A stretch of 64,000 nucleotides of DNA from an uncultured Clostridia bacterium (GTDB lineage: Bacteria > Bacillota > Clostridia > Christensenellales > UBA1242): NCBI GenBank assembly GCA_944381135.1, contig CALWJY010000007.1, positions 24,055-88,054 of the forward strand. The letters run 5' to 3'. This document shows positions 1-64,000 of this stretch, in pieces; the first letter of the stretch is position 1, and every line of letters starts with the position of its first letter. Under the pieces are notes generated by a model. The model had not been told where the DNA came from, ran no database searches, and saw only the letters and a program-made list of their open reading frames with translations. Both the position numbers and the translations under genes were made by a program.

Positions 1-2
1 CA

Positions 3-452
3 ATTAAGGAGAATTTGAGATATAACAATCCGGACATCACGGACGAGCAAATTGTGGACGCTTGCAAGAAGGTGGGCATAGACCACTTCATCCAAACGCT
101 TTCAGATGGCTATGACACTGTCATCACCGATTCTGTCAACTTGTCAGCAGGACAAAAACAACTTCTGACAATTGCAAGAACGATGATTGCCAACCGCCCA
201 ATGATGATTTTGGACGAAGCAACAAGTTCGGTGGACACCAGAACGGAGGTTTTGTTGCAACAGGCAATGGATAAGGCAATGGAGGGAAGAACATCATTCA
301 TCATTGCACACCGTCTGTCAACCATCAAAAATGCAGACATGATTTTGGTGCTTAAAGACGGCGACATTGTCGAAAAAGGCAATCATGAAGAGTTGCTTGC
401 AAAAGGCGGATTCTATGCCGACTTATACAACAGCCAATTTGAAGAAGAGTGA
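3..452 (+). CDS. ABC transporter ATP-binding domain, C-terminal part (partial)
   Basis: This is the end of an ABC transporter nucleotide-binding domain whose beginning lies outside the window; the open frame runs in from the left edge, so the internal TTG at 15 is not the start. Visible in order are the signature motif LSAGQ, Walker B with the D-loop (MMILDEATSSVD), and the H-loop (IAHRLSTI), followed by the usual KDGDIVEKGNHEELL tail. Such tails, with SSVD and a short C-terminus ending soon after 'GGFYADLYNSQF', are typical of fused permease-ATPase exporters of the MsbA/LmrA type (often heterodimeric pairs in Clostridia). The ATPase would power export of drugs, lipids or peptides at the membrane; the substrate cannot be read. 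All catalytic motifs present in the visible part are intact. Confidence 0.93.
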   Translation: MKENLRYNNPDITDEQIVDACKKVGIDHFIQTLSDGYDTVITDSVNLSAGQKQLLTIARTMIANRPMMILDEATSSVDTRTEVLLQQAMDKAMEGRTSFIIAHRLSTIKNADMILVLKDGDIVEKGNHEELLAKGGFYADLYNSQFEEE

Positions 453-496
453 AATTTTTGATGCATTTTAGATGAAACAATTTAAAACTGCCAAAA

Positions 497-525
497 ATTG
501 TTAAAAACAATGTTGAGTTTTTAAA
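497..525 (+). terminator. Weak hairpin after the ABC transporter gene
   Basis: ATTGTT (497-502) can pair with AACAAT (506-511) around an AAA loop, followed by a T-rich stretch after a few intervening bases. The stem is short and AT-only, so termination here is only possible, not convincing. Confidence 0.3.
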
Positions 526-579
526 TTTGTTTGCAAATGTCAATTCTCGAACTTATGCAAACATTTTCTCAATTTTTGT

Positions 580-606
580 TTGCAAAAACAAACTTTATGG
601 TATAAT
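580..606 (+). promoter_or_regulatory. Promoter with extended -10 for the 210-aa gene
   Basis: A perfect TATAAT at 601-606 is preceded by TG at 598-599 (extended -10). TTGCAA at 580-585 (15-bp spacer) or TTGTTT at 576-581 (19-bp spacer) could act as -35. A GAGAGGTG ribosome-binding site follows at 634-641. Confidence 0.65.
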
Positions 607-645
607 AAGAAAGAAATTTCTCAAAATAGCCTTGAGAGGTGAAAC

Positions 646-1278
646 ATGAAATTTCTTTTCTTTTTTGTGGGAGTTCCAATGATGATTATGTCTTTTTTTG
701 AAGTGGTGGACGTTTTGCCTTATGTGCAAAGTTTTGATTTGATTGTCAACGGACATCAAATTGAGCTCTCGGAACAGCAACAAACCACATTGCAAGAGGG
801 TGTGCAAGAACTCTTTGAAAATTCGCTCACAATGCCGGCTTTTGCTGTGACATTTGACGAAATCTTTAAAGAGGAAATTCAAGACGGAACTTTCGTTTTG
901 ATGAAATTTGACCGCGTGTTTAAAGTCAACGAACTTCCTTTTGATGAATTGGTTTTCAAAGTTCAGCCAGATTTTCAGGGATTTAATCTATATCGCGGCA
1001 TGCGCGGAATTTTTCAAGGACGATGCATCTACATTGATTTAAATGGAAAAGACATGCAGGCGCTTGCAGATTGTGTGAAAGCGCTTATTCCTGTGAATGA
1101 AGGTGTGGAGCAAGGCGTAAACAACATTGACAATGGCATTGAAAACGACATTGAAAAAGGCGAAACGCAACACGATGACGACATCACAAATGATGAAAAT
1201 GTGACAGATGACAAACTTAATGAAGAGCAAAATGTTGTTTTTAATAATCCAGAAAACACTGAAAATTTGCCGAAATAA
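646..1278 (+). CDS. Hypothetical protein with hydrophobic N-terminus and acidic C-terminal tail
   Basis: I do not recognise this 210-residue protein. The ATG at 646 is supported by GAGAGGTG just upstream and a good promoter at 580-606. Residues 1-18 are hydrophobic (MKFLFFFVGVPMMIMSFF), with only one positive charge, so they could be a signal peptide or an anchor. Residues 25-150 look like a compact soluble domain with two Cys (about 125 and 144). From about residue 158 the chain is low-complexity and strongly acidic, rich in N, D, E and repeated 'N-D-I-E' type units, probably disordered. It stands alone between its own promoter and a terminator. A secreted or membrane-tethered protein is an inference from the N-terminus only. 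Confidence 0.7.
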   Translation: MKFLFFFVGVPMMIMSFFEVVDVLPYVQSFDLIVNGHQIELSEQQQTTLQEGVQELFENSLTMPAFAVTFDEIFKEEIQDGTFVLMKFDRVFKVNELPFDELVFKVQPDFQGFNLYRGMRGIFQGRCIYIDLNGKDMQALADCVKALIPVNEGVEQGVNNIDNGIENDIEKGETQHDDDITNDENVTDDKLNEEQNVVFNNPENTENLPK

Positions 1279-1364
1279 AGCAAGTTGCCGCTTTCTTAAT
1301 TAAAGTCAAATTAAAAAATAGTTATGTTAAAATAGCAAACTTAATTCAAAATCACATGAAAAAA

Positions 1365-1404
1365 GGCACAAAAATCGACAAAAAATTTGTGCCTATTTTT
1401 ATTT
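1365..1404 (+). terminator. Intrinsic terminator
   Basis: GGCACAAA (1365-1372) pairs perfectly with TTTGTGCC (1386-1393), 13-nt loop, followed by TATTTTTATTT. It ends the 210-aa gene transcript and directly abuts the pflB promoter. Confidence 0.8.
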
Positions 1405-1431
1405 GACAATTGCATCCAATTTTAATACAAT
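1403..1431 (+). promoter_or_regulatory. pflB promoter
   Basis: TTGACA (1403-1408), a 17-bp spacer, then TACAAT (1426-1431): near-consensus housekeeping promoter. It implies a 5' leader of roughly 95 nt before pflB. Confidence 0.85.
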
Positions 1432-1455
1432 ATATGTTATGAAAGGCGAGTGAAA

Positions 1456-1480
1456 CACCATATGTTGATTTTTTATGGTG
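1456..1480 (+). promoter_or_regulatory. Hairpin in the pflB 5' leader
   Basis: CACCAT (1456-1461) pairs with ATGGTG (1475-1480) around a 13-nt loop, inside the predicted pflB leader and well upstream of the AAGGAG ribosome-binding site (1523-1528). It could stabilise the mRNA or be regulatory; no known riboswitch class is recognised. Confidence 0.4.
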
Positions 1481-1534
1481 CTTCAGCCACAAGATATGCA
1501 AAAATCACAAAAAACATAAGAAAAGGAGAAACAA

Positions 1535-3787
1535 ATGGACAAAACTGAAACAAAAACAATTGAGTTTGATGCATGGAAAGGTTTTAAGGGCGAAAAATGG
1601 AAAGGTGGCGTGGATGTTTCTGACTTCATTTTGAACAACTATAAGGAATATCGTGGAGATGATTCTTTCCTTGCAGGGATTTCGCCAAAAACAAAAAAGG
1701 TTTGGGAAAAGTGTGAGAAACTGCTTGTCAAAGAGCGCAAAACAGGGCTTTTGGACGTAGAAACAAAGGCAATTTCTGGCATAAATTCTTTCAAACCGGG
1801 ATACATTGACAAGAAAAATGAAGTGGTTGTTGGACTTCAAACTGACGCTCCACTGAAAAGGATTGTCAACTTGTATGGCGGAACTCGTATGGCTGAAAAG
1901 GCTCTTGAGGCATACAATCGAAAACTTGATCCAACCATCGAAAAGCACTTCATTGAGTTCAGAAAAACTCACAATGACGGCGTTTTTGATGCCTACACTC
2001 CAGAAATTCGAAAGGCAAGGTCGGCAGGACTCATCACGGGGCTTCCCGACGCCTATGGCAGAGGAAGAATCATTGGTGACTATCGCCGTGTTGCACTCTA
2101 TGGAATTGATTTTCTGATTGAGCAAAAGCAGAAAGACAAACTTGGCATTGATGTTTCATCTGAAGAAAACATCCGTCTCAGAGAAGAAGTTGCAGAGCAA
2201 ATTAAAGCGCTTGAGGAATTGAAGAAAATGGCAAAGGGTTATGGCTTTGACATTTCAAAACCAGCAACCAACGCCAAAGAGGCTTTCCAATGGCTTTATT
2301 TTGCATATCTTGCAAGTGTCAAAGAAAACAATGGTGCGGCAATGAGTTTGGGCAGAACGTCCACATTCCTTGACATTTTCATCGAGCGCGACATGAAAAA
2401 TGGACTTTTGACAGAAGAGGGGGCGCAAGAACTTGTTGACCAATTCATCATCAAACTCAGACTTGTGCGCCACTTGAGAACACCGGAATATGACGAAATC
2501 TATGCAGGCGATCCAACTTGGGTGACAGAAAGTGTTGCAGGAATGGCTGACGATGAGAAAAGTTTGGTGACAAAAAATTCGTTCAGATATTTGCATTCAC
2601 TCATCAACCTCAACCCATCTCCAGAGCCAAACCTCACTGTGCTTTGGTCAGAAAAACTGCCAGCAAATTTCAAGAAATTCTGTGCAAAAATTTCCATTTT
2701 GACAGATGCAATTCAATATGAAGGCGATGATGTTATGCGTCCAATCTATGGAAACGACTATGCCATTGCTTGTTGTGTTTCCGCAATGAAAGTTGGCAAA
2801 CAAATGCAGTTCTTTGGAGCGCGTTGCAATTTGGCAAAAGCACTTCTCTATTCGTTGAATGGCGGATATGATGAAAAGAGTGGAAAACTTGTGGTTGAAG
2901 GACTTTCTAAAAACACAGAAAAAGTGCTTTCCTTTGACAAAGTTTGGAAAAATTATCAAAAAACCATGGACAAAGTGGCAAAAACATATGTTGACGCCAT
3001 GAACATCATCCACTTCATGCATGATAAATATGCCTATGAACGCGAGCAAATGGCACTTCATGACACCCATGTTGAGCGCCTTATGGCATTTGGTGCGGCA
3101 GGATTTTCTGTTGTTGTGGACTCACTTTCTGCAATCAAATTTGCTAAAGTTAAACCAATCAGAAATGATGACGGGTTGATTGTTGACTTTGAAGCTGAGG
3201 GCGATTTTCCAAAATATGGCAACGATGATGACGAAGTTGACAAAATTGGTGTGGAACTTGTGGAATATTTCTTTGGATGCCTGAAGAAACATAAGTTGTA
3301 TAGAAACGCAAAACACACGCTTTCTCTTCTCACCATCACCTCCAATGTTATGTATGGAAAGAAAACAGGTGCAACTCCAGACGGAAGAAAGGCTGGCGAG
3401 CCTTTTGCTCCGGGCGCAAACCCAATGCACAACCGCGATTGCAGTGGTGCGCTTGCTTCGCTCAACTCTGTGGCGAAAATTCCATATTGCGACTGCTGTC
3501 AAGACGGAATTTCCAACACATTCTCAATCGTTCCGGACGCACTCGGACATGACGAAAAGAGCAGAATCAACAACCTTGTCAACATTTTGGACGGATATTT
3601 TGTGCAAAAAGCACAACATCTCAATGTCAATGTGCTGAACCGTGAACTTTTGATTGACGCCATGAACAATCCTTGGAAATATCCAAACCTCACAATTCGC
3701 GTTTCTGGATATGCTGTCAACTTCAACAGACTTTCAAAGGCTCATCAACAAGAAGTCATTTCCAGAACTTTCCATGAGTCAAGATGA
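1535..3787 (+). CDS. pflB: Pyruvate formate-lyase (formate C-acetyltransferase)
   Basis: Glycyl-radical enzyme converting pyruvate and CoA to acetyl-CoA and formate, the main anaerobic pyruvate-cleaving step of mixed-acid fermentation, in the cytosol. At 750 residues it has the normal PflB length. The catalytic Cys pair is visible as [20 protein letters not shown] (Cys413-Cys414), and the glycyl-radical site RVSGYAV near the C-terminus places the radical on Gly725. ATG at 1535 is preceded by AAGGAG at 1523-1528. The gene has its own strong promoter (1403-1431), and pflA, encoding the radical-installing enzyme, follows on the same strand about 100 nt later behind a terminator-like hairpin. That arrangement would give much more enzyme than activase. 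All key residues are intact. Confidence 0.97.
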
Positions 3788-3856
3788 CATTTCTCTTTTT
3801 GCTGAAAAAGTTAAAAAGTGAGACAGGAAGTTTTAAATTTTAAAGTTAAAAAAATT

Positions 3857-3879
3857 GAGGCTGAAAATCAGCCTCTTTT
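3857..3879 (+). terminator. Attenuator-like hairpin between pflB and pflA
   Basis: GAGGCTGA (3857-3864), loop AAA, TCAGCCTC (3868-3875), then TTTT: an 8-bp perfect stem with a triloop and a short U-run. It ends 14 nt before the pflA ATG, so the pflA ribosome-binding site (AAAGGA, 3882-3887) lies just after it. It is likely a leaky terminator that lowers pflA relative to pflB. Confidence 0.75.
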
Positions 3880-3892
3880 AAAAAGGAAACAG

Positions 3893-4594
3893 ATGATTAA
3901 GGGGAATATTGCAAGTTTTGAAAGCATGGGGCTTGTGGATGGACCTGGTGTGCGCTTTGTTGTGTTTTTGCAAGGCTGTCCTCTTCGTTGTGCATATTGC
4001 CACAACCCTGAAATGTGGGATGCAAGTGTAAAGAAAAAACTTATGACACCGCAAGAACTTGTGGACAAGATTAAGAAATACAAAGTCTATTTCAAAGATG
4101 AGGGCGGAATGACAATTTCTGGAGGCGAGCCACTTGCTCAGGCTGATTTTGTGACCGAAGTTTTCAAACTTTGCAAAGAAAATGGCATTCACACCGCACT
4201 TGACACTTCAGGTTTCGGCTATGCAAGTGACGAACTTTTGGACAACACAGATCTTGTGATTTTGGACGTTAAAGAACTTGATGAGAGAAAATATGAAAAG
4301 CTTGTCGGGCAAAAAATGGATATGTTCAAAAAATTTTTGGCAAAATGTCAAGAAAAAGACAAAAAAATGTGGCTTAGGCAAGTGATTGTGCCGGGATATA
4401 ACGACACAAAAGAAAGTGTTTTGAAATTGAAGAGGTTTGCAGAAAACTTGCACAACATTGAAAAGATTGAACTCTTGCCATATCACGACATGGCTCTCAA
4501 AAAATATAAAGAACTTGGCATAAAATATCGTCTTGATGGTGTGCCGGCAATGGACAAAGCAAAATGCAAGGAATTGGAAAAACTGCTCAAATAA
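3893..4594 (+). CDS. pflA: Pyruvate formate-lyase-activating enzyme (radical SAM)
   Basis: Radical SAM enzyme that uses a [4Fe-4S] cluster and S-adenosylmethionine to abstract hydrogen from the PflB glycine and switch it on. The cluster motif is GCPLRCAYCHN, with Cys29, Cys33 and Cys36 (CX3CX2C); the SAM-contacting ISGGEP follows. I start at ATG 3893, giving 233 residues: this matches the family N-terminus (G-x-I-x-S-F-E-S-x-G-x-V-D-G-P-G-x-R) and has AAAGGA 5-6 nt upstream. An in-frame GTG at 3818 would add 25 residues, but that stretch is simply read through the hairpin at 3857-3879 and is not family-like. Cotranscribed with pflB through partial read-through. Confidence 0.95.
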   Translation: MIKGNIASFESMGLVDGPGVRFVVFLQGCPLRCAYCHNPEMWDASVKKKLMTPQELVDKIKKYKVYFKDEGGMTISGGEPLAQADFVTEVFKLCKENGIHTALDTSGFGYASDELLDNTDLVILDVKELDERKYEKLVGQKMDMFKKFLAKCQEKDKKMWLRQVIVPGYNDTKESVLKLKRFAENLHNIEKIELLPYHDMALKKYKELGIKYRLDGVPAMDKAKCKELEKLLK

Positions 4595-4603
4595 ATTAAA
4601 CAA

Positions 4604-4640
4604 AACAAAACGGCTGATGTAAATCTGAAGCTGTTTTGTT
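4604..4640 (+). terminator. Terminator-like hairpin after pflA
   Basis: AACAAAACGGCT (4604-4615) pairs with AGCTGTTTTGTT (4629-4640), 12 bp with one G-U, 13-nt loop. The 3' arm itself is T-rich, but no separate U-run follows. Confidence 0.6.
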
Positions 4641-4777
4641 AACAACGCATTAAAACGCTGTTGATTGACAATAGCAAAAATTAAAATTCAATGAAAATAC
4701 ATTGAAAACGCTCAAAAAACATGATTTTGGGGCATTTTTTTGTTTTGATTTTTGAGAGAAGTGGCAAAAATTTTGGC

Positions 4778-5443
4778 ATGGACTATATTTTGCTTGTCAT
4801 AGCGTTGTTTTATTTTTTTCGAGGCTTTTTCAAAGGCTTTGTCTCAATGCTTTTTTCTTTGCTTGGAACGATTTTTGTCATTGTTCTTTCTTGGACACTT
4901 TGTGATGTTTTGATGCCAACCATTCAAAATTGGATTGGAGAGGATGTTCAGAATTTTGTGTCAAATGCTTTAAATTCTGCAATTCCGGGCGAGTTTGAAA
5001 ATTGGTCGAAGTTAAGTGAAACAATCACACAATCAAGATTTGGAATTGTCCTAAGTTTTTTGATTGAAAAACTTGTCGGAGACATTTCGTTTGAGGGGAC
5101 ATTGACAGCCGGACAAATTCTTGGAGCATCTTTAAGCAATGTGCTTTTGAAAGTCATCACCTTTGTCTTGTTGTTTCTGATTTTGTTTTTGATTTTAAAA
5201 ATTTTAAGACTTGTTTTAAACTCCATAATCAAAAGTTTTGGGCTGACCTTTGTCAACAGGTTTTTTGGAGGCGTGATTGGGCTTGCCAAAGGTCTTGTTG
5301 TTTTTGGTGTTTTGTTTTTTGTTCTGACGACTTTTGCAAGCCTATTTCTGAATGAGAGTCTTATGAATTTTGTTGAGGGTGGAGTCGTGTCAAACTTTCT
5401 TTATGAAAACATCATTCTTAAATTTGTTGAAATGCTATATTGA
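4778..5443 (+). CDS. CvpA-family membrane protein
   Basis: Small integral membrane protein of the CvpA/YshB type, named for colicin V production in E. coli; in Firmicutes these are membrane proteins of uncertain role. The N-terminus from ATG 4778 (MDYILLVIALFYFFRGFFKGF) matches the family pattern of a first helix followed by R/K-G-F. Three further hydrophobic segments are seen, at about residues 25-45, 120-140 and 165-190, and G-G-V-I-G-L-A-K-G, typical of CvpA, lies before the last helix. Length is 221 residues. An in-frame ATG at 4721 would add 19 residues that do not resemble the family. Neither start has a clear ribosome-binding site, so the start is uncertain. Isolated gene, convergent with the divIC-like set. 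Confidence 0.8.
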   Translation: MDYILLVIALFYFFRGFFKGFVSMLFSLLGTIFVIVLSWTLCDVLMPTIQNWIGEDVQNFVSNALNSAIPGEFENWSKLSETITQSRFGIVLSFLIEKLVGDISFEGTLTAGQILGASLSNVLLKVITFVLLFLILFLILKILRLVLNSIIKSFGLTFVNRFFGGVIGLAKGLVVFGVLFFVLTTFASLFLNESLMNFVEGGVVSNFLYENIILKFVEMLY

Positions 5444-5668
5444 TTTTTGTTAAATAAAACGATTAAAGAAGATTAAAAATAATAAAAAATCAAAATTAAT
5501 ACAATAAAACAATAAAATTATTAAAAAATATTGTTAATATATTTTAATTGTTTTTCGAAAAAAATAAAAGAAAAATTATTTGCTCCATATTTTCGAACAA
5601 ATAATTGCACTATCATAATATTTATATTAATTTAAATAAAAAAATATTAAAAAATCAAAAAAACGAAT

Positions 5669-5694
5669 AAAATCAATTTAAAAATTGATTTTTA
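5669..5694. terminator. Candidate bidirectional terminator
   Basis: AAAATCAATT (5669-5678) pairs with AATTGATTTT (5683-5692), 4-nt loop, with T-run on the forward side and A-run on the other. It sits between the convergent cvpA-like and divIC-like genes. The rest of 5444-5726 is very AT-rich with no gene visible. Confidence 0.45.
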
Positions 5695-5726
5695 ATAAAA
5701 ATAATATATTTTTTTAAGATTATTTT

Positions 5727-5996
5727 TTAAAAAATAATGTTGGACTCAAACATGGAGATGGTCAGAAGATAGTTTTCTTGCCAAGTTTCAGTTGAGGTGT
5801 TGTCGTTTTCATCCTCTTGAGGTGCTTGTGGAAGTTGAGAATTTTTGTCATTTAGGTCGTCAATTTTGTGTTGTAAGTTGACAATCACACCAATTTGGAT
5901 AAGAATTGCAACAAACAAAACCACCACAAGCACTATGCAAGTGATTTGAAAAACGCTGAATTTAGGTTTCTTTTTGGCCTCTTTGTTTTCTTCCAT
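5727..5996 (-). CDS. DivIC-like septum-formation protein
   Basis: Short bitopic protein of 89 residues: a basic cytosolic N-terminus (about 1-14), one membrane helix (about 16-38), then a charged segment able to form a coiled coil (VNLQHKIDDLNDKNSQL, 39-55) and an acidic, N/T-rich tail. This is the architecture of DivIC/FtsL-like divisome subunits. The sequence alone is weak evidence, but its place directly behind yabP and yabQ is the same as divIC in B. subtilis, which makes the call likely. The start at 5996 has a very good AAGGAAGG ribosome-binding site, and the gene begins inside the end of yabQ (35-nt overlap), implying translational coupling. The tail after the coil is shorter than usual. 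Confidence 0.65.
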   Translation of the reverse strand: MEENKEAKKKPKFSVFQITCIVLVVVLFVAILIQIGVIVNLQHKIDDLNDKNSQLPQAPQEDENDNTSTETWQENYLLTISMFESNIIF

Positions 5997-6327
5997 GCTT
6001 TTCCTTCCTTTGTTTAAGTTTATTGTAGCAGTTTTGAACTAAATTTGCAAGGAAATTGTTTGAAAGAAATCTTTGAATGAAAAAAGAGAGTGTAAAAGCA
6101 AACACCGTGAAAACACGAAAATCACCATAGTTGGTTTTCAAATTGACAATGAAAAAGACAAAAAATGTCAAAAAAGATGCAAAAAACAGCAAAATTTCAC
6201 CTAAAATTTTGTTATTTTTCAAAAAGTAAAGAAAAATTGCTTTAAAATCAAAAAGAAAGCCACACAGAAAACCGCTCAGTGAAAGCCAAAGAAAAATTGA
6301 TGGTTGGGCAAGTGCTTCATACAACAT
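5962..6327 (-). CDS. yabQ: YabQ-like spore cortex biosynthesis protein
   Basis: Polytopic membrane protein of 121 residues with about four hydrophobic segments (starting LWLSLSGFLCGFLFDF, then KAIFLYFL, LLFFASFLTFFVFFI, and FTVFAFTLSFFI) and a basic C-terminal end, fitting the YabQ family required for spore cortex formation in the outer forespore membrane. The identification comes from topology, length, the G-x-x-x-G-x-x-F-D N-terminal pattern and the position between yabP and the divIC-like gene. It starts 2 nt after the yabP stop codon, so the two are coupled. The last residues (highly basic, KHGRKQRGQKET) are read through the start region of the next gene. Confidence 0.75.
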   Translation of the reverse strand: MLYEALAQPSIFLWLSLSGFLCGFLFDFKAIFLYFLKNNKILGEILLFFASFLTFFVFFIVNLKTNYGDFRVFTVFAFTLSFFIQRFLSNNFLANLVQNCYNKLKQRKEKHGRKQRGQKET

Positions 6328-6329
6328 CT

Positions 6330-6578
6330 CTATTTAAACAGCCTTTTAAGGAAGGGTGTTTTTTCGGTTTTTTGCATATATTTGATGGCAACAATGTTTC
6401 CTGAAAAATTGACTTGCTTGTTTTCAAGGTCAAGTTTGACAACTTCGATGTTGCTTCCAGAAATCACCACATTTGTGTCTCCAATTTCCACCACGGCTTG
6501 ATTGCTTGTTGAAGAAACCACTTTTGTTGCTCCGACAAGAGTCAAATTTTTTCTGTCTTCAATGCAGATGCTTTCCAT
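6330..6578 (-). CDS. yabP: Sporulation protein YabP
   Basis: 82-residue soluble protein with the YabP/YqfC signature: an N-terminal 'I-E-D-R-K-N-L-T-L-V-G-A-T-K-V' strand, a middle 'T-N-V-V-I-S-G-S-N-I-E-V-V-K-L-D-L-E-N' and a final 'V-N-F-S-G-N-I-V-A-I-K-Y' ahead of F-L-x-R-L-F. In B. subtilis YabP is needed in the mother cell for cortex assembly. ATG at 6578 is preceded by AAGGAG. It heads the reverse-strand yabP-yabQ-divIC-like set and is divergent from the pseudouridine synthase at 6631. I did not find a convincing mother-cell sigma-E promoter by eye. Confidence 0.9.
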   Translation of the reverse strand: MESICIEDRKNLTLVGATKVVSSTSNQAVVEIGDTNVVISGSNIEVVKLDLENKQVNFSGNIVAIKYMQKTEKTPFLKRLFK

Positions 6579-6595
6579 AAAAACTCCTTTTTTGC

Positions 6596-6624
6596 TTGTC
6601 TTTTTTTTAAGTTAATTGTAGAAT
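6596..6624 (+). promoter_or_regulatory. Promoter for the pseudouridine synthase (leaderless arrangement)
   Basis: TTGTCT (6596-6601), 17-bp spacer, TAGAAT (6619-6624). The expected transcription start falls on the ATG at 6631, six bases after the -10, with no ribosome-binding site in between. Confidence 0.55.
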
Positions 6625-6630
6625 ATGTAT

Positions 6631-7461
6631 ATGATTAAAAAAGAAGCAATAGTCGAAAAACAGAAAAAATTAATTTCGTTCGTGCAGGATTTTGGTTTTT
6701 CATACTCCGATGTCAACAAAATGTTGAGAAACAAAGATGTGCGCGTGAACGGAAAGGTTGAAAGGCAAAATGTTGTGCTGAACATGGGTGACAATGTCAC
6801 ATTTTTTTATTCGCCGGACATGTTGGAGAAAAAATTTGAAGTTGTCTTTGAAAGTGAAGATGCGTTAATTGTTTATAAGTCTGCAGGAATTGAGACGGCA
6901 GGTGAAAATGGCTTAGAAAAAGTTTTAAACGCAATTGCGGTGCATAGGCTTGACAGAAACACTGAAGGGCTTATGGTGTTTGCAAAAAATGAAAAGACAA
7001 CAAAAATTCTTGAAAATGCGTTTAAAAACCACAAAATTCACAAATTTTATGTGACTGAAGTTGTCGGAAAGTTTCAGACAGACAAAACATATGATGCAAA
7101 TCTTTTGAAATATTCAGAGAAAGCCGAAGTAAAAATTTTTCAAAATCAAGTGAAAGGAAGTGTTCCAATTTCCACCAAGATTAAAACCGTCAAAGCGGGC
7201 GAAGAGAGTTCTGTTTTGGAAGTGGAATTGTTGACAGGCAAGACACATCAAATTCGTGCTCATTTGGCGTTCTTGGGACATGCCATTGTGGGTGACGGGA
7301 AATATGGGAAAAATGAAAACAACAAAAAATTTCAACAAAATCGTCAAAAATTGGCTTGTTTTATGCTTAAATTTGACTTTTTGGGCATTGAAAGTCTTGA
7401 TTTTTCAACTTTTAAGAAATTTCCAAAGTGGTTGAATAAAAAATTGATTGAAAAGTTTTGA
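6631..7461 (+). CDS. RluA-family rRNA/tRNA pseudouridine synthase with S4 domain
   Basis: Converts uridine to pseudouridine in structured RNA. The N-terminal S4 RNA-binding domain covers about residues 8-60 (SYSDVNKMLRNKDVRVNGK), and the catalytic domain carries the RluA motif HRLDRNTEGLMVFAKN with the catalytic Asp, then the conserved TGKTHQIRAHLAFLGHAIVGDGKYG block. Length 276 is a little shorter than usual (about 300) because the link between S4 and catalytic domain is short. Two in-frame ATGs exist, 6625 and 6631; 6631 fits a -10 box six bases upstream. Which RluA/C/D target it modifies cannot be told. Divergent from yabP. Confidence 0.9.
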   Translation: MIKKEAIVEKQKKLISFVQDFGFSYSDVNKMLRNKDVRVNGKVERQNVVLNMGDNVTFFYSPDMLEKKFEVVFESEDALIVYKSAGIETAGENGLEKVLNAIAVHRLDRNTEGLMVFAKNEKTTKILENAFKNHKIHKFYVTEVVGKFQTDKTYDANLLKYSEKAEVKIFQNQVKGSVPISTKIKTVKAGEESSVLEVELLTGKTHQIRAHLAFLGHAIVGDGKYGKNENNKKFQQNRQKLACFMLKFDFLGIESLDFSTFKKFPKWLNKKLIEKF

Positions 7462-7507
7462 CCGAAAAACTTTGTTCTTTCGTTCTTAAAAAAAGATTAA
7501 AATACTG

Positions 7508-7648
7508 ATGAATTTTAATTTTTTAAAGTTTGGCGTCTTCCTTGGCGACATTTTAGGTTTGTTTGAGTTTGGCATGTTAGAACTTGCGAAGATTTCACAA
7601 AAATTGCTTTTTTCACATATCAAAGAACATGAAAGCCGAATTGATTAA
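7508..7648 (+). CDS. Possible small protein overlapping the ferritin-like gene
   Basis: A 46-codon frame from ATG 7508 encodes a hydrophobic, amphipathic-looking peptide (MNFNFLKFGVFLGDILGLFE at its start). It overlaps the start of the next gene by 20 nt, as in coupled genes. There is no clear ribosome-binding site, so it may be chance. Confidence 0.3.
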   Translation: MNFNFLKFGVFLGDILGLFEFGMLELAKISQKLLFSHIKEHESRID

Positions 7649-8096
7649 AGTCAACTCATATTATGAGGGAATGATTCAGAATTTATATGCGGGTTCAAAA
7701 GGTTGTTTTGTGGCGTTTATGCAATTTTTCTATCAATTCAACCAAAGCGTTTTGTTTGAAGAAAAATTTTCAAGTTGTTTTCAGCAGTTGTATGAAAATG
7801 AATTGAAAAATTGTCAAACTCTTTGCAATATGATTTTGAAAATGGGTGGAGATTGCAAATTTTATTCTTCGTCCAGAAAGTTTCTTTCCGGCTATAATGT
7901 GGATTACATCAAAAATTTTCAAAAAATTTTCCTCGCTGATATTGAATTTTTGGAAATTAACATAATTGAAGTGCGCAATATGATTGAAAAAATTGAAGAT
8001 GAGTTTTTGAAAATTGAATTGAGAAAAGTTTTAAGCAACAAGAAACAATCTTTAAAAATTTTGAAAGAGGAATATTTTAAATTTGGCATGTTTTGA
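7629..8096 (+). CDS. Ferritin-like (rubrerythrin-type) protein lacking metal ligands
   Basis: 155-residue, all-helical protein that I relate to the small clostridial ferritin-like family on its pattern: Y-Y-x-x-x-I-x-N-L-Y-A-G-x-x-x-x-x-x-A-F-x-Q-F-x-Y at the start and a second-helix block ending in I-L-K-M-G-G-D-C-K-F-Y. In that family the first helix has an S-E-x-x-A motif and the second an E-x-x-H pair, which bind the di-metal site. Here the equivalent positions read K-G-C-F-V-A-F and N-E-L-K-N-C-Q, so most ligands are gone. A structural or binding role is more likely than oxidase activity. ATG 7629 is chosen because the family-like sequence starts there; TTG 7584 is an alternative. The ribosome-binding site is weak. 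Confidence 0.5.
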   Translation: MKAELIKVNSYYEGMIQNLYAGSKGCFVAFMQFFYQFNQSVLFEEKFSSCFQQLYENELKNCQTLCNMILKMGGDCKFYSSSRKFLSGYNVDYIKNFQKIFLADIEFLEINIIEVRNMIEKIEDEFLKIELRKVLSNKKQSLKILKEEYFKFGMF

Positions 8097-8453
8097 CGAT
8101 GTAAAAAATTAAAAATATTAAAAATATCACAAAAATTGCTCAAAAATTGCAAAAAAATCATTAAAAATGAATATTTTTTGAAAAAAATATATGTTTTCTA
8201 TTTTTTTAAATGGTTTTAAACAAAATTATTAAAAAGTAAATTTTAAATTTTTTATTTTGTTTTTTGTCCGAATTTAATATTCGATTTTATTCTGTTTCCG
8301 AGTCGTGCAAAAACTGATTTTGATTTTCAAAAAAAAACAAATTATTCAAATTTGATTTTATAATTGAGATTTGGCTGATTTTTTTATGGGCGATTTGCTC
8401 ATTTATTTTTTATATATATTTATTATTTAAAAAAATTTTTCTTTATTTTTTAT
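8097..8453. other. AT-rich gap before the giant lipoprotein gene
   Basis: No gene seen. Contains a short AT-only hairpin (ATATTTTT 8171-8178 with AAAAATAT 8183-8190) followed by T-runs, perhaps ending the ferritin-like gene. Otherwise only A/T runs. Confidence 0.6.
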
Positions 8454-8483
8454 TTGATAAATTTCGTTCAAAAGTGTTAAAAT
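8454..8483 (+). promoter_or_regulatory. Promoter of the giant lipoprotein gene
   Basis: TTGATA (8454-8459), 18-bp spacer, TAAAAT (8478-8483) with an upstream TG (8475-8476). The predicted leader is about 45 nt, and GAGAGG (8524-8529) precedes the ATG at 8536. Confidence 0.65.
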
Positions 8484-8535
8484 ATTTTTAAGTATTGCTG
8501 AAAGTGACAGAACTTCATCTTAAGAGAGGTTTCAA

Positions 8536-11500
8536 ATGAAGAAATTTAATGCTGTTTTGATGTCTGTTTTGACAATTGTCTTGACAAGTGTGCTGGCCGC
8601 ATGCTCGTTTAAAAAAGTCGAGGCAAGTTTTTCTTTGGACGAACTTGCAATTTCCCAAACGGAAACAATCAATTTGGACGACTATCTTTCTGTTGCGGGA
8701 GTGGACCTTGAAGAAGTGGATTTTGGAGTTTCCAATTCCTCTGTCTTGCAGATTGAGGGGCACACGCTGTCAGCAAAAGCGATTGGAAAGGCGACGGTCT
8801 ATGCTTCCTACAATCAAAATCAACTTGCAAGCATGAACATCGTTGTGAAGGATGTCTTCAGCACTCCAAGTGGGGTTTCGCTTTCAGAAGGTGGACTTCT
8901 GACATGGCAAGCGGTGTCTGGCGTTTATGGAGACCAAACCGTTGCCACCAACCCTGCAGGATATCTGATTGAGGGTGAGTTTGTTCCTTATTATTCTGAC
9001 GATGAAGTTGGTGAAACCACACCAATTTCTGTCACAACGCAGGAGTGCAGTTTGCAACTTGAAGAGGGAAGATATTCTCTTTCAATCACCGCTCTTGGAA
9101 ATGGATATTTTGACGACAGTCAGCCTTCGCCGTTGCAAAACTTTTATGTTGGTTTCATGGAGCAACTCACAGCCGATAGTTTCACTTGGAATGACGGAGT
9201 TTTGACTTGGGATGCAATTGCGGGCGCAACATACAGAGTTAGATTTGATGATGTTGTTTTGGAAGAGCAACAAACCACATCCAAAGATTTGACATCTCAA
9301 TTTGAATCTGCCTCAGCGGGCGAACATTTTGTCTCTGTTGTTGTGTATGATGCTGAGGGCGACAAGTTTGCAATGCAAAGCGAGGTTTTGACAATCACCA
9401 AACTTGACACTCCAACGGCAACATTTGCAAATGGTCAGATTGAAATTTCTTCTGATGCGGATGTGGCTGAATATGCAATTTCTGCTACAAATTTGGGAGA
9501 CGAGACTTTTGATTTGGAAGTTGTCAACAATGCAGAAACTTTGACAAACACACTTGACGGGTTGACCTCAGGAGTTTATTCTGTGAGTGTTGTTGCAAAA
9601 AACGAAAGTTCTGCCAACGGATTATTTTTCCATAGTGACTCCTTAAGTCTTGGGCAAGCCTACAAACTTGACGCGCCAATAATTTCTGGAACAGGCAACA
9701 ATGAAGTTGATGGCACAATTTTGAGTGCATCAGTTTCAAGTCGGCAAGTGCCTGTTGGAACAAGTTTTGAGGTTTCAGGTGCAACGCTTGAAACTCCATC
9801 AGGACTTGAAGCAAATGGAACTCAAACAGATGTTGATTTTGTTTTGTCAACTGCTGGAACATTTGAATTAAGCGTGAGGCAAATTGCACTCGAGCAAACA
9901 TATTTGGAGGACGGACAGACCATCAATGTGATAAATTCCGACTTTGGCGAAAGTGTGTCTGTCACAAAAGTTTCAGCCTTTTCAAGTGAGATTGTTCATC
10001 AATATGGCGACACCGCTTCAATCTTGTCGTTTGAAAATGTGGTTGGCGCAACAGAGTATGAACTTCAACGCTGGAACGGAGAAGAATTTGTTGCAGTGCC
10101 AACAGAAAATTATGATGTTGAGATTGATTCCACTGTTCAGATTGTTTTGACAGACAGAGTTGAAAACCTGTTTGCGCAAACGGACGGAGAATTTAGATTT
10201 GTTGTGATTGCAAAAACTGAAGATGACAATCTTGCAATCAATTCTTCAGAACAAAAGGTTTTGAGGGTTTTGACCGCTCCAACATCTGAGGGAAGCGGTA
10301 ACACGACAAATCTTGAGTATACTTTTGGTGAAGTTGAAAACGCAACTTCCTATCGTTTGGAAATCTACACACTCACAAAAGAGCAGTTTGATGAAGAAGA
10401 GTTTGACCCTTCCTCACTTGTGCCAGAAAGAGTGGATGAAGAAAGCAATTCTCACACCTTTGAAAGAGAGGGATATTATCTTGTCAGAGTTTTTGCAATT
10501 TCCGATAATGAAAACGAATTTGTTTCCGCAAAAGACTCCTATCTGGAAGAGAAATTTCGCATTCTGAAACAACTTGAATTGGGGGAAGTTCAATTTGGAT
10601 ATGACGAGGCGCGCGACACCGACAATTTGACAGAGACGACGGGATATTTTGTTCAAATTTCAAGACCTGATGCGGATGTGACAGCATATCGCATTTCGGT
10701 TGGCGAAGACTTCATCACTCCTCAAGCCACCGAGCAAGACCAAAACATTTTTCTCTTGCCATCCAATTTTGCAAGTGGGCAAACCACTTTGACAATTGTT
10801 GGAACGGGTGAAGATGATGACATATATCTTTCCACAACGCCTTTTGAACTTAATGTTTCAAGGCTTGCCGATGTGGCGTTTGCCGATTTGGTTGTGGATG
10901 ATTTTTGGCCAACATCAACCATAACACTGCCAACATCCTCAGGAGTTCGTGCGGTTGAAATCTATGATGAAGTTGGACAAACAAACCATTTGAATGACAA
11001 TGGCGATGTTTCAGTTTCGGTTGCAGGAGAGGAATATTCTTCATTTTCAATGCGCTTCAGACGCTATGGCACAGCGCAAGACGATTTCACGAAATTTTTC
11101 CAAATTGACGGCGACACGGTTTATTTGAACAGCAACCAAACAACGATTGCTTTCCAGCGCCTTGACAGACCAACGAACTTCCAATATTATGACGGCGATT
11201 TGACTTTCCAACACACAAATGTGACAGCAACAACAGATTCAACAGGTGCATATGTGCTTGAACTTGTTTGCACAACTCCAAATTCGTCACAGAACATAAG
11301 TGTCAGATTTTTCGCAAATGAAGCGGTTGCAATTCCTCAAGGTTTGGAAGAAATTTCGCTTGGACAAACATCAACATTTCTTTCAACAGAGGGAAATGCT
11401 GTGACAATTGATTTGCAACTTTTGCTTGAAACTATGCAAGAACAGCAATCGCTTGTGGACATAATAAGCCAGAGTGTCAGCATTCAATTCCGCATTTATG

Positions 11501-14500
11501 CACATCAATCGCGCATGCTGTTTGGTTCAAATCATGCAGAACTTTCTTCACCATATGGCACAACAAACACCATTGGAGACGATGAAACGCTTGAAACAAT
11601 TTTGACAGTTGAAAAAATGAGCGGAACAAATCTTTCATTGCAGGTTTCTGGCTCGACCTACACACTTGTTTGGGATGAGGTTGAAGCAGAATCTTCTGTT
11701 GCAAGGGCAACAACCTATCAAATCTTCAATGCAAACAATCCAGAAGAGCCTGTTGGAGAAAGAGAGTATAACAACATCGGCTTCAATTTGACAAGCATAA
11801 GTTCGGGCGACACATATTTTGTTCGAGCAACAAACCCATATTATTTGGATTCTGTTGATTCCAATTTGGTTGTTGTCAATCGTCTTTCAGGAATTTCTCA
11901 AATCTCTCTGAATGATGGAAATATTGTTTTCAACATTCCATCTGCAGAAAGCAATGTCATTGAGCATGTCCAAATTGTTGTGGAAACAGACAGTTTGGAA
12001 AATTTGGTGCTTGAAAACACCACAGGGACATTTGAAATTCCTCGCAGTGGAACCTACACTTTCACTGTGATTGGAAGAACAATCACAAACTATGATTCAG
12101 AAAATGAAGAAGAAGTTGTTTCAATTGTGTATTATCTCAACAGCCCAAGCAACACTTTCACAGTCAGTGAGATGTCCACGCAGGCTCCATCAAACACAAG
12201 TTTGACAATTCAAAACAACACAATCTCTTGGGAAGTTTTTGCTGAAAATTTGGGCGCGTCCTTGAACAGTTTGGAATATGTTTTGATGTTTAGAGATGAA
12301 AGTGGACATGTTGGCACATACATAACAACCTCCAACAGTGTCAATTGGATGACAGACGAGACACTTCGTGCAACACTTGACATTTTGGATGAGGGCAACA
12401 TAACGGTTGCACTCTATGCTCATTTAAGAAACTATGCCATCACACAAAACGGAACACTTTTCTATTTGGCGGAAACCACACTTTTGGATGATGCCACAGG
12501 GTTTAACTATTTCACCTACACAGACAGCGAGTCAATTCGAAAACTCACAACACCAAATGTTGAAAGTGTGGAGTTGGAAAATTCAACAGCATATGAATAC
12601 ACCTTGACTCCAGACATTGTTGTGACTTTCAGTGGAAATTATGGCGTAAATGGTGAGTTTGCAATTTTCCGTGAGGGAACAGATGAACAACTTGAAGTTG
12701 AAGTGAACTATGACGGAGAACAAGAGGGGGTTTATACATATTCATTCACACTCACTTCAGCGCAATATGACAACTATTTCACTCAAGCAAATTCAACCTT
12801 GACATTCAGCATCTATGCACTAAGTTCAGGCGACAACTCAAATGCCTTTCCATCCACAAGTGAAACTTTGACTTTCGAGCGTGCAGACAATTTAAATTCG
12901 GTTTCTTTCTTGCCAACTTCAGAGGGAAGCAACTTCTCAAGCAAAGTTGTTGGCGTGGAATTTGATGATGCAAGACAACTTTTGGGTGGGGCAGGACTTA
13001 TTGTGACAACAAAAGTTGGGGATGTGACCGATGAAATTTTCGTGCATGTCGAATCGGTTGGTGAATTGAGTTTGACACATGACCTTTCGAATGTCATCGA
13101 CACCAGCATGACACAAGGCGGTTCAGTCAGACTTTCAGCGTTTGTTTATGGCTATGCAGATGCTGAAAGTGAAACCTACATTTTGCCGTCTGTTGCTGCA
13201 ATCTCAAGTGAAAACTACACAGTTTTAAGACAAGTCACAGAAGCCAACATCACGACAAACACAACAGGCTTCACAATTGAAAATGTCAACAATGTGGACA
13301 CAATTTATGTGGTTGAGGCATCAGTGAATCAAACGCCATACACCTATCAAGTTTCAAGTGCAGACAACTTCACTTTCACAATTCCAAACGCTTGGAATGA
13401 TGGGCAATATTCTTTCACAGTGACAGCAATTCAAAAAAATGACGCAAGTGAAAACTTCCTTGCCTCAGCAGAGAGTGCAGAAATTGGTCTTTCAGTCAAC
13501 AGAATTGCATCCATTTCCGAAGTGACCTTGTCCAGAGGAAGTGACATGATGCAAACATTGTCTTGGACACCTATTTCAGGTGCAACGGGATATATCATCA
13601 ATGTGTATTCTCAAGATGGAGAAGAGTTGCTTCTTTCAAAATCGGACATTGCAAGTTCTTACACTTTGGAAGAAATTTTTGGTGAAGACTATTCAGAGTT
13701 GAATGCCGTTTTGGACAATGACCTTCCTGTTCTCATTCAAATTGTCACACTTGGAGGAGAGGGGCAACAAATTTCAAAGGCATATTCTTTCAATGCAACA
13801 ATAAGAAGCAATGAAATCACCGCATCAGAAATTGGCGTGGATGAATTTGGACTCATTTCAGTTGCAACACAAAGTGACAAAGAATATCTCTATCGACTTG
13901 TTTCAGGTGCAGGCGAGGTGCTTCGCGATTGGACAGTTTTTGACCAAATTGACACAACCACAATTGACACCGATTTGTCGTTTAATTTGGAAATCAAGGT
14001 TTTGGGATTTGGAACAAGTTCTGGTTCGTCAACAACATCGACAGGTTCAAACTTTGTTTTGGATTCGTCCACTTTCTCCACAGCAAATTCGCCAAGGACT
14101 TTCTATAAGGTTTATGATGTTGTGAGCGTTGGACGCGATCTGCAATATTCAGCATCAGACCTCACAATAGTTTTGGAAGATTCTGCAACTTCATTGATTT
14201 ATGTTGGCTTAAATGAGGATGCACTTTTAAGTCATCAAGTTGCGTCGTTCAAACCGACATTCATTGAAGCACAGGGAAGCGAATTTATATATACTTTCAG
14301 TCTTGCTGAAATTGTTGATCTTTTGCGTGATGCAGGAGTGACAATTGAAAACAGCAACAGTGTGACGCTCTGTTTCTGGGCATACAAAACAACAGAAACT
14401 GAAAACATAACCTATTTAAGCTCGGGTTGCTATGACGGATTTTCTTTCAATTTTAATCAAGATGTTGGATTTGAGGAGTTTGTTAAACTTGGAGAATATG

Positions 14501-17500
14501 ATGTGCTTGGTGCAGGCGGAACACCAACCGGAGAACAAATGACAGATTATGTCAACACCTATGTCACATTTGCAAACGACCCTCAGGCAATTGGAATTTA
14601 TGTCAACATCACAACTCAATATGAAGACGGAGAACCGTTTGAATACACAAGTTTTGTCAGCCGAGAAACTTTGATTTCTCACACAGATAAGTTTGATTCT
14701 GACCATTATGTCATCAACTTGTTGGATGTCTTTGACGAATCACAAGTCAGAGAACTTTCTGGAACATTCAATTTGAGGTTTGCAAAATTGTCGCTGGTTG
14801 ACGGAGCACTTGCAATGTCCGATTGGTGCACATCCTATGACGATGGAAGATTGTTTACCATTCAAAGACTTCAGCCAACAAGTGCACTCAACATCAACTA
14901 CGGAAATTTGAGTTGGGACTATGGCGGAGAAAACACAGAAGAATATTATGTTTATTTCCAATCAAGTTTGGTGGATGACAGTTACACCTATTTTCAAACC
15001 ACGCGAACAACATTTAATGCGTCGGAATTTTCAGGACCTGGCACTTCATATTACATTGCAGTGCAAGGAATAAGCAAAAATGCACTCATCTTGTCATCTC
15101 AAAAAGTTTTCCGTTTGGATGATATGGGACAACCATTGAGAGTGTATAAAAATCAAATGAACTCTCCTTTGACATTGAAAGACGGAACTCTTGTCATCAA
15201 TTGGACAGAAGGTGATTTCATGGAAGATTTCATGGATGACGCCACAAGTCCAAGCAGTGTGGTTGAAACTCTTCTAAACACAACTTACACAGCACCTTTC
15301 ACTTTCAGTCTCACAAATTTGCTGAACGGAAACATCTATCTAAATTTGAAATTCACGCGAATCAATGAAGATTCTCTTGGAATGGCTCAAACTTTCAGAG
15401 TGAATGTTGCAACTTTGCTTGCAAGTTTGTCTGAATATATTGGAGAGGTGACTTTGGATGCAAGATTGGACGAACTTGCTGAAGCAACAGTCAATGTCCA
15501 AGGGCAGACAATGATTAACAACTTAAGAATTTTGGCAACAACAGGAAGTTTTGGTGTTGCAAACCACAACACAATTTTTGACAGTATTTTTGAAAGTTTG
15601 CAAGCGGGAAAATATCAACTTGAATATTGCTTAACGGAAAGCAGTCACACTTTAAATTCGGTTTGGTATACATATGAAAACACTGAAGGTGTCAACGAAA
15701 TTTATGTCAACACTCAGCCAAACCTCAATGTTGCCATTGTTTCTGACAGAGACGTGAATGGTGGTGGAGGAACAAATGCCATCAATCACTTCAAGATGGT
15801 CATTTCAAAAAGCATAATTCAAACATCATCAACAACATCTGAAACCGCCTCAAACTATGTGATGAAAGTTGGAAATGACGCTTATGCCATTTCGCTTGAC
15901 ACACACAGCCTCAGCAAGATTGGCGCTGATGGAGGAAACACCGTTTCTGTTTATGAAAGTGACGCAAGCGGAAATGTTGTCTCTAGTGGAAATTATTTGA
16001 TGTTCTATCTCAACCAAAACAACGGCAATTCTTTGCTTGGAGTCTATGGAGAGGGCTTGGATGAATTGTCATCTCAAGAACTTCAGGTCTATGCGGTTGG
16101 AAATGACTATTCCATTTCCAGCAAGTCAGAACTTTTCCACATCACTTTCCTTGGTTTTGCAAACTTCTCAATCAATGATGGTGTGTTCGGTTGGACAACA
16201 CAAAACAACTTGCCAACCTCTGTCGTTTTCAGACCGACAGACAACCTGACAGAAACAGAAGTGCTCATCAATCCGTCAGAAGAAGACCAAACAATGCAAT
16301 TTGGACTTGAGGGGAGTTCTGCCGGGACATACAATTTGCAGTTTGTAGTGAAAGGTTCAGTCAGAGACAACATGATTTTGGTGGACAGCGAGATTTACAC
16401 TACAGATGTCTATAAACTCAATTCACCGTCTTTAAGCAACACAAGAGGCAATTTGCAAATCACCGCACCAAGCGGAAATGTCAGCCAACTTCAAAACATC
16501 TATACAGACAATGGAAAATTTAACTATCAAATCACAAACAACAGCGCGGAAGGTTTGACATATTCAATCTATGACAGCACAAACACTTCAATTGCATATG
16601 AAGTTGGAACAACAGGACTGCCTAATTCCACTTCGACCGAAAATCCGGACTATTACAACTTGAAAGTTTCTGAAGAACTTGCCACAAGTTTCAGCGCAAC
16701 AGCGCTTGGAACGACAGCACAACTGACAATTGAAGATATTGCTGGGGCTGGAAATTATTATCTCAAACAAATTCGATGTGTCATCAGTGGAACTGAAGAA
16801 GTTTCAGCTTTTGGCATAGGAATAAAGAGCGAAACTGCCACCATTTCTGCAAGCATGATGGATGCGGTTGGAAACATCCGAGTTGAAAACGGGCTTTTGA
16901 CTTGGGACGCTGTGACCGGAAGGTCGGTGAATGAAACACTTACTGTTCCTGAAACAAGTCATGTGGTTTACAAATTGACAATTTCGAAATATGACGAAAC
17001 CTATACAGAAACAGGAACAACTCAAACAATTGTTGGTGACAGCATAATCAGATACACCGCGCTTACAACCTTTGACTTTGCAACCTTGCCAGAAGACGAA
17101 CAAGTGGATGCAATTGCACCATACATTAAGGTGACTGTGCAAGCGTTGACACTTAATGTTGAGCAGTTCTACACCGGCACAAGAGTCAGCCTTGTTGAAG
17201 GTGGCTATGGCTATGGCAATTTGCAATATGCTGGCACAGAGAGATACATCCTCATGGGCAATGGCGGAGAGATTGACGGCATTTCAAGGTTGAGCCCAAT
17301 TGATGACGACAGTTTGCAGGTTGTGGATGGCAACTTGACTTGGAAATACACTGTGCCAACCTATGTTGATTCCAGCAACTTCATGGAATATTATTCCTTT
17401 ATTGTGACGGACAACGATGGCAAAGAAATTGGAGGAAACTTCACGTTCCAAGAAGGTGACGGCGCATTTGATGTGACTTTCACTGCAAATGACGGAGAAA

Positions 17501-19353
17501 TGAAAACGGGCACATATCCTGTCAGTATCTATGTGAATCAAGGCACAGGCAATCCAAATGTTGTCATCAAATCTTATGCAAGAAGCAAAGAAATCACAAA
17601 ACTTGAAACCATAACATATGACGATTTTGTGATTGAGTCCGACATTCAATTTGAAACTCTTGTGGTTGAAGTTCCAAATCCAAATTATGAAGTTGTTGCA
17701 ACAAGAGTTGACACAGAAGACACATTTGTGTTCACTTCCTCTCAAAACAAACTCTTCATTTTCAGAACTGAACCAACTGAGGAAGTCATCTATCCAGAGG
17801 GATATTTGACAGATTATTTGGTGATTGCAGATTCTGACAATGTTCAACTCAGATTCCAAGTGAGAGGTGAAGGAGTTCTCTACAGTGACATGAGCGAAGA
17901 GTTCAATCTTCACCGCACAAGTTGGGATGAGGGCAGTGCAATTTCTTGGGACGGCACTTCACAGCAGTTCTCTTGGGAGTTTGATTATTATTCTTTCAAC
18001 GGACAGACATCCGCGCAAGTTGTGGGCGCTGATGGAGAACTTGGCGAAACGGTCACTCTTGACGCAAGTCAGATGTTCACAGTTTCCGAATGGGGTGAAG
18101 AAGTTTCAACAATCCTCTATGACGGAACAACCTATCAAGTTTCAACCTCAAGCATTGTTAGTCCAACATTCATTGTCAGTGCAACATATGGCAATGGCGT
18201 GCAAAGAACCTACACCACAACAGAAAAAGTGTTCACTCCAACAATCACCGGTGAGGTGTCAATCAGCGTAAGAATCAAAATCAACGACACCAACTTGCAA
18301 TCAACAACACTTCAAAGCGAAACACACAATTTCAACTTGTTTGCAAGTGGCGACGGAACAAGTACAAATCCATATCGCATTGAAACCGAAGAACAGTTCA
18401 GAAACATTGCTCACAGAATGGTTAAGGACGAGATGTTGACAACATTCATCGGGACAAGTACCGGAACCGAGGGCAGTGAAGAGGAGCAATTCTACTTCGT
18501 TTTGGCAACAGATTTGAATTTGGAATTTGATGGGGTTCTGTTTACTGGAGAATTTGGTGGAGTTTTGGAAAGCGAAGAAGATGTTGTCCACACATTGACT
18601 TTCGTTTCGACAGATGTTGGGGCATTGACCTCAGCAATCACAATAAGCGAACAGGACACAAAAATTCCTCTTTCACAAAATGTTGGCTCGTTGACATATT
18701 CTCGCGGAACATCAATCTTTGAAAAATTGGCTTCCTCTGCTGAAATCAGAAATTTGAACATCGATGCAACCTTTGGAACGACAAGCACAGAAATTGGCTT
18801 CCATTCACTTATGGCAGGTCTTGCAATCACAAACAGCGGAACAATTGAAAATGTCAATCTTGATGGTTTTGAAAGCAACTTCCTTGGCAATGTGGGCTCA
18901 ACCAGAACTGCAATGGCATACAGCGGAATTGTTTCAACAAACTATGGTTTGATTTACAACTGTTCTGCTCAAACAGATATGACAATCAGTGATGGCTCGC
19001 TTATCCAATCAATTTTCGTCAGCGGAATTGTTTACACCAACTATGACAGGGTTGAAAATTGTGTTTCAGGACTTACAGGTCAAGAAATCAGCATTCTTTG
19101 CCAACACAGAGCGGACGCCGTGCAAGTTGCCGGAATTGCCATCACAAACACATCTTCAGCAACAATTCAAAATTGCACAAACAACTTTGACATCTATGTT
19201 GAATGTGCACAATCTGACAATAGTGTGGTTTGCTATATGGCAGGAATTGTGGCTTATGGCAAAGGCAGAGTCAATGGCACAAACAATGGCGCACTTGACA
19301 CAAGAAACATCTCGGCAATCACCGGAGATGGAATCATTGCAACAACAACCTGA
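8536..19353 (+). CDS. Giant modular surface lipoprotein (3605 aa)
   Basis: Exported lipoprotein: a basic start, hydrophobic core and lipobox LAAC with the lipidated Cys at residue 23. Residues about 29-105 look like a BIG_2-type Ig fold. Then about fifteen or more loosely related units follow, each beginning with a 'dG-x-L-x-W' strand (LLTWQAV, VLTWDAI, TLSWTPI, NLSWDYG, LLTWDAV, NLTWKYT) and continuing into Y-x-V strands, as in fibronectin-III-like folds; spacing is roughly 100-250 residues. From about 3265, GDGTSTNPYRIETEEQ opens a GLUG-type beta-helix with repeats of 'G-I-V-x-T-N-Y-G-x-I-x-N-C'. There is no LPXTG or C-terminal membrane segment, so the lipid is the only anchor. Composition is acidic and rich in T, S and N with almost no Cys. 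A fibre-like adhesin or envelope scaffold is inferred. GAGAGG supports the start. Confidence 0.85.
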   Translation: MKKFNAVLMSVLTIVLTSVLAACSFKKVEASFSLDELAISQTETINLDDYLSVAGVDLEEVDFGVSNSSVLQIEGHTLSAKAIGKATVYASYNQNQLASMNIVVKDVFSTPSGVSLSEGGLLTWQAVSGVYGDQTVATNPAGYLIEGEFVPYYSDDEVGETTPISVTTQECSLQLEEGRYSLSITALGNGYFDDSQPSPLQNFYVGFMEQLTADSFTWNDGVLTWDAIAGATYRVRFDDVVLEEQQTTSKDLTSQFESASAGEHFVSVVVYDAEGDKFAMQSEVLTITKLDTPTATFANGQIEISSDADVAEYAISATNLGDETFDLEVVNNAETLTNTLDGLTSGVYSVSVVAKNESSANGLFFHSDSLSLGQAYKLDAPIISGTGNNEVDGTILSASVSSRQVPVGTSFEVSGATLETPSGLEANGTQTDVDFVLSTAGTFELSVRQIALEQTYLEDGQTINVINSDFGESVSVTKVSAFSSEIVHQYGDTASILSFENVVGATEYELQRWNGEEFVAVPTENYDVEIDSTVQIVLTDRVENLFAQTDGEFRFVVIAKTEDDNLAINSSEQKVLRVLTAPTSEGSGNTTNLEYTFGEVENATSYRLEIYTLTKEQFDEEEFDPSSLVPERVDEESNSHTFEREGYYLVRVFAISDNENEFVSAKDSYLEEKFRILKQLELGEVQFGYDEARDTDNLTETTGYFVQISRPDADVTAYRISVGEDFITPQATEQDQNIFLLPSNFASGQTTLTIVGTGEDDDIYLSTTPFELNVSRLADVAFADLVVDDFWPTSTITLPTSSGVRAVEIYDEVGQTNHLNDNGDVSVSVAGEEYSSFSMRFRRYGTAQDDFTKFFQIDGDTVYLNSNQTTIAFQRLDRPTNFQYYDGDLTFQHTNVTATTDSTGAYVLELVCTTPNSSQNISVRFFANEAVAIPQGLEEISLGQTSTFLSTEGNAVTIDLQLLLETMQEQQSLVDIISQSVSIQFRIYAHQSRMLFGSNHAELSSPYGTTNTIGDDETLETILTVEKMSGTNLSLQVSGSTYTLVWDEVEAESSVARATTYQIFNANNPEEPVGEREYNNIGFNLTSISSGDTYFVRATNPYYLDSVDSNLVVVNRLSGISQISLNDGNIVFNIPSAESNVIEHVQIVVETDSLENLVLENTTGTFEIPRSGTYTFTVIGRTITNYDSENEEEVVSIVYYLNSPSNTFTVSEMSTQAPSNTSLTIQNNTISWEVFAENLGASLNSLEYVLMFRDESGHVGTYITTSNSVNWMTDETLRATLDILDEGNITVALYAHLRNYAITQNGTLFYLAETTLLDDATGFNYFTYTDSESIRKLTTPNVESVELENSTAYEYTLTPDIVVTFSGNYGVNGEFAIFREGTDEQLEVEVNYDGEQEGVYTYSFTLTSAQYDNYFTQANSTLTFSIYALSSGDNSNAFPSTSETLTFERADNLNSVSFLPTSEGSNFSSKVVGVEFDDARQLLGGAGLIVTTKVGDVTDEIFVHVESVGELSLTHDLSNVIDTSMTQGGSVRLSAFVYGYADAESETYILPSVAAISSENYTVLRQVTEANITTNTTGFTIENVNNVDTIYVVEASVNQTPYTYQVSSADNFTFTIPNAWNDGQYSFTVTAIQKNDASENFLASAESAEIGLSVNRIASISEVTLSRGSDMMQTLSWTPISGATGYIINVYSQDGEELLLSKSDIASSYTLEEIFGEDYSELNAVLDNDLPVLIQIVTLGGEGQQISKAYSFNATIRSNEITASEIGVDEFGLISVATQSDKEYLYRLVSGAGEVLRDWTVFDQIDTTTIDTDLSFNLEIKVLGFGTSSGSSTTSTGSNFVLDSSTFSTANSPRTFYKVYDVVSVGRDLQYSASDLTIVLEDSATSLIYVGLNEDALLSHQVASFKPTFIEAQGSEFIYTFSLAEIVDLLRDAGVTIENSNSVTLCFWAYKTTETENITYLSSGCYDGFSFNFNQDVGFEEFVKLGEYDVLGAGGTPTGEQMTDYVNTYVTFANDPQAIGIYVNITTQYEDGEPFEYTSFVSRETLISHTDKFDSDHYVINLLDVFDESQVRELSGTFNLRFAKLSLVDGALAMSDWCTSYDDGRLFTIQRLQPTSALNINYGNLSWDYGGENTEEYYVYFQSSLVDDSYTYFQTTRTTFNASEFSGPGTSYYIAVQGISKNALILSSQKVFRLDDMGQPLRVYKNQMNSPLTLKDGTLVINWTEGDFMEDFMDDATSPSSVVETLLNTTYTAPFTFSLTNLLNGNIYLNLKFTRINEDSLGMAQTFRVNVATLLASLSEYIGEVTLDARLDELAEATVNVQGQTMINNLRILATTGSFGVANHNTIFDSIFESLQAGKYQLEYCLTESSHTLNSVWYTYENTEGVNEIYVNTQPNLNVAIVSDRDVNGGGGTNAINHFKMVISKSIIQTSSTTSETASNYVMKVGNDAYAISLDTHSLSKIGADGGNTVSVYESDASGNVVSSGNYLMFYLNQNNGNSLLGVYGEGLDELSSQELQVYAVGNDYSISSKSELFHITFLGFANFSINDGVFGWTTQNNLPTSVVFRPTDNLTETEVLINPSEEDQTMQFGLEGSSAGTYNLQFVVKGSVRDNMILVDSEIYTTDVYKLNSPSLSNTRGNLQITAPSGNVSQLQNIYTDNGKFNYQITNNSAEGLTYSIYDSTNTSIAYEVGTTGLPNSTSTENPDYYNLKVSEELATSFSATALGTTAQLTIEDIAGAGNYYLKQIRCVISGTEEVSAFGIGIKSETATISASMMDAVGNIRVENGLLTWDAVTGRSVNETLTVPETSHVVYKLTISKYDETYTETGTTQTIVGDSIIRYTALTTFDFATLPEDEQVDAIAPYIKVTVQALTLNVEQFYTGTRVSLVEGGYGYGNLQYAGTERYILMGNGGEIDGISRLSPIDDDSLQVVDGNLTWKYTVPTYVDSSNFMEYYSFIVTDNDGKEIGGNFTFQEGDGAFDVTFTANDGEMKTGTYPVSIYVNQGTGNPNVVIKSYARSKEITKLETITYDDFVIESDIQFETLVVEVPNPNYEVVATRVDTEDTFVFTSSQNKLFIFRTEPTEEVIYPEGYLTDYLVIADSDNVQLRFQVRGEGVLYSDMSEEFNLHRTSWDEGSAISWDGTSQQFSWEFDYYSFNGQTSAQVVGADGELGETVTLDASQMFTVSEWGEEVSTILYDGTTYQVSTSSIVSPTFIVSATYGNGVQRTYTTTEKVFTPTITGEVSISVRIKINDTNLQSTTLQSETHNFNLFASGDGTSTNPYRIETEEQFRNIAHRMVKDEMLTTFIGTSTGTEGSEEEQFYFVLATDLNLEFDGVLFTGEFGGVLESEEDVVHTLTFVSTDVGALTSAITISEQDTKIPLSQNVGSLTYSRGTSIFEKLASSAEIRNLNIDATFGTTSTEIGFHSLMAGLAITNSGTIENVNLDGFESNFLGNVGSTRTAMAYSGIVSTNYGLIYNCSAQTDMTISDGSLIQSIFVSGIVYTNYDRVENCVSGLTGQEISILCQHRADAVQVAGIAITNTSSATIQNCTNNFDIYVECAQSDNSVVCYMAGIVAYGKGRVNGTNNGALDTRNISAITGDGIIATTT

Positions 19354-19477
19354 AATCTGCAAGGAAAATTCAAATTTGACTTCTTCTTTAGGTTTTAAGA
19401 AATTTAAAGGAAACCTAAAAATTCTTCTTGTGCCAATTGTGCAACAGAGTTTTTGAAAGAAGTGTTCTTCAAGGTTG

Positions 19478-19508
19478 TTGAATATTCAAAATTTAAAGAG
19501 AGTATAAA
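19478..19508 (+). promoter_or_regulatory. Candidate promoter for the 328-aa surface protein
   Basis: TATAAA (19503-19508) lies six bases before the ATG; TTGAAT (19478-19483) gives a long 19-bp spacer. Weak as a promoter, but there is no properly spaced ribosome-binding site either, so it may be a leaderless start. Confidence 0.35.
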
Positions 19509-19514
19509 TAGATT

Positions 19515-20501
19515 ATGAAAAAATCTGTCTATGCTCTTTTTTTGTTGATTTTAGGAATTTTTTTGGGAGTTGGAGGCTTGACATTACCACAAGTGCAAAA
19601 ACTTCAAAAAACTTCTTTACAAGAAAATATTTTGCAAACACAACTGATGGCAACAGAAGATTGCAAATTGGAAAAGACGGAGCAAAACTCGCAAACGGAT
19701 GCACAAAAGGAAGAGGTTTCAAAGCCGGAAAACCTCTATGAAGAAAACGCTTTCAGAATTTTGAGGCAAGCAAATTCTTCTGGACAGATTGAACTTTCAT
19801 ACATTTTTCCTGTTAATTCCACACTTTTGGCAGAACAAGGTTTTTCAGAAGAGGAAATCAAAACTTTCAGATTCTATCTTTCCGTCTATGTCAACGCGCT
19901 GGCGCAACAAAACCGCCAAAATGCCACTGAGGGTGTCACAGTTGGGAATTGTGCCTACTACACAGATGTTGACGGTATTGGTTTTTCCATTGTTTTTGAA
20001 AGTTTGGACGCTCAAAGGAAGTTTTTTGGTGTTGAAGATGACGGCTCTTCAGGTGGCACCGAAAACAAAACAAGTGGTTTTTTCATAAAAACGGTTTGTC
20101 TTGAAACCACTTTTCCTGTTTCGTCTGTTCAATCGGCAGAAAATTTGAAACAGGTGTGCAAAATGGCACTTTCGTCTTGGGCAAATGATAAAAATCTTGA
20201 AAATGTGGAACAACTTTCGGCGGTCTACGACAACTCACTTTTCATCTATGATTTTGCAACCACCTCTGACGATTTGAGATCGGAATTCATGTATGATGAC
20301 GACAATTTTCATCATAATGTCTTTTTCAAAACGCTTTCCGACATTGAAAATGACAACACAATAAGTTTCTATGTTTCCTATGCAAACACACCGGTGTGGT
20401 ATTTGTCTGCAATCTTGCTTGTGATTGTTGGCATGGGGCTTGCATATGTTGTTCTCAAAAGGAAAAAGAGAGTTGCAGAAACCAAGAAATCAGAAAATTG
20501 A
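19515..20501 (+). CDS. Hypothetical single-pass surface protein (type I topology)
   Basis: Unrecognised 328-residue protein. Residues about 4-25 form a signal peptide (MKKSVYALFLLILGIFLGVGG), residues about 30-70 are charged and flexible, the body (70-295) is an extracellular mixed domain with three Cys, and residues about 298-320 form a membrane helix (WYLSAILLVIVGMGLAYVV) followed by a basic cytosolic tail (KRKKR). The middle contains a G/S-rich linker (DDGSSGGTENKTSG). The same C-terminal plan, helix plus basic tail, ends the 6188-aa protein at 50407. It follows the giant lipoprotein by 161 nt on the same strand, so a partner or assembly role is possible but unproven. The gap before it holds only a weak promoter. 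Confidence 0.7.
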   Translation: MKKSVYALFLLILGIFLGVGGLTLPQVQKLQKTSLQENILQTQLMATEDCKLEKTEQNSQTDAQKEEVSKPENLYEENAFRILRQANSSGQIELSYIFPVNSTLLAEQGFSEEEIKTFRFYLSVYVNALAQQNRQNATEGVTVGNCAYYTDVDGIGFSIVFESLDAQRKFFGVEDDGSSGGTENKTSGFFIKTVCLETTFPVSSVQSAENLKQVCKMALSSWANDKNLENVEQLSAVYDNSLFIYDFATTSDDLRSEFMYDDDNFHHNVFFKTLSDIENDNTISFYVSYANTPVWYLSAILLVIVGMGLAYVVLKRKKRVAETKKSEN

Positions 20502-20658
20502 AATTTGAGAAAATGTTTGAGAATTGAAAACGGAAAAACATTTAAAATTGAGACATAGGAAATGAGTGGCAAGAAAAGAGCGCTGAGAAATGAAAATCAA
20601 AAATGTTGGAAAATGCTTAAATTATTCAAAAAATCATGAATAAATGTTGCAAAACTTC

Positions 20659-20690
20659 AAAACGGGGCTCCCAAGCCCTTGTTTTTTTTA
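20659..20690 (+). terminator. Intrinsic terminator
   Basis: GGGGCT (20664-20669), loop CCCA, AGCCCT (20674-20679), then TGTTTTTTTT. It ends the surface-protein transcript; its 3' side doubles as the -35 region of the typA promoter. Confidence 0.9.
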
Positions 20691-20707
20691 TGAAAAGGTG
20701 ATATAAT
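20679..20707 (+). promoter_or_regulatory. typA promoter
   Basis: TTGTTT (20679-20684), 17-bp spacer, TATAAT (20702-20707) with TG at 20699-20700. The -35 lies in the T-tract of the preceding terminator. Confidence 0.75.
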
Positions 20708-20757
20708 AAATAAGTTTTAAAGAAAGAGATGGAAAATTTGAATTATGAAGGTGAACT

Positions 20758-22593
20758 ATGGAAGAAAACAAGAACATCAGAAATGTGGCAATCATTGCAC
20801 ACGTTGACCACGGCAAGACATCGCTTGTCAATGAAATGTTGAAACAAGGAAATGTTTTCAGAGACAATCAGGTTGTGGAAGACAGAGTCATGGACAGCAA
20901 CGCACTTGAAAGAGAGAGGGGAATCACAATTTTGTCGAAAAACACCTCTTGCTTTTATGACGGCGTGAAAATCAATGTTGTGGACACACCGGGTCACGCA
21001 GATTTTGGCGGTGAAGTTGAAAGAGTTTTGAAAATGGTGGATGGCGTGCTTTTGGTTGTGGACGCCTTTGAAGGACCTATGCCTCAAACGCGTTTTGTGC
21101 TTGAAAAGGCTTTGGCGCTGAAACTTAAGGTTGTGGTTGTCATCAACAAAATTGACCGCCCAGACGCCCGCGTGAGAGAGGTTGTGGACGAGGTTTTGGA
21201 ACTGTTTTTGGAACTTGACGCAGATGAAGAGCAACTCAACTCTCCATTTGTTTTTGCATCCGCAAGACAAGGAATTGCCTCCACAGACATGAACGAGCAG
21301 GGCACAGATTTGAAACCGCTTTTCGAGACAATCATCAAACACATTCCAGCACCTATCGGCGACGAAAATGCACCTCTCAAGATGTTGATTTCTTCAGCAG
21401 AACACAATGATTATGTTGGAAAACTTGCTGTCGGCAAAATTGATTGTGGAAAAATCAGAGTTGGGCAAAATGTTGTTGTTTGCAACTTCCATGACGAGAC
21501 AAAGAAAGTGCGCTCAAAAATCGTCAGCCTTTATGTCTATGAAGGCTTGAAAAGAGTGCCGGTTGAAAGTGCGTCTTTTGGTGAAATTGTTTGTGTTGCA
21601 GGGCTTGAGGATGTGACAATTGGAGACACAATTTGTGACGAGGCAAAAGTTGAACCAATCGAATTTGTCAAGATTGCCGAGCCAAGTGTGGAGATGACTT
21701 TCATGGTGAACGACAGTCCATTTGCTGGCAAAGAGGGCAAATTTGTGACATCCAGACATTTGCGTGACAGACTCTATAAAGAGGCGGTCAAAGACCTTTC
21801 ACTCCGCGTTGAAGATGGCGACACTGCGGACAAATTCAAAGTGCGCGGAAGAGGCGAAATGCATCTTTCCATTTTGATTGAGAACATGAGAAGAGACGGC
21901 TATGAATTTCAGGTCAGCCAGCCAAAAGTTTTGATCAAAGAAATTGACGGCGTGAAATGCGAGCCAATTGACAGGCTTTTCTTGGATGTTCCAGAAGATT
22001 GCGTGGGTGCGGTTATGAACAAAATGGGTGTGCGTAAAGGCGAACTTCAAGGCATGACACCGCATGGCAATCGCATGAAAATGGAATTTCTCATTCCATC
22101 GCGTGGACTTTTTGGCTTTAAGTCCGAATTTTTGACAGACACACGCGGAGAGGGCATCATCAATTCAATTTTCTATGACTATGAACCATATAAAGGCGAA
22201 ATCAATCGAAGAGACTATGGCGCACTGATTGCACACGAAACAGGAAAGGCAATTGTGTATGGACTTTTCAACGCGCAAGAGCGTGGCGAACTTTTCATCG
22301 GTCCAGGCGTGGATGTCTATGGCGGAATGGTTGTGGGCGCAAACCCAAAAGGTGGAGACATTGTTGTGAATGTTTGCAAATCAAAACACCTTTCAAACAT
22401 GCGTGCTTCGGGCAGTGATGACGCACTCAGATTGTCTCCTCCAAGACAGATGAGTCTTGAAGACTGCATCGAGTTTTTGGGCGATGATGAATATTTGGAA
22501 GTGACACCAAAATCCATCCGTATAAGAAAAATCATTCTCGACCACAACATGCGACTCCGCGAGCGTGGCAAAATGCTCCGCGGTGAAATTTAG
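20758..22593 (+). CDS. typA: Ribosome-associated GTPase TypA/BipA
   Basis: Translational GTPase of the EF-G/LepA group that binds the ribosome and supports 50S assembly and stress or cold growth. 611 residues, standard length. G1 is AHVDHGKTS (residues 14-22), the switch region has RERGITILSKNTS, G3 is DTPGHADFGGEVERV, and G4 is NKIDRPDAR. The C-terminal half has the TypA-specific RGRGEMHLSILIENMRR and the domain ending in 'VTPKSIRIRKIILD'. ATG at 20758 follows GAAGGTGA. It is a single gene with its own promoter. All GTPase motifs are intact. Confidence 0.97.
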   Translation: MEENKNIRNVAIIAHVDHGKTSLVNEMLKQGNVFRDNQVVEDRVMDSNALERERGITILSKNTSCFYDGVKINVVDTPGHADFGGEVERVLKMVDGVLLVVDAFEGPMPQTRFVLEKALALKLKVVVVINKIDRPDARVREVVDEVLELFLELDADEEQLNSPFVFASARQGIASTDMNEQGTDLKPLFETIIKHIPAPIGDENAPLKMLISSAEHNDYVGKLAVGKIDCGKIRVGQNVVVCNFHDETKKVRSKIVSLYVYEGLKRVPVESASFGEIVCVAGLEDVTIGDTICDEAKVEPIEFVKIAEPSVEMTFMVNDSPFAGKEGKFVTSRHLRDRLYKEAVKDLSLRVEDGDTADKFKVRGRGEMHLSILIENMRRDGYEFQVSQPKVLIKEIDGVKCEPIDRLFLDVPEDCVGAVMNKMGVRKGELQGMTPHGNRMKMEFLIPSRGLFGFKSEFLTDTRGEGIINSIFYDYEPYKGEINRRDYGALIAHETGKAIVYGLFNAQERGELFIGPGVDVYGGMVVGANPKGGDIVVNVCKSKHLSNMRASGSDDALRLSPPRQMSLEDCIEFLGDDEYLEVTPKSIRIRKIILDHNMRLRERGKMLRGEI

Positions 22594-22756
22594 GCGTCAT
22601 TGACGCGTTATGTGGTGGCGATACCGTTGTTTTTTCCTAATAAATGGCAAATGATTTTGATTGTGCTCACACTTTAATTTGCTTTTCAAAGAACCTTTTT
22701 ATTTTTCATCTTTTACATATTTTCGCTGAAGTTTAAAGCAATTTTCTTTCATAGTA

Positions 22757-22786
22757 TTGACTTTATAACGTTTTATCTGTTAAAAT
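22757..22786 (+). promoter_or_regulatory. Promoter of the 451-aa gene
   Basis: TTGACT (22757-22762), 18-bp spacer, TAAAAT (22781-22786) preceded by TG (22778-22779). The TGTTAAAAT box is identical to that of the giant lipoprotein promoter. Confidence 0.75.
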
Positions 22787-22838
22787 GTTTCTAACTTAAT
22801 GATAGAGAAAGCCACATGCAATATAAAAGGAGGAAAAG

Positions 22839-24194
22839 ATGAAAAAAGGGCAGCTTGTGAACATGGAATGGGAAGATCCGATTGCAAGAGCGTACAGGCG
22901 AGAAGAGGGAAACCAGTTTATGCGTTCTTATGCGAGAATGCTAACTGAAGATAAAAACAAAATTAAGGGGAAATCGTCACTTCAACTTGCAGAAGATATT
23001 GAAAATTTTTTCAAAACAGAAGTTCGGTTTCGTTGGGGGCATGTTAATTCTAAGGATTATGGCTATTTCATTAACCCATCGATTTCATGGATGGGGCTAA
23101 CCCAAAGAGATTTTGATTGTTGGGGTTGCTTTGTTTCTTCAAATGAGTGGACAAAACGTTTCGGCGGAGAAATTGATCTCGAGTTTCTTTTTTATGACAA
23201 AGTGGAAAAGTTGGCATCTCAAGTTTTTGAAGTAATGTCTGACACGCAAAAATTTGAAGTGTTGGAAACTTTGTTTAAGAAAACCGATTTAAAACCATAT
23301 TTGGAGCCATTTTCATATTTTTTTGTATGCTTGAAAGCAGTTAAACAAACTTCACCACAGGTGGCAGAAGAATTTTTGTGTAAAATTTTTGATGAATTCA
23401 TTGAAAGCCGAGATTGGTGTGAAAATCTTTCACAAGAAGAGAAAGAAGAAGTTGACAAGAGTTTACGAAATTTAATTTTTGTTGTTTTAAGTCCAAAAGA
23501 GACGGCGCACTTTTTTCACGGAATGCTTGAAAGGAATATGGATGCTCCATGCAAACAAGAAATGGTTATGAAAAATTTTAAAAGTGCGCTCTCCCTCATG
23601 CATCGTATTGATGACAAAAATTCTTATGCTGCAATATTTGATTGGAGAAGTTTAAGTCTCATTGATAATGGTTATACTCCAAAATTTGATATGCAAAGAA
23701 ATTTAAATATCCTTGAACATAAAAAATACAACCGAACACTTTTTGAGTTTTTCAAGTATGACAATTCACAGCAAATGCTGGCAAAAATCAGTCCAATTTT
23801 GGCAGAAACTTTTGCTTCTCCTTATGCTATTTCAAAAAGAGATGGCAGAGAAATTGCTTCTTTTTTCAAAAATGTTGCGATGTCATTGATTGATGTTGGT
23901 CCAACGAATCGCAGTGAAAATGATTTTTTTGATTGCTCAGAATATACAATCGATTTGTTTAAGTTTTTGATGGATGAGGGCAGAGTTGACGCATTGGATG
24001 CCATTTGCTCAATTGAAAATGTTGAAGAAATTTTCCCATTGTTTAAATTGAAAGGCTTTATTTTTCAAGATTATATTGAAAACAGAGAGAAACAACAAAT
24101 TGAACAGTTAAAGATGGTTGAAACAAAGAAAACATCAAACAAATCTACGTCCAACAAAAATTTAAAACCAAATCAAGAAGGACGCAAATTATGA
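22839..24194 (+). CDS. Hypothetical cytosolic protein (451 aa)
   Basis: I do not recognise this protein. It has no signal peptide or membrane segment and reads as mostly helical, with many aromatic residues and about ten Cys. The N-terminal 110 residues are rich in W, R and G (V-R-F-R-W-G-H, N-P-S-I-S-W-M-G); the middle is made of repeated helical stretches ending in L-F/L-K pairs, and the last 45 residues are a K/N/S-rich tail probably disordered. AAAGGAGG sits at proper distance before ATG 22839. It is transcribed alone: strong promoter upstream, terminator overlapping its stop codon. Its codon choice is slightly more AT-rich than that of neighbouring housekeeping genes. No function can be assigned. 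Confidence 0.75.
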   Translation: MKKGQLVNMEWEDPIARAYRREEGNQFMRSYARMLTEDKNKIKGKSSLQLAEDIENFFKTEVRFRWGHVNSKDYGYFINPSISWMGLTQRDFDCWGCFVSSNEWTKRFGGEIDLEFLFYDKVEKLASQVFEVMSDTQKFEVLETLFKKTDLKPYLEPFSYFFVCLKAVKQTSPQVAEEFLCKIFDEFIESRDWCENLSQEEKEEVDKSLRNLIFVVLSPKETAHFFHGMLERNMDAPCKQEMVMKNFKSALSLMHRIDDKNSYAAIFDWRSLSLIDNGYTPKFDMQRNLNILEHKKYNRTLFEFFKYDNSQQMLAKISPILAETFASPYAISKRDGREIASFFKNVAMSLIDVGPTNRSENDFFDCSEYTIDLFKFLMDEGRVDALDAICSIENVEEIFPLFKLKGFIFQDYIENREKQQIEQLKMVETKKTSNKSTSNKNLKPNQEGRKL

Positions 24195-24218
24195 AAGTCA
24201 CGGGCAGTGACTTTTTTT
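24194..24218 (+). terminator. Intrinsic terminator overlapping the stop codon
   Basis: AAAGTCAC (24194-24201), loop GGGCA, GTGACTTT (24207-24214), then TTTT. The first A of the stem is the last base of the TGA stop codon. Confidence 0.9.
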
Positions 24219-24365
24219 GTTGTCTCAATATGTTGGCAATGTGATTTTGTTTTGTGATTACTGATTTTGAGAAAGAAAACTTTTTCTTTAAGTAAAAGCG
24301 AATTAAATTTTCTTTATAAAATGCCGACAAAAACCGAGATTGTGAGCGCTTTAAGTCAAAATCAC

Positions 24366-24394
24366 TTGAAAAATGGACGCGGGTGTGATATACT
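24366..24394 (+). promoter_or_regulatory. Promoter with extended -10, leaderless start
   Basis: TTGAAA (24366-24371), 17-bp spacer, TGATATACT with the -10 at 24389-24394. The ATG begins at 24401, exactly where transcription should start. Confidence 0.7.
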
Positions 24395-24400
24395 TTTCAC

Positions 24401-24652
24401 ATGAAAAGCACTGAAAAGCAAGAATTGAAAAGAAAAATCAGGCGCGTTGGACTTTTTTTGTTGATTGTGTTCATCCCAGCGCTTGCTGTTGCCATTGCGC
24501 TCTATTTTGCAATGGTTCCTCAGTGGCTTAACATTTTGGTTTTGGTTGTCATGCTTTTCATCCTATATTTCCTCTATGCTTTTGTTTGTGACAAACTTGA
24601 CAAGAAAAAAGAGGAACGTTTGAAAAACAAAAAAGACCCATTCTCAGAATGA
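24401..24652 (+). CDS. Small membrane protein with two helices
   Basis: 83-residue protein: basic N-terminus (1-16), two membrane helices (about 17-37 and 42-62), and a long charged K/E-rich cytosolic tail (KKKEERLKNKK). Family not recognised. No other Met gives a sensible start, and there is no ribosome-binding site; the -10 box six bases upstream suggests a leaderless mRNA. It precedes dnaB by 127 nt on the same strand with no terminator between, so it may head the dnaB operon. Confidence 0.7.
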   Translation: MKSTEKQELKRKIRRVGLFLLIVFIPALAVAIALYFAMVPQWLNILVLVVMLFILYFLYAFVCDKLDKKKEERLKNKKDPFSE

Positions 24653-24779
24653 TTTAAATTTTATTGGACAAGTCAGAAAAAGTTTGACAAAATGGCAACA
24701 AATTGCAAACTGAAAAACGAATTCTGAAAAGGCTACTTGATGGTTGCGCATTGCAACTGTTTGAAAGTTGGAGGTTTCT

Positions 24780-26147
24780 ATGGCTGAATATAAGGTTCTA
24801 CCAAACAGTTTGGAGGCTGAGCAGGCACTGCTTGGTTGCATTTTGCTTGACAATGAAACTCAAATGGAAATTCTTTCCAAAATTGAAGTGAATGATTTTT
24901 ATTCCGAAGCGCACAAAAACATCTATGATTGCATGTTGAAAATCTATATGAAAAGTGTGCCTGTGGACTTTGTGACAACAATCAACCAATTGGAAGTTGA
25001 AAAGAAGTTGGAGTCCGTTGGCGGAATTGACTACATCACATATCTGACCAATGTTGTGCCATCGGCAGCAAATTTTCAGCACTATCTCAACATCGTCAAA
25101 GACACCGCAGTTCGCAGACATTTGATTTTGGAATCGCAAAACATCATCAACAACGCATTTGAAAGTCAAGATGCAAACAGTGCCATGCAGTTTGCCGAGA
25201 AAAAAATCTTTGACCTTTCGCAAAAAGACACTGCTTCAGACTTGGAACTTGTCGGGAAGCCAGGCGGAACACTGACCAACGTTTTGAATCAAATTTCCGA
25301 ACTTGCCGAAAACAAAGGAAAACTTCGCGGAATCCCAACGGGATATAAAGAATTTGACGCCATCACAAGCGGGCTTCAAAACAGCGACCTCATTTTGCTT
25401 GCGGCGCGTCCGGGTGTTGGAAAAACATCTTTTGCCATGAATTTGGCAGTTAATGCAGCAATCAATCAAGGCAAAAAAGTGGCAATTTTCTCTTTGGAAA
25501 TGTCAAGAGAACAACTTATGCAAAGGGCGCTTGCCTCACTTGCAAAAGTCAACTTGTCACACGTTTTGCGTGGAACAATGGATTCTGACGAATGGAAAAG
25601 AATTTGGACAGCTGAGAAAAAACTTGCACAAAGTTCAATTTTTGTTGACTCATCTTCGCTTGTCACTCCGTTTGACATCCTTTCAAAATGTCAAAAGTTG
25701 AAATTGACAGAAGGGCTTGACATGATTGTGATTGACTATCTTCAACTTATGACAATGGGCAGAAGTTCCAGAGAGTCCAGAACGCAAGAAGTCAGCGACT
25801 TGACAAGAACGCTGAAGATTGCAGCCAAAGAACTCAATGTGCCAATTCTTCTTTTGTCGCAACTTTCGCGTGCAGTGGAAGTGCGTGAAGACCACAGACC
25901 TGTGCTTTCCGACCTTCGTGAATCGGGGGCAATCGAGCAGGACGCCGATATTGTTTTGTTCATATACAACCCAGAGAAATATAACGATGTGACAGTTTCC
26001 GAAGAGGACGCGGGCACGGTTTATCTTCTCATTTCCAAACACAGAAATGGAAGCACGGGCGAAGTGAAACTCAGATGGGTTGGAGAATACACAACATTCC
26101 TAAATCACGACGAAAAAGTGCAGTTTGAACAAGCAAAAGACGAATGA
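24780..26147 (+). CDS. dnaB: Replicative DNA helicase DnaB
   Basis: Hexameric ATP-dependent 5'-3' helicase that unwinds the replication fork (called DnaC in B. subtilis). 455 residues from ATG 24780, which has GGAGG five bases upstream; an upstream in-frame TTG at 24768 is not needed. The N-terminal primase-binding domain begins LPNSLEAEQALLGCIL; the linker and RecA-like core follow. Walker A is ARPGVGKTSFAMN (residues 209-221), Walker B is MIVIDYLQLM, and the conserved LLSQLSRAVEVREDHRPVLSDLRESGAIEQDADIV block holds the DnaB motif 4 and arginine contacts. Sixteen bases downstream begins a pair of unknown exported proteins, probably cotranscribed. Confidence 0.97.
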   Translation: MAEYKVLPNSLEAEQALLGCILLDNETQMEILSKIEVNDFYSEAHKNIYDCMLKIYMKSVPVDFVTTINQLEVEKKLESVGGIDYITYLTNVVPSAANFQHYLNIVKDTAVRRHLILESQNIINNAFESQDANSAMQFAEKKIFDLSQKDTASDLELVGKPGGTLTNVLNQISELAENKGKLRGIPTGYKEFDAITSGLQNSDLILLAARPGVGKTSFAMNLAVNAAINQGKKVAIFSLEMSREQLMQRALASLAKVNLSHVLRGTMDSDEWKRIWTAEKKLAQSSIFVDSSSLVTPFDILSKCQKLKLTEGLDMIVIDYLQLMTMGRSSRESRTQEVSDLTRTLKIAAKELNVPILLLSQLSRAVEVREDHRPVLSDLRESGAIEQDADIVLFIYNPEKYNDVTVSEEDAGTVYLLISKHRNGSTGEVKLRWVGEYTTFLNHDEKVQFEQAKDE

Positions 26148-26163
26148 AAGAAAGGAGGGTTAA

Positions 26164-26991
26164 ATGAAGAAAAGGTGGTTTATTTTTGTCATCATTCTGG
26201 TGATTATTGCCGTCATTTTGACAATTGTGTTCATCAATCTTTTCCGAGAAAAAGACACCACAGCGCTTGCTGAAAATGTCAACGATGTCACACAAAATGG
26301 CTATTTAAGCGAAGAAAACGAAGCAAATCAGGCAATTGATGCCTATCTTGCCCAAGTGTCTGGGCTTGGAAGTTTGGAGGCGGATCGCACAACAATTGAA
26401 AACTATGCTGATGCCTATGCTGCTTTTGAAGTGATTGGAGATTTCTTCAGCAGACAAATTGTATTCACTGAAAACACAAGTGTCTATCGTGAAAACAGAG
26501 GCAGAATCAGAAATGCGTTCCAGCGCGCCCAAAATGCTGTGGACGACTTTGCAGAATATCTCTCTCAAAACATGGATGTGGTTGGCAGTGATGAAGATTG
26601 GATGACAATCACATGGGCAAACTGCAAAGGATATATGCAAGACATCATTTCAAACACAACAGATGCTGTCACAAGGCTTGCGCTTGTCTATCAAGATTGC
26701 GTGACCTCAAAAGTCATGAATAATGCCATGTCCGACATCATTTTTGCAGAGATTGAAAAATGGACATCGCAATTGATTTCGGAAGAGACGGTTTCGACTG
26801 CAGGGCTTGGACAGCAACTTTTGACATTTGTCAATGCCTATCTCACAATAGACGGCGAGAATGTGATTTTGCAGTTCCAATATGACAACAACATCAAGAG
26901 CCAAGCAGAAAACATCAATGAACTTGGAGAAGAGTCAACTTTCTATTCTCAATTTGTGGCAGGTTTGATTGAAGTGACGGAGGGCGTATGA
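26164..26991 (+). CDS. Hypothetical membrane-anchored protein
   Basis: 275-residue protein of unknown family. Residues about 4-27 form one hydrophobic anchor (WFIFVIILVIIAVILTIVFI), then an extracytoplasmic helical region rich in A, N, E and D. GGAGG lies just before ATG 26164. It begins 16 nt after dnaB and overlaps the following lipoprotein by ATGA (stop and start share bases 26989-26990), so both are probably translated together. The two share a similar helical, acidic outline and may act as a pair at the outer face of the membrane. Confidence 0.7.
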   Translation: MKKRWFIFVIILVIIAVILTIVFINLFREKDTTALAENVNDVTQNGYLSEENEANQAIDAYLAQVSGLGSLEADRTTIENYADAYAAFEVIGDFFSRQIVFTENTSVYRENRGRIRNAFQRAQNAVDDFAEYLSQNMDVVGSDEDWMTITWANCKGYMQDIISNTTDAVTRLALVYQDCVTSKVMNNAMSDIIFAEIEKWTSQLISEETVSTAGLGQQLLTFVNAYLTIDGENVILQFQYDNNIKSQAENINELGEESTFYSQFVAGLIEVTEGV

Positions 26992-28070
26992 AAACAAAAA
27001 AAGTTTTGTGCAGTTTGGCAATATGTTGCCTTTCAGTTTTTGGAGTTTTGGGGCTGAGCGGATGTGGAAATGTTTCCATTCAAAGCTTAAGTGAGACTTT
27101 TCAAGAACTTGACGCGGTTTATCAGCAATATTCCAACATCTTCACGGAGGGAGAATTGGAGGGGCTTGAGACGAAGTATGTCATCAGCACCTATAGTGAC
27201 GCCGTTGATGAGGAAATTGCTTCAAACACAGAGGGCTATGTCGAACTTTTGGACTTATATAACGCCACTCTTGTGATTGCCAATGATTATACCGACAGCA
27301 ACAGAGACTATGTCTTAAGCCGAGAGGAAGATGCTTTAAGTTCGGATTCTCGCAGAGCAATCAACAACTTGAATGAAAGTTTGAATGATTATATTGACTC
27401 CATTCATGATTTTGTATTGGCAAGAACCACTTTGATTGAGCATTTTGACAGATTTGCTGGGCAAATTCCTGAAAGTGATGAATCAAGTTTGCTTAGATTT
27501 AAAAAGGTTTATGGACGCATGGTTGCAAATGCGGTGACAGTTTCCACAGATGTGGCAACACTTGTTGAAACAACCGATATTTTGGAACTTCTCAGAAAGA
27601 CAGAACCAACGCCAGCGGACACAGAAACAGTGAAAGAATATATCCGCGCAAAATTGCTTCCAATTTTCAGCGAATTTCGAATTTCTCAGATTGAAAACAA
27701 CATGAATTGGAGTGCGCAAAGAGAGGGTGATTGCAAAGCAAGAATCACGGCGCTTATGGAAAGCATGAATGAAGCATTTGAAAATTTTAAGTCAAATTTT
27801 GTGACAAGAGACGCAAACATTCAGCGCGAATCTGAACAAATCAACCTATTGTTTGATTTGGCAGAAGAGTTTTTCAAAGAAGCGGATCAATTTTACATCG
27901 CTCTTGAAAGATTGGACTTGCCAACACTTGCAATCAGTTATGACAACGAGTTGTCAACTTATCTTTCAGAAAATGAATTGGCGGAAGTATATTTGACAAA
28001 ATTGGAACAGTTCGCAAACATCTCGCTTCCAAGTTTTATGGATGAAGTTTGCGAAATAATTTATCCATAA
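26988..28070 (+). CDS. Hypothetical lipoprotein
   Basis: 360-residue lipoprotein with a signal peptide and lipobox LSGC (Cys26). The mature chain is helical and acidic, made of long amphipathic stretches such as 'ELDAVYQQYSNIF' and 'ESMNEAFENFKSNF', resembling a helical bundle; no enzyme motif is visible. The start overlaps the stop of the membrane-anchored gene before it (ATGA), indicating translational coupling. Family not recognised. Lying behind dnaB is unusual for envelope proteins and may be chance operon sharing. Confidence 0.75.
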   Translation: MKTKKVLCSLAICCLSVFGVLGLSGCGNVSIQSLSETFQELDAVYQQYSNIFTEGELEGLETKYVISTYSDAVDEEIASNTEGYVELLDLYNATLVIANDYTDSNRDYVLSREEDALSSDSRRAINNLNESLNDYIDSIHDFVLARTTLIEHFDRFAGQIPESDESSLLRFKKVYGRMVANAVTVSTDVATLVETTDILELLRKTEPTPADTETVKEYIRAKLLPIFSEFRISQIENNMNWSAQREGDCKARITALMESMNEAFENFKSNFVTRDANIQRESEQINLLFDLAEEFFKEADQFYIALERLDLPTLAISYDNELSTYLSENELAEVYLTKLEQFANISLPSFMDEVCEIIYP

Positions 28071-28199
28071 AAAAAAATTACTTGTAGGACAGCCAAAATT
28101 TAATATAAAATATAAAAAATTATCAAAAAATCAACAACAAAATGTAAAAATTTTGTTATTAGTAAAAATTTTTGCTTTATGTGGATGAAAGGAGAAGAA

Positions 28200-29852
28200 A
28201 TGAAACTTAAAAAGAAACAGGAAGAATTGTTAAAATTGTCAGAATTGTTGTTTCCAAACAATAAATTGACAGTGGAAGAAATTGAGAAGAAATATCCAAA
28301 AAGAGATTTGCCTGTTGGTGCACAGGTGACGCGTTTTGCGCCAAGTCCAACAGGATTTATGCATCTTGGCAACTTTTTCCAAGCGTTCATTTCGTCCACA
28401 ATTGCAAGAATTTCCAATGGTGTTTTCTTCCTCAGAAACGAAGATACGGACAAAAAAAGAGAAATTTCTGGCGCAAGTGACTATGTCTTGAAAGTTTTGT
28501 TTGACTATGGCATAAAACCTATGGAATATGAACAAAAAGGCGGAGTGACTGTTGGCGAATATGGTCCATATTTTCAAAGCGAAAGAATTGAAATCTATAA
28601 GGCATACGCAAAAAAACTTGTGTGCGAGGGCAAGGCTTTTCCATGTTTTTGCGACAAAACCGAGGGAATTGAAGAAATTAAAGAGCAAAGAGAGAAGAAA
28701 TATGCAATTGGAGTTGTCATAGAGGAAAAAGACCCTTGCAGAAATTTGACGCTTGAACAAATCGAAGAGAAAATCAAAGCGGGGAAAGGTTTTGCAATTC
28801 GCCTTAAATCAAGTGGAAGTGCAACCAACCGCGTTGAGTTTTTTGACATTCTCAAAGGAAAAATCAGCATGGAGGAGAACTCAAAAGATGTGGTGCTTCT
28901 TAAAAACGATGGGCTTCCAACCTATCATTTTGCGCACGCAATTGATGACACTTTGATGGGTACAACTGTGGTTGTGCGTGGGGAAGAATGGTTGCCTTCA
29001 ACACCTGTGCACGTCGAGATTTTCAATGCTCTTGGCTTCAAACCTGTCACATATCTCCACAATCCATTGATTTGCATAAAGGAGGGAGACAAAAAACGCA
29101 AGGTTTCAAAGCGAAAGGACAAAGAATTTGCCATGAGTTTCTATGCTCAGCAAGGTTATCCAACCGAGGCAGTTTGCGAATATGTCATGAATTTGATTAA
29201 TTCTGGTTTTGAGATGTGGCGCAAGAAAAACCCAAATTTGCCATATACGGAATATAAATTCGAACCACTCAACATCACAGCCTCTTCACCTGTGCTTGAC
29301 ATGGACAAACTGAACGACATTTCAAAAGATGTCATCTCAAAATATACGGCATCTCAGTGCTATGAAGAACTTTTGGCTTGGGCGAGAGAATATTCGCTTG
29401 AGAATGTTGACTATTTGATTAAAGACAAGGAATATGTGACAAAAGTTTTGAACATAGACCGTGAAAAACCAAAACCAAGAAAAGACATCTACAAATGGAG
29501 TATGTTTTTTGAATTGTTTGATTATATGTTCAGCACACCAACCAAACTTGAAATTGAAGAAGAACGCAAGAAAGATTTCGAGCATGTGTTGAGAGAATAT
29601 AAGAAGTGGTTGAATTTAAGTTCAAAAGAAGTTTGGTTTGACAACATAAAGAAAATGGCAGAGAAACTTGGCTATGCAACCGACAACAAAGAATTTAAAG
29701 CGAACCCTGAAAAATTTAAAGGGAACGTTGCCACTGTTTGTGAATATATCAGAATTGCAATCACGGGTCACAAAAATTCGCCAGATCTCTATGAAATCAT
29801 GACATTGCTTGGAGAAAAACAAGTGCTTGAAAGAATGGCAGAATTCGCATAA
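28200..29852 (+). CDS. gltX: Glutamyl-tRNA synthetase (clostridial long form)
   Basis: Class I aminoacyl-tRNA synthetase charging tRNA with glutamate. The ATG at 28200 has AAAGGAG at ideal distance; the in-frame ATG at 28179 lies before that site and is rejected. At 550 residues it is longer than common GltX (about 480) because of about 40 extra N-terminal residues, LLFPNNKLTVEEIEKKYPKR, which are characteristic of a clostridial subtype. The HIGH motif reads HLGN (residues 55-58) within FAPSPTGFMHLGN. The KMSKS equivalent is KVSKR (301-305). The discriminating Y-H-F-A-H-A-I-D-D and RGEEWLPSTP blocks are present. Whether it also charges tRNA-Gln cannot be told from this window. Confidence 0.93.
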   Translation: MKLKKKQEELLKLSELLFPNNKLTVEEIEKKYPKRDLPVGAQVTRFAPSPTGFMHLGNFFQAFISSTIARISNGVFFLRNEDTDKKREISGASDYVLKVLFDYGIKPMEYEQKGGVTVGEYGPYFQSERIEIYKAYAKKLVCEGKAFPCFCDKTEGIEEIKEQREKKYAIGVVIEEKDPCRNLTLEQIEEKIKAGKGFAIRLKSSGSATNRVEFFDILKGKISMEENSKDVVLLKNDGLPTYHFAHAIDDTLMGTTVVVRGEEWLPSTPVHVEIFNALGFKPVTYLHNPLICIKEGDKKRKVSKRKDKEFAMSFYAQQGYPTEAVCEYVMNLINSGFEMWRKKNPNLPYTEYKFEPLNITASSPVLDMDKLNDISKDVISKYTASQCYEELLAWAREYSLENVDYLIKDKEYVTKVLNIDREKPKPRKDIYKWSMFFELFDYMFSTPTKLEIEEERKKDFEHVLREYKKWLNLSSKEVWFDNIKKMAEKLGYATDNKEFKANPEKFKGNVATVCEYIRIAITGHKNSPDLYEIMTLLGEKQVLERMAEFA

Positions 29853-30201
29853 AAAAATAAATTTGCAAAAAAAACAATAATAATTAAAAAAAACAAGATA
29901 AAATTAAGAAAACACAATAAAAAATTAAAAAATTGCAAAATTTAGTTATTTTTAAAGTTTTAAATGTTTTTTAAAAATTTTTGTCATGTTTATTTAAAAC
30001 AAATTTAAATTAAATTTATAAAAGCGTTTTCTTTGCATTTTATCGCGAAGAAAAACGAGTAAAAAATTAATTATTGAAATTATAAAAAACGAAATAAAAT
30101 TCAATTTTTAAATAATTTTTGATAATTTTTAATAAAATTTTAAATTTTTAATTAAAATTCATTAATTTTTTAATTTAATTTCATTATTTTGGAGAATTAA
30201 A
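29853..30201. other. Very AT-rich gap before trpS
   Basis: No gene seen. Possible trpS promoters are TTGAAA (30074-30079) with TAAAAT (30095-30100), 15-bp spacer, and TTGATA (30119-30124) with TAAATT (30141-30146). Both are weak in such AT-rich DNA. No T-box leader is recognisable. Confidence 0.4.
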
Positions 30202-31260
30202 ATGAAAAAAGTGATTTTAACAGGAGATCGTCCAACTGGAAATCTTCACATTGGACACTATGTGGGTTCTCTTGCAAACAGATTGAAATTGCAAGAAAAA
30301 GGAGACTATGACAAATTTTATATCATGATTGCGGACACACAAGCGCTCACGGACAATGTGAACAATGTGGATAAAGTCAAAAACAACATCATTCAGGTTG
30401 CAATTGACTATCTTTCTGCTGGAATTGACCCAGAAAAAGTCAATATTTTCATTCAATCGCAAGTGCCAGAACTTGCTGAGATGACAATGTATTTCATGAA
30501 TTTGGTGACTGTTTCGAGGCTAAATCGAAATCCAACTGTCAAGGACGAAATCAAACAGCGAGGGTTTAACGCTTCCATTCCTGTTGGGTTTATGTGCTAT
30601 CCAATCAGTCAAGCATCTGACATTTTGGCTTTCAATTCCACAGTTGTTCCTGTTGGTGAGGACCAACTTCCAATGCTTGAACAAACTCGAGAAATTGTCC
30701 GCAGTTTTCAGAACACATATGGCGGGAATGTTTTTGCGATGCCAGAACCGCTTTTGCCAGAAAATGATGTGTGCAGACGCTTGCCGGGGACAGACGGAAA
30801 CTTAAAAATGAGCAAATCCGCTGGAAACTGCATCTATCTTAAGGATGAGGCGGATGTTGTGAAACAAAAAATCATGAATGCCTACACAGACCCAAACCAC
30901 ATCAAAATCAGTGACCCTGGTCGTGTGGAAGGAAATGTTGTGTTTGCATATTTGGATGCGCTTTGCACGGATGAAGATTTCAAGAAGTTTTTGCCAGAAT
31001 ATCAAAACCTTGACGAACTTAAAGCGCACTATCGACAAGGTGGGCTTGGTGATGTGAAAATTAAGTTGTTTTTGAACAATGTCATGCAACAACTTCTCGA
31101 ACCAATCAGAAACAGACGCAAAGAACTTGAAAAAGATGTTGACAAGATTTATGAAATGCTTTTCAAAAATGGTGAAAAAGCAAGAGAAGTTGCAGGAGAG
31201 ACCTTGAGAAGAATGAAAAATGCTATGGGAATTGATTATTCAAAATTTTTGACAAAGTGA
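30202..31260 (+). CDS. trpS: Tryptophanyl-tRNA synthetase
   Basis: Class I synthetase activating tryptophan and attaching it to tRNA-Trp. 352 residues, usual length for bacterial TrpS. HIGH is in TGDRPTGNLHIGHYVGSL (16-19), KMSKS is exact at 202-206 (LKMSKSAGN), and the tryptophan-pocket region 'M-C-Y-P-I-S-Q-A-S-D-I-L' and G-E-D-Q are present. The ATG follows TTTTGGAG at good distance. Transcribed alone: very AT-rich DNA upstream, strong terminator downstream. The short adenylate-binding and C-terminal helical parts are intact. Confidence 0.96.
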   Translation: MKKVILTGDRPTGNLHIGHYVGSLANRLKLQEKGDYDKFYIMIADTQALTDNVNNVDKVKNNIIQVAIDYLSAGIDPEKVNIFIQSQVPELAEMTMYFMNLVTVSRLNRNPTVKDEIKQRGFNASIPVGFMCYPISQASDILAFNSTVVPVGEDQLPMLEQTREIVRSFQNTYGGNVFAMPEPLLPENDVCRRLPGTDGNLKMSKSAGNCIYLKDEADVVKQKIMNAYTDPNHIKISDPGRVEGNVVFAYLDALCTDEDFKKFLPEYQNLDELKAHYRQGGLGDVKIKLFLNNVMQQLLEPIRNRRKELEKDVDKIYEMLFKNGEKAREVAGETLRRMKNAMGIDYSKFLTK

Positions 31261-31352
31261 AAATTTCTGTGAATGTTCGGTTTTGATAAATCGTCAAGCC
31301 GAATGAAAAACATCAAAAAATGAAGCAAAAAACCATAAAAATGCTAAAAATT

Positions 31353-31390
31353 TCGCAAAAAATTGACTTTTTTGCGATTTTTTATTTTAT
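31353..31390 (+). terminator. trpS terminator
   Basis: TCGCAAAAAA (31353-31362), loop TTGAC, TTTTTTGCGA (31368-31377), then a T-tract: a 10-bp perfect stem. Confidence 0.85.
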
Positions 31391-31840
31391 TTTCGTTTTT
31401 TTGCTTTAAATTTTTACGACATATAATCAAGTTTTTTGAAGTTGCGGTTTTTGAGATTTAAAACAAAACAAATTGGAAATAAAAATGCAGATTTGAGCAG
31501 TCTTGTCTTGTTTGAAGAATGACTCGGCTTAATTAAAAAAACAGAAAACTTAGATTTTATCGTTTTTTTGCTGTTTTTATTGATTTTTTGTCATTTTTTG
31601 CTCTTTTTTTGCATTTTTCAAAAATTTAATTAAAAACGCATTAAAACCATAAATGTTTTAAAGTTTAACTAACATGCAAGTTTGTAATTGTCTTTAAATT
31701 CTCATGTTTGAAAAATATATAATATATAAAATCTTGGATAGAATAATTATATAATTCATTTGCTTTTGAGGGTGAAAAAGTGATACAATTTAAACATAGA
31801 TTGGGCAAGATTTTACAAGCGAAAAAATTGGAGTGAGAAT
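31391..31840 (+). promoter_or_regulatory. Long AT-rich upstream region and promoter of the 6188-aa gene
   Basis: No gene seen over 450 nt. TACAAT (31784-31789) preceded by TG (31781-31782), with TTGCTT (31760-31765) 18 bp upstream, is the likely promoter, giving a leader of about 45 nt and a GGAGTGAG site at 31830-31837. The rest contains A/T runs but no clear hairpin. Confidence 0.5.
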
Positions 31841-34800
31841 ATGAAGAAAAAACCAATATTCTTTTTGTTTGTTTTGATGTTTGGATTGTGTGGAGTTTTC
31901 ATGAATTTCAATTCCACATCTTCTTTGGTGCAAGCATCAAGCATTGATGCAAGTGTTTGGGATGGACAAACGGATGGTCGACTTTATTTGGACAATGATG
32001 GCAGCGCGTTGGATGTCAGCCAGCTTGATTGGTTTGCCAACGGCAGTTCATATTACATTCGAAGTGCAAAAGGTTTGGCACATTTTGCAAATTTGGTTAA
32101 TGGTTCTGGCGGAGCGTCTCAAGATTTTGCTGGGTGCTCAATTTATTTGGAAACAAATATTGATTGGTCGGGAAGAACATGGATTCCAATTGGAAACACC
32201 ACTTCTTTCAGCGGAATATTCAATGGGCAGGGTCATTATGTATACAACCTTAACATGACAAACTCTGACACTTCGGTTGGTTTTTTCAACAATTTGCCCT
32301 CATATGCAACAGTGGAAAATCTTCATTTGCGCAACATCTCAGTTTCGGCAACAAGTGCTGTTTCGAATGTCGGAGGAATTGCAGGCACAAGTGCCGGTGT
32401 GATTTCCTATAGTTCTGTGACAGGAGCAATCAACCGCACATATTCATCTGATGCAAACATAGGCGGGATTGTTGGAAGCACAACAGGAGGAGTGGTTCAA
32501 AACACATATTCCGAAGTGAACTTTTCTCTGGCTGGAAGTGCCAATCTTATGGTTGGTGGAATTATTGGACAAGCAAATGCAACTTCTTCAACAACTCTTG
32601 AAAACTCATATTTTTCAGGGAACATGACAGGTCGTGCAAACAATGTCTATGCTGGTGGGCTTGTTGGTGCAGTTTATGGAGGAAGTTCGCTTAACATTCA
32701 AAATTCTTATAACGCAGGAAGCATTTCCTTGTCAAGCATTTCTGGAGTTGGATATGTTGGCGGAATTGTGGGATATGTTCATCACAACAATGTGGGCTCA
32801 ACAACGGGTAGAAGTGAAGTGAACTTAAGTTTTGTTTTCAATATGGGCGAAATTTCAAACATATCTTCAACAACAGCTTATGTTTCAACTCTGATTGGTT
32901 ATGTGAATGGAGATGCTGTTTTGAACAATGTTTTCGATGTCTTGACCGCTTCAGAAACAAGTTTGCCTTTGTTTACTGCAGGGCAATATGTAACCGGTGG
33001 GCAAAGTTATGCTGGAGAAATTGACTGCTCAAACACCTATTATGACTCTTCAAGAATTGCAACTGCAGTGCCTTCAGTGGCAGACTCGCAAGATTGGACA
33101 GTTGGCAACCTTGCAGTTTTGGCAAAAACTTATGAGTTCTATCAAAACACATCCTATTTTTCTGAGGGTTGGGATTTTGATGCGGTTTGGAGCATAAGTA
33201 CTGGGGTCAATGATGGCTTCCCATACATTGAAATTTCGGCAAATGGCAATAATGATGACGACACAACCAATTCATCACTTTGGCAAGGTGAAGGAACTCA
33301 GGAAAGTCCATACATAATTAAAACGGCAGGCGATTTGGTGACTGTTTCAAGTTTCTTTAGTGGCTCAAGTGGAACAGCAGTTGAAGGAATTTCTTATCAT
33401 TTTTCTCTTCAAGCAGACATCGACCTTGCTGGAAGAACATGGCAACCAATTGGGCTTGGGGTTGTTTTTAGAGGTGTTTTTGATGGAAACAACCATACAA
33501 TCAGTGGGTTGACATGTTCTTTGCAAGAGCCATTTTCATATGCGGGACTTTTTGCACGAACAGATGGGGCGGTGATTAAGAATTTAATTCTTGAAGATTT
33601 CCGTTTTGTTGGCAATGCCACAAGCAATATGGGTGCACTGATTGCGTATGCAAATGACACATATGTCATCAATGTTGCTGATTTTTCTGGTAGTGGTGTT
33701 GACACAATTGGCGCTGGAAATGTGAACATATTTTATGGACAAAACAATGCTGATGGCTCAATTAATGAAAACACCATAACAAGCGGTGCGAGAGTTTCCA
33801 ACAGTGGATATGATGTGACTATTTTTGGGAATGATGGCTATTTTTATGATGCAAACAGAGAAATCTATGGAGGAAGATATCATCTTTTGCTCACCTCACA
33901 AATGCGAGTTGTCACACAAACAATTGACGCCACTTATGGAAAAAATCTTCCAACTGCAATTGAAAACATGGGTTCGGAAGATGTGGTTTTGAAGAGAGGA
34001 AGCAGGCTGGAAGGCTTTGTCTATTCCAACACACAAAACCATTTGCTTCAAGCAACGTTCAATCCATATAATGCTGTCATGGGATTGGAAGCAATTTGGG
34101 AAGACAATGCTGCTGGTGCAAGTTTCAGAATTTATTTTAACAAATATGAAGTTTTAAACTTCAATACACAAGCCGACGAAGATGCGCCATATGTTGGCAC
34201 TGTTGCATATTATTTTGATGGCAGAACATATCAACCAGTTCAAAATGCAGATGGAACACTTGCAACATATCAACTTGACGATGATGGCAGTTTATATATT
34301 GAAATTGAAACCGTATATTCTGCATACCTTTCAGAATATGAATATGTTTTTGAGGACTTTTATTATCCTGTTTCCGACGGCTATATTTCGCTTAGAGGAG
34401 ATGATTTTTCTGTTTCAGCAGACGGACACCGCACCATTGATTCTGACGGAAGAATCAATGAAGAGACTCCATATCAAGCTTTTGAAGTTTCTAACAGTGG
34501 ATTGATTGATGACAATTTTTCAACAGATGATTTCACTGTAACTTGGGTTGGAAATTCAAGTTCTGACTATGACATCACAATTAATTTCCAAAAGAACGAC
34601 GAAAAGTTTGAAATTGCAGATGCTGTCAAAACTGTTGCTTTGGTGCTAAGTGAAGACGGAACAAAAACTTATCCTCCGGCTGTGTGGAATGGTGACAGTG
34701 TCACAATGAGTTATGACACAACCTACAGCGATTCATTGTTGTCATTCGCGACTGTTGGGATTTCTTTGAACTATGGTTTTACATATAATGTGGATTCCAT

Positions 34801-37800
34801 GATTTTGGAACCAGAATTAATTCGTGACACAAACTTTGGAACGCTTACAAGAAGCATAGGAAATGGAATTTTAAGGTTGTTTACATCAAAAAATTTGAAT
34901 GAATTGTCAACCTTGACAGACGCTGAACTTGCAAGATTGACACAATTCTATAACCTTATTGGTGACTACACCATCACAATAGAATTAGAAAGAGAACTAT
35001 ACACCGACTCTCTTGAAGTTGGAGAGAACATCACCTTTGGGCTTTCTCCAGCACAAACAATCAGTGTCACACAAGACGATGATGGCAACTTTTCGTCCAC
35101 AGCCTACATTTTAACGGGTGACAGAGGATATGTTGACATTGTTGAACTTTTTGAAGAAGTGGATTGGAGCGCGTTGGCAAACGAAGAAAGCATATATATG
35201 GGTTTTGACCTTTATAATGAAAGTGTAATTTTTTCTTCAGGAATTTATGATGTGCAACAACTTCTTTTCACACAGACACAGCAAGTTGTGTTTAGGTATA
35301 ATAATGGTTCTGGATTTGACTATTATATGATTGACCTTTCAACAGACAGTTTGGATGACGGCTCTGAGACTGCATTTGAAGTTGTTACCCTCTACAGCAT
35401 TTCTGAAACTCAAATTGTAAATGAAGAAATTGTTTCATATCGCAGAGTTGCAGGCGAACCAGAGAATGATTCTGTTTCATACAGGTCTGGCAACAGTTTT
35501 GTGTTTATTGCTTCCACAGAAGACGACAGTTTGACGTTTTCTGATGCAACAGGTCTTTCTGGGTTTTATGATTCTCAAGACATTGAAGGTTCGTTGTTTG
35601 AAAACGGGACATCCAGTGTGCGAGCAAACAGTCTTAGAGATGTTGAAGGACCTGCATATACGAAATATTTGTTCACTTTCAATCAAATTGTCAAGGTTTC
35701 TGACAATAATGAGAAATTGACAGCAATCGCCGAATATGTGGATGCAGTTTTGGATTATAAGTTTGTCTATCGTGGATTGAACGGCGAAGAGGAGGCGCCA
35801 ATCAACTTCAACGAAAATGCGCCAACCGTAACAGATAATTCAACAAAGAGAATAACTCCAAATGTGCCAGGAGAAATTCAAATTGAACTTCTCAACTCTT
35901 CGGCATATCGTTTCTTCATTGATTCGGCAGGAACTGACGGAATCAATTTGTATTCTGGAACTGCTGATGAAATTTTCAATATTCAAGTTGAAGTTCAATA
36001 CTCAAATTCATCATATAACGATCCAGAAGGGTATGAAAATGGTTTGAACGGAAACAACACCGCAAGCGGAATCTTCTCGGTGGATGGCTATTCAATGCTT
36101 GCTCAAGAAGATGGTTTAAGAATAAATTTGAACTATACAAATGATCTGCGACCCGCGCACTACACCATCACATTGATTTGCACGGATCAAACTTATCGAA
36201 TCAATTATGGCACAAAATTCATCGAACTTGACGGAAGTTCGCTTTATTCAAGCTCCACAAGATATCAAAACTTCAATTTCACAGATGAGGAAGGCGAAGA
36301 CGCAAATCTTATGTCGTTGTCAGTTAATGATGAAGAATATCAAGGCACATACAACAATTTTCAGGGTGGGAATGCAGTTGAAACTCAGTTTTCCAGTGCA
36401 AGTGACAGTTCGGGCACAGAAATTGCTTCGGCTTCATTTTTGGGTTCAAAAAGTGTGAGATACACTGACGAACTTGATGTTTCTGTGCAGGAGAAAAATG
36501 GGTATTCATTCTTTGGTTTCTATATTCGTGGGGTTGACTATCAAATTCTTGTTCGTGGAACAGAAGATTATGTTTCAAATATGACCTTGGGAGAGCTTTA
36601 CAACTATGGTATCTCTGGTGCAAGTGACCAAAGCAGACAACAAGCAAACCCATATTTTGCTGCAGAAGGAATTGAGTGGCAGTTGACAATTTTTGCGGTC
36701 TATACACGAAGCCAGTTCAACTTGCAATTTAATGGTTCTTACATCATTGACAACATAAATGGAAGTGATGAAGAGTTTGTCAGCACCTATAATTCAACTT
36801 ATCTCAACTTCATCATGTCCACTGATGGAGAATTAAACAATGTTCAAAACAATGCATATGTTTATGATTATTCTGTCAACGAAAATGCCTCAAATTTCAA
36901 CATGGAACTTAGTGGAAGTTATGCTGACGGCTATTATTTTGTGGGTTACCGCATTGTTTCAAGTGAGTGGAATGGAGCAAATCCACCAGCAAATTCTGTC
37001 ATTGAAGAGCAGTCCACTTCTGCACAGTTTGACACGATTGAAGTTGACATGAGCAGTTGGCTTCAGTCTGACATGGCAAGTGGAAGAGTTGTTGGTGATG
37101 GCTCAAACGAAACTTATTACATTGTGCCAATCATCAGACAAAAAACGATGACAATCACATTTCATTCCGGCACGGGAGGCGAAAACTATACTGACGGAAA
37201 AGATGGGCATGTTTTTGATGTTGCTGGATCAGAAACCACAACAAACACATACACATATTCAACCATGCTCTATTTTAATCGAGGAATTGAAAGTGGACAG
37301 ACAAACACTTTGAATGTTGATGCCATTGTGCCAGAATTGCAAAGTGAAACAATCAGCAACTTGTTCGCTTCTCGAACGGGCTATCACAAAGCATCTGTGC
37401 AATATTGGAGGTGGCAAAACGAAAGTGGAAGTCAGTCAGGTTTGATTGGTTTTGACACATTGGAACTGACAAATGCCAACATGTTTTCTGGAAGTGTCAC
37501 AATTGCAGATGTGCATTTTTATGTTTATTGGGAAGCAAATTCATACACAATTGTTTATGTTTCCAACGACCCTAACGCTGTTGGAGTTGTGCCAGTGCAA
37601 AATGTGCTTTATGACCAACAATTTAATATTTCTTATAACAATTTTACTTTAAGTGGACACAGTTTTGTGAATTGGAACACAACTGCAGACGGAATGGGAA
37701 TTTCTTATGAAGAAGGCAGGCAAGTTTCCAACCTTTGTACAGGAGCAGAAGGAGATTCCACCATTTCTCTTTACGCGTTGTGGACAGAAAATGATTATGG

Positions 37801-40800
37801 CATTGTGATTGATGCAAATGGTGGATTGATTGACGAAATTCAAGAACAAACAACAGAACAATTGACATATAATTCAACCTTTGAAAACCTTTTGGCGAAG
37901 TTGCAATCGCGCGTAACACGAAATGGGTTCACTTTGGAAGGCTTCTATGCAGTCAGCGAAAATACAACTTTCAGAATTGAAGATGACACAATTTTCAACA
38001 TCAATCTTTTCACATTTTCTTTGCCAGTTCAGCCAAACGAAGTTGCACTGACAATCTATGCAAATTGGATTTTTGACGGAGAAATTTCTTTGGCAATTGT
38101 CAACAATTCTCCTCTTGCAAACTTAACATACACAGGGCTTGACCAAACAGTAAATGTTGCACAATATTTCACTGACGGAAATTTTGTTGCTTCAGGGCTT
38201 TCAGTCACATCCTCAGGAACTTTGACATTTGTTGCAACAGAAGCGCAAAGTGTGGATGTTGATTTTGAGATTGCGCAAAATTCTGATGAAGTTGTTTTGA
38301 CAGGTGAAGACTCTTTCAGTGTTCGTAATGCAGACACTCATTCAATTCTTTTCACTTTGACAGTTGCTGATGGCGCAGGAGAAGAAGGGTTTGTGCTCAA
38401 CTTGGGCACACTCTATCGTGTTTCATTCATTTTGTATGTCACAGTTGACAAAGCAGAACTTCAACTCACGCTTGATGAAAATGACTGGACAGCAATTCGC
38501 CTTGAAAACGCAAGAAAACTCATCCAACCTTTTGTGAATGACAGTCTTGATGAACAACTTGAAAGTGCAGATTCTCTTTCAGCGCTTGCAACAATTGCAA
38601 AAAGTATGGACACAACAGATCCGTTCCAAAGCAATGGTGAAGATGCAACAGATTTGGAAATTTATGAATTTTTGATGGTTAAATTCTATCTTCTCATGCA
38701 CACCAACAATTCAGAAGAAAGTCTCACTTATAGAGGTTGGCAGTTTGCTGATTTCTTGGAATATCGTGCTGACAATGAATCAAATGTTGAATCAATTTTA
38801 CAGAATGTCAACTTTTTCGCATTCTATGACCATCTTCAATCATCTTCAAGTGTTGATGTGGAAGAATATCGCACAATTTTCAGTGTTGTTGATGGAGTTA
38901 ACAACGAGCATGACACCATTTCTCGCGTGGAAATTGTTTCATCTCTTGGATTGGCGATTAATGCAAGAAACACCTATCAATTGAGAATTTATTTGGCAAA
39001 TTCCGGAAATGTTTTGAACAACTATAATGTTTTGACTGATGCAGAAAATCCATACATTGTGTTTGGCACTGCCTACATCATGCCGGAAATTTTGGTGCTT
39101 GACAATTTCAGCCATGCAAACATGGTATATTATTCATCAAGTTATTCTTCTCGCGAAGTGGAATGGATTGGAAATGAAAGTGGAGAGACGACAAGCATTT
39201 TGAATTTGGGTGATTTCTTCCAAGTTTCAACCATTGGAACAAATCCTCTTTATGTCAGGGCACAAATTCAAACATCAAATGGAGGTTCGGCAGAATATGA
39301 CACACAATTTTCTTTCAACAATCAAGAAAACTTCCTCTATTTGACAAACACGGGTGTGAGAGCGCTTATAGGCGGATATTACATCGACTATTCTTCAAGT
39401 TTTAAACTTGTGCTTGATGAAGAATTTGTGTTTACAATCTTAAACATTCAAGATGTTGCTTCAATCTCAATTTCTGCGAACTATTTCTCAATTGTAAACG
39501 GAACAGGATATTACAATTCTTTGTCTGAAAGTTTGGCTTCAGGGCTTCTCAGTGTTTCAGCTGTGTTCTATCAGTTGGAAGAACAAGGAGAAGTTCTCAT
39601 CTCCGACATTGCAGAAATTCAGGACGTTGTTGAAAACTATGGCGGTGTTTTTGAATCTGACGGAACAATTGTATATCAAATCTACACAACAGACGCAAAC
39701 ACGGTCACACTTTTGATTAATAAAGTTGTCACAGGTTTGGAATTTGTTGCAAACGCAACTTCTGTGGACAGTCCAAGTTATGACGATGAAAACGGTTTTA
39801 TTTCGCTCTATAAATGGGTGGAAGGTGAATTCAATGAATATGGCGTTGATGGCACAATGGTTTCAGGCGACACGCTTTCAATTTCGTTTGATTGGGGAAA
39901 TGGTGTTGCACAAAACCCTGTTTCAGAAAACAGTTTTGCACTTTCAACCACAATTGAAGAAAATGGTGAAGAATTGACAACGGTGGAATATGAAGCAGTT
40001 TACACTGATCTTGTTCGAGTTGAATTTCAATACACCTATCCACAATCATACACTCCAACAGGAAGCATTGAAACTGCTTATTTTAAACTTGGACAAACCA
40101 CTCAGGACGATATGACCAAACCTTACGAACCAGGCTTTGGGGAATGTGTTTTGACACCAACATTTGGTGCTGAAACTCTTGAAGAACTCTTCAATGGTGC
40201 AGGCGGAACATATGTGGGAGGTGTCATTTCATCAAATAAATATGCCACTGTGGTTTTGGATGTCAAATGGACAATTTCTCCAGAGATTGATGCAGTGCAA
40301 ACAATGTTTGACTATGTGACGGCAGTTTCCTCATTTGAAAGGTTGAGAGTGATTGATGTTGTTTCACTCATAAACACAAATTCAGAACTCTATGACTATA
40401 CATATCAATGGTTCAAGCAAGATGACAATGGTGAATATGAGTTTGAAGATGAATCCGGCATTCCAAGAAGATTCACTCTTGTCAGTGAAAGTGAAGAACT
40501 TGTTTTGGCAGAGGGTGGGAGCATCAACGAAAGTGGAACGTATAGGTTGAGCATAACTCAAACAATGAAGCCAGAATTTGAAATCAGTTTGGCAGAAGTT
40601 GGTCAAACTTCAGCGTCTGCAGATTTTGAGTTTTCAATGACATTCATGCAAAACTTGCTTCAAAGTGTTCAGATTTTGCAAGAAAACGAATTGACATATG
40701 ACAACATTGACCACATAAGCCAAATGAGTGTTGAGTTTTCGTATTTATATTATGACAACGAACTTCAAGGCTATAATTCTTCACCAATCACACAGACAAT

Positions 40801-43800
40801 TGGATATGTCACAACAGGAGACATCACCTTCGCTGTAAGTTTGAATGACGAACTTGTTTCGCAAATGCGCAATGTTGGAGAATATGATGTTGAAATCACC
40901 ATTCAAAATGGAAAGTTTGACACTTCTTCAACAATTTTGGGCGAAGGCTTGTCTTGGGACGAACAGGGCAGATTGCATTTTACATACACCATCAGCCACT
41001 ATTCTCTTGACATAAGCAGTCTTGTTTTTGACTTCACAAAAGTGTTTAATGGTTTGGAAACAGAGTTAAATCAACAAGTTTCTGTCAACAATGAAGTTGT
41101 GACAATTGCTCTTCAAAGAGATACGGGTGAGGATGTTGGAGAATATGATGTTTTTCTTGCTTCAAGTCAAAACAACAACTATGCCTTCATATTTAATGGA
41201 CAAACACTCTATCAAAACTCTTTGACACAAGAGGGACTTTCAACTCCGGTTGGAACATTCACCATCACACAAAGTGGAATGTTGAGATTTTCATATGAAA
41301 TCTCAGAACTTGACCCGGAAGTTTTGCAAGTCGATTTCAGTTTGGAGGGATATTCCATCAGTCTCACTCAAGATTTGCATCTTGTCATTTCAAACGGAGA
41401 CAGTGTTGTGCACGAATTCACTCTTGTGCTCTATGATGTTGCAAGAGGAATGAATGTGGCAGATGACACAATTTTGCAAATCATTCGAGACAACATCTCA
41501 AGCGTGACCCCAAAATTCTATTTGGCTCAACAATTTGACACGGTTCAAACAAGCGGAGTTTACGCCTATCAATTTGTTTTGGGCGATTTTTCAAAACTAT
41601 ATTCTTCAATTGAAATGGCACCAACATTCCAATTTGAAATTCTTCCAAACACCATTGATGTTTCGGGCATGACATTCTCAAAAGTTTTTGACGGCACAAC
41701 AACAGACTCTGTTGCATTGGATGCACAACAAGGGCTTAACATTGAAGTTACATATTCTTCCGCTCATGCAGGTTCTCATGATGTGACTCTGACGCTAAGG
41801 GCAAGTGATTCTTCAGTCAATCTCAACAACTTCCGCCTCAGTGCAACAACAGCAAAAGGCACAATCACGCCAAGAGATGCCACATTGCAGGTGGAAATGA
41901 CAGAAGAAGAATATGTCTATGGCATTGTTTCAAATTCAAACCTTGCAAACCTTATCTCTAAAGTTTCAATCACATCTGGGCAGCAAGATTTTTCAAATTT
42001 CTTGGAACAGGGATATTATTCCATTTCATATTCTCTTCCACAAGGGACACAAAGCAACAACCGAGGGTTTGTTTATGCTGGACGCTATGCACTTCAAATC
42101 AGTGCGACATTCAACGACTTCAACATCACTCAAACAACAGCACCATCTTTTGATGTGACACCAAGAGTGGTTGAAGCGCAAATTCCAACAAACTACATCA
42201 CCATCACAACTGACGACACCGTTCAGGCGTCATATTCCAGCACACAAATCATCACCGAAACGGGTGACGAGTTGACACTTTCTCTTGGAGTGCTTGGAAG
42301 TGACGGACAGCCTGTGACAGATGGCACACTTTCACCGGGACAATACAACCTCACACTTTTGCAGACGGAATATTTGACAAACAACAGTGTGGTTGTCACA
42401 CTTGCTGAAAACAATTTGGGCTTCAATGTTGTGCAAGCGGAAAACACACTTTATGTTGGTTTTGCAAGTGAAGACATTGGAAACTTGACACAAACCTACA
42501 ATGCAAATGCCTACACATTCAGCGTTGACATCACAAGAAATGTGCTTGTCATCTCGAATGGAGAAAGCCAAGTTGAAGTCGATTTGGAATTCTCAGTGCC
42601 AGAGGGCGAGAGTTTGAGAGATTTCACATTTGAAACGGCAACAATCTCAAGCGTGGGCGGAAGCGGAATTGTCAACGCTGGCACATATAAACTTGCAATT
42701 TCTGCGACTGTGACAGGCAACACCTACACAAACATTGTGTTTGCAAGCGAACAAATATTCACAATTTTGCAAGCGGAGGTTGATGTCCAAGAACTTGCAA
42801 TTGAAAAAGAATATGACGGCGAAACCATTTTGACTCTTGAAACTTACGCAGACCTTTCGCCAATTGGCTTTGGTGAGGACGATGTTTCTGTGCTTGTGCG
42901 ATTTGACAATGCAAATCATGGAACAGGAAAGAGTGTCAACTTGTTCTTGCAAGGCACAAACTCTTCAAACTACATCCTCTCTTCAGAGACTGCAACAGGA
43001 ACAATCACGCAGAGCACAGCGCATTTCAGTTTTATGCGCACGACATTCACATATGGAGAAATCACAGAAAACAACAACTTCTTGTCAACAATGATTTCAG
43101 TCACAGACGAAGAGGGAAACCAGATTTCTTCTTCACAATTCCAATTTTCAATTGAAATTGCAGGTGCAACATATTCTGAAACGGGCTATTTGCAAGTGAA
43201 CGATGGAGGATATGTTGTCACAGTTTCAAATGCGTTATCTTCAAACTATGCCATTGCGCAATTGGAACAAAACATCACAATTTCGCCATATCAAATCAGT
43301 CTGACATTCACACATGACGGAGAAATCACGGCAGAATATGGCTCGGTTACTGGAACAGATGTCTTCTATACACTTCCATCCTCAGACCTTTTTGAGAGCG
43401 TTCAGCTTAGACTTACAAGAGACAGCAGTTCTCCAGAAATAGGTTTCTATCACATCACAGCGGGCGAAAGCCTCAATCCAAACTATGTCCTCACTTCTGT
43501 GCGAGACACAAGCACACGAGGCGCTTTTGAAATCATCCGACCATCCTCAAGACTTTATGTTTTGTTTGCAGAGGATGTTCCGGGCACGGACAACGAAGCA
43601 GTTATTCCTGAAATTTCATTTGAATATGACGGAAATTTGTATGATGGTGTCAGAATTGAACAGTCAGGCAACGGCTGGCAACTTGTCATCTACAACACTG
43701 CAAACACCAACATCCAAAGGGCATATGCCTTGGCGTTCTATACATATGACAACGGAAACTATGTGCTTTATGATGGCACTGTTGAGGGGCTTTCTGCAGA

Positions 43801-46800
43801 AATAAGCTTCTTGCATGCAGACACGGTCAGAAATATTGGGGCATATCAAATCTATGCAAGCGGAGCAACCTCCGCAACACACGAAATTCGAATTGGAAAA
43901 GACAACACAAGTTTTGCATTTGTTGTCAACATCCAGCAGAAAGATCTCTATTTCAAAGACAACATCATCATTGGCGAAGAAACAGTTTTGGCAAATGGCA
44001 CAATCTATCAACCTTTCAAAAACGCAGACGCAATCTATCAATTTGAAGACGCCTCCACATTCTTGAATGGAATTGTTGAGGGAGAAACGTTTGCTTTGAA
44101 TCTCACTTTCAGAACGGCTGGCGGAGATGTGGCGTTCTATGTCAGCAGAAACAACTCAGTGGAAGCTGTTTTACAAGGTGAGGGGGCAGAAAACTATCTC
44201 ATTCACATTGCAACTTCTTCAGCTCCAACAGAAACCTTGGTTGGTGAAGTTGCCAGAGCAAACTTCTGGATTGTCATGGACGACCAAACTCTTGCTTATG
44301 GTCAATATGAAGAAAGTGGTTTTGTTTGGAATTATGATTTTGAAATTGAAAACTTCAATTTGGAAGACTATCTCACATCTTCAGGTCGTCGTTTTGATGT
44401 CAGCATAAGCCTTGTCGCTCCGGTTTATTCTTCAACAAATCACTTGAGAGTGGGTTCATACACCTTGACGCGTTCAATCATCACAGACGACTTTGCAATT
44501 GCGGGCTTCATCGTCAATGGCAGTGATAATGCAGACCTCACAGCAGTTGTGACGGTTGCACCAAAACAATTGACAATTTCTCAAATTTCAGAAGATTTGC
44601 AAGAAATCTTCACAAAGAGATATGATGGCACAGACATTGCAAACATCTTTGACGATGAGGGCAATTTGAAATTTGAAGTGAACGGAATTTTGAGTGATGG
44701 CGCATTGCAAGACGATGTTGAAGTTGTTGGTGCAAACTTCTCAACTGCACTTCCAAATCAACCAATTGAAGTGACATTTGCTTTGCAAGGAAATGACGCA
44801 CAAAACTATGAAGTCACACCTTGGGCAACGGGAATCATTGAAGCAATCACAATCAACCTTGAATTTAATTATGATAAGGACAGCATTCCTTCCAATGTCA
44901 GCCTCAGCGGACAACAACTTATCTCAGTTCTTACCTATCCATTTGAGACTTCCGCTTCCAGCATTTTGACTTCAAACTCGGCATCTACTGACACAAGCTC
45001 AACACGGAACTTCCCATCTTCACTTTTCAGAGAAGGGTTCAATTTTGTTGGTTGGACAATGGATTTTGAAGCAACAACGCAGGCGCAGAAAAACTTGTTG
45101 GATTTGTTGATTTCAACTTATGGAATGAGGGCAAGCATTGATGGAGATTCATATTCAGTTGAAGTTGGAAACAACTCAAACACAGTCAGATTCCTCAGCG
45201 GTCTGATTTCCGACACGACCGATGTTTTTGGACAATATTATTTTGCTTCTCATGCGGACGATGGCATCACTGTTGTGTTCAACCCGGTTTGGAGCGTATA
45301 TCAAAACGAACTTACAATTTCAATTGCAGATGAAACAGGTGCAACAAGTGAGACAAACCTTGGGCAAGTGGAAGTTGTTGTGGGCGATGAAGTCACAGAA
45401 ACAATCTCATCTTCCGACAGCGTAAGTTTTGATTATGGCACTCAAGTTGTTTTGAGAGTGACACCAAACGCACATTGCTTCTTCTATGCATTCTATGTTG
45501 ACGGAGCGTATTTCAATGGTTCTGGAAACATGCAAATTGGGCAATCTGGCGAAGCAACAACTTTGACAATTTTAAGTTTGACAGACGATTTTGAGATTCA
45601 AGTTCGAATTGTTGTTCAACAAGTGAATGTCATCATCGACCTTTCAACCGAGCCTGAAGCCACAATTGAATCTGACAATTTCACATCAATTGGAAACAAT
45701 CAACATCAGTGGAGCACGGACTATTTCACTCTTTCCGGACAAACAATGGCAGATTTGCCAAACATTCTTTTGGATGGATATAACCTTTCAGGTTTCACCA
45801 TTGGTGAAGATGAAGTTCTGCTTGAAGATTTTGCTGACACAAGTTTGGCAACTTTCTTGCCAATTGATTCGACAGAAAGGACAATTTCAATCACGCTTGT
45901 TCCACAATTTGAACCTGCGGATGTGTCAGTCACATTGGATTTTGGATATGACAATTTGACATCTCAAATCACTGTGAAGTTTGCAAGCACCTATGACACT
46001 GCAAGTGGTTGGGTTGAAACTCCACTTCGCACAGGCTACACCTTTGCAGGTTGGTTTGCAGGACAAACTCAAGTGCTTGGCACAACAACAGTTTCAAATT
46101 CTCAGCCTCACACCCTTGTGGCAAGTTGGAACATCAACAGGCATTCAATCACTTTGATTTCTCCAAATGCACAAATTTCATCTTCAAGTGTGGAATTTGC
46201 TCATCAAGGAGATGAATATGTTGCAACCGATGTGGACTATGGCACAACAATCACATTCAGTCTTCAGGCAAATTCGGGTTGGGAAATTTCTTCAACTTGG
46301 GCACCAGAATTTAATGCACAAGTCAGTGCAGACGGAAGAACTGCAACAGTCACATTTGTTGTTCCAGACCATGACACAACCTACACTATTCCGGTTTTGG
46401 CAAGTGTGAACACAATTCAAATTTCAGGGCAAAACATTGACAGTGTGCAAGTTTTTGATGTGACAGACGGAGGAAGCACTGAAATTGAAATTTCAAACAG
46501 TTCTTTTGAAGTGATGACAGGAAGAACAATTCAGTTTGTTGTCAGCGCAAACGCAGGCTTTGTCATGACTGAAGAAGTTGTGCACGACGCAGGCAACGAT
46601 GTGATTGTTGACACAGAAATTGACGGAAGTGGCAATCTGATTGTGACAGTTTCCGAAATCAATCAAGATGCATCTTTTGAATTTGTTGCAACCGAAAGAG
46701 ACAACACAATCACCATAGGTTTTGACGATGCATCCGTTGTGCAAGCCGTTGTTGCAAATGGCACAACCTACACAACAGAGGCTCTTCCACCACTTTCAGC

Positions 46801-49800
46801 GAAGACAAATTCTAACTTGATTTTCTATGTGAGATTTGTGGACGGATATGAATTTGATGATGAAACATTTGAATGCGCAGATTTCACTGTGACGCCAGAA
46901 TATGTCAGTGATGGTGTTTATGCGGGATATTATTCCTTCACAGTTTCAGACATTTTGAGTGACGGAACAATTGAGGTGACATCAAGACTCACCACAGTGA
47001 CACTTTCAGTTGAAGTGCGAAGTTTTGATGAAAATCATGATGAAGCCGAAATTGCCGGAAACCGCGCATTTGTCAATGGCACAGATACGGTTGAAGTGCA
47101 ATACGGCACACAAGTGACACTAAGTTATGAAATTTCAAGACAATACACCTTTGCTGGCTGGAGTTTGGATGGCTCGAATGTTTTGAGCAGAGAAAATGAC
47201 TATATCTATACTGCAACCTCCGACCAAACAATTTATGCACTCTTCTCATATTCTGCTTCGCTCTATTCAATTTCTCTTTCTACATGGGCGCAAAATGAAG
47301 TTTACACCGAAAACGGACAGACAGAAGCGCAAATGCAAGAAATTGATGGTGGAACATTCTTTAATGCAAGCACAGGAGAAGAAATTTCGTCCTTCGAAAT
47401 CTATTATGGTGCAGAAATCACTGTCAGATTTGCAGTTCCTGAGGGATATCGCTATTATGGTTTTGGATATTTCTTAGATGATGAATTTGTCTATCTTGGA
47501 CGAGAGGACAGAACGGAAAGTGTTGTTGATGTCAGAATTTCAACTTTCAGTTTTGGAGAAGTTGATGTCAGTGAACTTTGCTTTGTTGTCGCATCCTATT
47601 CTGTCATTGTCGATTTTGAAACAAAAATCAGAGTTGGCGACAACATTCTTGAGGATGAGTCCGTTGGAAGCATCAGACTTTCGGATGCAGACGGAAATGT
47701 TGCTGAAAATGGATATGTTGTTGGAACGGGCGTTCACTATGCAACAACTCCAACAACACTTCAAGAAATGCAAGTTGTGGCATATTCCGGAGAGACAATT
47801 TATGTCAGAATTGAAACCGCACAAAAGGGATACAGTTTTGACAGAATTGTTCCAAATCGAGATGACATAATTGTGATGAACGCATATTCTGGTGACGATT
47901 TCGTAGTTTATTCAATTTCCGGACTTGTTGGAGGTATGCAAGGTGTTGTGATTGAAGTGCAATTTGCACCAAACACCAACTATGTTGATGTCAACTTCAC
48001 GCAAAATGGCGAAATTGTTGAAGGTGGCGCTTTTGTGGCAACTTCAAGCATTGAGGAATTGCCAATTCGTGTTTCTGGGCGCGAATATGACGCAATCACA
48101 GTTTCGGCATACACCGACGGCGAGTTTGAGGTTGTGGCATACATCAGGGCAGGTTTTGACGGCTCAAACCTTCTGATTGAAGACTTACACGGAATTGTTG
48201 TTGAGGGCAGTGTGACATATGAAGCGCTTTCAATTGAGCAGACAGGTTACAGCGGGAAAATTACATTCCGTGTGGCTGGATATTCTGGCAGAAACGCAAT
48301 CAACATTGAATTAATGTCTGAAACATACACTGTTCACATAAAAGATGGCGAAACAATTTTGGCAACCGTTCACAATGTGGCATTCAATTCTGCTTTAAAT
48401 CTTTCCGAAAACAATTCTCAAAACATTGAAATTCATGACAACAGATTGATTTATTCCGCAGGCAGATTGAACCTTGTTTTGACAAGAGAGGGCTATGACT
48501 TCATGGGATATTTCACCTATCCAAATGGAGCAGGCGTTCAATACATCAACTCTTCTGGAGAAATTGTCAGAAATTGGCTGGAAAGTGGATATGTTTACAA
48601 CTCCATTGCAAACATCTATGTACTTGCAGAAAATGCACAATTTGGTGAAAATGGAGAAATTGAAATTTCAATCTATCTATATCAATCATATCAGAAAACG
48701 AGAATCAACTTTACGTTTGTTCCGGGCACAATTTCAAACATCACAGCACAAGACATGGTGAGTGGTGTGGACTACACAAATTCGTGGTTCTATCCATCTG
48801 GTCCATACTATATTGAAGTTGCGTTCAACACCGACATCACAATCACAGCTCCACAAATTGACGGGTTCAGATTCTATAAATTTGTGATAAGCCAAAGAAG
48901 AGCAGACGGCACTTGGCTGACTGATGTCACATCTTTCTCAGAAAGTGTGCCTTGGTCGACAAATGCTTCAGACAACATTGTTGAGTGTCAAATTCAGGTT
49001 TATTATTATGCTCAAGTTGATGTCAGAGTGATGGGCGGTGATGCAACCTACACAATCACACAAGACGGAGCAAACGATTCTCAAGCAAGAGTTCTGCTTT
49101 CACAAGGATATGTTGACCCAACAAGAGTGTTCACAATTGAGGCAACCGCAGGTGAGGGCTACACCTTCTCACATTGGTTCAACAACACGACAGGTCAAAC
49201 GCTTTCTGGAAGCACACAAATCTTTTCAGCAAGCAGACGATTGACACTTCTTCTCTATGTTGAGGGCAATGAAGTGACACTTGACTTCTCACGCTATGAT
49301 TCAACATTTGGGCAGATTGTCAGCCTCCAAGCAGTTTCGGCTTTGGGCGAGGAAGAATCGTTCTTGCTGGGTTCGTATGTTGGTGATGAATTCCATCAAA
49401 CCATCACTCAAGTTGAAGTTAAAGTTGGAGATGAAATCACTTTTGCAGTTTCTGTCGATTTTGGTTTTGCAGTCACTTGGAACAGAGATGACATTGTCTA
49501 TGCAGGCACGCGAGGAGAATATGACCTCTTCACAATGACAATCGCGCCAGAACTTCCAGATTCTGTGGTTGAAATCATTCCAAACTTCACAGACCGCGTC
49601 TATTCAGTCTTCATTTCACAAAGGTTTAAGGATGAATGCATCAAAGATGGGGCAACAGACGGAAATGATGTTTCACTTGCTGGCTTTGTGACGCACAACA
49701 ATCAACCGGTTTCGTTCTTCACATCAGAGAGAGGAAACGACATACGCATTGTTGTTGTGACAAATCCACGATATGCCGTTTCAAGAGTTGTCATCACAAA

Positions 49801-50407
49801 CAATGGTGCAACATTTGACAACATGGATGAGATTTTTGTGGACGGAACAATTCTTCTCACTGCAGATTTCTTGACAGCAAACAACATTATGGGCACAATT
49901 GGCGTTGAGGTTGTTTATGCAAGACAACTTTGGGAAAATGAAAATCTTGACGGGTTGTTCTTTGAGGGAACAGGCACGGAAGATGACCCATATCGAATCA
50001 ACAACATTGACGATTTGACACTTATGATGCAACTTTGCAACAGTGGTCAGTTCAATTCAAACGGTGTTATGTATAGTGAATGTTCCTATATTTTAACAAC
50101 AGACTTGAATTTGGGCGAAAAATTCTGGACGCCAATTGGCACAGTGGAAGTTCCGTTCAATGGAGAGTTCAACTTCAACGGACACACTGTCAGCGGAATC
50201 TACACCGAAGTTTTCTATGAAGTTGTCAACTATAACGGCTTGTTTGGTGTGCTTGGTGCAAATGCCAACATTCACACAATCGAGGCATCAATTTGGTATG
50301 TCTATCTGATTGTTGCACTTCTGCTTCTTCTTCTGTTGATTTTGCTTGTGCTCTATCTTGTCAACAGAAGACGAAAGAAAGTGCGTGAAGAACTTGCAAA
50401 ACACTGA
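31841..50407 (+). CDS. Giant modular cell-surface protein (6188 aa)
   Basis: Exported surface protein, about 18.6 kb. A signal peptide (1-32, cleavage near VQA-SS) precedes GLUG-type beta-helix units (about 60-330: 'G-G-I-V-G-x-x-x-G' repeats), a second such module after GEGTQESPYIIKT (about 480-620), and InlB/Listeria-Bacteroides-type repeats (about 1765-2100, with 'F-V-N-W-N-T...L-Y-A-L-W'). From about 2970 to 4330 come MBG/YDG-type domains with K-x-F/Y-D-G-T signatures near 3060, 3275, 3650 and 4245. More InlB-like repeats follow (GYTFAGW near 4740, FAGWSL near 5105). Near 6039, GTGTEDDPYRINN opens a third GLUG module, then a membrane helix (about 6152-6174) and basic tail RRRKKVREELAKH. 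No LPXTG. An adhesin or matrix protein is inferred. One frame stays open throughout. Confidence 0.88.
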   Translation: MKKKPIFFLFVLMFGLCGVFMNFNSTSSLVQASSIDASVWDGQTDGRLYLDNDGSALDVSQLDWFANGSSYYIRSAKGLAHFANLVNGSGGASQDFAGCSIYLETNIDWSGRTWIPIGNTTSFSGIFNGQGHYVYNLNMTNSDTSVGFFNNLPSYATVENLHLRNISVSATSAVSNVGGIAGTSAGVISYSSVTGAINRTYSSDANIGGIVGSTTGGVVQNTYSEVNFSLAGSANLMVGGIIGQANATSSTTLENSYFSGNMTGRANNVYAGGLVGAVYGGSSLNIQNSYNAGSISLSSISGVGYVGGIVGYVHHNNVGSTTGRSEVNLSFVFNMGEISNISSTTAYVSTLIGYVNGDAVLNNVFDVLTASETSLPLFTAGQYVTGGQSYAGEIDCSNTYYDSSRIATAVPSVADSQDWTVGNLAVLAKTYEFYQNTSYFSEGWDFDAVWSISTGVNDGFPYIEISANGNNDDDTTNSSLWQGEGTQESPYIIKTAGDLVTVSSFFSGSSGTAVEGISYHFSLQADIDLAGRTWQPIGLGVVFRGVFDGNNHTISGLTCSLQEPFSYAGLFARTDGAVIKNLILEDFRFVGNATSNMGALIAYANDTYVINVADFSGSGVDTIGAGNVNIFYGQNNADGSINENTITSGARVSNSGYDVTIFGNDGYFYDANREIYGGRYHLLLTSQMRVVTQTIDATYGKNLPTAIENMGSEDVVLKRGSRLEGFVYSNTQNHLLQATFNPYNAVMGLEAIWEDNAAGASFRIYFNKYEVLNFNTQADEDAPYVGTVAYYFDGRTYQPVQNADGTLATYQLDDDGSLYIEIETVYSAYLSEYEYVFEDFYYPVSDGYISLRGDDFSVSADGHRTIDSDGRINEETPYQAFEVSNSGLIDDNFSTDDFTVTWVGNSSSDYDITINFQKNDEKFEIADAVKTVALVLSEDGTKTYPPAVWNGDSVTMSYDTTYSDSLLSFATVGISLNYGFTYNVDSMILEPELIRDTNFGTLTRSIGNGILRLFTSKNLNELSTLTDAELARLTQFYNLIGDYTITIELERELYTDSLEVGENITFGLSPAQTISVTQDDDGNFSSTAYILTGDRGYVDIVELFEEVDWSALANEESIYMGFDLYNESVIFSSGIYDVQQLLFTQTQQVVFRYNNGSGFDYYMIDLSTDSLDDGSETAFEVVTLYSISETQIVNEEIVSYRRVAGEPENDSVSYRSGNSFVFIASTEDDSLTFSDATGLSGFYDSQDIEGSLFENGTSSVRANSLRDVEGPAYTKYLFTFNQIVKVSDNNEKLTAIAEYVDAVLDYKFVYRGLNGEEEAPINFNENAPTVTDNSTKRITPNVPGEIQIELLNSSAYRFFIDSAGTDGINLYSGTADEIFNIQVEVQYSNSSYNDPEGYENGLNGNNTASGIFSVDGYSMLAQEDGLRINLNYTNDLRPAHYTITLICTDQTYRINYGTKFIELDGSSLYSSSTRYQNFNFTDEEGEDANLMSLSVNDEEYQGTYNNFQGGNAVETQFSSASDSSGTEIASASFLGSKSVRYTDELDVSVQEKNGYSFFGFYIRGVDYQILVRGTEDYVSNMTLGELYNYGISGASDQSRQQANPYFAAEGIEWQLTIFAVYTRSQFNLQFNGSYIIDNINGSDEEFVSTYNSTYLNFIMSTDGELNNVQNNAYVYDYSVNENASNFNMELSGSYADGYYFVGYRIVSSEWNGANPPANSVIEEQSTSAQFDTIEVDMSSWLQSDMASGRVVGDGSNETYYIVPIIRQKTMTITFHSGTGGENYTDGKDGHVFDVAGSETTTNTYTYSTMLYFNRGIESGQTNTLNVDAIVPELQSETISNLFASRTGYHKASVQYWRWQNESGSQSGLIGFDTLELTNANMFSGSVTIADVHFYVYWEANSYTIVYVSNDPNAVGVVPVQNVLYDQQFNISYNNFTLSGHSFVNWNTTADGMGISYEEGRQVSNLCTGAEGDSTISLYALWTENDYGIVIDANGGLIDEIQEQTTEQLTYNSTFENLLAKLQSRVTRNGFTLEGFYAVSENTTFRIEDDTIFNINLFTFSLPVQPNEVALTIYANWIFDGEISLAIVNNSPLANLTYTGLDQTVNVAQYFTDGNFVASGLSVTSSGTLTFVATEAQSVDVDFEIAQNSDEVVLTGEDSFSVRNADTHSILFTLTVADGAGEEGFVLNLGTLYRVSFILYVTVDKAELQLTLDENDWTAIRLENARKLIQPFVNDSLDEQLESADSLSALATIAKSMDTTDPFQSNGEDATDLEIYEFLMVKFYLLMHTNNSEESLTYRGWQFADFLEYRADNESNVESILQNVNFFAFYDHLQSSSSVDVEEYRTIFSVVDGVNNEHDTISRVEIVSSLGLAINARNTYQLRIYLANSGNVLNNYNVLTDAENPYIVFGTAYIMPEILVLDNFSHANMVYYSSSYSSREVEWIGNESGETTSILNLGDFFQVSTIGTNPLYVRAQIQTSNGGSAEYDTQFSFNNQENFLYLTNTGVRALIGGYYIDYSSSFKLVLDEEFVFTILNIQDVASISISANYFSIVNGTGYYNSLSESLASGLLSVSAVFYQLEEQGEVLISDIAEIQDVVENYGGVFESDGTIVYQIYTTDANTVTLLINKVVTGLEFVANATSVDSPSYDDENGFISLYKWVEGEFNEYGVDGTMVSGDTLSISFDWGNGVAQNPVSENSFALSTTIEENGEELTTVEYEAVYTDLVRVEFQYTYPQSYTPTGSIETAYFKLGQTTQDDMTKPYEPGFGECVLTPTFGAETLEELFNGAGGTYVGGVISSNKYATVVLDVKWTISPEIDAVQTMFDYVTAVSSFERLRVIDVVSLINTNSELYDYTYQWFKQDDNGEYEFEDESGIPRRFTLVSESEELVLAEGGSINESGTYRLSITQTMKPEFEISLAEVGQTSASADFEFSMTFMQNLLQSVQILQENELTYDNIDHISQMSVEFSYLYYDNELQGYNSSPITQTIGYVTTGDITFAVSLNDELVSQMRNVGEYDVEITIQNGKFDTSSTILGEGLSWDEQGRLHFTYTISHYSLDISSLVFDFTKVFNGLETELNQQVSVNNEVVTIALQRDTGEDVGEYDVFLASSQNNNYAFIFNGQTLYQNSLTQEGLSTPVGTFTITQSGMLRFSYEISELDPEVLQVDFSLEGYSISLTQDLHLVISNGDSVVHEFTLVLYDVARGMNVADDTILQIIRDNISSVTPKFYLAQQFDTVQTSGVYAYQFVLGDFSKLYSSIEMAPTFQFEILPNTIDVSGMTFSKVFDGTTTDSVALDAQQGLNIEVTYSSAHAGSHDVTLTLRASDSSVNLNNFRLSATTAKGTITPRDATLQVEMTEEEYVYGIVSNSNLANLISKVSITSGQQDFSNFLEQGYYSISYSLPQGTQSNNRGFVYAGRYALQISATFNDFNITQTTAPSFDVTPRVVEAQIPTNYITITTDDTVQASYSSTQIITETGDELTLSLGVLGSDGQPVTDGTLSPGQYNLTLLQTEYLTNNSVVVTLAENNLGFNVVQAENTLYVGFASEDIGNLTQTYNANAYTFSVDITRNVLVISNGESQVEVDLEFSVPEGESLRDFTFETATISSVGGSGIVNAGTYKLAISATVTGNTYTNIVFASEQIFTILQAEVDVQELAIEKEYDGETILTLETYADLSPIGFGEDDVSVLVRFDNANHGTGKSVNLFLQGTNSSNYILSSETATGTITQSTAHFSFMRTTFTYGEITENNNFLSTMISVTDEEGNQISSSQFQFSIEIAGATYSETGYLQVNDGGYVVTVSNALSSNYAIAQLEQNITISPYQISLTFTHDGEITAEYGSVTGTDVFYTLPSSDLFESVQLRLTRDSSSPEIGFYHITAGESLNPNYVLTSVRDTSTRGAFEIIRPSSRLYVLFAEDVPGTDNEAVIPEISFEYDGNLYDGVRIEQSGNGWQLVIYNTANTNIQRAYALAFYTYDNGNYVLYDGTVEGLSAEISFLHADTVRNIGAYQIYASGATSATHEIRIGKDNTSFAFVVNIQQKDLYFKDNIIIGEETVLANGTIYQPFKNADAIYQFEDASTFLNGIVEGETFALNLTFRTAGGDVAFYVSRNNSVEAVLQGEGAENYLIHIATSSAPTETLVGEVARANFWIVMDDQTLAYGQYEESGFVWNYDFEIENFNLEDYLTSSGRRFDVSISLVAPVYSSTNHLRVGSYTLTRSIITDDFAIAGFIVNGSDNADLTAVVTVAPKQLTISQISEDLQEIFTKRYDGTDIANIFDDEGNLKFEVNGILSDGALQDDVEVVGANFSTALPNQPIEVTFALQGNDAQNYEVTPWATGIIEAITINLEFNYDKDSIPSNVSLSGQQLISVLTYPFETSASSILTSNSASTDTSSTRNFPSSLFREGFNFVGWTMDFEATTQAQKNLLDLLISTYGMRASIDGDSYSVEVGNNSNTVRFLSGLISDTTDVFGQYYFASHADDGITVVFNPVWSVYQNELTISIADETGATSETNLGQVEVVVGDEVTETISSSDSVSFDYGTQVVLRVTPNAHCFFYAFYVDGAYFNGSGNMQIGQSGEATTLTILSLTDDFEIQVRIVVQQVNVIIDLSTEPEATIESDNFTSIGNNQHQWSTDYFTLSGQTMADLPNILLDGYNLSGFTIGEDEVLLEDFADTSLATFLPIDSTERTISITLVPQFEPADVSVTLDFGYDNLTSQITVKFASTYDTASGWVETPLRTGYTFAGWFAGQTQVLGTTTVSNSQPHTLVASWNINRHSITLISPNAQISSSSVEFAHQGDEYVATDVDYGTTITFSLQANSGWEISSTWAPEFNAQVSADGRTATVTFVVPDHDTTYTIPVLASVNTIQISGQNIDSVQVFDVTDGGSTEIEISNSSFEVMTGRTIQFVVSANAGFVMTEEVVHDAGNDVIVDTEIDGSGNLIVTVSEINQDASFEFVATERDNTITIGFDDASVVQAVVANGTTYTTEALPPLSAKTNSNLIFYVRFVDGYEFDDETFECADFTVTPEYVSDGVYAGYYSFTVSDILSDGTIEVTSRLTTVTLSVEVRSFDENHDEAEIAGNRAFVNGTDTVEVQYGTQVTLSYEISRQYTFAGWSLDGSNVLSRENDYIYTATSDQTIYALFSYSASLYSISLSTWAQNEVYTENGQTEAQMQEIDGGTFFNASTGEEISSFEIYYGAEITVRFAVPEGYRYYGFGYFLDDEFVYLGREDRTESVVDVRISTFSFGEVDVSELCFVVASYSVIVDFETKIRVGDNILEDESVGSIRLSDADGNVAENGYVVGTGVHYATTPTTLQEMQVVAYSGETIYVRIETAQKGYSFDRIVPNRDDIIVMNAYSGDDFVVYSISGLVGGMQGVVIEVQFAPNTNYVDVNFTQNGEIVEGGAFVATSSIEELPIRVSGREYDAITVSAYTDGEFEVVAYIRAGFDGSNLLIEDLHGIVVEGSVTYEALSIEQTGYSGKITFRVAGYSGRNAINIELMSETYTVHIKDGETILATVHNVAFNSALNLSENNSQNIEIHDNRLIYSAGRLNLVLTREGYDFMGYFTYPNGAGVQYINSSGEIVRNWLESGYVYNSIANIYVLAENAQFGENGEIEISIYLYQSYQKTRINFTFVPGTISNITAQDMVSGVDYTNSWFYPSGPYYIEVAFNTDITITAPQIDGFRFYKFVISQRRADGTWLTDVTSFSESVPWSTNASDNIVECQIQVYYYAQVDVRVMGGDATYTITQDGANDSQARVLLSQGYVDPTRVFTIEATAGEGYTFSHWFNNTTGQTLSGSTQIFSASRRLTLLLYVEGNEVTLDFSRYDSTFGQIVSLQAVSALGEEESFLLGSYVGDEFHQTITQVEVKVGDEITFAVSVDFGFAVTWNRDDIVYAGTRGEYDLFTMTIAPELPDSVVEIIPNFTDRVYSVFISQRFKDECIKDGATDGNDVSLAGFVTHNNQPVSFFTSERGNDIRIVVVTNPRYAVSRVVITNNGATFDNMDEIFVDGTILLTADFLTANNIMGTIGVEVVYARQLWENENLDGLFFEGTGTEDDPYRINNIDDLTLMMQLCNSGQFNSNGVMYSECSYILTTDLNLGEKFWTPIGTVEVPFNGEFNFNGHTVSGIYTEVFYEVVNYNGLFGVLGANANIHTIEASIWYVYLIVALLLLLLLILLVLYLVNRRRKKVREELAKH

Positions 50408-50487
50408 TTTTGTCGAAATTTGGGCAGGTTTAGAATTTTGCAAATAAAAACCAAATAAATTAAATAAAATAATGCAAGGAAGTTTCT

Positions 50488-51249
50488 ATGAACATTTTTC
50501 TTGCATTATTTTTTCTTGGTTTAATTCAAGGGTTGACAGAATTTCTGCCGGTGTCATCCTCTGGACATTTGGTGCTTTTCTCCAAAATTTTTGGTGTGGA
50601 AGAGAGCCTTTTCATTTCCATTCTTCTGCATGTGGCGACACTGCTTTCAATTTGCGTGGTGTTTTATAAAGAAATTTGGCACATGATTCGTCATCCGCTT
50701 TCTGCCGAAACAATCCGTCTGGTTGTCGCCACCATTCCAACTTGTTTGATTGCGCTTGTGTTTATGCCTTTGGTCAAGCAGTCTTTTGCAGGCGGGTTTT
50801 TACCAATTTGTTTTGCAATCTCTGCTGTGCTTTTGTTTGTGTCTGAGGTTGTGTTCAAAAAGAAAGACGGCGGGCAGTTGAATTTGAGGACAGTGTTTTT
50901 TATGGGCGTGGCGCAGGGATTTGCAATTTTTCCGGGAATTTCGCGCTCTGGCACAACCATCAGTGCGGGGCTTATGTGTGGGAAAAACAAAGAGGAAGTG
51001 GCAAAATTTTCTTTCTTGATGTCAATTCCAATTGTTTTTCTTTCGCTGTGCATGGAAATTTTTGAAATCTGCACTGGCACGGCGCAAGTGCAAATTGAGG
51101 TTTTGCCGGTGCTGATTTCGTTTGTCACAGCCTTTTTGGTGGGTATTTTTGCAATAAAGGTCATGATGAAACTGACTGCGCACTCAAACCTCAAATGGTT
51201 TTCGGCATATCTTGTTGTGATTGCCATTGTTTCAATGTTTTATTTGTAA
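50488..51249 (+). CDS. uppP: Undecaprenyl-diphosphatase (BacA/UppP)
   Basis: Membrane enzyme that dephosphorylates undecaprenyl diphosphate to recycle the lipid carrier for peptidoglycan synthesis; the BacA class also lowers bacitracin sensitivity. 253 residues with about seven to eight helices. Both inverted-repeat signatures are seen: IQGLTEFLPVSSSGHL (residues 13-28; Glu18 and the SSSGH segment) and QGFAIFPGISRSGTTIS (Arg in the second). The ATG at 50488 follows AAGGAAG. It lies 80 nt after the giant surface gene on the same strand with no strong terminator between, so partial read-through is possible. A bidirectional terminator follows. Confidence 0.96.
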   Translation: MNIFLALFFLGLIQGLTEFLPVSSSGHLVLFSKIFGVEESLFISILLHVATLLSICVVFYKEIWHMIRHPLSAETIRLVVATIPTCLIALVFMPLVKQSFAGGFLPICFAISAVLLFVSEVVFKKKDGGQLNLRTVFFMGVAQGFAIFPGISRSGTTISAGLMCGKNKEEVAKFSFLMSIPIVFLSLCMEIFEICTGTAQVQIEVLPVLISFVTAFLVGIFAIKVMMKLTAHSNLKWFSAYLVVIAIVSMFYL

Positions 51250-51296
51250 GGAAAACTTGCGCAAAGGTTCGCATTAAAAACACATTTAATGTGCAA

Positions 51297-51330
51297 AAAA
51301 CGAGGACAATTTCGCCTCGTTTTCATTTTT
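51297..51330. terminator. Bidirectional terminator between uppP and the greA-like gene
   Basis: AAAACGAGG (51297-51305), 9-nt loop, CCTCGTTTT (51315-51323), T-rich after it and an A-run before it, so it can act on both convergent genes. Confidence 0.85.
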
Positions 51331-51348
51331 TTCTATTTTTCTTTTTAA

Positions 51349-51814
51349 TTATTTTTGTTTTTGAACTTTTAAGATTTTCATAAAACTTTTTTGATTGTTG
51401 TGAGTGACAAAAGAAATTTCATCACCCTCTTTTTTCATGAAAACTGCTTTTCCAATTGGACTGTTCAAAGTGATTTCGCCAATTTTTGAATTTGCAAGAA
51501 ACTTTCCTGTCAAAATGACATCAAAAACATCGTCATTCATTTCAAGCGTGATGATGTCTCCAATGTCAATAAGTGATGGATTTTTGTGTTTGGAGACGAT
51601 TTCGACAGTGTTTTTTTGCGTCAATAAGTCTGTTGATTTCCATAATGGAGCCCGTTTCTTTTTCAATTGCATCATCATATGCGGCGTTGTCATGCCAAGA
51701 GTTTGTGTCGTTTTGAAATGCCTCCGCTTTGGCTTTGACTGCATGTTTCAATCGCTCTTTCTCTTTTTCAATCAGTTTGTCAATCTGCTTGAAACCCTCT
51801 TCATCAACAATCAT
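51349..51814 (-). pseudogene. GreA/GreB-family transcript cleavage factor, frameshifted at an A7 run
   Basis: The gene reads in two frames. The first encodes the N-terminal coiled coil (IVDEEGFKQIDKLIEKEKERL... NAAYDDAIEKETGSIMEINRLIDA); the second continues with the FKBP-like C-terminal domain (NTVEIVSKHKNPSLIDIGDIITLEMN... SPIGKAVFMKKEGDEISF). The break is at seven A's on the coding strand (51611-51617); six would restore one frame of about 155 residues. At the coil tip, GreA's two acidic residues align with Ser and Asp (T-N-S-W-H-D-N), as in a divergent GreA-like group. The start at 51814 has GGAGG nine bases upstream; a further ATG at 51823 abuts that site. The strong promoter is intact. 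A sequencing error, true mutation, or slippage-corrected gene are all possible. Confidence 0.75.
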
Positions 51815-51842
51815 ATTTCCCATCCTCCATAAATTTTGTTTC

Positions 51843-51872
51843 AGTCTATCACAAAAAATTTAAAAATGTCAA
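51843..51872 (-). promoter_or_regulatory. Promoter of the greA-like gene
   Basis: On the reverse strand TTGACA (51872-51867), 18-bp spacer, TAGACT (51848-51843) with an upstream TG. Leader of about 22 nt. Confidence 0.7.
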
Positions 51873-51930
51873 GATTTTTCATTTATGTGACGAATTTAGA
51901 GTTAACAAGAGTGGAATTTGAAAGAATTGA

Positions 51931-54627
51931 GTGGCGCGGAATTTGTCGAAAGGGCATAATCTGGGCGAGATTTCTCGTATGCTGAAAAGTAGGAGAGTTT
52001 CAGTGGAAGAATTCTATAAAAAATCAGTCCAAGATTGTTTCAAAAGTTTCAACACGACTTCACGAGGGCTTAAAGTGGAAGAGGTTTCTGCGCGTCTTCC
52101 GGAAGCACAAAAAGTTCAAATCAAGCCAGCAAAGAAGCAATCTTTTCTTTCCAAATTTTTTGCACAAATCAAAGAACTTATGGTGTTGATTTTGCTTGTC
52201 TCTGGAATTTTGTCTTTGGTGATTGGAATTGTGGAGCACTCTTCAAGCGAGATTGTGGACGGCGCAATCATTCTTGGCATTGTGGTGATGAACGCACTTT
52301 TTGGCGTTTTTCAAGAGCGAAAAAGTGAAAAGGCAATTGAAAATTTGAAAAACATGACACAGCCCGAAACAAATGTTTTGCGGGACGGAAAAATTTACAA
52401 AATCAAAACAACGGGTCTTGTGCATGGTGACGTTGTCTGTTTGGAGGCGGGAAGCATTGTGCCTGCTGATTTGCGTCTTTTTGAAACCTCAAACATAAAA
52501 ATCAGCGAATCCGCTTTGACGGGCGAAAGTGAAGCAGTGGAAAAATTTGCAGAATTTGTCTATGACAAAGATATGCCACTTGCCGAGCGGAAAAACATGG
52601 CATATGCTGGCAGTGTCGTTGAAAATGGTCACGCGAAAGGTGTGGTTGTGGCAATTGGACAAGAAAGCGAAATTGGCAAGATTGCCCAAAGTTTGAAAGA
52701 AACCAAAAAAGAACTCACACCACTTCAAAAAAGCATTCAGGGTGTGGGGAAAGTGCTGACCTACCTCATCCTTCTGATTGCAACAATCACATTCATTTTG
52801 GAGGTTGTTGCCAATCCTGACGAAGTTTTGCAGGCATTTTTGACCGCTGTGGCAATTTCGGTGGCGGCAATTCCGGAAAGCATGCCGGCTGTCATCACCA
52901 TCATCATGAGTCTTGGCATTGCCAAACTTTCACGCTCGAAAGCAATTGTCAAGCGCATGCATGCCGTGGAAACTTTGGGTGCGTGTGATGTGATTTGCTC
53001 TGACAAAACTGGAACAATCACCCAAAACAAAATGAAAGTTGAAGAGAATTTCACTTTTTTTGACGAAAAAAGCGAAAAATTTGAAATTTTTTTGAATTGC
53101 ATGACACTTTGCAACGATGCAAATCTTGGCGCCAATGGTTATGTGGGCGGTTCGACAGAAGTGGCGCTTGTGGAATTTGCGCAAAAGTTTGGAGTCGAAA
53201 AAACGACATCAGAGCAAAAATATCCACGAACAGACGAAATTTCTTTCAATTCACAGCGCAAGATGATGACCACTCAAAACTTGGTGAATGGGCAAAAAGT
53301 GTGCTTCATGAAAGGTGCGCTTGACCGTGTTTTGAAATGTTGCAGTGCATATATGTCTGAAGCGGGCATTCAACCATTGGATGAGAAGACAAAACAAAAA
53401 ATCCTTTCACAAAACAAAAAGATGTGCGGAAAGGCATTGAGGGTGATTTCTTTTGCGTTCAAGCAAAGTGACGCGCTTGAGGAAAGCGACTTTGTCTTCT
53501 TAGGACTTTGTGGTTTGCAAGATCCGCCTCGCCCAGAAATTGAAGAGGCAGTGAAGAAATGTCGAAGTGCAGGGATGCGTCCTGTGATGATTACGGGTGA
53601 CTATAAAGACACCGCATTTGCAATTGCAAAAAAGGTCAAGATTGCCAAAAGAGAAGATGATGTGATTTCTGGCGAAGAGATTGACGCTTTGACGGATGAA
53701 GAATTTGCCAAAATTGTTGAGAAGAAGTGTGTTTTTGCACGCGTCAGCCCAGCACACAAAGTCAGAATTGTGGAGGCGCTCAAAAAAAATGGACATATTG
53801 TTGCCATGACAGGCGACGGCGTCAACGATGCTCCAAGCCTGAAGCGGGCGGACATTGGCATTGGCATGGGGAAGACAGGCACAGATGTCACAAAGGATGT
53901 TGCAGACATCCTCATCACTGACGACAACTTTGCAACAATCATTGTGGCAGTGGAAGAGGGCAGAAAGATTTACAGCAACATTCAAAAAACAATCAAATAT
54001 CTCTTCTCGGCAAACATGGCGGAAATTCTCTCCTTGTTTTTCATAACCATCCTTATGCCTGGTGTCACATTCTTGCTTCCGGTGCAGATTTTGTTCATCA
54101 ACCTCATCACCGATTCGCTTCCAGCAATCGCGCTTGGCACAGAGGAAATTGAACACGACATCATGACAGAAAAACCGCGCAAGAAAAGTGAAAGTTTGTT
54201 TGGCGGTGGCATGGGTGTTTCGCTCTTTGTGCTTGGTGGCGTGCAGACGGTTTTGACATTGGGGGCATTCTTGTATGGATATTTCATGCAAGGCGAGGCG
54301 GTGGCAATCACGATGGCGTTCTACACTCTCAACCTCATCCAACTTTTCTATATGTTCACCGCGCGCACAAAAGAGAGTTGTTTCAAGTCCAATCCATTCA
54401 AAAACAAATTCTTCACAATTTCGCTTCTGTTTGGGTTTGTGCTTCTCATTTTGATGGCATTCACGGGCTTTGGCGACCTTTTGCAACTTGAAAAACTTGA
54501 CATTTGGAGTTGGCTTATTGTGCTTGCACTTTCTGTTTCCATCATCTTCATTGGCGAACTCTATAAATTTGTGGAAAGAAAAATCAATGCGCGTAGGTTT
54601 TCAAAAAGTGAAAATAAGCAGAAGTAA
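51931..54627 (+). CDS. Calcium-type P-type ATPase (P2A)
   Basis: ATP-driven cation pump of the plasma membrane. About 898 residues, normal for the bacterial SERCA-like class. Actuator motif LTGESEAVEK, phosphorylation site SDKTGTITQNK with Asp358, nucleotide-domain MKGALDRVL, and hinge MTGDGVNDAPSLKRADIGIGMG are all present, as is the 'N-L-I-T-D-S-L-P-A' of helix 6 and 'A-A-I-P-E-S-M-P-A' of helix 4 (SERCA has P-E-G-L-P-A), which point to Ca2+. Ten hydrophobic helices fit. The N-terminus is unsure: GTG 51931 is the longest frame and ATG 51979 is equally plausible; neither has a good ribosome-binding site. Divergent from the greA-like gene. Confidence 0.92.
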   Translation: MARNLSKGHNLGEISRMLKSRRVSVEEFYKKSVQDCFKSFNTTSRGLKVEEVSARLPEAQKVQIKPAKKQSFLSKFFAQIKELMVLILLVSGILSLVIGIVEHSSSEIVDGAIILGIVVMNALFGVFQERKSEKAIENLKNMTQPETNVLRDGKIYKIKTTGLVHGDVVCLEAGSIVPADLRLFETSNIKISESALTGESEAVEKFAEFVYDKDMPLAERKNMAYAGSVVENGHAKGVVVAIGQESEIGKIAQSLKETKKELTPLQKSIQGVGKVLTYLILLIATITFILEVVANPDEVLQAFLTAVAISVAAIPESMPAVITIIMSLGIAKLSRSKAIVKRMHAVETLGACDVICSDKTGTITQNKMKVEENFTFFDEKSEKFEIFLNCMTLCNDANLGANGYVGGSTEVALVEFAQKFGVEKTTSEQKYPRTDEISFNSQRKMMTTQNLVNGQKVCFMKGALDRVLKCCSAYMSEAGIQPLDEKTKQKILSQNKKMCGKALRVISFAFKQSDALEESDFVFLGLCGLQDPPRPEIEEAVKKCRSAGMRPVMITGDYKDTAFAIAKKVKIAKREDDVISGEEIDALTDEEFAKIVEKKCVFARVSPAHKVRIVEALKKNGHIVAMTGDGVNDAPSLKRADIGIGMGKTGTDVTKDVADILITDDNFATIIVAVEEGRKIYSNIQKTIKYLFSANMAEILSLFFITILMPGVTFLLPVQILFINLITDSLPAIALGTEEIEHDIMTEKPRKKSESLFGGGMGVSLFVLGGVQTVLTLGAFLYGYFMQGEAVAITMAFYTLNLIQLFYMFTARTKESCFKSNPFKNKFFTISLLFGFVLLILMAFTGFGDLLQLEKLDIWSWLIVLALSVSIIFIGELYKFVERKINARRFSKSENKQK

Positions 54628-54684
54628 AAATTTAACCTCTACAAGATTTGAATAAGGTTTTTCGATTAAATATTCACAAATTTT

Positions 54685-54740
54685 AAAGCATTGCATTTGC
54701 TTATCAATCGAAAGGCATTTGCAATGCTTTGTTTTCTTTT
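54685..54740 (+). terminator. Terminator after the P-type ATPase gene
   Basis: AAAGCATTGCA (54685-54695) pairs with TGCAATGCTTT (54720-54730), 11 bp, followed by GTTTTCTTTTG. The 24-nt interior may pair further (GC/GC). It overlaps the next promoter. Confidence 0.75.
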
Positions 54741-54766
54741 GTTTTCTTCTTGCTTTATGATAGAAT
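54739..54766 (+). promoter_or_regulatory. Promoter of the 53-aa gene
   Basis: TTGTTT (54739-54744), 16-bp spacer, TGATAGAAT with the -10 at 54761-54766. Confidence 0.55.
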
Positions 54767-54785
54767 TCATTTAAGGAGGTTTTGT

Positions 54786-54947
54786 ATGTATAAAACAGTT
54801 GTCATCAAATACACCCCGCGTGCGAAAAACATGGCAAAGAAAATTGAGGAAAAAGCAAACGAAATGTTGGAAAAAGGTTTTGAGTTGGTTTGTTTTTCTG
54901 AAACGCCAACGCCAAGTGCAATTTTGGTTTTCAAGGAAATTAAATAA
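54786..54947 (+). CDS. Small protein, DUF4177-like
   Basis: 53-residue protein. ATG 54786 has a perfect AAGGAGG seven bases upstream; the longer upstream frame from 54729 runs through the terminator and is rejected. The pattern, a first strand (YKTVVIKY), a helix (AKKIEEKANEMLEKGFELV) and closing strands (CFSETPTPSAILVFKEI), resembles DUF4177, in which the helix ends in G-W/F-E-L-V. No function is known. It has its own promoter and lies 93 nt before holB. Confidence 0.6.
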   Translation: MYKTVVIKYTPRAKNMAKKIEEKANEMLEKGFELVCFSETPTPSAILVFKEIK

Positions 54948-55006
54948 AAAATTGCTCAAAATGCGAAAACAAAAATGAGAGAAGTCAAACAAGAAAAGAA
55001 AACATT

Positions 55007-55034
55007 TTGATTTTTCTTGGTTTTGTGATAAAAT
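55007..55034 (+). promoter_or_regulatory. holB promoter (leaderless arrangement)
   Basis: TTGATT (55007-55012), 16-bp spacer, TAAAAT (55029-55034) with TG upstream (55026-55027). Six bases separate it from the holB ATG. Confidence 0.65.
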
Positions 55035-55040
55035 GCTTAT

Positions 55041-55997
55041 ATGGATTTGACAGAAATCATCAAAAAGCAAGATTTTTTCAAGACGCTTGTTCAGGAAAAG
55101 GAAAATGGAACGCTGACCAATTCCATTTTGTTTTTCTGCGAGGACGAGGCAACAAGCCGTGCAACGCTTGTTTTGAGTGCGCTTTTGCTGGAGTTTCCAA
55201 CTTTCGAACTTATGAATGAGAAAAGTGCAGAATATGTCCGAATTGCAGGCGGAGCAGACTTGGATGTCAAAGTCTTTCCAAAAAACGACCAAAAGTTGCT
55301 TGTGTCGGACAGCGAGGAAATTGTCACAGAAGCATATGTCAAGCCGGTGAGTTTGCCATACAAAATTTTCATTCTCAACAATTTTGATGTGTCCACCACG
55401 GAGGCGCAAAACAAACTCTTAAAAGTGTTGGAAGAGCCACCAAAAAATGTGTTTTTCCTCCTCAGTGCAAAAAGTGAGGAGAAAGTTTTGCCGACAATCA
55501 AATCGAGATGCAAGAAAGTCAAAATCAATCCTCTTGGCGAAGACGAAATTTCAAAAATCAGTCAAAACACCCTTGCAAACATCTTGGGAAGAGGATATGT
55601 CGGAAAGACTCTTGCGCTTGCCAAAAATGACGAACTTTCGTCAATTGTCAGTTTTGCCGTCAGTCTTGTGACGGAACTTAAAAACAGCAAGCAGGTGCTC
55701 AAATTTTCCAAGCGTTTTTTGGAACTTAAAGAGAATGTTGACTTGATTTTGGAAGTGGTGTCTTTGTGTTTGGAAGACCTTTTGAAAATGAAGTGTGAAA
55801 GCGAAAATTTGTGCAAATTGACGCCGTATGCGGACGAACTTAGAGATGTTGAGCCGGAATATTCTGTGCTTGCAATCACGGAAATTTCCAAACTGATTTC
55901 CACTTTCCGCGAAAAAATGGAGTTTAATGCTAACATCACTGTTGCGGTTGATGGTTTTCTGCTTAAAATGTTGGAGGTGAAATATTTATGCAAATAG
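55041..55997 (+). CDS. holB: DNA polymerase III delta' subunit
   Basis: Clamp-loader subunit that helps place the beta clamp on DNA. 318 residues. The conserved block EAQNKLLKVLEEPPKNVFFLLSA and the SRC motif (VLPTIKSRCKKVKI), which supplies the arginine finger, are clear. As in many delta' proteins the Walker A region is not functional, and here the whole N-terminal sensor region is very divergent and short, so the call rests on the middle block and the neighbour ricT, which follows holB in B. subtilis as well. The ATG has no ribosome-binding site but a -10 box six bases before it. It overlaps ricT by 10 nt. Confidence 0.88.
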   Translation: MDLTEIIKKQDFFKTLVQEKENGTLTNSILFFCEDEATSRATLVLSALLLEFPTFELMNEKSAEYVRIAGGADLDVKVFPKNDQKLLVSDSEEIVTEAYVKPVSLPYKIFILNNFDVSTTEAQNKLLKVLEEPPKNVFFLLSAKSEEKVLPTIKSRCKKVKINPLGEDEISKISQNTLANILGRGYVGKTLALAKNDELSSIVSFAVSLVTELKNSKQVLKFSKRFLELKENVDLILEVVSLCLEDLLKMKCESENLCKLTPYADELRDVEPEYSVLAITEISKLISTFREKMEFNANITVAVDGFLLKMLEVKYLCK

Positions 55998-56806
55998 AAG
56001 TTGTGGGCGTGAAATTTAAAAACAGCAATCACATATATTCTTTTTCGCCAAATGGCTTGGAGTTGAATGTTGGCGACCATGTGATTGTTGAAACTGAGAA
56101 AGGGCAAGACCTTGGCACAGTCATCAAAGCGAAAGAGGCAATCGACCCATCCACTCTTTCTTCGCCACTTAAAAATGTTTTGAAGAAAGCAAGCAAAGAA
56201 GTTGTTGAAAAAGCGCAAAAATATGATGCCGAGGCGGCGAAACTTTACCCAATTGTCAAAAAACTTGTCAAAGAAACCGGGCTTGAAATGAAAATTGTGC
56301 AGGTTGAAGCAAGTTTTGACAACAGCAGATACATCATTTCTTTCAGCGCGGAAAACCGCGTGGATTTTCGTGACCTTGTGAAGAAATTGGCGGAAACGCT
56401 GAAAAAGCGTGTGGAACTTCGCCAGATTGGAAGCCGAGATGAAGTGCGCATGCTGGGCGGTTTTGGACCTTGTGGAAAGATTTGTTGTTGCGTGCAGAAC
56501 ATGGGCGAGTTTGACCATGTCTCCATGAAAATGGCAAAAAATCAAAATTTGTCGCTCAACCCAAACAGCATAAGTGGACTCTGTGGCAAACTTATGTGTT
56601 GCATTGCGTATGAAAACCCAACCTATCAAGAGTCCATTCGCCTCATGCCAAAGGTGGGAAGTCAGGTTTCTACAAAGGATGGCAAAGGCACGGTGGTTTT
56701 CAACGATTTGCTTGAAAGACGCGTGGATGTCAAGTTTCAAAAAGTTGACGATTTTGAAGTGAAAACCTACGAACTTGCTGATGTGAAATTTAAAAAAGAG
56801 GTTTAA
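55988..56806 (+). CDS. ricT: RicT (PSP1/YaaT) RNA-processing and signalling factor
   Basis: Member of the Ric (Y) complex that, in B. subtilis, partners RicA and RicF, carries iron-sulfur clusters and modulates RNase Y processing, competence and sporulation phosphorelay. 272 residues. The PSP1 domain is clear, with the conserved Cys-rich blocks FGPCGKICCC (Cys162, 166-168) and GLCGKLMCC (Cys199, 204, 205). ATG 55988 overlaps the holB end and follows GGAGGTG. A tight terminator at 56809-56829 ends the pair. Partner genes ricA and ricF are not in this window. Confidence 0.93.
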   Translation: MQIEVVGVKFKNSNHIYSFSPNGLELNVGDHVIVETEKGQDLGTVIKAKEAIDPSTLSSPLKNVLKKASKEVVEKAQKYDAEAAKLYPIVKKLVKETGLEMKIVQVEASFDNSRYIISFSAENRVDFRDLVKKLAETLKKRVELRQIGSRDEVRMLGGFGPCGKICCCVQNMGEFDHVSMKMAKNQNLSLNPNSISGLCGKLMCCIAYENPTYQESIRLMPKVGSQVSTKDGKGTVVFNDLLERRVDVKFQKVDDFEVKTYELADVKFKKEV

Positions 56807-56808
56807 GG

Positions 56809-56829
56809 GAGGGGGTAATACCCCTTTTT
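56809..56829 (+). terminator. ricT terminator
   Basis: Stem GGGG (56812-56815)/CCCC (56821-56824) extended by G-U and A-U pairs, loop TAATA, followed by TTTTT. Confidence 0.8.
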
Positions 56830-56973
56830 AACTTTGAAACTTATTTTTAAAGCGAGAAAAATCTTAAGAAGAGAAAGATTTTTCAAAAATAAAGCAATTC
56901 AAAAAATTAAGTAATTCAAAAAAAATAAAACAATTCAATAATAAAATAATTAAAAACAATATAGGAAATCTTA

Positions 56974-57729
56974 ATGCAAAAATATGAAGAGAAAGTTGTG
57001 CTTTCAGATGGCGAAAGGGTGGAAGATTTACAGTGCGCGGGGCTAAAAATCATTCAAAACAAAAGCCTCTACACTTTCACTTCCGACAGTGTGATTTTGG
57101 CAAACTTTGTCAAGTTGAAACCGAAAGAAAACGCAGTGGAAATTGGTGGAGGATGTGGAGTTGTTTCCATTCTTGTCAGCGCGAAAAACAAGTTTAAAAG
57201 CATAAAAATTTTTGAAATTCAAGAAAAATTGCAAAAATTATGTCAAAAAAACATCATTTTCAACAATTTGTCCGAAAAAATCGAATTGATTTGCGGCGAT
57301 GTCAAGAATCATCAAAAACATATTGAAGATGGCAGTGTGGATGTGGTCTTTTCCAATCCGCCATATTTTGAAGAGAACAATCTTCCATGTGAAGAAACGC
57401 GAAAAATTGCCAGACAAGAAGTGATGTTAAGTTTGAAAGACTTGACAAATGTCACTGCAAAAATGTTGAAGTTTGGCGGGCGTTTCTATTGCACATATCC
57501 TGCCGAGCGCGCCTGCGAACTTATTTTCGAATGCATGAAAAATGGACTTGCAATCAAGAAGATGTTTTTCACTGAAAATGGAAAAGGAAAGATGACACTT
57601 GTGGTGATTGAGGCTGTGAGAGGTGGAAAACACAGAGTGAAAATTCTTGAAACTCTGAGAACCAACACAGAAGACGGCAAATTTTTGGAAGAACTTAAAA
57701 CACGGAAATTTGAGACTATAAAAAATTAA
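56974..57729 (+). CDS. TrmN6-like SAM-dependent methyltransferase (YabB)
   Basis: Adenine-N6 methyltransferase of the type acting on tRNA1(Val) A37 (YfiC/TrmN6; YabB in B. subtilis). 251 residues. SAM-binding motif I is VEIGGGCGVVS and the catalytic N-P-P-Y motif is at residues 128-131 (SNPPYFEEN). The N-terminal D-x-L-Q-x-x-x-L-K-I-I-Q-x-x-x-x-Y-x-F-x-x-D-S-V-I-L-A-N-F is typical of this family. In B. subtilis the order is holB, ricT, yabA, yabB; here yabA is missing and a 144-nt gap with the ricT terminator lies in its place. AGGAAA before the ATG may serve as ribosome-binding site. Confidence 0.9.
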   Translation: MQKYEEKVVLSDGERVEDLQCAGLKIIQNKSLYTFTSDSVILANFVKLKPKENAVEIGGGCGVVSILVSAKNKFKSIKIFEIQEKLQKLCQKNIIFNNLSEKIELICGDVKNHQKHIEDGSVDVVFSNPPYFEENNLPCEETRKIARQEVMLSLKDLTNVTAKMLKFGGRFYCTYPAERACELIFECMKNGLAIKKMFFTENGKGKMTLVVIEAVRGGKHRVKILETLRTNTEDGKFLEELKTRKFETIKN

Positions 57730-57738
57730 TAAAGAGTG

Positions 57739-57770
57739 TTTACTTTTTTCTGTTTTTATGTTAATATAAT
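57739..57770 (+). promoter_or_regulatory. Promoter of the TPR-like gene
   Basis: TATAAT at 57765-57770; the -35 is unclear (TTTACT at 57739-57744 leaves a 20-bp spacer). Confidence 0.45.
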
Positions 57771-57802
57771 TTTGTAACAACAAGTTGATATTGGAGGGAA
57801 AA

Positions 57803-58015
57803 ATGGGATTTATTTTGGATCATGGTGTTAACACACTCTATATGAACCATAGAAATGCAGGAAACGCTTTTTTTGGACAGGGGAAATATCCTGAAGCATT
57901 TAACAGTTATAACAGAGCATATAAAATTGCAGCACAATATGACGATCAAGGCAAAATGGGTGAATGCCTTAAAGATATGGGGCGATGCGAAGAAAGAATG
58001 TCAAAATCTAAATAA
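57803..58015 (+). CDS. Small TPR-like protein
   Basis: 70-residue soluble protein with one TPR-like helix pair (NAGNAFFGQGKYPEAFNSYNRAYKIA, then DQGKMGECLKDMGRCEERM beginning a second). A lone repeat of this size is likely to bind another protein. ATG 57803 has GGAGGG five bases upstream; TTG at 57785 lies before that site and is rejected. Not obviously part of an operon; the reverse-strand 307-aa gene converges on it with a shared terminator. Confidence 0.65.
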   Translation: MGFILDHGVNTLYMNHRNAGNAFFGQGKYPEAFNSYNRAYKIAAQYDDQGKMGECLKDMGRCEERMSKSK

Positions 58016-58035
58016 CATCATAAAAAATAAAAAAA

Positions 58036-58067
58036 GGTGTTGGAATCATTTTCCAGCACCTGCATTT
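58036..58067. terminator. Bidirectional terminator, with a stop codon in its loop
   Basis: GGTGTTGGAA (58036-58045), loop TCATT, TTCCAGCACC (58051-58060), 10 bp with one G-U, T-run on one side and A-run on the other. The loop contains the stop codon of the reverse gene (58046-58048). Confidence 0.85.
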
Positions 58068-58969
58068 TTTTGTTCTCTTCTTTCTCTTTCAAAGCGTGCT
58101 TGCGCTCCGACTTCAACAAGTCCTCTATATTCAGGAGAAAGGTGTGTGACCTGTTCGTTGAAAGGTTGGTTTTTATTTGTTGCAATTTCTTTATCAACTT
58201 CAACAATATATTGCATTTTGTCTGCAACAACATTCTGCAAAAGCTTCGGATCAAATTTTTTACATTCTGTCTTAAGTTTTTCTTTTAATTCGACAATTTG
58301 GTCTTGAACTTCAATGAGCTCTTTGTCTGCTTGGGAGAATTCTTCTGGTTCTTTATAGAGTTTATCTTCTCTCATTTTAAGAAAAGCAATTTGTTCTCCA
58401 ATTTTAAACAAACTTTCATATGGCGAATGTCTTCGACAAACTCTTTCTGCCTCCTTGAGCATGTTATATGTTCGGTTGATTTCTTCTTGATATACTGAAT
58501 TTTTACCTTTAGTTTTGACATCTTGCTTTTGTCTGACATAAATTTTTTCAAGAGCCAATTTCAGTTGTTCCACATTCAAACCTTTCTTAACAGCTTTTTC
58601 AAAAGTTTGTCGAAACTTTAGCATGCTTCTTCTATCTCCAACATAACAATAAGTTTCTTCATCATAAGCTGAAGCAAACATTGTGGCAACACTTTCTGGT
58701 GAAAATGGAGCATAATCAAGAAAATCTTTGCACACAGCATTAAGATACTCTGAATCACCATCCCCTAAAGGATAAAAATGAAAAGTTGGAGCGTAATTAA
58801 TATTCTCAATGAAATCTTTGCGCTTTTCATCAATAACTTCTTTAAGGTCAGCATCTGACAACACATCGCCTGTAACATTTTCGCGAATGAGATTAAAATA
58901 GTTGTCTTGTTCGTCCATATCAGTGAAAACCATGTCTTCTGGGTATTGTGTGTAATAAAAATTTTTCAT
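58046..58969 (-). CDS. Hypothetical cytosolic protein behind a phase-variable-type promoter
   Basis: 307-residue protein that I do not recognise. No signal peptide or membrane helix. The N-terminal half is acidic with many aromatics (MKNFYYTQYPEDMVFTDMDE at the start); about residues 165-270 form amphipathic helices likely to coil, and the C-terminus is basic with G/A. The start at 58969 has a good AGAGGTGAGG. Its only promoter, complement(59002-59029), is near-consensus but has eight C's in its 16-bp spacer, so slippage could change spacing and expression. It lies 76 nt behind spmB on the same strand and may also receive read-through from it. Variable expression would fit a protein facing selection, but the product itself shows no surface signal. 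Confidence 0.7.
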   Translation of the reverse strand: MKNFYYTQYPEDMVFTDMDEQDNYFNLIRENVTGDVLSDADLKEVIDEKRKDFIENINYAPTFHFYPLGDGDSEYLNAVCKDFLDYAPFSPESVATMFASAYDEETYCYVGDRRSMLKFRQTFEKAVKKGLNVEQLKLALEKIYVRQKQDVKTKGKNSVYQEEINRTYNMLKEAERVCRRHSPYESLFKIGEQIAFLKMREDKLYKEPEEFSQADKELIEVQDQIVELKEKLKTECKKFDPKLLQNVVADKMQYIVEVDKEIATNKNQPFNEQVTHLSPEYRGLVEVGAQARFERERREQKNAGAGK

Positions 58970-59001
58970 TCCTCACCTCTTTTTTGTTTAATTTCAAAAA
59001 A

Positions 59002-59029
59002 ATTATAACACAGGGGGGGGAGTTGTCAA
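59002..59029 (-). promoter_or_regulatory. Promoter with C8 tract in the spacer (phase-variable candidate)
   Basis: Reverse strand: TTGACA (59029-59024), spacer ACT-C8-TGTGT (16 bp), TATAAT (59007-59002), with TG at -14/-15. A perfect -35 and -10 at a slightly short spacing; one extra C gives 17 bp. The homopolymer is G8 at 59013-59020 on the forward strand. Confidence 0.85.
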
Positions 59030-59045
59030 GTTTTTTTTTAATTTT

Positions 59046-59552
59046 TCACATCACTTTGCAAATCAGGCAGGCAAGAATTGTGCCGACAAGCGAGCAGACC
59101 AGCGCCACAGGAATGGCATAGGCAAGTTTTTTCACTTTGGTTTGGGAGATGTAGACAGTGGCAACATAGAAGATTGTTTCACTGCATCCCATAATAACGC
59201 ACGCACAACGAGAGATGTAGCTGTCCGCGCCATAACTCTCGAAGATGTTTTCCAAAATTCCATAACTTCCACTTCCTGTGAACGGACGCAGAAGCACAAG
59301 TTCGACAAGTTCGGTTGGAATGCCAAGTGCATTGAAAATTGGCGAAAGAATTTGTGCAAGAAAATCGGTGATTCCGCTCACTCTCAAAAGTGCCACTGCA
59401 ATCAAAATCGAGGCGATGAAAGGAAAGATGTCCACCACAAGTTTGATTGCACCTTTCGCACCTTTAACAAAATGGTCGTAGGTGTTTATGCGCTTATAGA
59501 TGCACCATCCAAACAAAAGCACAAAGAGGACGGGAAGGATGTAGGCGCTCAT
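59046..59552 (-). CDS. spmB: Spore maturation protein B
   Basis: Membrane protein of 168 residues in the SpmB/nucleoside-recognition (Gate) domain family. In B. subtilis SpmA and SpmB act together in forespore dehydration and spore heat resistance. Hydrophobic segments alternate with the family motif R-P-x-T-G-S-G-S-Y-G (LRPFTGSGSYG) and G-x-S-E-T-x-F-Y-V-x-x-V-Y near the C-terminus. ATG overlaps the spmA stop by four bases (ATGA type). Unlike many clusters no dacB is next to it. Confidence 0.93.
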   Translation of the reverse strand: MSAYILPVLFVLLFGWCIYKRINTYDHFVKGAKGAIKLVVDIFPFIASILIAVALLRVSGITDFLAQILSPIFNALGIPTELVELVLLRPFTGSGSYGILENIFESYGADSYISRCACVIMGCSETIFYVATVYISQTKVKKLAYAIPVALVCSLVGTILACLICKVM

Positions 59553-60133
59553 GATTTTTTCCTCTTTTTGTTTTTAAGTCCAAGAATTTTGTGGATGGCA
59601 TGGACAAGCAAAATTCCCAAAAGCGTGGTGATGAATGTGACAATCAGTGTCGGCAGGATGATGTCGGACGGGTTTTCACTGCCCGCGCTTGCACGAAGCC
59701 CAATGACAGTTGTTGGAAGCAGTTGAATGGAGGTCGCATTGATGACAATCAACATAATCATGGCAAAGTTTGCCTTTCCAGAGCCGTCATCCAACGCCTG
59801 CATGGCCTTGATTCCCATTGGAGTTGCCGCGTTGCCAAGTCCAAGCATGTTTGCAGAAACATTCATGGCAATCAACTTTTGTGTTTCTGGATTTTCCACT
59901 TTGAAAACTTTTTTGATGAGCGGTCGCAACAGTTTCGCCAACTTTTCACCAAGTCCGCTGACTTCCACAAGTTCAATTATGCCAAGCCAAACGCAATAGA
60001 CGGCGCAGAGTTCAATGCACAGTTCAAGTGCATCGGTGGAGGCGGAAATCATTTCGCTCAGCACAGCACTTGGGTTGACAACAAGAAGCACCAAAATGCT
60101 GAAAAGCATCATCATGAGCCAAAAAATGTTCAT
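59549..60133 (-). CDS. spmA: Spore maturation protein A
   Basis: Membrane protein of 194 residues, paired with SpmB for spore core dehydration. The family block M-N-x-S-A-N-M-L-G-L-G-N-A-A-T-P-M-G-I-K-A-M is plain (about residues 100-122), with hydrophobic segments before and after and a basic C-terminus. Translationally coupled to spmB. The start at 60133 has no clear ribosome-binding site; the region upstream (60134-60334) is shared with the divergent tatD. Confidence 0.93.
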   Translation of the reverse strand: MNIFWLMMMLFSILVLLVVNPSAVLSEMISASTDALELCIELCAVYCVWLGIIELVEVSGLGEKLAKLLRPLIKKVFKVENPETQKLIAMNVSANMLGLGNAATPMGIKAMQALDDGSGKANFAMIMLIVINATSIQLLPTTVIGLRASAGSENPSDIILPTLIVTFITTLLGILLVHAIHKILGLKNKKRKKS

Positions 60134-60298
60134 AAGAATATTTATGCGAAATGTGCCGAAAAAAGACTTATACCAAACATTTTAAATGTTCTTAAGCGAA
60201 GTTGACAAATTTAAAACAAAATTTTGCCTTGTGTTTTTTAGGGCTTAAGTTTGTGAGAGTTTTAATATTCCTGACATGTTGTGAAATGTAAAAGAAAT

Positions 60299-60327
60299 TT
60301 GACTTTTTGAAAAAGTTTTGCTAAACT
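60299..60327 (+). promoter_or_regulatory. tatD promoter (leaderless arrangement)
   Basis: TTGACT (60299-60304), 17-bp spacer, TAAACT (60322-60327) with TG upstream (60319-60320). Seven bases separate it from the ATG at 60335. Confidence 0.7.
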
Positions 60328-60334
60328 TTTAAAT

Positions 60335-61135
60335 ATGAAACTTATTGATGTTCATGCACACCTCACGGACGAGTGGTTTGCAGATGTGGAAGATGTTTTG
60401 GCGCGTGCTGGAGAAAATGGCGTTGAAAAGGTGATAACGGCGGGCTATGATTTTTCTTCGTCCAAGCAGGCAGTTGATTTGGCAGAAAGGCACGCTCAAA
60501 TTTTTGCCACGGTTGGCATTCATCCGGAAAATATCGAAGATTTTGACGAAATTTCGATTAAAAACCTCAAAAAACTTGCAAAAAATGAAAAAGTTGTGGC
60601 GATTGGCGAAGTTGGACTTGACTATCATTTTTTTGATGGGATGACGGAAGATGAAATTTCAAAACGAAAAGAACTGCAAAAGCAGGCTTTTGCGGAACAA
60701 ATCAATCTTGCAAACGAACTTGGTCTGCCAATTGTGGTGCATTGTCGGGATGCTATGGGCGACACACTTGAACTTTTGAAAAAAAATCTGCCAAAAATGC
60801 CAAGCCTTATGCATTGCTATTCGGGCAGTTTTGAAAGCGCGGAAATTTTGATAAAAATGGGGTTTTCTTTCTCATTTGGTGGGGTTGTCACTTTCAAAAA
60901 TGCAAAAAATGTGCAAGCGCTCATCCCAAAACTTCCTTTTGGGCGAATTATGCTTGAAACTGATTGCCCATATATGACGCCAGAGCCATTTCGCGGAAAA
61001 CGCAACGAGCCAAAAAATGTGGTTTACGTTGCGGACGCCATTGCCAGACTGAAAGGAACAACGATTGAAGAGGTTGCAAAAGTAACCTCTGAAAACGCAG
61101 AAAAGGTTTTCTTTTCGCATGGAGGCAGAAGTTGA
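60335..61135 (+). CDS. TatD-family metal-dependent DNase
   Basis: Hydrolase of the TIM-barrel amidohydrolase type; TatD enzymes act as 3'-5' DNases. YabD in B. subtilis occupies the same position before rnmV-ksgA. 266 residues. Metal ligands are seen: His7 and His9 (DVHAHLTD), Glu of GEVGLDYH, His of VVHCRDA, His of MHCYSG, and Asp of LETDCPY. No ribosome-binding site; the ATG lies where a leaderless transcript would begin. It overlaps ksgA by TTGA, so the two form a coupled pair; rnmV is missing between them. Confidence 0.95.
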   Translation: MKLIDVHAHLTDEWFADVEDVLARAGENGVEKVITAGYDFSSSKQAVDLAERHAQIFATVGIHPENIEDFDEISIKNLKKLAKNEKVVAIGEVGLDYHFFDGMTEDEISKRKELQKQAFAEQINLANELGLPIVVHCRDAMGDTLELLKKNLPKMPSLMHCYSGSFESAEILIKMGFSFSFGGVVTFKNAKNVQALIPKLPFGRIMLETDCPYMTPEPFRGKRNEPKNVVYVADAIARLKGTTIEEVAKVTSENAEKVFFSHGGRS

Positions 61136-61908
61136 GCGAGTTTGTTTTTAAAAAAAAATTTGGACAAAATTTCATTTCAGACAAAAACCTTTTAAGTGCA
61201 ATTGCAAGTGATGCGGAAATTTCTGCTGAGGATGAAGTTTTGGAAATTGGTGCGGGCGCAGGAAGTTTGACGCAGGTGCTTTCACAGCGCGCGAAAAAGG
61301 TTGTTTCGTTTGAAATTGACAAAGATTTGCAAGAGTCTTTGCTTGCTTTAAATCTGCCCAATGTGGAGTTTGTTTTTGGTGACTTTATGGATATGGACAT
61401 GACTGAGGTTGAAAAAAAGTTCGGCGAGAAATTTAAGGTTGTTGCCAATCTGCCATACTACATCACCACACCAATTCTTTTCAAGTTGTTTGGAAGCAAA
61501 AAAGTTGACAGTTTGATGGTTATGGTGCAAAAAGAGGTTGCCGAGCGCGCAGTTGCAAAGGTGGGTGAATGCGATTTTGGCATTTTGTCCGTGATGACTG
61601 CGCTTTATGGTGATGCAGAAATCTCACGCATTGTCAAAAGGCAGATGTTTCATCCTGTGCCAAATGTTGACTCTGCACTTTTGCACATCAAAATGCGAGA
61701 AAAGTTTCCAAATTTGGACAAGAAAAAATTTTCAAATTTTGTGCGCGCTTCGTTTTCCATGAGGCGTAAAACCTTGCAAAACAATTTGGCTGGAATTTAT
61801 GGAAAGGAAAAGTTGCAAAAAGTTTTTGACGAACAAACACTTAAAAGACGCGCAGAAAGTTTTTCTCTTGAAGAATTTGTTGAAATGTTTGAAAAAATCT
61901 CCGCTTAA
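61132..61908 (+). CDS. ksgA: 16S rRNA dimethyladenosine transferase KsgA/RsmA
   Basis: Dimethylates two adjacent adenosines in helix 45 of 16S rRNA during small-subunit assembly. 258 residues. The start is TTG at 61132, supported by GGAGG six bases upstream and by the family N-terminus (FVFKKKFGQNFISDKN). Motif I is LEIGAGAGS (37-45) and the catalytic NLPYYI is at 106-111. The C-terminal domain with FVRASFSMRRKTLQNNL is complete. The TTG overlaps the tatD stop codon. Confidence 0.97.
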   Translation: MSEFVFKKKFGQNFISDKNLLSAIASDAEISAEDEVLEIGAGAGSLTQVLSQRAKKVVSFEIDKDLQESLLALNLPNVEFVFGDFMDMDMTEVEKKFGEKFKVVANLPYYITTPILFKLFGSKKVDSLMVMVQKEVAERAVAKVGECDFGILSVMTALYGDAEISRIVKRQMFHPVPNVDSALLHIKMREKFPNLDKKKFSNFVRASFSMRRKTLQNNLAGIYGKEKLQKVFDEQTLKRRAESFSLEEFVEMFEKISA

Positions 61909-61958
61909 AATTTGAAAAATGTCGCAAAGATTTAGGTTGGAAAGGTTTATGATTTTTT

Positions 61959-62315
61959 ATGGAAAAATATGAAAGTCTCCTTAAAAGGTTGCAAAAATCG
62001 GATTTTAGAGCGAAATTTAAACTGAAAGATGCCGACAAAAAATATGTTCAAGAGAAAGGGTTGGAAAAAATCAAATCGCACGCATATGATTTCATATCTT
62101 CGCGCCTTGCATCAGATAATCCGACCAACGATGGCAAGCAAACGCCAATGCGTGGACATCCTGTTTTCATTGCTCAGCATTCCACTGCAACTTGTTGTCG
62201 AGGGTGTTTGTTTAAGTGGCATAAAATTGAAAGAGGGCGTCCGCTCACCAAAGAGGAAGTGGACTTTGTTGTCGGTCTCATCATGGCTTGGATTGAAAAT
62301 CAAATGGAAAGTTGA
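61959..62315 (+). CDS. DUF4186 protein
   Basis: 118-residue protein recognisable as DUF4186 by 'F-R-A-K-F-K-L', 'Y-V-Q-E-K-G-L-E-K-I-K-S-H-A-Y-D-F-I', and the very conserved DGKQTPMRGHPVFIAQHSTA, C-C-R-G-C-L-x-K-W-H block. The H, C, C-R-G-C and H residues look like a metal site. Function is unknown. ATG 61959 has AAAGG about 14 bases upstream. It follows ksgA by 50 nt and could be cotranscribed. Confidence 0.9.
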   Translation: MEKYESLLKRLQKSDFRAKFKLKDADKKYVQEKGLEKIKSHAYDFISSRLASDNPTNDGKQTPMRGHPVFIAQHSTATCCRGCLFKWHKIERGRPLTKEEVDFVVGLIMAWIENQMES

Positions 62316-62432
62316 AAAATAATGTCTCTAAAAATTTTTTTATGGAAAAGGATTGATTATTATTCAATAAAATAAAAATCTTTTTCAAATCACAATAAAA
62401 ACCAAATTTTTTGTTTTTGTTGCAAAAAATCA

Positions 62433-62461
62433 TTTACTTTTTCAATTTTTTTTGCTATAAT
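62433..62461 (+). promoter_or_regulatory. Promoter of the tRNA-Arg locus
   Basis: TTTACT (62433-62438), 17-bp spacer, TATAAT (62456-62461) with TG (62453-62454). It lies 31 nt before the first tRNA fragment. 62316-62432 is AT-rich with nothing recognised. Confidence 0.7.
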
Positions 62462-62491
62462 AACAAAGCATAAATTGAAATGCGCTAAAAT

Positions 62492-62512
62492 GCGCTCGTA
62501 GCTAAGTTGGAT
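62492..62512 (+). pseudogene. tRNA-Arg 5' fragment
   Basis: The first 21 bases match the start of the chimeric tRNA at 62647 (GCGCTCGTAGCT, then AAGTTGGAT instead of CAGCTGGAT). After the D-loop it continues into unrelated, hairpin-rich sequence, so it is a truncated remnant. Confidence 0.7.
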
Positions 62513-62605
62513 ATCACCTTTCGGTGATGCGACATCGTCGAACCTTTGCAAGTGAAGTCACTGCAACTCTTCTCCTTGTCTAAGAGCGTTCACGCTCCAT
62601 CCAGC
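62513..62605. repeat. Series of hairpins with an inverted tRNA D-arm piece
   Basis: Four small stem-loops in a row: ATCACC/GGTGAT (62513-62528), CGAC/GTCG (62530-62540), TTGC-A-AGTGA/TCACT-GCAA (62546-62566), and GAGCG/CGCTC (62584-62597). 62592-62605 is the reverse complement, 13 of 14 bases, of the D-arm at 62661-62674. Richer in GC than its surroundings. Function unknown. Confidence 0.5.
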
Positions 62606-62646
62606 AGCAACAGTGGCGGAACAAATTTAATATAAACAAATTTTAT

Positions 62647-62715
62647 GCGCTCGTAGCTCAGCTGGATAGAGCGTTCGTCTACGGAAGAGATGGTCTTGGG
62701 TTCGATTTCTCCCAT
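62647..62715 (+). pseudogene. Chimeric tRNA-Arg(ACG) pseudogene
   Basis: The 5' half is complete: acceptor strand GCGCTCG, D-arm GCTC/GAGC, anticodon 5' stem TTCGT and loop CTACGGA. The 3' half does not pair with it: no ACGAA, no CGAGCGC. It resembles a different, weak T-arm (GGGTTCGATTTCTC). The break is at the anticodon loop. Confidence 0.75.
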
Positions 62716-62741
62716 AAAAAAGAATTCAAAAAACTTAATAT

Positions 62742-62818
62742 GCGCCATTAGCTCAGCTGGATAGAGCGTCTGTCTACGGAACAGAAGGTCGAGCGTTCGA
62801 ATCGCCCATGGCGCACCA
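62742..62818 (+). tRNA. tRNA-Arg (anticodon ACG)
   Basis: Complete cloverleaf: acceptor GCGCCAT/ATGGCGC, D-arm GCTC/GAGC, anticodon stem TCTGT/ACAGA with loop CTACGGA (anticodon ACG, reading CGU/CGC/CGA after A34 deamination), variable AGGTC, T-arm GAGCG/CGCCC with one A-C mismatch, discriminator A and an encoded CCA. It adjoins the integrated element at right and is its likely attachment gene. Confidence 0.93.
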
Positions 62819-62843
62819 CTAAATTCCCAATACTAAAGGGCAT

Positions 62844-62874
62844 TCTAGCGATTTTGACGGTCGCTAGATTTTTT
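62844..62874 (+). terminator. tRNA-Arg terminator
   Basis: TCTAGCGA (62844-62851), 9-nt loop, TCGCTAGA (62861-62868), then TTTTTT. Confidence 0.88.
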
Positions 62875-62987
62875 ATTTTAACTATAAAATTATAAAAATT
62901 ATTTTTATAACAAATTCATTTTAATTACCAAAATCGGTAAAATCTAAATATTGCAATTTTCATCAAAAAAGTGCTAAAAATAATCAA

Positions 62988-63009
62988 TGTCTACGAATTG
63001 TCTACGAAT
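62988..63009 (+). repeat. Tandem 11-bp direct repeat (possible integrase arm sites)
   Basis: TGTCTACGAAT occurs twice head to tail at 62988-62998 and 62999-63009. Its first eight bases equal those of the tRNA-Arg anticodon region (62771-62778). One helical turn per unit suits cooperative protein binding. Confidence 0.6.
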
Positions 63010-63084
63010 TTTTCCAAAATTTATGCAAATTATATTATCGGAAGTCGAACTTGCTTGCAAGAGTGAGACTGATGGTTATACATG

Positions 63085-63164
63085 CTATATGATGAGTGTG
63101 CGAAACACACAAATTCGTTAGAATTTATAAAATTTTATGCTAATAAAATTTTATCATCATATAG
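63085..63164. repeat. Four-way-junction (cruciform-like) element
   Basis: Outer stem CTATATGATGA (63085-63095)/TCATCATATAG (63154-63164). Inside, three hairpins lie end to end: GTGTG-CGAAA-CACAC (63096-63110), AAATTC-GTTA-GAATTT (63111-63126) and ATAAAATTTTA-loop-TAAAATTTTAT (63127-63154, loop GCTA, sharing one base with the outer stem). No base is left unpaired between stems. It lies outside the transcript of the integrase, whose terminator is at 63219-63248. Confidence 0.75.
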
Positions 63165-63218
63165 TCTATGTTTTGTAATGTATTATTTCACAATGTATTT
63201 TATTGTATCGTTTTATAG

Positions 63219-63248
63219 AAAAATCAGGGCAGGATCTTTCTTCCTACC
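63219..63248 (-). terminator. Integrase terminator
   Basis: Reverse strand: GGTAGGA (63248-63242), loop AGAAAGA, TCCTGCC (63234-63228), then CTGATTTTT. It lies just after the integrase stop codon. Confidence 0.75.
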
Positions 63249-63262
63249 GTAAATTTTTACAT

Positions 63263-64000
63263 TTATGCCTCTTGTTTTTTCTTTAATCTTCGCTTTTCTT
63301 CCAATTTTCTTTCAAGTTCTTCAATCTCATCATCAAGGCTTTCATACTCTCTATTTTCTTCTTTATCTTCTTTTAAAGCACTGCTTATAACACTTGCCGA
63401 TTGCAATTTTGAAGAAAAGTCAAGATGACTATAAACATCAGCAGTTGTATTGAAATTTGCGTGTCCAAGCCATTCTTGTATATTTTTCATTGGCACGCCA
63501 TTAGCAACAAGTAAACTTGCACAACTGTGCCTTAAATCGTGAAAACGAATGTGTTTAAGTTTATTCTTCTTTAAAATTTCACTAAACTTGTGAGATACAT
63601 AGTCAGGAAGAAGCAAATCTCCAATTTCATTCACAAAGACATAGTCAAGATATTTTGTGTTGTAGCATTTTCCATAGATAAGTTTGTTGTATTCTATTTG
63701 CTCTTTTTGACAAAGCAAAAGTTTTTCTATTTTTGGAAAAAGTGGCAAAGTTCGGTGACTTGCTGTTGTTTTTAGAGTGTCGGAACAATAGACAACTTTA
63801 TCAACGCACAAAACCTTATGTTGAATTGTGATAGTTTTGTTGTTAAAATCTATTGCGTCCCACTTTAAACCCAAAAGTTCACTTCGTCTAAAACCATAAT
63901 AGGAAGCAACTCTCACAACCAATCCAATCGGCGAATTATCAGTATATTTGAATAACTTTTCTAATTCTTCTTGATTGTAGTAATTTCTTGTCTGCTTTTC
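63263..64000 (-). CDS. Tyrosine-type site-specific integrase (partial)
   Basis: C-terminal catalytic domain of a phage or integrative-element recombinase; the frame stays open to the window edge (its visible start reads EKQTRNYYNQEELEKLF), so the start codon and arm-binding domain are outside. Catalytic residues in order: Arg of YGFRRSELLGLKW, Lys of the beta-hairpin segment (TLKTTASHRTLPL), HDLRH (His and Arg), GHANFNTTADVYSH with His and the nucleophile Tyr. All are present, so the enzyme looks active. The C-terminus is a basic, K/E-rich coil (LERKLEEKRRLKKKQ). Orientation is toward the tRNA-Arg, and a terminator follows. Confidence 0.95.
   Translation of the reverse strand, partial: EKQTRNYYNQEELEKLFKYTDNSPIGLVVRVASYYGFRRSELLGLKWDAIDFNNKTITIQHKVLCVDKVVYCSDTLKTTASHRTLPLFPKIEKLLLCQKEQIEYNKLIYGKCYNTKYLDYVFVNEIGDLLLPDYVSHKFSEILKKNKLKHIRFHDLRHSCASLLVANGVPMKNIQEWLGHANFNTTADVYSHLDFSSKLQSASVISSALKEDKEENREYESLDDEIEELERKLEEKRRLKKKQEA

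Follow-up and report, generated by a model that had tools for sequence, protein, structure and literature searches.

What is an 80-nucleotide (nt) element predicted to fold into a four-way junction, and why does it sit between a tRNA gene and an integrase gene? The window analyzed here, a stretch of 64,000 nt from the genome of an uncultured Clostridia bacterium, contains this element at positions 63085 to 63164 of the plus strand. It lies, as a preliminary description made from the sequence had placed it, between tRNA-Arg (acg) (62742 to 62818, plus strand) and an open reading frame (ORF) for a tyrosine integrase (PF00589; 63263 to 64000, minus strand) that is open at the window end. That description had read four stems with no unpaired base at the junction. 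The predicted fold has the stems, with an 11-bp outer stem (P4; 63085 to 63095 paired with 63154 to 63164) and arms of 5, 6, and 11 bp (arm a, 63096 to 63110; arm b, 63111 to 63126; arm c, 63128 to 63153; all on the plus strand), but it leaves a single base, 63127, unpaired at the junction. Its minimum free energy (MFE) is -26.5 kcal/mol (z, -6.6), a value equaled by 0 of 200 shuffles. We then defined a strict four-way junction as one with an outer stem of at least 8 bp, arms of at least 5 bp, and no more than 2 unpaired bases. None of 10,000 dinucleotide-preserving shuffles of the element formed such a junction, and among 6,392 windows of 84 nt tiled along the plus strand of the 64 kb at a step of 10, only the one at 63081, which is this element, did so. 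The junction is thus as improbable by chance in AT-rich DNA as had been supposed. Stems form readily in AT-rich sequence, but the idea of a chance fold is refuted by the shuffles together with the covariation of homologues described below, and we consider it vanishingly improbable. The short answer to our question is that the element accounts for the greater part of a gene-free, 136-base DNA unit inserted at numerous sites across a group of uncultured Clostridia, with its shape kept and its letters changing.

The 80-nt element is the 3' domain of a larger mobile unit (63031 to 63166, plus strand). Alignment with two sibling species (G089, locus L143, and G132, locus L144) revealed that both keep the tRNA-Arg/integrase locus and lack exactly these 136 nt. 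The empty sites read GCAAATTATGTTTTG, and the window reads GCAAAT, then the 136 extra bases, and then TATGTTTTG. TAT occurs once in each empty site and twice around the window copy (63031 to 63033 and 63167 to 63169, plus strand), so the boundaries of the unit, which is also matched by the covariance model introduced below, can be slid by up to 3 nt; the repeat could be a target-site duplication or a crossover core. The exact absence of 136 nt and the single TAT in the siblings therefore establish that the unit is a mobile insertion, placed precisely at a TAT-containing site. Two earlier proposals fall with this comparison. The ATGT of an ACAT/ATGT match thought to flank the element (63168 to 63171) lies outside it, because this ATGT belongs to the target DNA and is found at the empty sites too. 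The supposed link to the adjacent integrase is not borne out either, since both siblings have the tRNA-Arg/integrase locus without the unit and no neighbor gene recurs in more than pairs of the 47 other loci surveyed below; the integrase is incidental. Nothing was found that points to a transfer or replication origin.

The genome that contains the window carries one full copy of the unit and one fragment (G000:C1:121926-122023, locus L095). The fragment consists mainly of the 5' hairpin domain and lies just before an ORF that, by eye, we take to resemble tgt. The region around tRNA-Arg has further repeats. A second candidate gene-free unit (62514 to 62668, 155 nt, within a feature spanning 62490 to 62668; fold z, -3.35) lies between two copies (24 nt, 92% alike) of a tRNA-Arg-like 5' part and, by eye, is apparently missing from the aligned G089 locus. 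Upstream of the real gene, a degenerate tRNA-Arg copy (62644 to 62705; 62 nt, 84% alike) has similar counterparts in G089 and G132. Two adjoining GTCTACGAATT repeats between tRNA-Arg and the unit (62989 to 63010) look like arm-type integrase sites and are likewise present in G089 and G132.

The full unit has two domains, a 5' hairpin domain (63033 to 63080, plus strand) made of P1, P2, and P3 with GA/GA internal loops, and the four-way junction formed by P4 and arms a, b, and c. The hairpin domain has a near-constant core, CGAACTTGCTTGCAAGRGTGAG, which is longer in some copies. From the fold, we define an internal strand, J' (63073 to 63095, plus strand), as the 3' strand of P1 followed by the 5' strand of P4. 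A resemblance of CTGATG to a hammerhead motif was dropped, as this sequence is missing in distant members.

Covariation in homologues, the check that the preliminary description had proposed by way of an Infernal-type model, was found. In an alignment of 38 units made without structure, 91.9% of cells pair, 22 of 49 pairs have changed on both sides, and the covariation score is 0.246, versus 0.126 in shuffles, in a comparison that is somewhat favorable to the structure because the structure was taken from one member. When the structure was slid by 1 to 3 columns, only 32 to 43% of cells paired. Among units dispersed around the genomes, the junction appeared in the MFE fold of 31 of 55 distinct units under the strict rule, versus 1 of 550 shuffles (a previous shuffle count gave 3 of 1,100), and in 42 of 55 under a looser rule, versus 7 of 550 shuffles. 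Units adjacent to defined targets, which are described below, satisfied the strict rule in 9 of 10 cases at tRNA-Val, 2 of 3 at 5S rRNA, 2 of the 2 tested at tRNA-Glu, and 0 of 4 in the hisS class; one hisS unit tested with the looser rule passed. In the ten tRNA-Val units, 96.8% of cells in P1, P2-P3, and P4 are paired, and 5 of 19 pairs have changed on both sides. The arms fall into two main alternative sets, and distant members keep the junction with different arm letters. The two-domain fold is thus kept while the arm sequences turn over, and we are highly confident that the mobile unit is under selection for its fold.

The family is repeated across the genus of the window's genome. BLAST with 201 nt around the element hit 64 of the 112 genus genomes, often at many places, and a covariance model built from 38 hand-chosen units placed the family in 58 of the 112, with at least 28 matches at the top of the range (28 candidates were scored per genome). 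In wider samples, the model found the family in 11 of 297 genomes from the order, among them members of three genera besides that of the window (two of which belong to other families), and in a single one of 398 genomes sampled from the phylum, which was the window's own genome. The 20-base hairpin core is present in at least 119 stretches of named genomes; among the 80 matches listed, the titles are uncultured Clostridia, Firmicutes, Eubacteriales, or Christensenella. The exact core had no match in IMG/VR viral contigs, and a search for phage or plasmid relatives returned only short, weak matches (4 phage and 3 plasmid records). In agreement with the earlier statement that no known family is recognized, Rfam identified only a tRNA in the whole window, and units at five loci, searched at E values up to 10, came nowhere near a gathering score; we therefore rejected a known Rfam class for the units. 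The literature searched, which contained few subscription papers and no preprints, yielded no earlier description of this family.

To survey the neighborhoods, we took 40 regions from the best matches on long contigs, which provided 47 loci. Twenty of the 47 contain 2 to 4 units head to tail (partial units counted), and 44 have no overlap of more than 60 bp with a retained ORF of at least 70 amino acids (aa), the other 3 overlapping short ORFs. Relatives of the window's unit thus occur singly or head to tail and are mostly intergenic. Similar neighbors were seen in pairs of loci only. Downstream genes are convergent at 27 loci and on the same strand at 20, and at 12 of the 27 convergent loci no more than 15 bp separate the gene's stop codon from the unit. 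With respect to replication, units are on the leading strand in 17 of 41 clear cases. There is no bias and therefore no sign of capture at one fork strand, and insertion at one strand of the fork is unsupported.

The ends of the units do not form terminal inverted repeats (left end, TTATCGGAAG; right end, CACATAGTTTAT), but both contain a short shared core, ATA/TAT. The outer flanks of dispersed units (39 left and 46 right) read TAATTT-ATA and ATA-WTAT, with ATA as the common part, and most of the units themselves start with TTAT on the left and carry GTTTAT on the right. Right ends differ between classes (GTYTATA in dispersed units, GTTATAG at tRNA-Val, and others elsewhere). For the dispersed class, agreement between unit and target is confined to this short core (direct repeats of 1 to 15, with one of 33, among 27 single units).

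Other units combine the same hairpin core with a different P4 and lie at defined targets, namely, the 3' ends of tRNA-Val, tRNA-Glu, and 5S rRNA and a TTATCCACA motif between two ORFs that, by eye, we take to be hisS and a HelD-like helicase (the hisS class). These ORFs do not support a reading of the TTATCCACA site as oriC. In all four classes, P4 has the target sequence itself as its 3' strand, and the end of the tRNA or 5S gene therefore stays intact beside the unit. The target-adjacent unit is bounded by direct repeats of 8 to 15 bp in nine tRNA-Val units, of 12 to 13 bp at 2 of 4 hisS loci, and of 12 bp at 1 of 2 5S loci; at the other target-class loci, those at tRNA-Glu included, an automatic search with a range too short for the longest units returned only 6 to 9 bp, which are probably unrelated. 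Beside the hisS-class units, copies of TTATCCACA lie 95 bp apart and, as judged by eye, enclose an inverted one (L114, 6863 and 6958; L115, 7492 and 7587; L211, 2412 and 2507; L181, 5321 and 5416), and this recurrence is perhaps another small unit.

The tRNA-Val 3' end, located in 89 of the 112 genomes, was examined further at 30 loci. Four of the 30 hold this family (L298, L302, L303, and L307). Four others (L283, L284, L289, and L297) hold gene-free units that share the flanking tRNA-end repeats but begin differently at the 5' end, and the fold of three of them is a hairpin or leader plus a P4-closed three-arm junction; the fold plan may thus be wider than this family. At two loci, in two species, an integrase ORF ends 102 and 124 bp from the tRNA; at others, such as L290, the tRNA end is not repeated within 230 bp, and three have less than 300 bp of sequence beyond the tRNA. 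The presence of islands, units, or empty sites at this one place in different species fits the idea that the units are attachment-site scars of lost integrative islands, amplified by unequal crossing over. We regard that origin as highly improbable. No matching target repeat accompanies the dispersed class, a covarying four-way junction would not persist in scars, and the exact empty site of the window's unit also speaks against it.

The geometry of the ends suggests how a unit might be recognized. P1 begins at the left end of the unit, P4 stops at the right end, and their inner strands adjoin, so that a circle would pair its end junction with J'. Except at 3 central positions, J' is indeed complementary to the junction that joining of the two ends, in a circle or a tandem array, would create. 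In predicted circular folds of 8 units, drawn from the four target classes and the dispersed class, this junction (J) pairs with J' and the pairing encloses the three arms; RNA parameters were used, DNA parameters agree in outline, and the hairpin part of one unit (L089) folds differently. In the target classes, where the 3' strand of P4 is a target copy and the unit also contains the complement of that strand, a single-stranded circle would, on folding, regenerate a recombination site in duplex form.

We therefore weighed two uses for the fold, as RNA and as DNA. The units may be a structured noncoding RNA family carried on a mobile repeat, in which the transcript is selected (for protein binding to the GA/GA hairpin or for action at gene 3' ends) and spread is secondary. 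The covarying fold suits this explanation, as do some arm c hairpins in the tRNA and 5S subfamilies that, by eye, resemble intrinsic terminators. Stem cells with G.U outnumber those with A.C (36 versus 17), which is in the direction expected for RNA but is not decisive. On the other hand, the orientation to neighbors is mixed (27 convergent versus 20 same-strand), no promoter has been demonstrated for the units, P4 copies the target in several classes, and the unit ends are flush with the fold, as those of a recombination substrate would be. We consider the RNA explanation unlikely, though it deserves to be kept in mind.

Instead, we favor the reading of the unit as a gene-free, nonautonomous integrative cassette that is moved in trans by a site-specific recombinase with attC-like logic, to which we assign a probability of roughly 55%. 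Of the functions suggested in the preliminary description, the closest to this reading is that of a DNA element that might serve as an attachment site or a single-strand recombination site, given the precise mobile insertion and the ability of the ends and the internal strand to form a duplex like a recombination site. In this model, the unit would travel as a single-stranded circle. Folding would pair the circular junction of both ends with J', which would restore a recombination site in duplex form, with the conserved hairpin closing one side and the three arms closing the other. The circle would then be joined to the target by a recombinase acting in trans, most likely one of the tyrosine type, supplied by the host or by a resident island, in a manner similar to the use of folded attC sites by integron integrases. 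The cassette reading is supported by the exact 136-nt difference from two species, the covariation in the family (22 of 49 pairs) and at tRNA-Val (5 of 19), the ATA/TAT core shared by ends that lack inverted repeats, the head-to-tail units at 20 of 47 loci, the identity of the P4 strand with the target in several classes (with 8- to 15-bp direct repeats at nine tRNA-Val units), and the integrase ORFs at the same tRNA-Val end in two species. The flush ends, the pairing of J' with J, and the attC-like mismatches near the crossover suggest in particular a folded single-stranded substrate and a recombinase acting in trans. Of these parts, a site-specific recombinase working in trans on the units is probable; the single-stranded, attC-like route is the best-supported mechanism but is unproven, and we hold it only tentatively, at somewhat less than even odds.

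Several observations weigh against the cassette reading. No enzyme is linked to the units through a recurrent neighbor, the strand bias that a single-stranded route might leave is lacking (17 of 41), and the surplus of G.U relative to A.C in stems suits RNA about equally well. The dispersed class matches its targets at the short core only, and long target repeats went undetected by the automatic search for the outermost unit of the tRNA-Glu loci, 2 of the 4 hisS loci, and 1 of the 2 5S loci.

The identity of the enzyme can be narrowed somewhat. One candidate mover is the Xer recombinase of the chromosome, acting at dif-like sites in the manner known for integrative mobile elements exploiting Xer (IMEX). 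PF00589 matches are present in 111 of 112 genomes, and some carriers, such as G088 (100% complete), have a single one; in some carriers the only match is a protein of ~350 aa whose best model is XerS. However, this protein scores 180 to 181 bits with the XerS model, under the cutoff of 267, and the P4 arms are completely different among subfamilies. Moreover, a comparison in 16 genomes showed no resemblance between the unit junction and the 300 nt upstream of the XerS-like gene, a region that is not the same as a located dif, and this mismatch also counts against the cassette reading. An Xer mechanism thus seems to us quite unlikely. Motif discovery upstream of xer returned coding sequence. 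By eye, a TACTATATATAGTA-like palindrome is present upstream of the XerS-like gene in several genomes (L123 to L140) and is a possible dif site of the genus.

A miniature element moved by an IS200/IS605 (Y1) transposase would carry a hairpin close to each end, insert on the 3' side of a short target, and lack terminal inverted repeats, and the units share this general plan of ends. By hand count, Y1 genes occur in 9 of the 27 genomes with at least 6 copies, versus 4 of the 85 remaining genomes. Nevertheless, Y1_Tnp was found in only 13 of 112 genomes and 10 of 58 carriers and is absent from 18 of the 27 high-copy genomes; the ends of the IS elements, by eye, are unlike those of the units, and strand bias is lacking. 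An IS200/IS605 transposase therefore fits poorly as the mover, and we rejected it as a most improbable candidate. In one of 12 Y1 regions (L147, 1298 to 2021, in G072), a unit lies ~125 bp beyond an IS200-type transposase gene.

We also speculate, with low confidence, that J' guides both the unit ends and the target, as single-stranded DNA or as RNA, so that one enzyme recognizing only the conserved hairpin could insert gene-free circles of ~140 nt at tRNA, rRNA, and intergenic sites as J' changes. If true, this would be a programmable integration system without a gene of its own. Whatever the mover, the units are a natural DNA family that keeps its fold rather than its sequence, with an insertion that the empty sibling sites make datable and with one hairpin core common to several target classes. 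They raise the questions of whether recombinases use folded circles of less than ~180 nt outside integrons and whether base pairing alone can set the choice of target, and they illustrate that a structure-first reading can reveal mobile elements missed by annotation based on genes and similarity.

Among known systems, miniature inverted-repeat transposable elements (MITEs), REP sequences, and other small bacterial repeats are likewise small, nonautonomous, and intergenic. The units differ from these in having a branched, covarying fold and in lacking ends that match a transposase as well as the terminal inverted repeats that mark MITEs of DDE transposons. IMEX elements (CTXphi and others) have no recombinase gene of their own and use host Xer, and some integrate via a folded single strand (PMC5357621, PMC3089051). 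The units are similar in carrying no recombinase gene, but their targets do not seem to be dif sites, judging from the 300 nt upstream of the XerS-like gene. Three further papers (PMC6542083, PMC3446304, and PMC2229807) were also consulted. The closest analogues appear to be the bcr1 repeats and the attC sites of integrons. The bcr1-type repeats (bcr1 to bcr3) of the Bacillus cereus group are gene-free and have TTTAT at their ends, comparable, by analogy only, to the GTTTAT and TTAT of our dispersed class; their host group differs, and targeting of tRNA and 5S ends, both seen here, goes unmentioned in the portions of the bcr1 literature consulted. Integrons have an R box of consensus GTTRRRY at the crossover, which is absent from the right ends of our units (GTYTATA, GTTATAG, and others), and integron-integrase NCBIfam models scored far under their cutoffs on the three tyrosine recombinases scanned. 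The units also carry no gene, were not associated with any visible integron platform, and, in several subfamilies, copy their target in a P4 strand. The likeness to attC lies in the architecture. In attC, folding of one DNA strand brings inverted core repeats together into a duplex recombination site whose center is unpaired and whose terminal structure varies (PMC8946536). In the predicted circular folds of 8 units, J' and J would similarly enclose three arms, and the mismatches near the putative crossover recall the unpaired center of attC.
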